Origin: a bacterium | GTDB taxonomy: Bacteria > Verrucomicrobiota > Verrucomicrobiia > Verrucomicrobiales > Akkermansiaceae | Reading direction: 5' to 3' | NCBI GenBank assembly: GCA_018222765.1 | Contig: JAAEZT010000035.1 | Span: forward strand, 1 to 34,442 | Length of the DNA stretch: 34,442 bases | In this document: positions 1 to 34,442 of the stretch, one piece after another | Layout: every line of letters begins with the position of its first letter | Numbering within the stretch: position 1 is the stretch's first letter | Made by a program: the position numbers and the translations under genes | The notes under the pieces: model-generated | What the model was told of the DNA's origin: nothing | Seen by the model: the letters and a program-made list of their open reading frames with translations, nothing else | Database searches by the model: none

Positions 1-1162
1 CCGTGCCGGTAACCTGGAGGCTGGCGATGGGCTTGGATGAAAAACCGTAAGGCACTTGGTTTACGCGCTGAGGATGTCCTACTTCGATGAAGTGGCGGGA
101 CGGATCTGATCCTTCCACTGCTCCGGCCCGAATTCTTAGTTTGTAGGTTCCCGGGGGAACGTCCTTGGGTTTGGGCAAGACATCAATCCGTTGGATGGCC
201 CAGGCGAGTTTCAGGTAAGTGCCACTGTCGCTGTTGGGAAGCTCGAGGTAGCGCTTCATGTACTCGTAGGTCCGGTCGTAGCCACCTTGAAAAGAAAAGG
301 AGGCCTGGTTACCATCCCTGAAACCAAATTTCGTGGCGTCTGGCGCCCCCTCGAGGAGTTCGGTGTTTTGATAAAGGCGAATACTATTGGTAAGGTCAGC
401 GAGTTTGTATTTTTTTCGGATCTTTTCGAGAACCTTCTGGTTCTCTGGGCGAGAAGCGGCCTTGTCGACTTCGGTCTTCCAGAGAAGATATCGTTGATAG
501 GCCTCCTTCTGAGTGGCCATGTTCTTCCGGCTCTTCACATTGACGGTGTTCTCGGGTTCGACGCGGAAAACTTTCACCTCTTGTCCCATTGCGGTCCGAC
601 GGTCGAACCATTCATCGATCGCCCCCCGTCCGAGCTTGAGGTATTGCTCAATTTGATCGCTGGAAATAAACTGCGAGGAACCTTCGGTATCGAAAGAGCT
701 GCCTCCACCATCGGAGGGCAATGAGTTGACATCAACCTGCACGCCAAGGAGAGCTTCAATACTGTTCTGGTATTCCCGCCGGTTGAGTCGACGCATCGTG
801 ATCTCGCCGCCTGAATCAGAAAGCGAACGACGCGCCTCAACCATGGTCTTGGCCAGGGCATCGAGAAAGTCGGCCTTCTCCCTTTGCTCCGGTTGCTTCT
901 TTTTCTCCGGAGGCATCTCACCGGAGTTCAGGGTGTTGAGGACCTTCTGCCAAAGCTCGGCTTCCTGGATATTGGTGATCTTGAAGGGGATCTCCTCGAG
1001 GTTCACCTTTCCCTTCTCGGAAGCGGAATCATGACAATCGAGGCAATAGTTCTCGATGAAATCAAAGTGCTTTTCAGCAAAGCGCACTTCTCTTTCTTCG
1101 GCTCGCACCAGTCCGCCAAGCCACAAGATCTGAGCGAGAGTTAAAAACGATAGCGATTTCAT
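1..1162 (-). CDS. Cytochrome c-like / DUF1587-DUF1592 family surface protein (3' part outside window)
   Basis: The frame is open from an ATG at 1162 to the left edge, giving 387 codons without a stop, so only the N-terminal part is present. Residues 1-21 form a signal peptide ending in LVRA. A heme-binding CLDCH motif lies at residues 40-44, inside a region like the planctomycete-type cytochrome c domain (PF07635). It is followed by a DUF1587-like segment (MRRLNRREYQNSI, about residue 103 onward) and a beta-rich segment at the window edge. Full members of this family usually continue with DUF1592, DUF1588 and DUF1585 and reach about 750-900 residues. The start lies two bases downstream of the DUF1552 stop, so the two are almost certainly co-transcribed. 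The family is thought to be exported and to bind heme; its substrate is unknown. Family assignment is confident, function is not. Confidence 0.9.
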   Translation of the reverse strand, partial: MKSLSFLTLAQILWLGGLVRAEEREVRFAEKHFDFIENYCLDCHDSASEKGKVNLEEIPFKITNIQEAELWQKVLNTLNSGEMPPEKKKQPEQREKADFLDALAKTMVEARRSLSDSGGEITMRRLNRREYQNSIEALLGVQVDVNSLPSDGGGSSFDTEGSSQFISSDQIEQYLKLGRGAIDEWFDRRTAMGQEVKVFRVEPENTVNVKSRKNMATQKEAYQRYLLWKTEVDKAASRPENQKVLEKIRKKYKLADLTNSIRLYQNTELLEGAPDATKFGFRDGNQASFSFQGGYDRTYEYMKRYLELPNSDSGTYLKLAWAIQRIDVLPKPKDVPPGTYKLRIRAGAVEGSDPSRHFIEVGHPQRVNQVPYGFSSKPIASLQVTGT

Positions 1163-1164
1163 CT

Positions 1165-2451
1165 TTAAGCCTGCAATTCCTTCACGATACCCGAACTGTC
1201 GCCATGACGTTCGATGTCGACGCCCATCCCCTGCAGCATCGTCAGCCAGACGTTGCAAAGCGGAGTGTCTTCCGGAAGAACCAGATGCTGACCGAGTTTG
1301 AGATTGGCCCCACCACCGGTAAGAACAGTCGGGCAATTGGTCAGGTAGTGAATGGAGCTGATGTTCGAACCGAAGGCCACGGTGGTGTGATCGAAGAGGC
1401 TCGATCCATCGGTTTCCTTGGTGGCCTTGAGCTTGTCGATGAAGCGGGCGAGGAGTTCGCTGTGGGTCTTATCGCGCATTTTGGAGGCCTCCATGCGTTC
1501 GCCAGGAGAGTAGTGACTCACATTGTGGGCACTGGGTTTGAGAGCGAGACTTTGCAGGAGGGTATTGCCGGGCATGCGGTAAGTCAGGGCACGGGTGCTG
1601 TCGGTTTGCAGGGCGGCGATGATGAGATCCTGCATGATTTCGATTTCGGCCTTTCCCTTCAGACCGGGCTCTGGTTCTTCGAGGGGAGCTTTTACTTTGG
1701 GAACGTCGAGCCAGTCTTCGTCTTTGTTGAGGCGGGTCTCGATGTCACGAATGCCCTGAAAGTATTCGTCGAGCTTTTCGGTGTCGGTTTTTGAGAGGCC
1801 TTGCTGCACTCGTTTGGCTTCGGAGTGGATGGCGTCGAGGACGCTGCGGTTTTCGGCGATGGCGGCTTGGCGTTGTTCCAAGGGGAGGTCATCGGCGGAG
1901 AAGAGCTTGTGGAAGATCTGAACGGGATCGTTGTGACCGGCGACAGGCTTGCCGCGCTGATCCCAGGCAAGCGAGAGGCCGGGGCCGTGCCCCTGCAATT
2001 CGGAGGCATTGAGCTGAAGGGAGGAGAAGCGGGTTTCTTGTCCAAGGTATTGAGCGACGACTTGGTCGACGGAGATGCTGTTGGCCATGTTTTGCCCGGC
2101 GACGGAATAACGATTGGCTCCGGTGAGCCAGAAGGTGCTGCCCCAGTGGGCCTCATTGGTGAAGCGGTTGGCGCAGCCCTGTACCACGGTAAGGTCGGAC
2201 TGGTGGCGGGCGAGGGGAGAGAGGCCTTCGGACAGTTCGAAGTCCGCGCCAGTTTTATTGATGTCAGGGAACCAAGTCTCCTTGGTGACTCCGAAGCCCA
2301 TACCGAAGAAGACGGCGCGCTTGGGAGGAATGCCTGACTTGGTGGTCGCGGCGGAAGCGAATTGGCGGAAGCCAAGGGACTCAAGGGCAGGCAGTGCGAT
2401 GAGCGCTCCAGCTCCGCGGAGAAAGTGGCGACGAGTGAATTGGTTTTTCAT
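1165..2451 (-). CDS. DUF1552 family Tat-exported protein
   Basis: This 428-residue protein starts with a twin-arginine signal (TRRHFLRGAG at residues 6-15, then a hydrophobic stretch ending FASAAT). I chose the ATG at 2451 because it puts the Tat motif at the N-terminus. An in-frame ATG 60 bases upstream would add 20 charged residues before it. The body matches DUF1552, a family nearly always encoded beside DUF1592 cytochrome-like proteins in Verrucomicrobiota and Planctomycetota, and that is the arrangement here. The fold is thought to be related to the DUF1501/alkaline phosphatase-like group, but I see no demonstrated active site. It is the fourth gene of the sigma-factor operon, 25 bases after the preceding gene and 2 before the next. 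Confidence 0.92.
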   Translation of the reverse strand: MKNQFTRRHFLRGAGALIALPALESLGFRQFASAATTKSGIPPKRAVFFGMGFGVTKETWFPDINKTGADFELSEGLSPLARHQSDLTVVQGCANRFTNEAHWGSTFWLTGANRYSVAGQNMANSISVDQVVAQYLGQETRFSSLQLNASELQGHGPGLSLAWDQRGKPVAGHNDPVQIFHKLFSADDLPLEQRQAAIAENRSVLDAIHSEAKRVQQGLSKTDTEKLDEYFQGIRDIETRLNKDEDWLDVPKVKAPLEEPEPGLKGKAEIEIMQDLIIAALQTDSTRALTYRMPGNTLLQSLALKPSAHNVSHYSPGERMEASKMRDKTHSELLARFIDKLKATKETDGSSLFDHTTVAFGSNISSIHYLTNCPTVLTGGGANLKLGQHLVLPEDTPLCNVWLTMLQGMGVDIERHGDSSGIVKELQA

Positions 2452-2476
2452 GGTGAAATTGGTTGGATTGGGTTCT

Positions 2477-3148
2477 CTAATCCTGGCACTCCCACAGGCG
2501 GACGGAGTCAAATAAGATCCGGCATTCCGGACCTCCCTTGAACGTGAAGCGTGGGCCGAACTTATCCTTAGGGTTAACGATGGTTACTTTCTCGTGCTCG
2601 TAAATCTTACTGTAACCGTTCACGCTGAGTTTGATCTTACCGAGCTGATATTCGATGACTAAATCGATCCACTCATTGAGCGCCATTTTGGAATCAGGCT
2701 CCGAGAATACCGGGCCGTCCGGAAGCTTGATCCGATGGCCTCCTCCTTCCAGGACTCCCAGAACAATCATGTGATGGCCAATTTGAAAACTGGGGCGACC
2801 AGGCGTGAGCTTTGGTTTTTCAACCTTGTAGCGTAAGTGACAGACGAATTTCTCCGGAATCTTGTTGAGATGCCCGATCGGCTCCAGTCCGAGATGATGA
2901 TCTCGCTTGAGCGCTTTCATCGCCTCTTCCCGATTGGTGAACTGCGGTTCGATGATCAAGATTCCCTTCTCAATCTTCTTCCCTTTGGGAGCCCCCCATC
3001 GCTCCCGATTCAACTCTCCGTCAAAATCATCGGAGTAAACCAAAGTCCCCTTTTTAAAAAGATCGGAGGTGAACTTGGGCTCTTCGGCCCCGAGGGGCAT
3101 CGACATCACCGGGACCATTGCAACAAATGAGAGAATGAATTTTTTCAT
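2477..3148 (-). CDS. Secreted DUF1080-like (concanavalin-fold) protein
   Basis: This 223-residue protein has a signal peptide (residues 1-21, cut after PLGA). The mature part begins with the pattern SDDFDGELNRERWG, typical of the start of laminin-G/DUF1080 (3-keto-disaccharide hydrolase-like) beta-sandwich domains in this superphylum. Later segments such as NEWIDLVIEY and KLSVNGY fit the strands of that fold, and the protein ends at LFDSVRLWE. The length suits a single jelly-roll domain. No catalytic residues can be assigned, so sugar binding or hydrolysis is inference. It lies 24 bases after the anti-sigma gene and 25 before the DUF1552 gene in one operon, so it is probably exported along with the surface module. 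Annotation as a hypothetical protein would also be fair. Confidence 0.8.
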   Translation of the reverse strand: MKKFILSFVAMVPVMSMPLGAEEPKFTSDLFKKGTLVYSDDFDGELNRERWGAPKGKKIEKGILIIEPQFTNREEAMKALKRDHHLGLEPIGHLNKIPEKFVCHLRYKVEKPKLTPGRPSFQIGHHMIVLGVLEGGGHRIKLPDGPVFSEPDSKMALNEWIDLVIEYQLGKIKLSVNGYSKIYEHEKVTIVNPKDKFGPRFTFKGGPECRILFDSVRLWECQD

Positions 3149-3172
3149 GAGAAAAGATCGGGAATATGGTGA

Positions 3173-4126
3173 TTACTTCACAACGCGAACCGGAAGATTG
3201 GGCTGCCTAATCACGGTGAGCTGAACATCATCCACAAAATAGCCGCCCAGCTTGATCGGAGTCGTTGAGGGCTTTCTGGCATTCACGTTCACCGAGATCA
3301 ACGCGAGGGTGGCTTCGGGTTCCAGAATACAGGACGCAGTGACTCGCCTCCCTTCCTCTCCCGGCATGAGCCTGACGACCTTGTTTCCAATCGCAACCGC
3401 TTCACTGATCACTTGGGGCCAGGCTTTGCCAATGGCATCCGGCTCGGCTTGATAAAGGTGGATAGTACAACTCCCGGCGATCTTCGGCAGTTCGGCATCA
3501 GTCGGAGCGGATTCCCGACGAAAACGAGCCGAAAGCTCCAGCGTGAACTGGCTGTCTGAATTCTCCGTATCCCACTCTTGCTGGAGGTTGGAGAGATCGA
3601 TGAGCTGAAAAACATTGCTGGCCGAGGCTCCGCCGTTGGGCTTGCCGGTGACATTGGCGGTTTCTAGAAAGCGCAGGATTCGATTTCCATCTTCTTCAAT
3701 GACCTCGGCCGGGTCACCACTCCAATTGCCGAAGCCTGACGGAAACCCGAGTGGCACCGGACCAAGCGAATCTTCAAAATTACCATTCGAAACGGAGACC
3801 ATTCTTTCCTCTGATTTTGGGGAGTTGATCGCCCAAACGACTCCAACTCCAAGGAGACCCACGAAAGCTCCGGCAATCACGGCGGCGGCGAGAGGCTTGG
3901 CCCAGCTAATGGAAGGAGTCCCGGAAGAGCGGGGCGGGGTGGATTCCAGATCAAAAGAGATGACTTCATCACCAAGAGCTCCATGAATGCGGGCCGCTTT
4001 GAGGTAGTCGGATCGCACCTTGGCATTGGTTTCGATTTCTTTCGAGAGGGCACCGGCTTCTTCGTCGGTGGATTGACCATCGAGGTGCTTTTGAATGAGG
4101 GTTTGCCAATCGGGGAAGTCGCTCAT
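3173..4126 (-). CDS. Membrane anti-sigma factor (FecR/DUF-like N-terminus) with large extracellular domain
   Basis: This 317-residue protein has three parts. Residues 1-60 are acidic and helical (DWQTLIQKHLDGQSTDEE), as in the sigma-binding region of FecR-like anti-sigma factors in Verrucomicrobiota. Residues 77-100 are one transmembrane helix (AAAVIAGAFVGLLGVGVVWA). From about residue 110 there is a beta-rich extracellular domain (SNGNFEDSLGPVPLGFPSGF, then alternating strands) that looks like a galactose-binding or carbohydrate-binding jelly roll and not a classic FecR domain. The gene overlaps the upstream sigma factor by four bases (ATGA), so the two are translationally coupled. The likely job is to hold the sigma factor at the membrane until an external ligand is sensed; the ligand is unknown. 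Topology is clear; the sensor role is inferred. Confidence 0.82.
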   Translation of the reverse strand: MSDFPDWQTLIQKHLDGQSTDEEAGALSKEIETNAKVRSDYLKAARIHGALGDEVISFDLESTPPRSSGTPSISWAKPLAAAVIAGAFVGLLGVGVVWAINSPKSEERMVSVSNGNFEDSLGPVPLGFPSGFGNWSGDPAEVIEEDGNRILRFLETANVTGKPNGGASASNVFQLIDLSNLQQEWDTENSDSQFTLELSARFRRESAPTDAELPKIAGSCTIHLYQAEPDAIGKAWPQVISEAVAIGNKVVRLMPGEEGRRVTASCILEPEATLALISVNVNARKPSTTPIKLGGYFVDDVQLTVIRQPNLPVRVVK

Positions 4127-4653
4127 GCTTGGGCCTTTCTAATTTGTCGTTCGATGCAGGTTTGTAGCTCGCCGCGTGAACGTTGGATCGTTTTGTAGAT
4201 TGCTTCGACCGTCCGGCCTTCGCGTTTTGAGAGAGCTTCGGGACTGCGCCCTTCGTGGTAGTAGCCTTTGATGAGACGGCTGGATTTTTCGCTGAGCTTG
4301 CCGAGGCAGGTGGCGAGGTGCGACTCGATGGCATAATCGAATTCCGTCGAGTGCTCCATTTCGAGTTCGAGGGCCTCGATCGCTTTTTCAGAGAGTTGGG
4401 CCCGGCGGGATTCCCGTGCTAAAAAGCGTCGCGTTTCAATGCGCGCAAAGCCCATGGCCCAGTTGATAAAGGGGCGGGATGAGTCGAAGGTGTCGAATTG
4501 TCTCCAAAGAGCGACGGCCGTCTCTTGCATGATTTCCCGGGCATCGGCACGATGCGGAACGGCGACTTGAATCGAGCGCAACATCGCCGGCTCGCTTTCG
4601 AGGAGCAAGCGGGTGAAGTGCTCGTGATTGTCTTCTGAATCCGCGACGGGCAT
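4123..4653 (-). CDS. ECF RNA polymerase sigma factor, Rhodopirellula/Verrucomicrobium type
   Basis: This 176-residue protein has sigma-70 region 2 at about residues 20-80 (DAREIMQETAVALWRQFDTFD, then FINWAMGFARIETRRFL). Region 4, a helix-turn-helix, is at about 117-170 (LSKREGRTVEAIYKTIQRSR). Length and the W-rich FINWAMGFAR motif fit the ECF family described from Rhodopirellula and Verrucomicrobium. It opens a five-gene minus-strand operon and overlaps the anti-sigma gene by four bases. By analogy with other ECF pairs it probably activates its own operon, and so the DUF1552/DUF1592 surface module, when the anti-sigma factor releases it. That regulon is inference from synteny. I see no convincing promoter consensus upstream. 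Confidence 0.93.
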   Translation of the reverse strand: MPVADSEDNHEHFTRLLLESEPAMLRSIQVAVPHRADAREIMQETAVALWRQFDTFDSSRPFINWAMGFARIETRRFLARESRRAQLSEKAIEALELEMEHSTEFDYAIESHLATCLGKLSEKSSRLIKGYYHEGRSPEALSKREGRTVEAIYKTIQRSRGELQTCIERQIRKAQA

Positions 4654-4938
4654 GGGTGAAAAGGATAAGCTTCACAACAGGTCCACGGAAGTACGGATTA
4701 TTGGACAAAAAAGTTCAGATCTTTTTCAGTCGCCGAATATCGACGTTTTAGTTTGTCCCTGTTCAGTCAGTCTAGCAGGGAAGTAGCTGCGCTGAGAGAG
4801 TCTTGCCATTCACTCTTGCCACTCTCTTCTCAAATCTTCAGCATCCGCCTTCAGTTGGCGGGTCCTTGGCCCCTCTCGTTCTGTTCTACCAGATTGAAAA
4901 TCTCGTAATTTTTCCCACTCACCCAAGATCCACTACCC
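4654..4938. other. Divergent intergenic region between sigma operon and cupin gene
   Basis: These 285 bases separate two divergent genes and must hold promoters for both. I see no clear -35/-10 pair. Visible structure is limited to a short CCGCC/GGCGG hairpin near 4846-4863 and two copies of CTCTTGCCA-like sequence near 4799-4825. No good Shine-Dalgarno sequence precedes the cupin ATG at 4939. Confidence 0.5.
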
Positions 4939-6276
4939 ATGTCTCCATCGACGTCAATTTTGCCGGATAAACTGCACGAATACCCTCAACAGGATGTGAT
5001 TGACGGGCCCGGCGTCGGACCGGATTCGATTCTCGATGATTGCCTGGATGAGAACGACGGGGTGCTGCAACTTCTGCACCGATACGCCGGACGGACATTT
5101 TGCACGCCAGGGAAACGGATTCGCCTGGATGAGAAGTCCTACTATCCGGACTACATGGGCGGAACCGGTCTCGATGAAATCTGGATGTGCTGTACCGTGC
5201 CCATTGTGACCGGAGTCATCGATACCCGCACGGGAAAGGCACCATTTCGTGAGGGAGAAGCACACGTCCTCACGCCGAGCGGGCAAGTCATCTCGCTGCA
5301 GGATTTGATTGCAGCCAATCCCCAAGCCGTCATGGGCGAGAAGATCATGGCCGTTTCGGAATCACTGTTCGGCGAGATCACCTGGCCGGTTGTGTCCAAG
5401 AAGTTTGATAATCTGAATCCTATCCCGCATCACCTGCACTGGTCAAAATGGGAAGTCTACGACATCAACTCCTTCGATAATCCGGGGGTTAATCCGTCGC
5501 ATTACCACACCACCGCCATGGGGCTGTATCCCTATGTCACGAAGGATGATTTCTTGGAGTGCATGAAGCGCTGGGGAGAAGGCGATTATAATGGAGTTCG
5601 GTATCTGTCGCCGCACACCATGATGCATCTTGATGACGGCTTCGTGATGCCGAATGGTGTGCTGCATTCACCGACGGACCTTTGCACGCACGAGTTGCAC
5701 GTGACGATGGATGAGCATTTCCTCGCCGAGGACCGAACGCTTGACGGCCGCATCGGCGCAGCGGATGCGTTTTATGCCTGCCGGGAAGAGGATTATCCGA
5801 AAGACCGGCACGAAGACTGGGAGTGCCTCGTTGAAACCTTCGACTTTGAGGCGAATCAGGATCCTGACTTCGTGAAGAAGAATTCGCGTCCGGCGATCAC
5901 CGCCGATGAATTCGCCGGCGACGGGGTAGATGCAAAGTGGATTGTTTACGGTGATGTTCTTGGTGACCAGAAGTGCTCTATCCTCCGTCTCACCCTTGCG
6001 CCAGGCGCGAAGACCGATTTCTGCCCGGAGAGCCCCGCGCTCTTCCATACGAATGGTGGGCGTGGCCGAGTTGGAAAACTTGAAGTGCGCTATCACCAGG
6101 ATATGAAGCTGGGGGAACTCTATCCCGAGATTGGGTTCCTGACTCAGGCCGCACTTGATCGCGGCGGCGTCGAAATCGAGAATACGGGAACTGAACCGCT
6201 CGTGTTGACCTTCGACTTCCCGCAGCACGCGCATTCTCAAACACCCGGTGTTGCCGCTACAAGCGATGCTCTCTAA
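4939..6276 (+). CDS. Cupin-type, phosphomannose isomerase-like protein
   Basis: This 445-residue protein has no signal peptide, so it is probably cytosolic. A His/Glu-rich cluster, HHLHWSKWE at residues 164-172, followed by HYHTTAMG (188-195) and PNGVLHSPTDLCTHELHV (238-255), resembles the metal site of cupin-fold sugar isomerases of the type I mannose-6-phosphate isomerase kind. A second beta domain fills the C-terminal third (WIVYGDVLGD onward) and ends in a beta-rich, cupin-like segment. The substrate is not evident. I infer sugar isomerisation or a related metal-dependent reaction, and a protein of unknown function with the cupin fold is the cautious alternative. It stands alone on the plus strand, and its 3' end overlaps the convergent glutaredoxin gene by 20 bases. 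Confidence 0.72.
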   Translation: MSPSTSILPDKLHEYPQQDVIDGPGVGPDSILDDCLDENDGVLQLLHRYAGRTFCTPGKRIRLDEKSYYPDYMGGTGLDEIWMCCTVPIVTGVIDTRTGKAPFREGEAHVLTPSGQVISLQDLIAANPQAVMGEKIMAVSESLFGEITWPVVSKKFDNLNPIPHHLHWSKWEVYDINSFDNPGVNPSHYHTTAMGLYPYVTKDDFLECMKRWGEGDYNGVRYLSPHTMMHLDDGFVMPNGVLHSPTDLCTHELHVTMDEHFLAEDRTLDGRIGAADAFYACREEDYPKDRHEDWECLVETFDFEANQDPDFVKKNSRPAITADEFAGDGVDAKWIVYGDVLGDQKCSILRLTLAPGAKTDFCPESPALFHTNGGRGRVGKLEVRYHQDMKLGELYPEIGFLTQAALDRGGVEIENTGTEPLVLTFDFPQHAHSQTPGVAATSDAL

Positions 6277-6493
6277 GAAAGGGCACTAATTCCTCGACCC
6301 CAAAGTCGGCGAGTTTGAGATTTCCCACGGTCATGGAAGGGGCAGAGGTTTGCCCAAAGATCTCGTGCATCCGAGCGAAGGCCTCGCGGTCGGCGGTGAC
6401 GTCGATCCGTTCGTATTCGTGGCCATGCTGTTTCAAATAGGCTTCGACATCAATGCACCAGGGACAGCCGGGTTTTATGTAGACGGTCATCAT
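6257..6493 (-). CDS. Glutaredoxin-like thiol-disulfide protein
   Basis: This 78-residue protein is a complete glutaredoxin fold. It has the strand MTVYIKPG, the active-site motif C-P-W-C at residues 10-13, and the TSAPSM segment with the cis-proline at residue 52. A short glycine-rich loop follows (VGNLKLADFG). Length matches small bacterial glutaredoxins of the NrdH/GrxC group. It would reduce disulfides or mixed glutathione disulfides in the cytosol; the partner is unknown. The start could be either of two adjacent ATG codons (6493 or 6490). Its last 20 bases overlap the end of the convergent cupin gene, so no separate terminator fits between them. Confidence 0.92.
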   Translation of the reverse strand: MMTVYIKPGCPWCIDVEAYLKQHGHEYERIDVTADREAFARMHEIFGQTSAPSMTVGNLKLADFGVEELVPFLREHRL

Positions 6494-6639
6494 GGCTTCG
6501 AGAGTTTCGCAATTTTCCCCAACTGTCCAGCAGACTGAGCGTCACCCTAATTTAGGGCATAGGATGTTGGAATCTGAATTATCCTTGAAGAAATCCTCGC
6601 GTTGTTCCGTAGGGTCAGGTCCCTTATCGTCTTACTCGC

Positions 6640-8484
6640 ATGAAACTGAATATACGCACTTTTCTTGGGTCTGGCATTGCGCTGGTCGTCAGCTCTCTTT
6701 TCTCGTCGGCTGCAGACAAGCCGAATATCCTGTGGATTGTTCAGGAAGACACCTCGCCGTGGATTGGGTGCTATGGCTACGAGGCCAACAAGGGGAAGAC
6801 GCCGGTAGTTGACCAGCTGGCAGCTGAAGGCACGCTTTTCAAACGAGCCTACGTTCCTGCTCCGGTTTGCTCGGCCTGTCGTTCGTCGTTTATTGTTGGA
6901 GCGTATCAGTTTCGCTTTGGGGCCCACGAACACCGTTCGCGGCGTGGCCCGGCCGGGCTGCCTCTGCCGAAGGGCATGAAGACCTTGCCGGAGCTGATGC
7001 AGGAGGCCGGTTACACCACCTTCAATATTGGCAAAACCGACTACAACTTTACCTCGGAAGCGACACTCTATCCCAAGCTTAAAGGGAAGTGGCATTCCCT
7101 GCCTAAGAACAAACCCTTCTTCGGCCAGATCCAGCTGAAGGGGGGTAAGACGAATACCAAAAAGTGGCCGAAGAATCGCATGACTGACCGGGCCTCGGCC
7201 GTGGTTCCGGCTGACTACCCCGACAATGAACTTTACCGCGAAGTTATCGCGCAACATTGCGACGCCATTCGTAGTGATGATGACAAAATTGGCGGAATTC
7301 TTGCAGCTCTCAAGGAGAGCGGCCTGGAGGATTCGACGATCGTGGTCTACTTTTCAGATCATGGCGCCAACAACCTAGTGCGCCATAAGCAGATGCCGAC
7401 CGAGGCCGGGCTGCATGTGCCGCTTATCATCAAGGGGCCTGAGAAATGGGTGCCTTCCACCAAGAAAGTCCGCAATGATTTGGTGTCGATCCTCGACGTC
7501 TCCGCGACTACCTTGACTTGGGCTGGTGTTCCTTATCCGAAGTGGATCGAGGGGCAGAATTTGTTCGCCCCGGATTTCAAAGCACGTGAGTTTGTCGGTT
7601 CCGGCCGCGACCGCTGCGACCACACCATCGACCGCGTGCGTACCATTCGCACCGACCGCTATCGTTATACAAAAAACTACAAACTCGACCGGGTCTTTCT
7701 TCAGCCGCAGTACCGCGATGGTCGCGACTTCCTCGATGCCCTGCGTGAGGCCTACGCCGCCGGAACTCTGTCGCCGAAACTGGTGGAGATTTATTTTGGT
7801 GAACGTCCTGCCGAAGAGCTTTACGACATCGTCAAGGACCCGGCTCAGGTGAACAATCTCGCGAAGTTGGCAGAGTATCGGGATACGCTTATTTCGCATC
7901 GGAAGATTCTTAACGACTGGGTCGCCAAGGGTGACCTCGGAGCCGGCGAGGAGCCGAAGATCGAGTTGGAGCAAAATGGCAACGGTCGTTTCAAAGGAGT
8001 GAACGCCGAGTATGAAAGAGTGCGCACTGATTCAGATGGCGACGGCCTGTCCGACCGCTGGGAAAAGTTCAATGGCCGCGACCCGGGCGACGGAAAGCTG
8101 CAATTCGAATTCGATTGCGGTGGCTGGCAGACCGAGGGGTGGGAATCTGATGGAGGCCTCACCAATATCGCCGGACGACAGGGCTTTCTCGATTTCGATC
8201 TCCTCACCGGAAATGGGTCGATTTCCCGCGATGGATTGAAAATCGATACCGGGAAGAATAAAGGCAAACTCGCTCTCCGTCTGCGAAGCAGCGGCGCGAC
8301 TGAATTGAAGGTTGAGGCGAACGGCGAAGCTCTCGGCTCCGCAGGATTTTCCAAGAACGAACTATTCACCACGATTGAGATTCCTCTCGGCGAATCGTGG
8401 ACTGGAACAATCGAATCATTGCAGCTTTCCTTCTCGGCACCAAAAGGCGCGACGATTGAGGTCGATTGGATCCGCGTTCACTAA
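6640..8484 (+). CDS. Secreted sulfatase with C-terminal calcium-motif extension
   Basis: This 614-residue protein has a signal peptide (residues 1-25) and an alkaline phosphatase-like sulfatase core (PNILWIVQEDTSPW at 28-41). The formylglycine signature is C77-S-A-C-R81, matching the C/S-x-A/P-x-R rule but with alanine in place of proline and a second cysteine. Later core motifs include GKTDYNF (131-137) and YFSDHGANN. After the catalytic domain, about residue 464, a DSDGDGLSDRWE motif resembles calcium-binding thrombospondin-3 repeats. It is followed by a beta-rich tail of about 130 residues that may bind glycan. The protein is likely exported and cleaves sulfate esters. It opens the plus-strand cluster, seven bases before the PhoD-like gene. 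The substrate cannot be read from sequence. Confidence 0.93.
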   Translation: MKLNIRTFLGSGIALVVSSLFSSAADKPNILWIVQEDTSPWIGCYGYEANKGKTPVVDQLAAEGTLFKRAYVPAPVCSACRSSFIVGAYQFRFGAHEHRSRRGPAGLPLPKGMKTLPELMQEAGYTTFNIGKTDYNFTSEATLYPKLKGKWHSLPKNKPFFGQIQLKGGKTNTKKWPKNRMTDRASAVVPADYPDNELYREVIAQHCDAIRSDDDKIGGILAALKESGLEDSTIVVYFSDHGANNLVRHKQMPTEAGLHVPLIIKGPEKWVPSTKKVRNDLVSILDVSATTLTWAGVPYPKWIEGQNLFAPDFKAREFVGSGRDRCDHTIDRVRTIRTDRYRYTKNYKLDRVFLQPQYRDGRDFLDALREAYAAGTLSPKLVEIYFGERPAEELYDIVKDPAQVNNLAKLAEYRDTLISHRKILNDWVAKGDLGAGEEPKIELEQNGNGRFKGVNAEYERVRTDSDGDGLSDRWEKFNGRDPGDGKLQFEFDCGGWQTEGWESDGGLTNIAGRQGFLDFDLLTGNGSISRDGLKIDTGKNKGKLALRLRSSGATELKVEANGEALGSAGFSKNELFTTIEIPLGESWTGTIESLQLSFSAPKGATIEVDWIRVH

Positions 8485-8491
8485 TTAACCA

Positions 8492-10825
8492 ATGATGATC
8501 AAAACTCTTTCAAGGCGACTGAGTCTCAAAATTTTCGCTCTCGGATCGCTCTTCGGGTTGACTCGGAGTAGCAGCTCCGCTCAGGAGAAACCGGAATCGA
8601 AACTCGACCAGCTTGAAAACTGGAGCAACACCAACGATCGGGTGTTTCTCGGCGGCGAGGTCTGGGCCAACCCGATGGAGGACTGGCGGGTAGCCAATGG
8701 GTGGGCTGAATGTATCACGGGCGCAGGAAATCGCAGTGTCCATTCGCTGACGCACCAGCTGACCAATGCGACTGGTCGCTTCTCGATGTCAGTTCGAATC
8801 TCTCGTGCTGATGCGTCGGGAAAAGATGGTGGAGCCGGGTTCAAAATCGGTGTTCGAAGCGACCTGAACGAGCACCGGAGCAATTGCTTCGCGCAAGGTG
8901 GAGTCATCGCCGGGTTGGTTGGGGCTGAATTGAAACTTGCGTATCAGCGAGCCAAGCTTTCCAGGCCGGTTCCCTCCAGTGGTTTTCGACTGAATCTGAC
9001 TGGCACCCCGGAGGGTGGGAAAATGAAGTTGGTCTTGCAGGTGACGGACGAAAATGGCGCTGAACTCGGCTCGATTCACGCCGTGCTTCCGGCAGAGAAG
9101 GTATTGGGAAACATCGCGGTGGTGAGCAACTTCGAAGGCGGGGCTAAGAAGCGCACCGCTGTCGGTGGTTACCGGTTCAGTGGGTGGAAGGCTGGCGGCG
9201 ATGCCTTCACCGTGAATAGGGAGCACACGTTTGGGCCCTTGCTATGGACGATGTTCACACTCACCGATTCACGTAGCGACAAGGGATTCGTTTTGCGACT
9301 CACTGCGCTGACCGGCCCGATGGGAATGGACGACAGCCACGGCTTGCTTCTTTACTTCAAGCGTGGCGGAAAATGGGATCCCGTTGCTGAAGCGAAACTC
9401 GATCGCGATGCCTGGACCGCGACCTGGCCGATCAATCATTGGGATGAGAAGGAGGAGACGCAGTATAAGGTCGTATACACCGAGATTCACAAAGACAAGA
9501 GCATGACCGAGCACGAATGGACGGGGGTGATTAAGCCGAATCCGTCCGGGCGACCACTGCGCCTCGGAGCCTTGACCTGCCAAAACGACTACGCTTTCCC
9601 CTACGCTCCGGTGGCGGAGAACGTGGTAAAGCTCGATCCCGACATGTTGTATTTTTCGGGCGATCAAATTTACGAGAGGCACGGTGGCTTCGGCATCATT
9701 CGCGACCCGGCTGGCCCGGCGATCCTCAATTACCTGCGCAAATACTACCAATTTGGTTGGGCCTTTCGCGAAGCGATGAAGGATCGGCCGACGGTTTGCA
9801 TCCCGGACGATCACGATGTCTTTCAGGGGAATATTTGGGGCGAGGGCGGTGCGAAGATGAAGGAGATTAGCAAGGGAGTATCGTCCAAGGGTGGCTATCG
9901 CGAACCGGCACGAATGGTGAACGCGGTTCACCGCACGAACACCTCGCATCATCCACCGGCGTTTGATTCAAAGCCAAGCAAGCAAGACATCAGCGTCTAC
10001 TATGGTGATCTGGTCTATGGCAATGTGAGTTTCGCGATCCTGGGTGACCGCCAGTGGAAAAGCGGACCAGAGCGGGTTGAGACGGGTTCGGGACGCGCCG
10101 ATCATGTTGCGGATCCGGATTTCGATACCTCGAAACTTGATAAGCCGGGATTGGCTTTACTTGGCGAACGCCAGGAGGAATTCCTGCGTCAATGGTCCAA
10201 GGATTGGCGGGGGCACACCATGAAAGTGTTGCTTAGCCAGACCGTGTTTTCCGGTGTCGCGACCCATCACGGCCGCGGAGGGAAGGGCGGGTATCTCAAA
10301 GCAGATCTCGATTCCGGTGCCTGGCCACAGACGCCTCGTAATAATGCGATCAAGATTCTCCGTGAGTCGATGGCCTTGCACGTCAATGGCGACCAGCACC
10401 TGACGACCCTGTCGCAATACGGCGTCGATGCACAGCGTGACAGCAACTGGTCATTCTGCACTCCGGCGATTGCCGTGGGTTATCCCCGTTTTTGGCTTCC
10501 GGACGAAGTCGGCATGCCGCACCAAAATCGCCCGGGTCACGGTCTTGCGAACACCGGCGAGTTTCTTGATGGCTGTGGGAATAAAGTCTACGTTTTTGCC
10601 GTCGGGAACCCGGAGCCGGCGAGCCTCAAGCACCGCTACGAATTAGCTCACCAAAAGGGGAGTGGATTTGGGTTGGTCACAATCGATACCAAGGCCAGAA
10701 CTTACCAGATCGATTCGTTCCGCTTCCTGATCGATGTCACCGACGGAAAGGCCTCAAATCAATTTCCCGGTTGGCCGGTGACCATTCACCAGTCGGAAAA
10801 TCGCGGTGAGAACAAACTTCGTTAA
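8492..10825 (+). CDS. PhoD-like secreted metallophosphatase/phosphodiesterase
   Basis: This 777-residue protein has a signal peptide-like N-terminus (LKIFALGSLFGL, cut near SSSAQ). About 280 residues of beta-rich sequence follow, and the PhoD-like catalytic domain occupies about residues 335-770. Metal-ligand motifs are visible in order: GDQIYE (near 389), DDHDVFQGN (near 438), LGDRQWKSG, and HVNGDQHL (near 630). The domain fits the PhoD family of phosphodiesterase/alkaline phosphatases, though it is much longer than Bacillus PhoD because of the N-terminal extension. It probably releases phosphate from an extracellular organic phosphate. It lies 7 bases after one sulfatase and 11 before the next, so it belongs to the same transcript. 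Confidence 0.9.
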   Translation: MMIKTLSRRLSLKIFALGSLFGLTRSSSSAQEKPESKLDQLENWSNTNDRVFLGGEVWANPMEDWRVANGWAECITGAGNRSVHSLTHQLTNATGRFSMSVRISRADASGKDGGAGFKIGVRSDLNEHRSNCFAQGGVIAGLVGAELKLAYQRAKLSRPVPSSGFRLNLTGTPEGGKMKLVLQVTDENGAELGSIHAVLPAEKVLGNIAVVSNFEGGAKKRTAVGGYRFSGWKAGGDAFTVNREHTFGPLLWTMFTLTDSRSDKGFVLRLTALTGPMGMDDSHGLLLYFKRGGKWDPVAEAKLDRDAWTATWPINHWDEKEETQYKVVYTEIHKDKSMTEHEWTGVIKPNPSGRPLRLGALTCQNDYAFPYAPVAENVVKLDPDMLYFSGDQIYERHGGFGIIRDPAGPAILNYLRKYYQFGWAFREAMKDRPTVCIPDDHDVFQGNIWGEGGAKMKEISKGVSSKGGYREPARMVNAVHRTNTSHHPPAFDSKPSKQDISVYYGDLVYGNVSFAILGDRQWKSGPERVETGSGRADHVADPDFDTSKLDKPGLALLGERQEEFLRQWSKDWRGHTMKVLLSQTVFSGVATHHGRGGKGGYLKADLDSGAWPQTPRNNAIKILRESMALHVNGDQHLTTLSQYGVDAQRDSNWSFCTPAIAVGYPRFWLPDEVGMPHQNRPGHGLANTGEFLDGCGNKVYVFAVGNPEPASLKHRYELAHQKGSGFGLVTIDTKARTYQIDSFRFLIDVTDGKASNQFPGWPVTIHQSENRGENKLR

Positions 10826-10836
10826 TTCCACTAATC

Positions 10837-12258
10837 ATGAAATTCCTTCCCACACTCTTACTCAGCATCGCTGCGGCCACTTCGCTCCTTGCGGAAAAGC
10901 CCTCGCCTCCAAATATCGTGTACATTATGGCCGACGACCTTGGCTGGGCGGACGTTGGGTATAACGGGGCGAAGTTTTATGAGACGCCCAATATCGATGC
11001 GCTCTGCGCTTCGGGACTGAAGTTCAACTCCGCCTACCCGGGAGCTTCGAATTGCATGCCCTCGCGGGCGTGCATTATGACCGGGATGTATACGCCGCGC
11101 ACCTCTATGTGGACGCCCGGGAGCAAAGCCAAGGGCGACCGCGCCAAGATGAAGCTCCTCGTGCCGCGGCGTGGAGACAAAAAGGGTGACAGCGAGTTCC
11201 CATCGAAAAGCGCACTCGATCCATCGATGGTGTCCGTTGCCGAAGTTGTCAAAAAAGTGGGTTACAAGACAGCGCACTTTGGCAAGTGGCACCTTGGCCC
11301 AGACGGGCAGGGATTCGATATCAATAATACCAACGGACTGGGTGCCGGACTCAATAAGAAGTTTTATGGGAACATCGACGTTGCGGAGAATCTCACCACT
11401 GCGGCTTGCAAATTTATTGAGGATAATAAGAAGGACCCATTTTTCATCTACCTGTGCCACTGGGATGTGCACACGCCAATTCGCGCCCGCAAGGAGGTGG
11501 TGGCAAAGTATAAGAAGAAGCTCGAGGGTGGAAAGTGGGGCCGGAAATGGAATCCCACCTACGCGGCCATGATCGAGGCGGTGGACCAGAGTGTTGGCCG
11601 GGTGCGTGAGGCGCTCGAAAAGAACGGGCTCAACGAGAACACCATGATCATGTTCATCTCAGATAACGGCGGGCATTCAGGGGTGACCTGGTGTGATCCG
11701 CTGAAGGGAGCGAAGGGCGCTTTTTACGAAGGCGGGATTCGCGTGCCGGCCTGCGTGAGTTGGCCCAAAGTGGTGAAGGGGGGAAGTGAATGTAATGTGC
11801 CGATTACCGGCGTTGATATCATGCCAACTTTCGCGGAATTGGCGGGAGCGGATCTGCCGAAGAAACAGCCCGTCGATGGGAAGTCGTGGGTGCCCTTGCT
11901 TTCGGGTAATGACGATGGGTTGGCCGATCGGGCGATCTTTTGGCACTACCCGCTCTACTTGCAGGGCGCGGGATACAACCAGGTCGTTCCGGTGCATGGC
12001 ACTGAGAACAACTACTGGCGGGCGACGCCGTGCAGCGTCATTCGGGAGGGTGATTGGAAGCTTATCCAGTTTTTCGAAAGCGACTCGGTGCAGCTCTTCA
12101 ATCTCAAGAATGATCTTGGTGAGAAGAGCGACCTTGCGAAGTCCAATCCTGAAAAGGCCAATGCCTTGCTGGCGAAATTGAAAGCCTGGCAGGTGAAAAC
12201 AAAAGCGGTGATTCCAGCGAAAGCGAATCCTAACTTTGGTTCTGCAAAAAAGAAATAA
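10837..12258 (+). CDS. Secreted sulfatase (arylsulfatase A-like)
   Basis: This 473-residue protein has a signal peptide (residues 1-19) and a standard sulfatase core. Calcium-binding aspartates are in MADDLGWADVGYNG (D33, D34). The formylglycine signature is C73-M-P-S-R77, followed by ACIMTG. GKWHLGP (near residue 149) and MFISDNGGHSG complete the active-site set. The canonical C-x-P-x-R pattern could be matured by either the FGE or the radical-SAM anSME system. No maturase is encoded in this window. The length is usual for the family and there is no extra domain. It is the third gene of the plus-strand cluster, with short gaps of 11 and 18 bases on either side. Confidence 0.95.
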   Translation: MKFLPTLLLSIAAATSLLAEKPSPPNIVYIMADDLGWADVGYNGAKFYETPNIDALCASGLKFNSAYPGASNCMPSRACIMTGMYTPRTSMWTPGSKAKGDRAKMKLLVPRRGDKKGDSEFPSKSALDPSMVSVAEVVKKVGYKTAHFGKWHLGPDGQGFDINNTNGLGAGLNKKFYGNIDVAENLTTAACKFIEDNKKDPFFIYLCHWDVHTPIRARKEVVAKYKKKLEGGKWGRKWNPTYAAMIEAVDQSVGRVREALEKNGLNENTMIMFISDNGGHSGVTWCDPLKGAKGAFYEGGIRVPACVSWPKVVKGGSECNVPITGVDIMPTFAELAGADLPKKQPVDGKSWVPLLSGNDDGLADRAIFWHYPLYLQGAGYNQVVPVHGTENNYWRATPCSVIREGDWKLIQFFESDSVQLFNLKNDLGEKSDLAKSNPEKANALLAKLKAWQVKTKAVIPAKANPNFGSAKKK

Positions 12259-12276
12259 GCCAAGACCAACACTTCG

Positions 12277-14448
12277 ATGAAACTCCTCCTCATTCTCATT
12301 CTCGGCATTGCTGGGATTTCTTCACTCTATTCCGCAGACCCCGCTCCGCGACCAAATATTCTCTACTTTTATGTCGATGACATGGGCTGGGGGTCGATCG
12401 GGCCCAACGGACAGGCGGAGCGCAAGGCGAAAGGCCTACCCTATGTCCGCACGCCCAATCTCAATCGGCTCGCCGCGAAGGGTATGAATTTCAGGAGAGG
12501 CTACGGTTGTCATGTTTGTTCTCCGGCGCGGTCATCCCAACAGTCGGGATTTCACCAGGGTCATACCTTTGCGGACCGCAATGATCCGAATAATGCCAAG
12601 AAGGCGATGCGTTCCGACGATATTCTCATGGGCGACGCCTTGTTTTCTGCAGGTTACACCACCGGTTACTGGGGCAAGTGGGGCTATGGAGGTTCCAAGG
12701 ATATGGTCGATCCGAAGATTGAGAATATTCAGACCCTGCCGACTTCGCATGGTTATCAGTTCGCTTTGACCGAGCTCCACCATGTGCGTGCGCACACTTT
12801 CTTCCAACCCACGCTTTGGAGTGCTCCGGCGCAGAAGGGAGCAGTAGGAGGGTTGGAGTTGATTCCGAATTCGATGGCGAAGTATGCGAGGAGGGAAGAC
12901 TATCCCGAGTCTCCGTCCTACCAAAGCCATCCGGATTATCCCAAGACGGGATATTGCGACGATGCCTACGCTTTTGCTGCTCTCGATTTTGTGCGGGTCA
13001 ATGCGAAGGCTTATCGCAAAAACGGAAAGCCTTTTTTTGGGCTCTTTGCCGCGCAGATTCCGCACGCTCCCTTCGCCGAAGTCAGCAAGCTTCCCAACTG
13101 GAATGAGGCCTACAAGGACGATGAGGGTTTCTCTGATCTCCCGAAGCAAGCCCAGCAGTGGGCGGCCATGGTGACACGGATCGATGCGCACTTTGGGAAT
13201 ATTCTGGCTGCGCTCGAAGATCCGAATGGCGATGGCGACAAGACCGATTCTGTCGCTGACAATACGCTTGTCATTTTTCAGTCCGACAACGGAGGCCCAG
13301 GCGGAGCGAACAATACGGTTTACGATGCCAATGGCGGACTGCGTGGAAACAAAGGCAGCATTCATGAAGGGGGGATTCGTGTTCCACTCATCATGCGCTG
13401 GCCCAAAAAAATTCAAGCCGGAAGCAGTTCGGATCAGGTCGTCGATGTGACTGATTTGCTGCCGACTTTCTGTGAGCTTTCGGGAGCCGAGGTGCCGCTT
13501 GGGATTGATGGAGTGTCCATCGCCCCGACCTTAATGGGCGAGGGGATTCAACGTCAGCGGGAGTTCATTATCCACGAAGCTGGCAACGGGCAGTCGATTA
13601 TTCGTGGTAAAGACAAGCTCGTTCGCAGTGCGAGGGGCAGGAAAAAGAAAGCCGGTCCGGTAAAATTCGCGCTCTATGACCTCAAAGCCGATCATAGCGA
13701 GAAGACAGATCTTGCCGGGGCCAATCCAAACCTCGTCACGGAACTTAAAGCGTTGCTTCTCGGTGAGCGAGTCGATGAGCCGCATGGATTTGCCAATACT
13801 TACCACACTTGGACGGGGGAGGGTGGAGCACTCACTTCTGATGCCAATAATTGGTCTGACTACCAATACGCCAATGCTGGTGTGACATACATAACTGACA
13901 ACGGAGCTCCGCAACTTTCATGGGTTGCGAAGATTGAGAACAAGGGAGAGTCCAAGGCGGTCGCAAGGGCTGAGGTCGATCTTGAATTCCTCGGGCTCGA
14001 GATTGTCGGGAGTTCTTCCGGTGCCGAACAGGTTTTGAGGCTTGGATCAAAAATCAATTTGATCGGACGTAATGAGATCCGTCTTTCCCAAGGCGGGCAA
14101 CTGATGTTGAACGGTGGAACGGTCTCCACTCTGCGCTGGATCGATATTGCCGAGGGTGCCACGCTCAGCGGGCACGGGAAGATCGTTGGAGATGTCAGCA
14201 ACAAGGGAACCATTTCAATCGAAGGCAAGGGCTTGGAGATCGATGGCGAGGTCATCTTGGGTGGAACCCTTTCGATGAAGACGAAGGTGGACGGAATCAC
14301 GCCCGGGAAGCCCATGACGATTCTAAAAGCCAAATCGATCAAGGGTAGTTTCGAAAACACAGATCTCGAAATTCGAGGTGAAAATAATTTTGAAATGATT
14401 GTCGGTTACACTGGGACTTCCGTGACTCTTACCGCCAAGAAAAACTAG
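12277..14448 (+). CDS. Secreted sulfatase fused to a C-terminal beta-solenoid-like domain
   Basis: This 723-residue protein has a signal peptide (residues 1-20) and a sulfatase core to about residue 505. The core contains YVDDMGWGS (32-40), the formylglycine signature C81-S-P-A-R85, GYWGKWGYGG, and FQSDNGGPGG. The last 210 residues are unlike sulfatase. A TWTGEGGALTSDANNWSD segment opens them, as in autotransporter-associated strand repeats, and Gly/Ile/Leu-rich strands follow (QLMLNGGTVSTL, GHGKIVGDVSNKGTISIEG). This suggests a short beta-solenoid that may attach the enzyme to the surface or to glycan. It is the fourth gene in the cluster, and a 153-base gap follows before the FAD oxidoreductase. 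Confidence 0.92.
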   Translation: MKLLLILILGIAGISSLYSADPAPRPNILYFYVDDMGWGSIGPNGQAERKAKGLPYVRTPNLNRLAAKGMNFRRGYGCHVCSPARSSQQSGFHQGHTFADRNDPNNAKKAMRSDDILMGDALFSAGYTTGYWGKWGYGGSKDMVDPKIENIQTLPTSHGYQFALTELHHVRAHTFFQPTLWSAPAQKGAVGGLELIPNSMAKYARREDYPESPSYQSHPDYPKTGYCDDAYAFAALDFVRVNAKAYRKNGKPFFGLFAAQIPHAPFAEVSKLPNWNEAYKDDEGFSDLPKQAQQWAAMVTRIDAHFGNILAALEDPNGDGDKTDSVADNTLVIFQSDNGGPGGANNTVYDANGGLRGNKGSIHEGGIRVPLIMRWPKKIQAGSSSDQVVDVTDLLPTFCELSGAEVPLGIDGVSIAPTLMGEGIQRQREFIIHEAGNGQSIIRGKDKLVRSARGRKKKAGPVKFALYDLKADHSEKTDLAGANPNLVTELKALLLGERVDEPHGFANTYHTWTGEGGALTSDANNWSDYQYANAGVTYITDNGAPQLSWVAKIENKGESKAVARAEVDLEFLGLEIVGSSSGAEQVLRLGSKINLIGRNEIRLSQGGQLMLNGGTVSTLRWIDIAEGATLSGHGKIVGDVSNKGTISIEGKGLEIDGEVILGGTLSMKTKVDGITPGKPMTILKAKSIKGSFENTDLEIRGENNFEMIVGYTGTSVTLTAKKN

Positions 14449-14601
14449 CTGCTAATCCTAAAAAATTGGAATGTAGGTGCTTCCTTTGAAATTCTCTCCC
14501 GGGAGCAAGGGGGTGATCGCGGGGATTGCTGGGGAGAATTTTATGCGATCAAATGTTGTGACCTTTCTAGCTAGCTTGGTATTGTCCTGCACCAGACCGA
14601 T
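14449..14601. other. Intergenic gap inside sulfatase cluster with inverted repeat
   Basis: This is the only gap over 100 bases within the eight-gene run. It contains an 8-base inverted repeat, AAATTCTC (14489-14496) and GAGAATTT (14534-14541), with a 37-base spacer that also holds the palindrome CTCCCGGGAG. It could be a terminator or regulatory hairpin splitting the cluster into two transcripts. The evidence is weak. Confidence 0.3.
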
Positions 14602-15879
14602 ATGATGAATGAACAAACAGACCGTAGGAATTTTCTCCAGAAATCACTGCTGGGAACCACAGGGCTGACGGGGATTGGCGCGTCGATTACCTCAACAGGA
14701 TCGGTGACGGCGGAGACGGTTTCACAGGCGGCGGAGGGTGAGATTCGAGATGAGGTGGATGTGCTGGTGGTCGGTGGAGGAACGGCTGGACATGTCGCGG
14801 CGATCCAGGCGGGCCGGAACGGTGCGAAAACTTTGCTCGTGGAACGCGGGGCGCAACTTGGCGGGATGACCACGACCGGAGGGGTTTCTTTTCCCGGACT
14901 TTTTGATGCCTGGGGCAAGCAGGTCATCGCAGGGATCGGTTGGGAGTTGGTGAAAGAAGCGGTGGAGTTGGATGGTGGGAAGTTGCCGAATTTCGCGAAG
15001 GTTCCGCAGCGGCATTGGATGAATCAAGTTTATGTGAATCAATTCCTCTACGCGATCCTTGCAGAGGAGAAATGCGAGCAGGCCGGAGTGACGATTGCGT
15101 ATCACGAATTCCCGGCGTCGGTCGAAAAAACAATGGGCGGTTGGCAGGTCGATTGCGTGGGATTCGGGACCCGGCGCCGGGTGATTTGCAAACAGATCAT
15201 CGATTGCACCGGCGGGGCCGAAGTGGTTGGAATGATGGGATTTTCCCGCCTGCGCGAAGAAGAGACCCAGCCGGGTTCGATGTTATTTCAGTTGGGCGAG
15301 GCCAACAATCCGGGGCGCCATCAACTGCATCGACTTTACGTACATGGGGCGGATTCGAGCAACTCACGCACCGTGACGAAGGCAAATATGACGGGGCGCA
15401 AGTCGGTGCTTGCGAAGCTGCGCAAGGAGAAAAAGCGACTCATGCATTTACAACCCGAGGCGGGCTTTCGCGAGAGCTATCGGATCGAAGGCGAGACCAT
15501 CATTACGGTGAATGATTACACTTCGGGACGGGTTTTTGAGGATGCTGTCTCCAATGCCTTTTATCCTGTCGATCTACACACCAAAAATGGAGTGAAGCCG
15601 AAGCCGCTTAAGCGGGGGAAGGTGCCCACGATTCCCTTGCGGGCTCTGGTTCCGAAGGGGAGTGAGAACGTCATTGTGGCGGGCCGATGTGTCAGCAGTG
15701 ACCGTCTGGCGAATTCGGGATTACGCGTGCAGGCATCGTGCATGGGAATGGGGCAGGCGGCCGGAGCCGCGGCCAGTCTGGCTGCGAAGAAACAGACTAC
15801 TCCGTTAAAAGTGCCACTCGCTGAGATCCATGCCTTGTTGAAAGAGCATGGTGCGATTGTTCCGGTGAAGAGGTCTTAG
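14602..15879 (+). CDS. Tat-exported FAD-dependent oxidoreductase (FAD_oxidored family)
   Basis: This 425-residue protein has a Tat-like signal (TDRRNFLQKS at residues 6-15, then a weakly hydrophobic stretch). A Rossmann dinucleotide-binding site follows: VDVLVVGGGTAGHVAAI at 52-68 with the acidic strand end LLVERG (78-83). The C-terminal part has the second FAD-contact region typical of PF12831 (ENVIVAGRCVSSDRLANSG and GMGQAAGAAAS). Such proteins are common and often multicopy in Verrucomicrobiota and Planctomycetota beside sugar and sulfatase genes. They are thought to oxidise sugars or organic substrates outside the cytoplasm, but the substrate is unknown. The stop is three bases before the next sulfatase start, implying coupling. 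Either of two adjacent ATG codons (14602, 14605) could be used. Confidence 0.92.
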   Translation: MMNEQTDRRNFLQKSLLGTTGLTGIGASITSTGSVTAETVSQAAEGEIRDEVDVLVVGGGTAGHVAAIQAGRNGAKTLLVERGAQLGGMTTTGGVSFPGLFDAWGKQVIAGIGWELVKEAVELDGGKLPNFAKVPQRHWMNQVYVNQFLYAILAEEKCEQAGVTIAYHEFPASVEKTMGGWQVDCVGFGTRRRVICKQIIDCTGGAEVVGMMGFSRLREEETQPGSMLFQLGEANNPGRHQLHRLYVHGADSSNSRTVTKANMTGRKSVLAKLRKEKKRLMHLQPEAGFRESYRIEGETIITVNDYTSGRVFEDAVSNAFYPVDLHTKNGVKPKPLKRGKVPTIPLRALVPKGSENVIVAGRCVSSDRLANSGLRVQASCMGMGQAAGAAASLAAKKQTTPLKVPLAEIHALLKEHGAIVPVKRS

Positions 15880-15882
15880 GTG

Positions 15883-17250
15883 ATGAAGGGGCTTCTACGA
15901 TTCTGTTTTGTATTCATTTCGCTGCCGTTGGCGGTTGGGGCTAAGCCGCCGAATGTGCTCTTCATCGTAGTCGACGATCTCAACGACTGGATCGGTTGCC
16001 TTGGGGGACACCCGCAATCGCGAACTCCGAATATCGATCGTCTCGCGTCTCGCGGCATGCTCTTCACCAACGCTCATTGCCAGGGGACGATGTGCAACCC
16101 CTCGCGGATCAGCCTGCTGTGGGGGAGGCGTCCTTCATCGACGGGGTTTTACGACAACCACTATCATGTCTCCAAGGTGCCCGAGTTTCTAAAGGGGCAT
16201 GTCAGCCTGCCGAAGCACTTCGCTGCCAGCGGTTACAAGACCTTGACGGCGGGAAAGATTTTCCACGGCGGTGCGCCCGAACAATCGCAAGTCGTCGGGC
16301 CGCGACCCGGGCAGTGGCGCAAGGGGCTCGATCAGATGGTGCATAAGAAACCAAAAACGTGGCACCGCACCTGGGACTTTGGCCCGCAGGATTATGAGGA
16401 GACGAAGTTCACTGATCACGTTACGGCCACTTGGGTGGCCGAGCAGCTTGGGTCGAAACACGAGAAGCCGTTTTTCCTCTCCTGCGGATTCTATCGCCCG
16501 CACGTTCCCTTTTTTCCGCCGCGCCGGGTTTACGAAAGTTTCGCGGAGGTGCAACTTCCTCGCGTCGATGAAAATGATTGGAGCGACCTCCCCGATGCCG
16601 CCCGTGGCGTAAGCTTGAGTAATGCGAAAATCCCGACCCACGAGTGGATGCGCGAGAACAATCGCTGGCAACAGGCGGTGCAGGCCTACCTCGCCTGCGT
16701 GCGCTGGACCGACGAGCAGTTGGGGCGCGTCCTTGATGCGCTCGACAAGGGGCCGCATGCCGGGAACACGATCATTGTTCTCTTTTCGGATCATGGCTAC
16801 CACCTTGGCGAGAAGCAGCGCTGGTCGAAGTTTTCCCTCTGGGAGCGGACCACGCGGGTTCCGCTAATCATCAGCGTGCCCGGAGGGGTTAAAGGGAAGT
16901 GCGACCAGCCGGTCGAGTTGCTGAGCCTTTATCCAACGCTCGTCGATCTCTGCGGTCTGCCCGCGAATACAAAGCTTGAAGGAGTTGGTCTACGGGCATT
17001 GCTCGAAAACCCCGGCGCGGCCTGGGAAAATGTCGCTCTTTCCACACTGGGGCAGAACAATCACGCTGTGCGCGACCGGCGCTGGCGATACATCCGCTAC
17101 GCCGACGGCAGCGAGGAGCTCTACGACCATAAGAATGACCCGAACGAATGGAGGAATCTTGCGGCGAAAGACCCGCTCCCTGAGCATGCCACCGTGATCA
17201 AACGCTTGAAAGCCCACCTTCCAAAGATCAATCTCCCACAGAGGAACTGA
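15883..17250 (+). CDS. Secreted sulfatase, iduronate-2-sulfatase-like
   Basis: This 455-residue protein has a signal peptide (residues 1-20, ending AVGA). The core opens with FIVVDDLNDWIGCLGGHP (28-45), a form characteristic of the iduronate-2-sulfatase-like subgroup. The formylglycine signature is C71-N-P-S-R75. LTAGKIFHGG replaces the usual GKWH motif, and LFSDHGYHLGEKQRWSKF follows, both typical of the same subgroup. A GTG codon three bases upstream (15880) is in frame, but the ATG at 15883 gives a normal signal peptide and is preferred. It follows the FAD oxidoreductase by three bases and precedes the DUF4405-like gene by four, so all three are surely co-transcribed. The actual substrate need not be iduronate sulfate. 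Confidence 0.94.
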   Translation: MKGLLRFCFVFISLPLAVGAKPPNVLFIVVDDLNDWIGCLGGHPQSRTPNIDRLASRGMLFTNAHCQGTMCNPSRISLLWGRRPSSTGFYDNHYHVSKVPEFLKGHVSLPKHFAASGYKTLTAGKIFHGGAPEQSQVVGPRPGQWRKGLDQMVHKKPKTWHRTWDFGPQDYEETKFTDHVTATWVAEQLGSKHEKPFFLSCGFYRPHVPFFPPRRVYESFAEVQLPRVDENDWSDLPDAARGVSLSNAKIPTHEWMRENNRWQQAVQAYLACVRWTDEQLGRVLDALDKGPHAGNTIIVLFSDHGYHLGEKQRWSKFSLWERTTRVPLIISVPGGVKGKCDQPVELLSLYPTLVDLCGLPANTKLEGVGLRALLENPGAAWENVALSTLGQNNHAVRDRRWRYIRYADGSEELYDHKNDPNEWRNLAAKDPLPEHATVIKRLKAHLPKINLPQRN

Positions 17251-17254
17251 CAGG

Positions 17255-18157
17255 ATGAGAAAAACGGAACCGAGCGGCCTGCGACGCAGGACAACTTCAT
17301 TACTGACCGCGTTAAGTTTCGTGGTGCTCGCGGTATCGGGCGTGCTGGCATTTTTTCTGCCCTTCTCGATTGAGGTGGTGGGACTGCATGCGCTGATGGG
17401 CTTTGTTTTCGTGGGGCTGATCGGGATCCATCTGTTTAACAATGTGCGTGCCATGAAAGGCTACCTGCGCAGTCGGGCCCTGTGGGTGAGCCTGGCGATT
17501 ACGAGTGCTTTTGGCCTGCTGTTCTATTTTCAACCGGCGCCAATCAAGTCGCTCTTGGGATTGAGCGGAAACTTCGGGCCGGCAATGGAGCGTTTTGAAA
17601 TGTCGGAAGATGGCATGGTCTTCCAATACGCTCCGGCGGCTGAGTATCGCATGGAGTTGAGGGTCAAAACGGGTTCGGCTTATGATTTGCAAAATCCGCC
17701 CCAGGTTGCGATTTGGCTGGAGAACCAGGGAGCGTATCACATCAAGACGCTTCTGACTCCCGAGGGAGAAGGATTGCCCTACTGGGAGTTCAAGCACGCG
17801 GGATGGGAGAGGGCCAAGGCGGAGGCCGGGAAGGAACCGGATGCCGTCTCCGGGCCTACGCCGAATGGCTCTTTCGATCCGGCGGACTATATTCTTCCGG
17901 CAGATGCGGAAAACTCCACGCCCTACAAATTGCTCATCGAAATCAATCAGGCTGACAATGATCAGTCCTCGCTGGTCTATGCGGTGGAGATCGATAACCT
18001 CGATCCGTCGACGTATCAGTTACTTGAGTTGGTGGGCTATCCGAAGCGTGAAGATGAAGATGGAAAAGAAGCGTGGTCGCTCTTCTACGTCGACGCAAGC
18101 GTTGGCTCAGCGCTCGAGTTGATCGACAGCGCGTTGCTCATGATTGATCGGAGATGA
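17255..18157 (+). CDS. DUF4405-like three-helix membrane protein with DUF2271-like extracytoplasmic domain
   Basis: This 300-residue protein begins with three predicted transmembrane helices at about residues 15-35, 41-62 and 76-93. His45 (GLHALMG) and His59 (GIHLFNN) are 14 residues apart in the second helix, a spacing seen in heme-b-binding cytochrome helices and in DUF4405. Residues 115-300 form a soluble domain (YRMELRVKTGSAYDLQNPPQ, then AIWLENQGAYHIKTLLT) that resembles DUF2271, a periplasmic family seen near PepSY and flavin-related redox proteins. This suggests a small membrane redox protein, possibly serving the Tat-exported flavoprotein two genes upstream. That partnership is inferred only from position. 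It follows the sulfatase by four bases, and the next gene starts 41 bases later. Confidence 0.75.
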   Translation: MRKTEPSGLRRRTTSLLTALSFVVLAVSGVLAFFLPFSIEVVGLHALMGFVFVGLIGIHLFNNVRAMKGYLRSRALWVSLAITSAFGLLFYFQPAPIKSLLGLSGNFGPAMERFEMSEDGMVFQYAPAAEYRMELRVKTGSAYDLQNPPQVAIWLENQGAYHIKTLLTPEGEGLPYWEFKHAGWERAKAEAGKEPDAVSGPTPNGSFDPADYILPADAENSTPYKLLIEINQADNDQSSLVYAVEIDNLDPSTYQLLELVGYPKREDEDGKEAWSLFYVDASVGSALELIDSALLMIDRR

Positions 18158-18198
18158 TTGTTGGGAAGAATGAGCGGATGCTCACGTAGAGAAGCGCC

Positions 18199-20874
18199 AT
18201 GAAAGTTCTCTTGGCGTTTCTTTTGTTGATCACCTCTGTGTGGGCGGCGATTCCCCGTCCTTTGGCGGGGCCGGTGCGGGACTTGCGCAAGGAAATCGAC
18301 TTTGAGCGGATCGGGGAATTTCACCTCGGGCCGACTGGAGCGATGGGCTGGATGCATGTCAGCCGTAATTCCATGACCCGTGAGGCGCGGCAGATCTTGA
18401 TCACCAAAGTCGAGCCCGGATGTCCGGCCGAGGGAGTGCTGGCGGAGGGCGATGTGATCCTGGGTATCAACGGAACGCCATTCTCGGGAGATCCTCGCAA
18501 AGCCTTGGGCCGGGCGATTGTAAATGCGGAGACGGAGAAAGAAGGCGGCCAGTTGAAGTTGATTCGTTGGCGTCAACTGGAAGGCACGAAAATGCGAAAA
18601 GGGAAAGAAGAGTCGGTTGTGGTTAAGTTGCCCGTGCTCGGGACGGTCGCTGCGACGACTCCATACAAGTGTGCCAAGTCCGCCCGCATTTTGGATCAGG
18701 CGGTGGCCCGCTTGCTTGAGCAAAAAGATTGGGGAAGATTCGGAGACAAGGCGCTGGCTCTGCTGGCGACGGGTGAGAAGAAATACTATCCCTTGGTGCG
18801 TGATTATCTTCACGCCGCTGATTTTGCAAAACCGGATTTTAAGATTAGCTTGGACGATGGTGGTCTGGTCTGTTGGAGATACGGTTATCACAACCTACTT
18901 CTCACCGAGTATTACCTCGCCACGGGGGACAAGTATGTTCTCCCGGCGATCCGCGAGTATGCCGTTAAGGTTTCCATGGGGCAAAGTAGCGCGGGAACCT
19001 GGGGACACGGCTTCGCGTGGAAGGTAACAAATGATGGCGAAATTCACGGCCGCCTCCGTGGTTACGGTGCGCTCAATCAAGCCGGGCTTCCGTGCTTTCT
19101 TTCGCTCATTCTTGCCAAGAAATGTGGCGTCGAGCATCCCGAGATTGATGATGCCATTGCGCGGGCTTCGCAATTCTTCGAATGCTTCGTCGGTCACGGA
19201 TCGATCGGGTATGGCTTTCATCGACCCAGTCTTGAGATTCATGCCAATGGCAGTAACGGAATGTCAGGGAACGGAAAGAATGGCATCGCAGCAGTCGCCT
19301 TTCGCGTGCTCGAAAAAGAGAACGCCACACGCTTCTTCTCGCGGCTTACGGCGTCGCTCGCGAATACCATGGAGTATGGCCATAGCGGAAATTCCTACAG
19401 TTACTTTTGGGATGTCCTCGGAGCGCATTGCGGAGGTCCGGAATTGGCGACGGCCTTTCTCAAAGAGATCGATTGGTATCATGCCCTAACGAGAAAGCCG
19501 GATGGTCGTTTTGTGTATCAACCGCTTGGAGGGATCTACGGGAAGGGGCTTCTCGATCCCACGGCGGCGCAGGTCCTCATCGCGACGATGCCTCGGCGGG
19601 CGCTCTTCCTTACCGGGAAGGAAATGGGGGAGAAGTCTTTGTTCAAAGCGAAGGAGATTTCGGAAACGATCGCAGCGGGACATTGGCGCTTGGCTGATCC
19701 CGACTCGCTGAGTGCGGGGGAATTGATTTCCAAGTTGGATTGCTGGTCGCCGATGGGGCGGGAGTGGATTGCCAAGCATCTTGCCACCAAGGAAGGGGAC
19801 TTTGTTCCGCGCTTGATCGAGCTACTCAAAAGCAACAAAGCGGAAGTCCGGGCCGGAGCGTGTTCGGCGCTGGGGTATCAGGGTGAGAAAGCTGGCGCGG
19901 CGGTGGATTTACTTGCGAAAGCTCTCACCGATGATCCCGTCGTGGCGATTCCGGCAAGCTACGCGCTGGCCCGGATCAGTAAGCCGGCGGCCAAAGTCAT
20001 GCCGGAGATTTTGCAGGCGATTCTGGATCGAAAAGAAGGCGGCGAGATGCGTCCCATTCATCAGGCTATGGCCTTTGGTTTGGGATACGATGCCGGTCGC
20101 ATTGCTCCGCTTTATTTCGACGGACTTCTTCCCGGTTTGGCCAAGGATGGAAATCCTTTGGAGGGCGTTGATCGCAAGCTCTTGCATCCCGCTTTGGCAA
20201 AACTTCTCAAAGATCCCAGCGGTCGGACTCGTGGCGGTGCCGCTTATGCCTTTGCGCATTTCACCCGCGACGATCTCGCGGCGATGGCCCAGGAAGTCTA
20301 CGACGCCATCACGAAGCCCGCGCCGCACTACCGCATGTTCAGTGATGATGCCCGGCAGCAGGCTCTGACTCTCTTGCTGAAATATCGCATCGCGGAGGGC
20401 ATTCCATTGGCGATTGATTCCCTAGATCTCAAAGATTGGGGTTCTGGGATGCGGTTTCCTCATCGTTGGGAAACACTGAAGGGTTATGGAGGAAACGCGA
20501 AGTCCTACCTTCCCCAGCTGCGGGCCTTGCGTGACGGGTTTAAGGAAGGGAACGAGAATCGCAAGTCGCTCGATGAAGTGATCGCGACGATCGAAAAAGA
20601 TCAAAGCCCTCCCGCTTTGGTTAGTCTGCACGCGCTCGTCGACGAAAAGGTGGCGCGCGATCTAGCCGTGTTTGAGAGCAAGGAACTCGAAGTGACGGCT
20701 TGTCGCTCTCTAATCAAAGAAAGCACGGGCCAGCCGTTTTATCAGGCTGCCTGTCTGCGACGTTTGGTGTCTCTCGAGGGAAAGAAGGCCCGCAAGGATG
20801 TCGAGCAAGCATCGAAGTCAGATGACGAGATTCTTCGCAAGGCTGCGGAACTGCTTCGGCCGGGGGCGAAGTGA
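18199..20874 (+). CDS. Secreted PDZ / DUF6288 / HEAT-repeat protein
   Basis: This 891-residue protein has a signal peptide (residues 1-17). The region to about 130 contains a PDZ domain (EPGCPAEGVLAEGDVILGINGTPFS, 72-96). A central alpha-rich domain of about 350 residues follows, with conserved-looking GYGFHRPSLEIHANGSNG (near 340) and HSGNSYSYFWDV (near 395) segments, matching DUF6288. From about 534 there are HEAT-type repeats (FVPRLIELLKSNKAEVRAG, then AVDLLAKALTDDPVVAIPA). The order PDZ-DUF6288-HEAT is a known architecture in Verrucomicrobiota and Planctomycetota, but its activity is not established. Repeated His/Tyr/Trp in the middle domain could suit an enzyme or a glycan-binding alpha barrel. 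It ends the plus-strand cluster. Confidence 0.88.
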   Translation: MKVLLAFLLLITSVWAAIPRPLAGPVRDLRKEIDFERIGEFHLGPTGAMGWMHVSRNSMTREARQILITKVEPGCPAEGVLAEGDVILGINGTPFSGDPRKALGRAIVNAETEKEGGQLKLIRWRQLEGTKMRKGKEESVVVKLPVLGTVAATTPYKCAKSARILDQAVARLLEQKDWGRFGDKALALLATGEKKYYPLVRDYLHAADFAKPDFKISLDDGGLVCWRYGYHNLLLTEYYLATGDKYVLPAIREYAVKVSMGQSSAGTWGHGFAWKVTNDGEIHGRLRGYGALNQAGLPCFLSLILAKKCGVEHPEIDDAIARASQFFECFVGHGSIGYGFHRPSLEIHANGSNGMSGNGKNGIAAVAFRVLEKENATRFFSRLTASLANTMEYGHSGNSYSYFWDVLGAHCGGPELATAFLKEIDWYHALTRKPDGRFVYQPLGGIYGKGLLDPTAAQVLIATMPRRALFLTGKEMGEKSLFKAKEISETIAAGHWRLADPDSLSAGELISKLDCWSPMGREWIAKHLATKEGDFVPRLIELLKSNKAEVRAGACSALGYQGEKAGAAVDLLAKALTDDPVVAIPASYALARISKPAAKVMPEILQAILDRKEGGEMRPIHQAMAFGLGYDAGRIAPLYFDGLLPGLAKDGNPLEGVDRKLLHPALAKLLKDPSGRTRGGAAYAFAHFTRDDLAAMAQEVYDAITKPAPHYRMFSDDARQQALTLLLKYRIAEGIPLAIDSLDLKDWGSGMRFPHRWETLKGYGGNAKSYLPQLRALRDGFKEGNENRKSLDEVIATIEKDQSPPALVSLHALVDEKVARDLAVFESKELEVTACRSLIKESTGQPFYQAACLRRLVSLEGKKARKDVEQASKSDDEILRKAAELLRPGAK

Positions 20875-20928
20875 TCGAAGGTGCATCAGGTCAGACCCGA
20901 TCAAAAAAGAGCATCTTTGGGGGCTAAA

Positions 20929-20957
20929 TTGCTCTGTCGTGATTTTTTTTGTATGTT
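20929..20957 (+). promoter_or_regulatory. Possible sigma-70 promoter for PEP-CTERM gene
   Basis: TTGCTC at 20929-20934 and TATGTT at 20952-20957 are separated by 17 bases, including a run of eight T. This lies 58 bases before the ATG at 21015. The -10 box matches four of six consensus bases, so the call is tentative. Confidence 0.3.
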
Positions 20958-21014
20958 TCGAACCATATTTGGTATGTCTTAAGAGGTATCCAGTCATTTC
21001 CACCCCATTTCAAA

Positions 21015-21728
21015 ATGAATTCCAGATCCTACTTCGTCTCTCTTTCCGCGCTCGCTCTGATGAGCGTTCCCACCTACGCAGCCGTGATTGCTTCGACGAC
21101 CTTCGACGGGCAAACGATTGCCGGTAATACCGCCTCTGATTTGGGATGGGTCCTCAACGGCGTTGATGACCCCGGAAATATGCCTGCGTTCAATGCGGCT
21201 GCTGCCCCGCAAAACTTGTTCAACGCAAATGCCTTGGTTCAAAACATTTTCATTCCCGGGATCAACGTCGGCAACGGCAATACTTTCTGGACGACCGATG
21301 TTTCACTGACCGTGTCTGCTGGTTCGACCGTGACCCTCACCGATGTGACCTTCAACTCGGTTTCTGTTAATGGAGGACAGGCTGAAAACGTCAATCGACG
21401 AAATGACTACACAGTTTTCCTGTTTAGCCCCTTGAATGGAGTCACCCCGGTCGCCGAAGTGACGGTTGCCGACACGCTAGCCGGGACCGTCGCGGGACAG
21501 CCGTTGGTCACGCTGGACCTCGCCGACACGGCCCTTACTGATGTGGGAACCTACACTCTGCGCATCAAGGGCGGCGACTTCAGCGGCTTAGACGAAACCG
21601 GTAACCACGCCGGGATCAACAATCTCTCGATTAATGGAGACGTCTCATCTATTCCCGAGCCCTCTGCTCTCTTGCTCGGTGGCTTGGGTTTCCTGACTCT
21701 TCTGCGTCGTCGCCGCTCCGGAATTTAA
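21015..21728 (+). CDS. PEP-CTERM sorting-signal protein, beta-rich
   Basis: This 237-residue secreted protein has a signal peptide (residues 1-22, ending PTYA). The end is a full PEP-CTERM anchor: PEPSALLLGG, a hydrophobic helix and RRRRSGI. Such anchors are processed by exosortase in bacteria that make exopolysaccharide. The body is beta-rich, beginning ASTTFDGQTIAGNTASDLGW and containing VSAGSTVTLTDVTFNSVSV, and looks like a jelly-roll or discoidin-like surface domain. The ATG at 21015 is preferred because the upstream in-frame ATG at 20949 adds 22 residues that spoil the signal peptide. The next gene encodes a close paralogue without the PEP-CTERM tail. No exosortase gene is in the window. 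Confidence 0.9.
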   Translation: MNSRSYFVSLSALALMSVPTYAAVIASTTFDGQTIAGNTASDLGWVLNGVDDPGNMPAFNAAAAPQNLFNANALVQNIFIPGINVGNGNTFWTTDVSLTVSAGSTVTLTDVTFNSVSVNGGQAENVNRRNDYTVFLFSPLNGVTPVAEVTVADTLAGTVAGQPLVTLDLADTALTDVGTYTLRIKGGDFSGLDETGNHAGINNLSINGDVSSIPEPSALLLGGLGFLTLLRRRRSGI

Positions 21729-21852
21729 GGAGTTCCAGCTCGGATGCCACCTGAAAGCGGATGGTCTAAATTGTCTGCGAATTCTCAGGTCGTTTGAGTT
21801 TGTGCAAAGGCGGGAAATTCGAGCACAATAAACTCTTCAATATCCACCGGCC

Positions 21853-22773
21853 ATGAATTCCAAAATCTGCTTCTTCCGTTCCACTGCACTCGCTTTCCTT
21901 TCGGCCAATCTTGTTAATGGCGAGACGATCGCTTCGACAACATTTGATGGGCAAACCCTCAACGGGAACACCGCCTCGGATTTGGGCTGGACTCTCAATG
22001 GCGTTGAGGATCCGGGTGAGATGTCCGCCTTTGTTCAAGACAGTGGAAACGCTCAAAACTTATTCAATTCGAACGATTTCAATAAGAATCAATTTGCGCC
22101 TCAAATCAACGTTGGTAATGGGAATACCTGGTGGCGGACTTCCGTCAACCTCACCGTGTCAGCGGGAAGTTCGGTCACCCTGACAGAGGTGAGTTTTGAT
22201 CATTGGTCGTTGAATGCTGGAGGAGTTCAAAACGTCGGGCGGAGATCCGACTTCACCATTACTCTCTACGATCCTACTGATGCTGTTGTAGGGACCGCTT
22301 CGATTCTTGATGTGGCAAATGGCCAACCTCTCACTCCCGCCGGGTCCCCGACCCCTGTGTCGCTGATATTTGCCGTTCCGATTCCGCTGAGTGCACCTGG
22401 GACATACCGCCTCGAAATCGATGGTGGTGAACTCGGAGGTGCTGATGAAACGGGCAACCATGCCGGGTTCGATAATCTCGCAATCATCGGTTCGACCGGC
22501 CCCAGTGTTTCCTTTGCCATCACCGAGCTTGAATACGATCCCAGCGGAGATCCGGGCCCAACAGTGACCCTGACTTGGACCAAGACGGGAGCGGCGTCCT
22601 ACTCTGTTTTTTACTCCTTCGATCTGATCGATTGGGGTGCTGATTTAGATGACAGCGTTTTGCTGGAAAGTGATGAGAATCCTGAAGACGCTGACCAGAT
22701 GACCGTAACGTTTCCGCTAGTCGGCCCGCTGGAGAGCGCACCTGGTGTCTTCTTCCGCGTTGAAGACAACTAG
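21853..22773 (+). CDS. Secreted paralogue of the PEP-CTERM protein with a different C-terminal domain
   Basis: This 306-residue protein has a signal peptide (residues 1-23). Residues 24-215 align along their length with the preceding gene: ASTTFDGQTLNGNTASDLGW, INVGNGNTWW, VSAGSSVTLTEVSFDH and DETGNHAGFDNLAI all have direct counterparts there. Instead of a PEP-CTERM helix, residues 216-306 form a separate beta domain with the pattern YSVFYSFDLIDWGADLDD ... GVFFRVED. That pattern is a recurrent C-terminal module in Verrucomicrobiota surface proteins. The pair therefore looks like a tandem duplication followed by exchange of the terminal domain. The genes are 124 bases apart, so the second may have its own promoter. 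Function is unknown; cell-surface or secreted location is likely. Confidence 0.88.
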   Translation: MNSKICFFRSTALAFLSANLVNGETIASTTFDGQTLNGNTASDLGWTLNGVEDPGEMSAFVQDSGNAQNLFNSNDFNKNQFAPQINVGNGNTWWRTSVNLTVSAGSSVTLTEVSFDHWSLNAGGVQNVGRRSDFTITLYDPTDAVVGTASILDVANGQPLTPAGSPTPVSLIFAVPIPLSAPGTYRLEIDGGELGGADETGNHAGFDNLAIIGSTGPSVSFAITELEYDPSGDPGPTVTLTWTKTGAASYSVFYSFDLIDWGADLDDSVLLESDENPEDADQMTVTFPLVGPLESAPGVFFRVEDN

Positions 22774-22815
22774 CTCGCCAACCTGAGGAGGGGATTCTTC
22801 AGCTCACAATGTGAC

Positions 22816-22889
22816 TGCGAGGAACTTGCTTTTGGCGGAGAGGTCGCTGAAGCCGGGGTTGGCGGAGTGCATGGGGGAGAAAGGGGGTT
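22816..22889 (+). repeat. Interspersed intergenic repeat, copy A
   Basis: One member of the repeat family in this region, starting 43 bases after the stop of the paralogue gene. Conserved parts are GCGAGGAACTTGCTTTTGGC at the left and CATGGGGGAGAAAGGGGGTT at the right, with a GC-rich middle. Confidence 0.85.
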
Positions 22890-22950
22890 ATCCTCTTTCT
22901 CTAACTAGTAGTCCTTTTCACCTTGATTGCCAGAGCCCCGGCAGTGTCTC

Positions 22951-22990
22951 AAAAATACAAAGAGGCGGACTATGATATAGAGCCGCCTCT
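22951..22990 (-). terminator. Rho-independent terminator for the minus-strand gene at 23025
   Basis: Read on the minus strand, an 8-base perfect stem AGAGGCGG/CCGCCTCT (22983-22990 with 22961-22968, loop 14 bases) is followed by TTGTATTTTT. It lies 34 bases beyond the stop of the minus-strand gene. Confidence 0.8.
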
Positions 22991-23024
22991 GAGGTGGGAA
23001 GTGAGCTTCCTTAAAAATATCAAC

Positions 23025-23636
23025 CTATTCGTCTCCTTCTTCGGAGGTTTGGATCCGGAAAAAACGTGCAGTGTTTGAGCCGAGGAATTGACCCGCCTCG
23101 ACATCTTCCCAATTTCTCAAGTCGGTAGACACCTGAAGTTTGACAAACCAATTTTTAGACGGGTCCTCGGTGGGTGGCAGCAGAATGGGAGGAGAGGTGT
23201 TCACTGGCGAAGGTTTGGTAATTTTGTAGCTGATTCGATAAGGTCCTGTGGCGGGACTGTCTGTGGAAAAGGTACTCAAGACAATGTCACAAGGACCCAC
23301 CGCAAGCTGAGAAGGTGGCTCAGATGTGGTCCCGTCACTCATGGTGTTACGTAACCTCGTAGCACGGTCATTGACGACCCACCATCTTTGCCACATCAAA
23401 GACTCTGTCCCTTCAGGTTTGATCTTAATGTTGATCACCGTTCTAGGTGTTCTTGCGTTCGCGCTGATCACTTCAAATAGTTCGCCTTCTTTAAGGCTCA
23501 GAACCGGGACTTCCACGAGGTTAACGCCCTGATCTCGCGTGAAATTACCGTAGATGACTTCACTCGCTTGCAGGCTGCTGAAGGTAATGAAGCTGGCGAG
23601 GATTGCCTTAATTGTCTGAGGTTTGAATATTTTCAT
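23025..23636 (-). CDS. Secreted protein with C-terminal 'STDLxxW' beta module
   Basis: This 203-residue protein starts at the ATG at 23636, which gives a signal peptide (FKPQTIKAILASFITFSSLQA). The longer in-frame start at 23705 would put 23 residues before it. The middle is beta-rich (VIYGNFTRDQGVNLVEVPVL) with a WQRWWVVNDRATRLRN segment. The C-terminal 55 residues, after a proline-rich linker (PPILLPPTEDPSK), carry LQVSTDLRNWEDVEAG...ARFFRIQ. This is the same kind of terminal module as in the protein ending at 22773. Such modules end many secreted Verrucomicrobiota proteins and may serve in surface attachment, which is not proven. It has its own terminator downstream and a repeat upstream. 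Specific function is unknown. Confidence 0.8.
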   Translation of the reverse strand: MKIFKPQTIKAILASFITFSSLQASEVIYGNFTRDQGVNLVEVPVLSLKEGELFEVISANARTPRTVINIKIKPEGTESLMWQRWWVVNDRATRLRNTMSDGTTSEPPSQLAVGPCDIVLSTFSTDSPATGPYRISYKITKPSPVNTSPPILLPPTEDPSKNWFVKLQVSTDLRNWEDVEAGQFLGSNTARFFRIQTSEEGDE

Positions 23637-23721
23637 AAATAGATTCTTTTTGACGTAGATCATCTTTCTGACTCCGCCGCTGGGAAACTGGTCGGTTTTG
23701 CCCATTTAGTCACCTAAATTG

Positions 23722-23799
23722 TCGCCAGGAATTTGCTTTTGGCGGGAAGGTCCAGCAAACAGAGGGTTGGCGTTACTCATGGGAGAGAGAGGGGGTTGG
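23722..23799 (+). repeat. Interspersed intergenic repeat, copy B
   Basis: It lies between two minus-strand genes, 85 bases before the start of one and 23 past the stop of the other. The left part (CCAGGAATTTGCTTTTGGCG) matches copy G almost exactly. The middle is shifted by small insertions or deletions, and the right part keeps GAGAGAGGGGGTTGG. Confidence 0.85.
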
Positions 23800-23821
23800 T
23801 GCGCCAGAATAAACTGGCTGA

Positions 23822-24814
23822 TTAATTAGGATTCCTAGCCGGTTTCACCGGCCCGATATGGGCCATGGCTTTAACACCACCGACAACGAAGTATCCCAAG
23901 GGCTTATCATCCTTGTCCGTAATCAACCAGACATGGCCGGCAAAAGTCTGCTGCGGCCTGCGCTCACCGGACTGCATTTCTCCATACAGCTCATTTTCCT
24001 CTCCCTCAACATACCAGTATTTGACCGCTTTCTTTAAATCATTCTGAAATACGATCCATACCTCCTTGTCGCCGCGGGAACGAGGCAGCGCTTCCCTCGT
24101 CGTGTAAGGAAAGAAGGTCAGCTTGTTGGACTTCAGCACTTTCATCGACTGTTCGTATTCGGCCAACGTTTTCTCAAATTCCTCGTCGTCAACCGGGCCA
24201 ATCTTCTGGAATGCAAACTTGGCTCGAAACACCGGTTTTCCATTCTCTGTCACCTGCATCTTGCCCTTTCCATGACCGTCTTTACCCTGATTACGAATAT
24301 ACCTGACCGAAACTCCGGGGGGCATTGACGGAGCAACAGCTCGGTGATAGTCCCGACCGGTTATGGGATCCGAGTAAACATGTGTTGTTCGTTCGGAACC
24401 GTCAGTAGCGGCATATTGCATTACAAACAGTCCCAGTTGCTCGTCATAGTGAATTTTGGATCGGTATAAGGTTTTTTGGTTCTTATCTTCAAAACGCCCA
24501 ACGATTTCGGCAGCAATTTCCCCGTCAACCATGCGTGCCTGCCAGCTGTCTCGCGTGGCAGTCTGCTCTCCACCTACCGGTCCCATCGTCCCTTTTCCCT
24601 GAAACTTGCCAAGACCCCGCGTTAGGCTTTCCCGAGCCTGCTGGGGCGTCAGCTTCTTATTTGGAAAATCCGGGATCTCCTCATTTTGGTAAACTAGAGC
24701 AGCCACGGGATCGGCAGAAATCTCCGGAACTTCCTGACCTGAAGCACCGATAATCAACATCAACAGGCTGACCACAGCCCCGAGGTAATTCAATTTAGTT
24801 ATTTTCATTTTCAA
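23822..24814 (-). CDS. Secreted protein with von Hippel-Lindau-like beta domain
   Basis: This 330-residue protein has a signal peptide (residues 1-26, ending IIGASG). Residues about 58-205 form a beta-rich domain reminiscent of DUF1579 or lipocalin-like proteins (RGLGKFQGKGTMG, DGEIAAEIVGRF). A helical linker with EEFEKTLAEYEQSMK follows. Residues 250-313 strongly resemble the VHL beta domain (PF01847): WIVFQNDLKKAVKYWYVEGE (253-272), the tyrosine-containing turn LYGEMQSGE, then QQTFAGHVWLITDKDD. These correspond in order to the N, W, G, Y and H-x-W-L positions of VHL. VHL is best known as the eukaryotic HIF-recognition protein; bacterial copies are probably generic protein- or peptide-binding domains. 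The gene is preceded by repeat copy C and stands alone. Confidence 0.82.
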   Translation of the reverse strand: MKMKITKLNYLGAVVSLLMLIIGASGQEVPEISADPVAALVYQNEEIPDFPNKKLTPQQARESLTRGLGKFQGKGTMGPVGGEQTATRDSWQARMVDGEIAAEIVGRFEDKNQKTLYRSKIHYDEQLGLFVMQYAATDGSERTTHVYSDPITGRDYHRAVAPSMPPGVSVRYIRNQGKDGHGKGKMQVTENGKPVFRAKFAFQKIGPVDDEEFEKTLAEYEQSMKVLKSNKLTFFPYTTREALPRSRGDKEVWIVFQNDLKKAVKYWYVEGEENELYGEMQSGERRPQQTFAGHVWLITDKDDKPLGYFVVGGVKAMAHIGPVKPARNPN

Positions 24815-24815
24815 A

Positions 24816-24893
24816 TTGCTGGGAAATTGCGTTTGGTGGGAGGACTTTGAAACTGTCTCTGGACCGGAGGAGAGGGGGGAGAAAGAGAGTTGG
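24816..24893 (+). repeat. Interspersed intergenic repeat, diverged copy C
   Basis: This weakest full-length member lies immediately upstream of the start at 24814. It keeps GGGAAATTGCGTTTGG at the left and GGGGGGAGAAAGAGAGTTGG at the right with little similarity between, but has the same length and orientation as the others. Confidence 0.6.
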
Positions 24894-24916
24894 TTCGTAT
24901 TTTGTTGAGACTATTT

Positions 24917-26395
24917 TTAATCCTTAGTCTTGGCTTTTTCGCGTTCAAGGCGGCGCGCTTCTGCTGGCTTGAGTCCGCCGTTTCGTTTTGGGATGAAATT
25001 GTCGGTCATGAAGGAGGAGGCAGGGAGCCCCTCGGCATTGAGAAGGCTCACTTCGGGATTGGGCGTGGGCTTTCGGAAAAGGTAGCGGACGTAGAGAGGT
25101 TTCGGGATGGCTTTACTTTGGACGACAACGGTGTCGCCCTCGATGTGGGCTTCTGCGGGGGCATACTTGCCATCGGCTCCGGCGAGTTCGAAGAACTTTA
25201 ACATTTTGTCCCCGCTCTTGCTGACGAGGCCTCCGCCCACGTGATGAAAACTGAGAGTGGCTTTGTCGCCTTCGATTGTGACTTTGTCGAGTAGGGGTCC
25301 GGATGGAACGATATCCTTGCGCTCGTATTCATTGGCGAGGGCGAGGAGGGCGAGGCGTTGGCCGAAGGGTTCTTTATTTTCCGGGTGGAGGCTGGGTCCG
25401 TGATCGTAACAGACGGCCATGCCGGTGTTTTCGGTGAGATCCAGGGTCCGGCGCATGCGATCTCTCAACCAAGGCCACTCGCCGGTTGTCGGGGATTCCT
25501 GGGTGGGGACCTGAATATAATAAAAAGGAAAGGAAAGTGGATCGAGTTTGGCGTGTTTGGCCCAGAGATCACGCCAAGCCTTGATATGAAAGGCGAGGAG
25601 TTGGTCGTATTCGTAGCCCGTTTCGGATTTGGCATTTCGTTCGCCCTGATACCAAATCACGCCTCGAAAGGCGAAGGGGACGATGGGTGCGATTTTCTCG
25701 TCGAATTGGAATCCCGGTGATCGGGGTTCCTTGTCTTGCGGGTCACGCCAGTTCCCGGGGATCTTGAGTTTGGTCCGAATTTTTTCTGCTGCTTCCTTCG
25801 GCATCCACGCTTGGATTGGGGTCCCGGAATTGTAGCGGGTGATGAGGCCGACCGGGACATCGAGTTCGTGATAAAGATCTTTTCCGAAATAGTAGGCAAC
25901 CATCGAGAGTCTGTTCTGGCTTTTGTGGGAAACGGTATCCCAGCCTTTGTTGTGGCCGTTGAATCGGAAGCGTGAGTAGTCCGCCTCGAAGTCCTTCGGG
26001 TTGATCCGTCTTCCTTTGCTTTCAGTAAAGGTTCCCGCCATGTTTGACTGGCCGCTACAGAGCCAGACTTCGCCCACGAGGACATTCTTAAGGGAAATTT
26101 CATTGGTGCCTTTGATGGTGAGTGTCTGTTTGTCCCGGGAGGTTTCGAGGGGGCCGAGTTTGAGGAGCCATTGACCCTCCGCGTCGGCCTTTCCTGATAC
26201 GCTTTGGCCAGCGAAAGATACGGTGACAATTTCGCCTGGGTTGGCCGTGCCCCAAACTGGCACTGGCATTTCTCGCTGGAGAACCATGTTATCACCAAAG
26301 ATGGCAGGTAACTTGATGTCGCCGTGAGTCTGTCCGGAACCAGCAACAGCGATTATCAGGACGATTGCAGGAATTAATTTTAATGGATTATTCAT
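24917..26395 (-). CDS. Secreted sialate O-acetylesterase family carbohydrate esterase
   Basis: This 492-residue protein is cut from its ATG at 26395, which gives a signal peptide (IPAIVLIIAVAGSGQTHG). An in-frame ATG 120 bases upstream would precede it with an unlikely tail. After a beta domain (PAIFGDNMVLQREMPVPVWG at 30-49) comes the SGNH-type esterase core. The nucleophile motif is GQSNM (Ser117), WYQGERN (248-254) is the second conserved block, and LHPENK carries the probable catalytic His337. The length fits the sialate O-acetylesterase/DUF303 family. In environmental bacteria such enzymes usually remove acetyl groups from hemicellulose, pectin or other glycans and not from sialic acid. 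It lies upstream of the VHL-like gene with 102 bases and a repeat between them. Confidence 0.93.
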   Translation of the reverse strand: MNNPLKLIPAIVLIIAVAGSGQTHGDIKLPAIFGDNMVLQREMPVPVWGTANPGEIVTVSFAGQSVSGKADAEGQWLLKLGPLETSRDKQTLTIKGTNEISLKNVLVGEVWLCSGQSNMAGTFTESKGRRINPKDFEADYSRFRFNGHNKGWDTVSHKSQNRLSMVAYYFGKDLYHELDVPVGLITRYNSGTPIQAWMPKEAAEKIRTKLKIPGNWRDPQDKEPRSPGFQFDEKIAPIVPFAFRGVIWYQGERNAKSETGYEYDQLLAFHIKAWRDLWAKHAKLDPLSFPFYYIQVPTQESPTTGEWPWLRDRMRRTLDLTENTGMAVCYDHGPSLHPENKEPFGQRLALLALANEYERKDIVPSGPLLDKVTIEGDKATLSFHHVGGGLVSKSGDKMLKFFELAGADGKYAPAEAHIEGDTVVVQSKAIPKPLYVRYLFRKPTPNPEVSLLNAEGLPASSFMTDNFIPKRNGGLKPAEARRLEREKAKTKD

Positions 26396-26759
26396 TTTCT
26401 TTCTTTGTGCCACGCCTTTGGCCCAGAGTGTGAGGTGGATGGGTAAAACCCAGGTTGTCGATTTTACGATCAGGGGTTGTATCGGAGGGTATGCTGGCGG
26501 GCGCTCTTCTCGCACTCATTGGTGATCGTCCGTTTTCTATCCATGCTTCGGGTTTGTTCCGCATGGTGTTGATGCGATCTCGGTGTTCCGGCGCCTCAAT
26601 CAGGTTCTTAAGGGGATTGGTTGAAGGGCCTAAAATGTGGCAAGCGTGCGATCTTCCAAGCTTAAAATCGATGGTGCCCGGTGTGGTCGGGCAAAGAAAT
26701 AGCCCTGTGGGATAAAGTCTCCACAGGGCTTGGTTTAAATGGAGTTCTTTGGTGTCGGA
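26396..26759. other. Intergenic region without a supported gene
   Basis: I see no credible gene here. An 86-codon plus-strand frame (26455-26715) has no recognisable domain and runs into a terminator, so it is not called. A small TGCCCG/CGGGCA hairpin at 26675-26693 stands beside the terminator at 26692-26730. The part near 26396-26460 should hold the promoter of the esterase gene, but no box is clear. Confidence 0.5.
26692..26730 (-). terminator. Terminator of the DUF5684 gene
   Basis: A perfect 10-base stem AGCCCTGTGG/CCACAGGGCT (26701-26710 with 26721-26730, loop 10 bases) lies 30 bases past the stop of the minus-strand gene. On that strand it is followed by ATTTCTTT. Confidence 0.8.
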
Positions 26760-27161
26760 TCAGGCAGCGGCTGCTTCGCCACGCTGATATTGGGCAGATC
26801 CGAAACCGAGGATGGGCCAGAAGATGAAGCCCAGAAAGATCAGGCCCAATGTGGTGCCTACGCCACGACCGAAGCTCTTCGAGAGCTCGTTGAGGACGAT
26901 CAGGAGCACGATGATATTCACGAAGGGGATGAGCAAGAGAATGATCCACCAGATCGGCTTGCCAACGATTTCGAGCAGCACGATGGTATTGTAGATGGGA
27001 ACGATGGAGGCCCAACCGGGTTTGCCGGCCTTCGTGAAGACCTTCCACATGGAGGCTATCATCAGCAGGACAATGGCAAGGTAAATGAGAATGATGAAGA
27101 GCCCCGCACCTGCGGCGGCACCGAGTTCAGCGTTACTTTGGGCGAGAATGAAGTTTAACAT
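26760..27161 (-). CDS. DUF5684 integral membrane protein
   Basis: This 133-residue protein is almost entirely membrane-embedded, with four hydrophobic helices at about residues 18-40, 48-62, 68-90 and 100-120. The motifs KAGKPGWASIVPIYN (44-58) and LEIVGKPIWW are the signature of DUF5684. Helix ends carry FVNIIVLLIVLNELSKSFGRG, and the tail is short (SAQYQRGEAAAA). The role of this family is not known; small transport or membrane-organising functions are guesses. The gene has its own terminator and a long upstream gap containing a repeat copy, so it appears to be transcribed alone. Confidence 0.9.
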   Translation of the reverse strand: MLNFILAQSNAELGAAAGAGLFIILIYLAIVLLMIASMWKVFTKAGKPGWASIVPIYNTIVLLEIVGKPIWWIILLLIPFVNIIVLLIVLNELSKSFGRGVGTTLGLIFLGFIFWPILGFGSAQYQRGEAAAA

Positions 27162-27543
27162 GGTATTTGGGGGTTTTTGATTAGCGGATAATCTATATCG
27201 GAAAGCCTAATCGGTAGCAAGACAAAATTGTTAAGAGTTCCGTAACACCCATGGGCTTACTGTTCACTTGATTATAACCAGCCCGATGACTGCAAGGAAT
27301 TTTCTTTTGGCGGAAAGGCTGTGAAGATCGGAGTTCATAGGGGAGAGAGGGGGGTGAATTTCCCTTACAGGATGCCGACGGCGATCTTGAAATCGTAGCT
27401 TTAGGCATGAAGAGCACCCAGATTCTTTGGAAAAAGCACAAGTAGTTTTCGCCAGCCTTTTGTCGGAAGGCTATCTACAATCATAGGTAGTGGAGCCTGT
27501 TTTTGTTTGGTTACTCACGATTGCCCAAATATCTACAAGAGCT
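27162..27543. other. Intergenic region carrying repeat copy D
   Basis: This 382-base gap holds repeat copy D and no supported gene. An 82-codon minus-strand frame (27193-27441) reads across the repeat and has no recognisable domain, so I do not call it. The sequence just upstream of 27161 should contain the DUF5684 promoter. Confidence 0.5.
27291..27355 (+). repeat. Interspersed intergenic repeat, copy D
   Basis: Left part GCAAGGAATTTTCTTTTGGC and right part CATAGGGGAGAGAGGGGGGT match the family. About ten bases are missing from the middle, so the copy is 65 bases long. Confidence 0.8.
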
Positions 27544-27900
27544 CTAAGGCTTTTTGATCTTTTTTGGTTTACCACCTTTGTAATACGAACGGGACAGTTC
27601 GGTTCCGTCCTCGTTATACAAAACTAAAAGTCCATTCCCGTTGATTACATTTGTTTCGGGACACTTCTGCCCGTCAGGCTTCCAGGAAGTGGAGGAAATC
27701 AGTTTTTCGTCCTTGAAGCATACCTGCCATTTTTTCTTGTCTGAGAATTTATTGGGTTTGGTGGGATGCATATAATAATAGGTTCTATCACCATCAAGGA
27801 TACGGCGATAATTGGGCATGAAGATATCTTCCACCAGTTCGGAGGTTGTGGTGCATCCTGAGACTAAACATGAGATCAAAAAGTATGAGAAGCGTTTCAT
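27544..27900 (-). CDS. Small lipoprotein with MORN-like segment
   Basis: This 118-residue protein has a lipobox, LVSGC, with Cys16 as the expected lipidation site after a short hydrophobic signal (FSYFLISCL). The mature part is basic and lysine-rich. It ends with NGNGLLVLYNEDGTELSRSYYKGGK, which looks like one MORN_2-type repeat of the kind found in YwqK-like proteins. A W-QVCFKDEKLISSTSWKPDG segment before it may be another, degenerate, unit. It is likely anchored to a membrane. Function is unknown. It is a single gene with repeat remnants upstream, and codon use is richer in A/T than in the sulfatase cluster. Confidence 0.75.
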   Translation of the reverse strand: MKRFSYFLISCLVSGCTTTSELVEDIFMPNYRRILDGDRTYYYMHPTKPNKFSDKKKWQVCFKDEKLISSTSWKPDGQKCPETNVINGNGLLVLYNEDGTELSRSYYKGGKPKKIKKP

Positions 27901-27920
27901 TAATTCCTTAAAGCTAAATT

Positions 27921-28042
27921 TTGGCCCGCACGGATTTTAGGTGAAAGGGGGTTGTCGTTCTGGCTCTCCTTGGATGATTCAACGTTTTGAGCACCGATTG
28001 AGTCAGGCTGCGAGCTAATACATAGGGGGAGGGGGTTGGTGC
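27921..28042 (+). repeat. Two partial remnants of the intergenic repeat
   Basis: GGTGAAAGGGGGTTGTCG (about 27940-27957) matches the right end of copy G. CATAGGGGGAGGGGGTTGGT (28021-28040) matches the right end of copy B. Neither has a preserved left half, so these look like decayed or 3'-truncated copies. Confidence 0.5.
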
Positions 28043-28136
28043 ACGAGAAAACGACTCTGTCCCGGTGGTTGATGATCGAACCTTTCCTTGCACATCTCGC
28101 CAGCCTATCTGTGGTAGTCGGCAGTCAGCGGGCACC

Positions 28137-28604
28137 CTATCCCGCGTAGGGGACAGACGAGTGATGCAGCACGATCTTGACCTCGTCCTGGTCGTTTAGG
28201 ACGTAGCCGAACGAGTATTCGACCTTCACCAGTTCGCCCTGCGGATCGGTGAAGAAGTAGTTGCCCATCGCCATGGCGGTATTGCCGTTAAGGAGCACTG
28301 CGGTGTTCTCGAAGCGGACCGCGGTCCAACCTTTAATCGCGAAGCCGCCGTCCTCTTCGCAAACTTTGTTGGTGGCAACAAAATAGGAGAGAGCCTCTTC
28401 AAAGGTCCCACGAAATTGGACCTCGGCCGCTAGCGTCGGCTTAAACAGCACCGGCGAGGCGCCGTAGTTGTAGAGGTTTTGGATGTGCTCCTTGGCGGCT
28501 TGCTCAAAGTCTTCGCCATTCTTGTGCGCTGTGGAGATGCGGACGATGCCGTCGCCCCATGCCTTTTGGGCGGTGGCGAGATGCTCTTCGGTAAAGGTGC
28601 TCAC
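28137..28604 (-). CDS. NTF2-like (SnoaL-type) fold protein
   Basis: This 155-residue protein has no signal peptide. It begins with a helix-rich part (EHLATAQKAWGDGIVRIS) and continues with strands such as AIKGWTAVRFENTAVLLNG, TAMAMGNYFFTDPQGELVKV and VKIVLHHSSVPY. This alpha+beta-barrel order fits NTF2/SnoaL-like proteins. I recall close relatives being labelled phosphoribosyl-AMP cyclohydrolase in some genomes, but I see none of that enzyme's zinc or catalytic motifs, so that label should be distrusted. It may bind or convert a small ligand in the cytosol; the substrate is unknown. It is divergent from the sulfatase at 28941, with repeat copy F in the space between. Confidence 0.8.
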   Translation of the reverse strand: MSTFTEEHLATAQKAWGDGIVRISTAHKNGEDFEQAAKEHIQNLYNYGASPVLFKPTLAAEVQFRGTFEEALSYFVATNKVCEEDGGFAIKGWTAVRFENTAVLLNGNTAMAMGNYFFTDPQGELVKVEYSFGYVLNDQDEVKIVLHHSSVPYAG

Positions 28605-28685
28605 TCGATCGATTCTAATTTGAATTTGCGGAGGATGCCCGCCCGCAAGGCGGAGGTTCGGACAGTTGTTAATGCGAGCTCCCAG

Positions 28686-28709
28686 CTTCGGATCTCAGAC
28701 CGAAGTTTT
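28686..28709 (+). terminator. Possible terminator-like hairpin
   Basis: A 6-base stem CTTCGG/CCGAAG with an 8-base loop is followed by TTTTC on the plus strand. No plus-strand gene ends here, so it could be a regulatory hairpin or chance. Confidence 0.3.
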
Positions 28710-28752
28710 CAAGCCTAAATGCCGCCGAGTGTGACCTGTTTTGAAGGCCTCC

Positions 28753-28828
28753 TGCGAGGAAATTGCCTTTGGCTAAAAGGTCGCGGGAACCCGGCTGGGG
28801 CGGAACCCATGGGGGAGAAAAGGGGTTG
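28753..28828 (+). repeat. Interspersed intergenic repeat, copy F
   Basis: A 76-base copy that aligns without gaps to copy G; by my hand count 61 of 76 bases agree. It lies between divergent genes, 112 bases before the sulfatase start. Confidence 0.88.
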
Positions 28829-28940
28829 ATTGGCTGCGCGACCTTGTGAACCTTGTTGTTAATAGTGAGATGTTCCTAAGCAAGTAATGGTGGCCGAAAG
28901 CATTCTTCACCATACAATCAAGGCATACTCTCTTTTCACC

Positions 28941-30302
28941 ATGAACAACCCTCTGTCCGTCGTTACCGCTATTTACTGGCTTTTAATATTTTCACCTGTG
29001 AATGCTTGGGCTGAAGAGCGGCCAAACATTATCTACATCCTCGCTGATGATGTCGGTTACGGGGACCTTTCCTGTTATGGTCAGGAAAAATTCCAAACTC
29101 CAAACCTGGACCGCATGGCAGCAGAGGGCATGCGCTTCACCTCACATTATGCCGGTGCGTGTGTTTGCGCCCCTTCACGCTTTACCCTGATGATGGGCAA
29201 ACATATCGCCCGGGCCCATACCGAGGGACAGGGGCAAGAACTGCATGTCGGGGATCGAACCATCGCCAATCTCCTGCAGGATAGCGGCTATGCCACCGCA
29301 ATGATCGGCAAGTGGGGACTGGGCCGCAGGACCGGGTTACCCAACCTCAAGGGCTTTGACTTCTGGTATGGCTTCCTTGACCAGCGACGCGCCCATTTTC
29401 ACTACCCCGAATGGGTTTGGAAAAACGGCATTAAGGAAATGCTGCCGGATAACCCGGAAAAACACAGCTGGCACACCCAGGATCTTTTTACGGGGGAGGC
29501 TTTGCGCTTCATCCGCAAAAACCAAGACAAACCCTTCTTTGTCTATCTGCCCATAACACTGGTGCATGCTGAGCTTATTGTTCCAGCAGAGTTTGAGGAG
29601 CCCTTTCTCGGAAAGTTGGACGACAAGCCACAGGAAACCAAGCCCTATGCCATACTCAAAGGAGGTTATAACAAGCCCCGTAACCGGCATGCCGCCTTTG
29701 CCGGTGCTATGAGTTTTCTCGACCGGGATATCGGCAAAATCTTCGCGCTGCTCAAGGAGTTGGATATTGATAAAAAAACACTGGTCATCTTCACCAGTGA
29801 TAACGGTCCGCACGGGGAAGGCGGCGCCGATCCGCTTTACTTCAATAGCAGCGGAGGACTGAGGCGTGGCAAGGGGTGGCTCTATGAAGGTGGTATTCGC
29901 GTGCCGATGATCGCCAGGTGGCCAGGACGGATAGCCGCCAACAGTACAACGGATCATCCATCCTGGTTTCCGGATATCTTCCCTACCCTCGCTGAAATCG
30001 GAGGCATTAAGCCTGCACAGGATGACCTTGACGGCCTTTCCTTGACGCCCACGTTTTTTGACAAGGGAAATCAGCAGGTCAGCCCGTATTTATACTGGTC
30101 GCATCACCGGCAGCGGGCCGTCCGGGAAGGTAAGTGGAAACTGGTTCGATTCTACGAGGCATATAACGATATCACTCGTTACAGGGATGAACTCTACAAC
30201 CTTGAAAAGGACATGTCCGAGCAAGAAGACCTTGCCGGCACTCAACCGGATCAACTCAAATCGCTCGTCAAGCGACTCAACACCCTCGAGCCCTGGAAAT
30301 AA
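28941..30302 (+). CDS. Secreted sulfatase (arylsulfatase A-like)
   Basis: This 453-residue protein is read from the ATG at 28941, which gives a clean signal peptide (residues 1-24, VNAWA). An earlier in-frame ATG at 28887 would add 18 residues in front. The core has ILADDVGYGDLSCYG (33-47), the formylglycine signature C76-A-P-S-R80, MIGKWGLGRR in place of GKWHLG, and IFTSDNGPHGEGG. No extra domain follows. It stands apart from the main sulfatase cluster. It favours AAA for lysine, whereas the genes at 6640-18157 mostly use AAG, which hints at a separate origin but is only a visual impression. Repeat copies flank it on both sides. Confidence 0.94.
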   Translation: MNNPLSVVTAIYWLLIFSPVNAWAEERPNIIYILADDVGYGDLSCYGQEKFQTPNLDRMAAEGMRFTSHYAGACVCAPSRFTLMMGKHIARAHTEGQGQELHVGDRTIANLLQDSGYATAMIGKWGLGRRTGLPNLKGFDFWYGFLDQRRAHFHYPEWVWKNGIKEMLPDNPEKHSWHTQDLFTGEALRFIRKNQDKPFFVYLPITLVHAELIVPAEFEEPFLGKLDDKPQETKPYAILKGGYNKPRNRHAAFAGAMSFLDRDIGKIFALLKELDIDKKTLVIFTSDNGPHGEGGADPLYFNSSGGLRRGKGWLYEGGIRVPMIARWPGRIAANSTTDHPSWFPDIFPTLAEIGGIKPAQDDLDGLSLTPTFFDKGNQQVSPYLYWSHHRQRAVREGKWKLVRFYEAYNDITRYRDELYNLEKDMSEQEDLAGTQPDQLKSLVKRLNTLEPWK

Positions 30303-31052
30303 CCCGGCTAACAAAACCCGGATTTTTCTAAGTTGCTGCTAGGAATTTGCTTTTGGCGGGAAGATCGCGGAAATCCGGGTTGGGCGGAAGACATGGGGGT
30401 GAAAGGGGGTTGTTGGCAGTGAAGCTTTAACTCATGGAACTATGAACAAAATTGAATTCTTGGGAAAACTCAGATGGTTCATGTGAAAATTCCAAATAAT
30501 CTAGCTCCCATTATTGTGGAAGTAAGCTCAGAGAGAAAAGATAGAATCAGTCATACAGTCAGTGCAAAACGAAAAGAAATAACCGCAATTCAAAGCAAGA
30601 GATTGTCAACCGAGCATAAGTAAGGGGAATGTTTTTGAGTTATGGTTACTCATGTGGAGAGTCCCCAAAGCTCTCTTTATTTTAATGATTCTCTCTGGAG
30701 TGCAAGCTCCTCCCTGTTCTGTGGTTTAGTGTGTGTGTGTGTTGTTCCCATAGATACAGGGGGGGGCGTTCTTGAGATCCACATCGTAATTCTTGGACTC
30801 CTTCTCGAATTTCTCGGGTATGAAGTCTTATTTCAAACAATCGAGATTGGGAGGGCCACTACTTAAAGCCACTGCAATCCGAAATTGGGCCGTCGATCTG
30901 TGGGTCCTAAAAGCCCGTTGTTCAGCTTATTAGGGTCGGTGCCGCTCAAGCTTGTAGAAAACTACTCAGACGATGGCCAAGAAGCCCAAACCTCACCTCG
31001 AAAGATTTCCCCACCCTCATACGTAGTCCTCTCAGTACCATAGAATCGTAGT
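30303..31052. other. Long intergenic region with repeat copy G and low-complexity sequence
   Basis: This 750-base gap starts with repeat copy G. A 49-codon frame at 30474-30623 (MVHVKIPNNLAPIIVEV onward, lysine- and arginine-rich) is open but has no recognised domain, so I only note it. Around 30731-30772 there are a short GT-repeat run and a run of eight G. The DUF1501 promoter should lie near the right end. The region is richer in A/T than its surroundings. Confidence 0.5.
30337..30412 (+). repeat. Interspersed intergenic repeat, copy G
   Basis: A 76-base, well preserved copy starting 35 bases after the sulfatase stop. The left end is GCTAGGAATTTGCTTTTGGC and the right end is CATGGGGGTGAAAGGGGGTT. 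It serves as the reference for the family in this window. Confidence 0.88.
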
Positions 31053-32402
31053 ATGCTCACAATATCCGGATCCAAAGGCGAAACTTTCTGTGACGGTATG
31101 ACACGCCGTGGCTTCTTACGAATCGGGGGCCTTGGTCTCGGCGGAGCCTCCCTTCCTCAACTGCTCCAAGCCGAGGCAACCACGCCTAAAAAGCTCGAAC
31201 ACAAAGCGGTCATCATGGTTTTTCTCGCTGGGGGTCCGCCACACCAAGACATGTGGGATATTAAAACCGAAGCTCCCTCTGGTATTCGTGGCGAATTTAA
31301 TCCCATCTCAACCAACGTCCCAGGCATCCAAATTGGAGAACTCTTTCCAAAAATGGCTGGTATGATGGACAAATTTTCGGTCATCCGCTCCATGGTTGGA
31401 GCGGGTGGAGGGCACGACGCAGTCCAGTGCCTCACCGGTAGAAAACCACAAGGCCCTCAACCATCAGGCGGTTGGCCCTCAATCGGCGCTGTCCTCTCCA
31501 AGCTTCAGGGCCAAGTCACTCCGGGAGTCCCCTCATTTCTCGGCCTCTCGCCAAAATGCGGACACGACCAATGGGGCGACCCGGGCAAGCCAGGCTTCCT
31601 TGGACCTTCACATGCAGCCTTCGCTCCGTTCCGAGGAGGTGGAAAGGATGATATGATCCTTAAAGACATTTCCATCGAACGACTTGCGGACCGCAAGGCT
31701 CTCTTAAAATCTTTCGATAACTTCCGGCGGGATGTCGACGCCTCCGGCGCCATGACCGGAATGGACACGTTCACTGAACAAGCCTTTGGGGTCCTCACTT
31801 CCTCAAGGCTCGCCGAGGCCTTTGATCTTTCCAAGGAAGACCCCAAGATGGTTGAGCGCTATGGAAAAGGGACCGAAAAACTCACTGCTGATGGTCCTTG
31901 GAAGCGGCTCGATCAATTCCTGATGGCCCGTCGACTCGTCGAAGCTGGAGCCCGCTGCGTCACCCTTGGCTTTTCTCGATGGGACTGGCATGGCAACAAC
32001 TTCGGCCGCGCTCGAACCGACTTTCCTCTCCTTGATCAGGGGATTACCGCGCTCGTTCAGGACCTCCATGACCGTGGTCTCTCCGACGATGTCTCAGTGG
32101 TCGTCTGGGGCGAATTCGGGCGCACCCCAAAGATTAACGACAAAGGCGGGCGTGATCACTGGCCGAAAGTCTCAACGGCACTCCTTGCTGGCGGAGGCAT
32201 GACCCACGGACAAGTCATTGGATCCACGACTCGGGATGGCGGTGAAGCTGATGATCGACCTGTCGAATTCCAGGAAGTCTTTTCCACTCTTTACCATAAT
32301 CTTGGCGTCGATGCCCGGCGCACCACAGTTGACGATCTGACGGGTCGCCCCCGTTTCCTTGTTGACTCCCAGCATGCCCCAATGAAGGAACTTGTCGGGT
32401 AA
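31053..32402 (+). CDS. DUF1501 family Tat-exported protein
   Basis: This 449-residue protein begins with the characteristic DUF1501 leader, MLTISG...[18 protein letters not shown], including a twin-arginine motif at residues 18-19. The body has [20 protein letters not shown] (58-77), [20 protein letters not shown] and, near the C-terminus, [22 protein letters not shown]. That last segment is the metal-site region of the sulfatase/phosphatase-like superfamily to which DUF1501 belongs. DUF1501 genes are regularly paired with DUF1549/DUF1553 cytochrome-like genes in Planctomycetota and Verrucomicrobiota, as here. The exact reaction is unknown. The next gene starts 23 bases after its stop, so the two form an operon. 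Confidence 0.95.
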
Positions 32403-32425
32403 GTTTCACTGCACCACCAGCGCCC

Positions 32426-34442
32426 ATGCCCAATCTTCCCATCATCGCGGCATTCGTCCTCTTTCTTTCTTGTGCGTCGGCCCAATCTTCAAATCTCAGT
32501 TTCGAAAACTCCTCGCCGATTACCCTAAAACACCTTCACGACACACACCAACTTGTCCTCACTCAGGAATCGCAATTTCCAGGTCAACCACCAACCGACC
32601 TCACTCACACTGCCACCTACACCAGCGATCCCTCCGATATCATCGCTGTCTCCCCCTCCGGTCTCGTTACCGTCCTCAAGGCTGGCGAAACGACTCTTAC
32701 TGCCACCCACGGTGAACTCAGCATTTCGAAGCCCATCAAAGTAGCTTCCGCTGAAACTCTCGCCATTTCATTCACAAACGACTTTATTCCCGTTCTCTCA
32801 AAATACGGCTGCAACGGAGGAGGGTGCCACGGAAAAGCCGCCGGACAAAATGGCTTCAAACTCTCCCTCTTCGGTTACGAACCCTGGAACGACCATAACT
32901 ATCTTGTTCGAGATTCGAGGGGCCGCCGTATCTTTCAGGCTGCTCCAGAACATTCTCTCCTCGTCCTCAAAGCGACTGGCGAAATCCCCCATCAGGGAGG
33001 CTCCCGTCTTAAAAAAAATTCGCCTGACTACCAAGCCATCGTCCGCTGGATCAAACAAGGTCTCCCAAACGATCCCAAGGAATTTCCCAAAGCCACCTCA
33101 ATCTCAGTCTATCCAAAGGAACGCCTGACACAGCCCAACTCCCAACAACAACTCCGCGTTACCGCTCACTTCTCTGACAACTCGACTCGCGATATTAGCC
33201 ACCTCGCGCAATACGAATCCAACGATGAAGAACGAGCAAGCGTCACGATGGACGGTCGCGTCACGATGGGGGACATCCCTGGTTCAACCTCCATTATGAT
33301 CCGCTTCCAGGAACACGTTGATGTCTTTCGCGCGATCCTTCCTCTCGGAGCCCCTGTCAACAACCTTCCGCAGCCCGCGAACTTCGTCGACCAACACATC
33401 TTTACTCAACTTCAGACTCTCGGGCTTCCTCCCTCCGAAAAGAGCGACGACGCCACTTTCCTCCGGCGGGTCACGATCGATATCGCAGGACGTCTTCCTA
33501 GCATCGAGGAAACCAACGTTTTTCTAAGCGACAATGCACCCAACAAGCGGGCTCAGAAAATCGAACAACTTCTCGCGTCTCCAGACCACGCTGATTATTT
33601 TGCCGGAAAATGGGCCGCCATCCTCCGCAATAAACGCGCCAAACCTGAACACGCCCGAGGTTCTGTTGCCTTTCATCAGTGGCTCCGAAACGCCATCGAT
33701 AACAACCAACCTTATCACCAAATAGCGCGCGAGTTCCTCACCGCTTCCGGAGAAACCGGGACCAATCCACCCGTCGTCTGGTATCGCACCGTCCGCGACA
33801 GCAAAGACCAACTTGAAAATGTCGCTCAGGTTTTTCTGGGGGTCCGTATGCAGTGCGCTCAGTGCCACCATCATCCCTATGAGAAGTGGAGCGAAGATGA
33901 CTACTACGGTTTTCAGGCTTTCTTCTCACGCATCACCAGAAAACCTGGTCTGCAGCCTGGAGAAGAAATCGTCCTTCACAATCGGGGGCAAGCCACCTCT
34001 AAAAATCCCCGCACCGGCAAAACACTAAAACCAAAACCTCTCGGAGGAGAAGAACTCACGATTCCATCCTATGAAGATCCTCGCGAACACCTCGCCGATT
34101 GGATGATTAACCCAGCAAATCCTTTCTTCGCCAAGATGCTTGTTAACCGCTACTGGAAACACTTTTTTGGCCGTGGACTTGTCGATCCCGAGGACGATCT
34201 ACGCGTCACCAACCCCGCAACCCACCCCGAATTATTAGAGAGCCTTGCTTCTGATTTTATTGCCAACGGATACGACCTTAAAAAACTCATTCGCACCATC
34301 ACCAACTCTCACACCTACCAACTCTCAGCCATTCCAAATCAGCATAATTCCGAGGATAGCCAGAACTACTCGCGCTTTTACCCTCGGCGACTTCCTGCCG
34401 AAATCCTACTCGATGGGATCAACACCGTTACTGGGGCAAATG
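32426..34442 (+). CDS. PSCyt / DUF1549 / DUF1553 family secreted cytochrome-like protein (3' end outside window)
   Basis: The frame is open from an ATG at 32426 to the right edge, giving 672 codons. A signal peptide spans residues 1-19. A bacterial Ig-like (BIG_2) domain follows at about 40-107 (IIAVSPSGLVTVLKAGETTLTA). Next is a cytochrome-like motif, C129-NGGG-C134-H135, in the GCNGGGCHGKAAGQNGFKLS context usual for this family. A second Ig-like part lies near 200-250, and DUF1549 starts near 280. C477-AQ-C480-H481 sits in CAQCHHHPYEKW, the conserved heme-type site of DUF1549. DUF1553 begins near 555 (REHLADWMINPANPFFAKM) and is cut by the edge. It forms a pair with the DUF1501 gene. Heme binding is inferred from motifs; the substrate is unknown. 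Confidence 0.93.
   Translation, partial: MPNLPIIAAFVLFLSCASAQSSNLSFENSSPITLKHLHDTHQLVLTQESQFPGQPPTDLTHTATYTSDPSDIIAVSPSGLVTVLKAGETTLTATHGELSISKPIKVASAETLAISFTNDFIPVLSKYGCNGGGCHGKAAGQNGFKLSLFGYEPWNDHNYLVRDSRGRRIFQAAPEHSLLVLKATGEIPHQGGSRLKKNSPDYQAIVRWIKQGLPNDPKEFPKATSISVYPKERLTQPNSQQQLRVTAHFSDNSTRDISHLAQYESNDEERASVTMDGRVTMGDIPGSTSIMIRFQEHVDVFRAILPLGAPVNNLPQPANFVDQHIFTQLQTLGLPPSEKSDDATFLRRVTIDIAGRLPSIEETNVFLSDNAPNKRAQKIEQLLASPDHADYFAGKWAAILRNKRAKPEHARGSVAFHQWLRNAIDNNQPYHQIAREFLTASGETGTNPPVVWYRTVRDSKDQLENVAQVFLGVRMQCAQCHHHPYEKWSEDDYYGFQAFFSRITRKPGLQPGEEIVLHNRGQATSKNPRTGKTLKPKPLGGEELTIPSYEDPREHLADWMINPANPFFAKMLVNRYWKHFFGRGLVDPEDDLRVTNPATHPELLESLASDFIANGYDLKKLIRTITNSHTYQLSAIPNQHNSEDSQNYSRFYPRRLPAEILLDGINTVTGAN

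Follow-up and report, generated by a model that had tools for sequence, protein, structure and literature searches.

Within the window, i.e. the whole stretch of 34,442 nucleotides of an Akkermansiaceae contig that was analysed here, a gene on the minus strand (23822..24814, stop included; taken from the ORF list with its translation) encodes a protein of 330 amino acids, P0001. The open reading frame was found to be real in an ORF check of that strand; its start codon is TTG, the alternative being an in-frame ATG two codons downstream (residue 3). The protein begins like a signal peptide and continues with two domains, the first some 200 residues long and the C-terminal one about 84. Residues 1–26 (24737..24814, minus strand) form a probable signal peptide, recognized by eye from a basic start, a hydrophobic stretch and the sequence ASG-Q, with a predicted helix at residues 2–24, and export of P0001 out of the cytoplasm is plausible from these features. 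They are followed by an N-terminal domain with no assigned family (residues 27–235; 24110..24736, minus strand) and by a VHL-type beta domain (residues 242–325; 23840..24091, minus strand), which was delimited by profile search, AlphaFold2 prediction and PDB structure comparison.

An ortholog (L006) of 85% identity over the full length is present in a congener (genome G130). In the window, a sialate O-acetylesterase-like (SASA) gene (24917–26515, minus strand) precedes the VHL gene in the same orientation, at a distance of 102 bases; in G130 its place is taken by a sulfatase-like gene, as read from the sequence by eye. The upstream neighbour is therefore not conserved, and an operon logic for the window gene was dropped. 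On the plus strand, 18199–20874 encodes a protein of 891 amino acids with a PDZ domain, DUF6288 and HEAT repeats according to a Pfam scan, and two tandem genes (20949–21728 and 21853–22773) encode proteins that are alike by eye, the first ending in a PEP-CTERM motif and the second being without a match in the Pfam scan.

The N-terminal domain was not assigned to any family in a Pfam scan at E 10. The sequence-only reading had labelled it DUF1579-like (PF07617), a label which was withdrawn, as this family gave no match at E 10 and none in the window's genome. The structural model of the domain, an antiparallel beta meander with flanking helices, is of low confidence (pLDDT 48.5), and its best structural match, at Z 6.1, is not evidence of a fold. 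The best matches of this low-confidence model (Z ≤ 6.1) were mostly beta-rich, several of them barrels, and included nitrobindin and crustacyanin at Z 4.4–5.0; a lipocalin-like barrel is possible on the model. The pairing of the two domains had been called unusual, and it was indeed found in just two genomes of the 145 searched in the family, namely the window's own and G130. With the N-terminal part as the query, a search of 288 phylum genomes returned the window's own genome and a candidate second relative in genome G565, which was rejected as an antisense artefact.

The motifs expected of a VHL beta domain are present in the C-terminal domain in the order claimed for them, namely FQN (256–258), YWYVEG (266–271), LYG (276–278), SGE (282–284) and TFAGHVWLITD (290–300). 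The Pfam model itself disappointed: P0001 scored 14.4 bits (E 0.04) in the PF01847 HMM check, short of the gathering cut-off of 21; the genome search gave it 16.7 bits, and the ortholog scored 16.5 bits, both again below 21. It is because of this score that P0001 is not filed as a Pfam-called member of the family. Together with a phmmer search of P0001 against the PDB, which returned nothing at E 10, the sub-threshold score is what speaks for a chance or convergent resemblance without homology. Against this stands a profile of 66 non-redundant VHL domains of bacteria from which P0001 and its ortholog were excluded; the domain sets were drawn from loci of the window's genome and of the family, class and phylum genomes. 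P0001 scored 65.6 bits with this profile and the best of 2000 shuffled versions of P0001 reached 6.6 bits, and chance resemblance was rejected on this comparison. A second profile of 56 bacterial domains, into which the window domain was taken, was searched against all PDB sequences and gave 24 matches at E ≤ 1, all 24 of them pVHL, with a best E-value of 1.3e-13.

Structural comparison weighs in the same direction. The AlphaFold2 model (39 sequences) reached block pLDDT values of 91–95 over residues 251–320 and contains seven strands in this region, and the predicted seven-stranded beta sandwich superposes on pVHL as anticipated, the comparison being that of a model and not of an experimental structure. 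In a Foldseek search against the PDB, the best 50 matches listed were all pVHL entries (best E 1.6e-5). A second structural alignment gave, among the matches listed, Z values up to 11.7 over 84–88 residues, with model residues 242–329 placed on pVHL residues 62–160, the 11.7 referring to pVHL 62–156; the values were 11.3 for PDB 1LM8, 11.1 for 1VCB and 11.4 for 4AWJ. A resemblance without common descent is hence very improbable, and on the sequence and model evidence the window domain belongs by descent to the VHL beta-domain superfamily and is genuinely related to the hydroxyproline-recognising part of human VHL. The structural matches listed span human pVHL 60–160 at most and stop short of the alpha domain. 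The elongin C-binding alpha domain is absent from P0001, which ends five residues past the beta domain, and a role as a pVHL-type ubiquitin-ligase receptor was rejected, since the C-terminal alpha domain for elongin C is missing.

Bacterial VHL domains were surveyed with PF01847 at E 0.01, which was found in 65 of 384 class genomes (64 above the cut-off) and in 25 of 387 phylum genomes (21 above the cut-off). The window's genome itself holds two further VHL domains above the cut-off, whose hosts are a sulfatase and a DPP-IV-like peptidase (L002). At 30 bits with the first profile, 82 loci were retained, L003 and L005 both being the window gene, and their hosts were labelled by a Pfam scan of prototypes and by BLAST to the prototypes with the VHL part masked. 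The hosts were 50 DPP-IV-like S9 peptidases, 9 sulfatases, 8 LRR proteins, 3 alpha/beta hydrolases, 2 HEAT proteins, 3 window-type proteins and 7 unclassified proteins, four of the latter showing an HExxH motif by eye ('zincin' group). The sequences closest to the VHL peptidase L028 among solved structures were those of dipeptidyl aminopeptidase IV (best E 2.5e-42). L043, L050, L059 and L061 combine an HExxH motif, as seen by eye, with a C-terminal VHL domain and may be a second kind of peptidase, and L052 and L085 are proteins of about 130 amino acids with a signal-peptide-like start and a lone VHL domain.

A species-wide scan (one genome each for 84,980 species) was performed with a pattern derived from the peptidase-borne domains, in which Thr at position 111, H115 and W117 were fixed. 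It returned 251 stretches, of which 248 were confirmed and 80 kept, all 80 on S9 peptidases; these motif-found loci were left out of the headline pocket counts given below. The taxa named for them include Verrucomicrobia, Planctomycetes, Chthonomonadales, Lentisphaerae and Sumerlaeota, and a few odd source labels (e.g. Klebsiella) look like mislabelled bins. VHL beta domains are thus widespread on secreted bacterial proteins, DPP-IV-like (S9) peptidases foremost.

The hydroxyproline site of human pVHL is formed by Trp88, Tyr98, His110, Ser111, His115 and Trp117; the bonds to the hydroxyl group of hydroxyproline are made by Ser111 and His115 (PMC9528729). At the level of residues, the aligned window domain appears to keep five of these six, the place of Trp88 being ambiguous. 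Trp88 is replaced by either W267, according to the profile alignment, or Y268, according to MAFFT (24011..24016, minus strand); in the domain alignments, Y277 (23984..23986, minus strand) corresponds to Tyr98, T290 (23945..23947, minus strand) to Ser111, H294 (23933..23935, minus strand) to His115 and W296 (23927..23929, minus strand) to Trp117. The position of His110 is occupied by Gln.

The same positions were counted in 49 distinct peptidase-borne domains, chosen without regard to the motif from 50 loci, identical domains being counted once. W88, Y98, S/T111 and H115 were each present in 49/49, W117 in 48/49 and H110 in 22/49, counts that carry some retrieval bias because the Pfam and protein searches behind L001–L088 favour VHL-like sequences. 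Weak Pfam loci were left out, L004 beforehand and L081–L084 and L088 for having no domain at 25 bits. Ranked by conservation, the 84 columns have all five of W88, Y98, S/T111, H115 and W117 in the first seven places (hypergeometric 4e-6 for five of the six central pocket residues in the top 7 columns).

Such conservation could also arise if the beta domain were a structural spacer or an intramolecular clamp with no external ligand, its pocket residues being kept for folding. W117 belongs to the aromatic core of pVHL together with F76, F119 and F136 (PMC3688787), and its conservation may therefore be structural. Other members of that core vary in the 49 peptidase-borne domains, the place of F76 being Phe in 36/49 and that of F119 in 3/49, whereas Y98, S/T111 and H115 are invariant; the placement of F136 is doubtful, as the column adjoining the assigned one is Phe in 27/49. 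Depending on the host, moreover, the domain is C-terminal, N-terminal or the sole domain, which also argues against a spacer, and we regard this explanation as unlikely.

Outside the peptidases the pocket is kept less uniformly. H115 is lost in 7/9 sulfatases, in 7/7 distinct LRR domains and in 3/3 alpha/beta hydrolases (esterase-like); it is kept in 4 HExxH, 2 HEAT, 2 window-type and 3 remaining domains. In the sulfatases, which carry the VHL domain C-terminally (L001, L008, L014, L022, L023, L024, L029, L033 and L087), His115 is replaced by Ala in seven of nine; L029 and L087 keep His, and their Tyr98 is Lys or Arg. As H115 is lost in most sulfatase, LRR and esterase-like copies, the VHL module can serve another ligand. 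The window domain might likewise keep the VHL fold and bind something other than hydroxyproline, be it a sugar, a partner protein or a hydroxylated ring of another kind; the copies without H115 probably do so. The wide range of hosts (sulfatase, LRR, HEAT, esterase-like), the loss of H115 in many of them and a window devoid of hydroxyproline genes all fit this explanation. It is countered by the equivalents of Y98, S/T111, H115 and W117, which the window domain keeps like the peptidase group and unlike the LRR proteins and most sulfatases, and we hold it to be possible, at clearly less than even odds.

If the domain reads hydroxyproline, its host genomes would be expected to use hydroxyproline. 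PF05544 (proline racemase / 4-hydroxyproline epimerase) was detected in 105 of 384 class genomes, with 40 of 65 VHL-positive genomes positive vs 65 of 319 VHL-negative ones (Fisher 1.5e-10, uncorrected for kinship and genome size). VHL and PF05544 were located within 10 kb of each other on one contig in 9 of the 40 genomes holding both. In the same 40 genomes, DPP-IV genes lay within 10 kb of PF05544 in 9/31 cases with VHL vs 0/24 without detected VHL (p 0.003), the latter defined by no PF01847 match at E 0.01, so that a few may carry a divergent copy. Six weak PF00930 matches (E 9e-8 to 7e-6), none of them within 10 kb of PF05544, were not counted, and VHL domains without an adjoining PF00930 match were within this distance in 0 of 21 cases in these genomes. 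Among 80 named genomes, PF05544 was present in 56, with a match that was weak and partial in four (G742, G753, G778 and G800), and lay within 10 kb of VHL in 6/56, three of these being repeats of class genomes; since 9 of the 80 named genomes equal class-sample genomes by contig coordinates, the two sets are not independent. That clustering occurs in a minority of genomes in both overlapping sets is evidence against hydroxyproline reading, as are the 0 of 21 just given, the loss of H115 in other hosts and, for the window domain, the lack of pathway genes in the window, Gln at His110, the ambiguous place of Trp88 and the Pfam score below the cut-off.

Twelve distinct clusters were compared by BLAST to the proteins of L181, which is itself counted among them. 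DAO was present in 11, a DHDPS-like enzyme in 10, aldehyde dehydrogenase in 5 and aminopeptidase P in 4, and all four pathway enzymes (epimerase, DAO, DHDPS-like enzyme and aldehyde dehydrogenase) in 5 of the 12 (L179, L180, L181, L182 and L217). The genes of L181 are arranged as epimerase, DAO, DHDPS-like enzyme, aldehyde dehydrogenase, aminopeptidase P (on the opposite strand) and VHL peptidase; Pfam and NCBIfam names agree with this, the five enzymes other than the VHL peptidase staying below their NCBIfam cut-offs. L-hydroxyproline is broken down in Streptomyces and others by way of an epimerase, a D-hydroxyproline dehydrogenase, a DHDPS-like deaminase and a ketoglutarate semialdehyde dehydrogenase (PMC6608401), and the cluster enzymes near VHL peptidases are those of this route. 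Locus L174 (G276:C46:36000-52000) holds a DHDPS-like gene, aminopeptidase P, hydroxyproline epimerase, VHL peptidase, a POT peptide transporter and DAO in about 9 kb. In the window's genome, a PF05544 gene adjoins a DAO-like gene on contig C15; the 19 kb examined around its VHL peptidase (contig C65) contained no pathway genes, and BLAST over the whole window gave no homolog of them.

With homology, predicted fold, pocket conservation and the gene clustering of peptidase-borne forms observed, the domain most likely acts through a pocket on its surface in which a peptide's 4-hydroxyproline residue is held. W267 or Y268, Y277 and W296 would surround the hydroxyproline ring as an aromatic cage, and T290 and H294 would bond the ring's hydroxyl group. 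On exported DPP-IV-like peptidases, the domain would supply the enzyme with hydroxyproline-containing peptides (from collagen or from the wall proteins of algae and plants). Homology, the peptidase hosts and the hydroxyproline-gene neighbours of some of them together suggest that the domain probably helps to catch such peptides, and we regard it as likely that the peptidase-borne domain holds the substrate's hydroxyprolyl residue and thereby concentrates or orients hydroxyproline-rich peptides for a proline-specific peptidase.

As a member without a peptidase domain, the window protein would bind such peptides outside the cytoplasm; no enzyme domain is recognised in it. It lacks pathway gene neighbours, and a role as reader of hydroxyprolyl peptides is for this reason deduced from its kept pocket. 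Export, ligand and delivery role, as well as their transfer to the window protein, are what we infer. Our preferred reading, an exported protein whose N-terminal domain is beta-rich and rare and whose C-terminal domain, of VHL type, binds hydroxyprolyl peptides as its human relative does, is given a probability of roughly 0.55. For hydroxyproline binding by the window protein as such, judged from sequence, the chances are about one half, a different ligand being the main rival.

More broadly, bacterial VHL may be a hydroxyproline-reading module, carried by exported peptidases specific for proline and by other secreted proteins, that bacteria use in foraging on collagen and other hydroxylated proteins, with the window protein as a peptidase-free member and animal VHL as one branch of an older widespread domain or derived from a shared source, a view for and against which the odds seem evenly balanced. 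Hydroxyproline recognition by VHL underlies oxygen sensing in animals and many PROTAC drugs. If the broader view is true, VHL would gain an evolutionary context and a natural role beyond the HIF pathway from bacterial homologs that share its pocket and are linked through their gene neighbourhoods to hydroxyproline catabolism, and existing VHL ligands would allow an immediate test of the bacterial module. In the open-access literature, to which the search extended, no report was found of a link between peptidase-borne VHL and hydroxyproline catabolism, nor, in the same literature, of a split between VHL groups keeping and losing H115.

That VHL domains occur in bacteria, one of them on a secreted protein, is already known (PMC9002001). 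The claim that P0001 is secreted, unlike the eukaryotic protein, stands as regards its probable location and missing alpha domain, though a secreted bacterial VHL protein was already in print. The latter, EMK97_00595 of Litorilituus sediminis, is likewise predicted to be secreted and carries a VHL beta domain at its C-terminus (131–212); it differs in being shorter and from the Colwelliaceae, and the cited part of that paper treats tumour suppression and proposes no hydroxyproline catabolism (PMC9002001). The L-hydroxyproline operon of Streptomyces coelicolor shares Pro_racemase, DAO and DHDPS-like genes with the surroundings of the VHL peptidases, whereas the genes listed for it include no VHL peptidase, and an M9 collagenase belongs to the regulon (PMC6608401). 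The DPP-IV-like (S9) VHL peptidases of Verrucomicrobia, Planctomycetes and Chthonomonadales (L028, L181 and L002) have in common with the window protein the homologous domain, the pocket and N-termini that are signal-peptide-like by eye; their DPPIV_N and Peptidase_S9 domains, and the hydroxyproline neighbours seen in some genomes, have no counterpart in the window protein. From the human pVHL beta domain (PF01847), finally, the window protein differs by the absence of the elongin C alpha domain, its probable export, an identity of about 21% and Gln in place of H110, and it resembles it in the predicted seven-stranded sandwich and in the equivalents of Y98, S111 (as Thr), H115 and W117, with an aromatic residue at W88.
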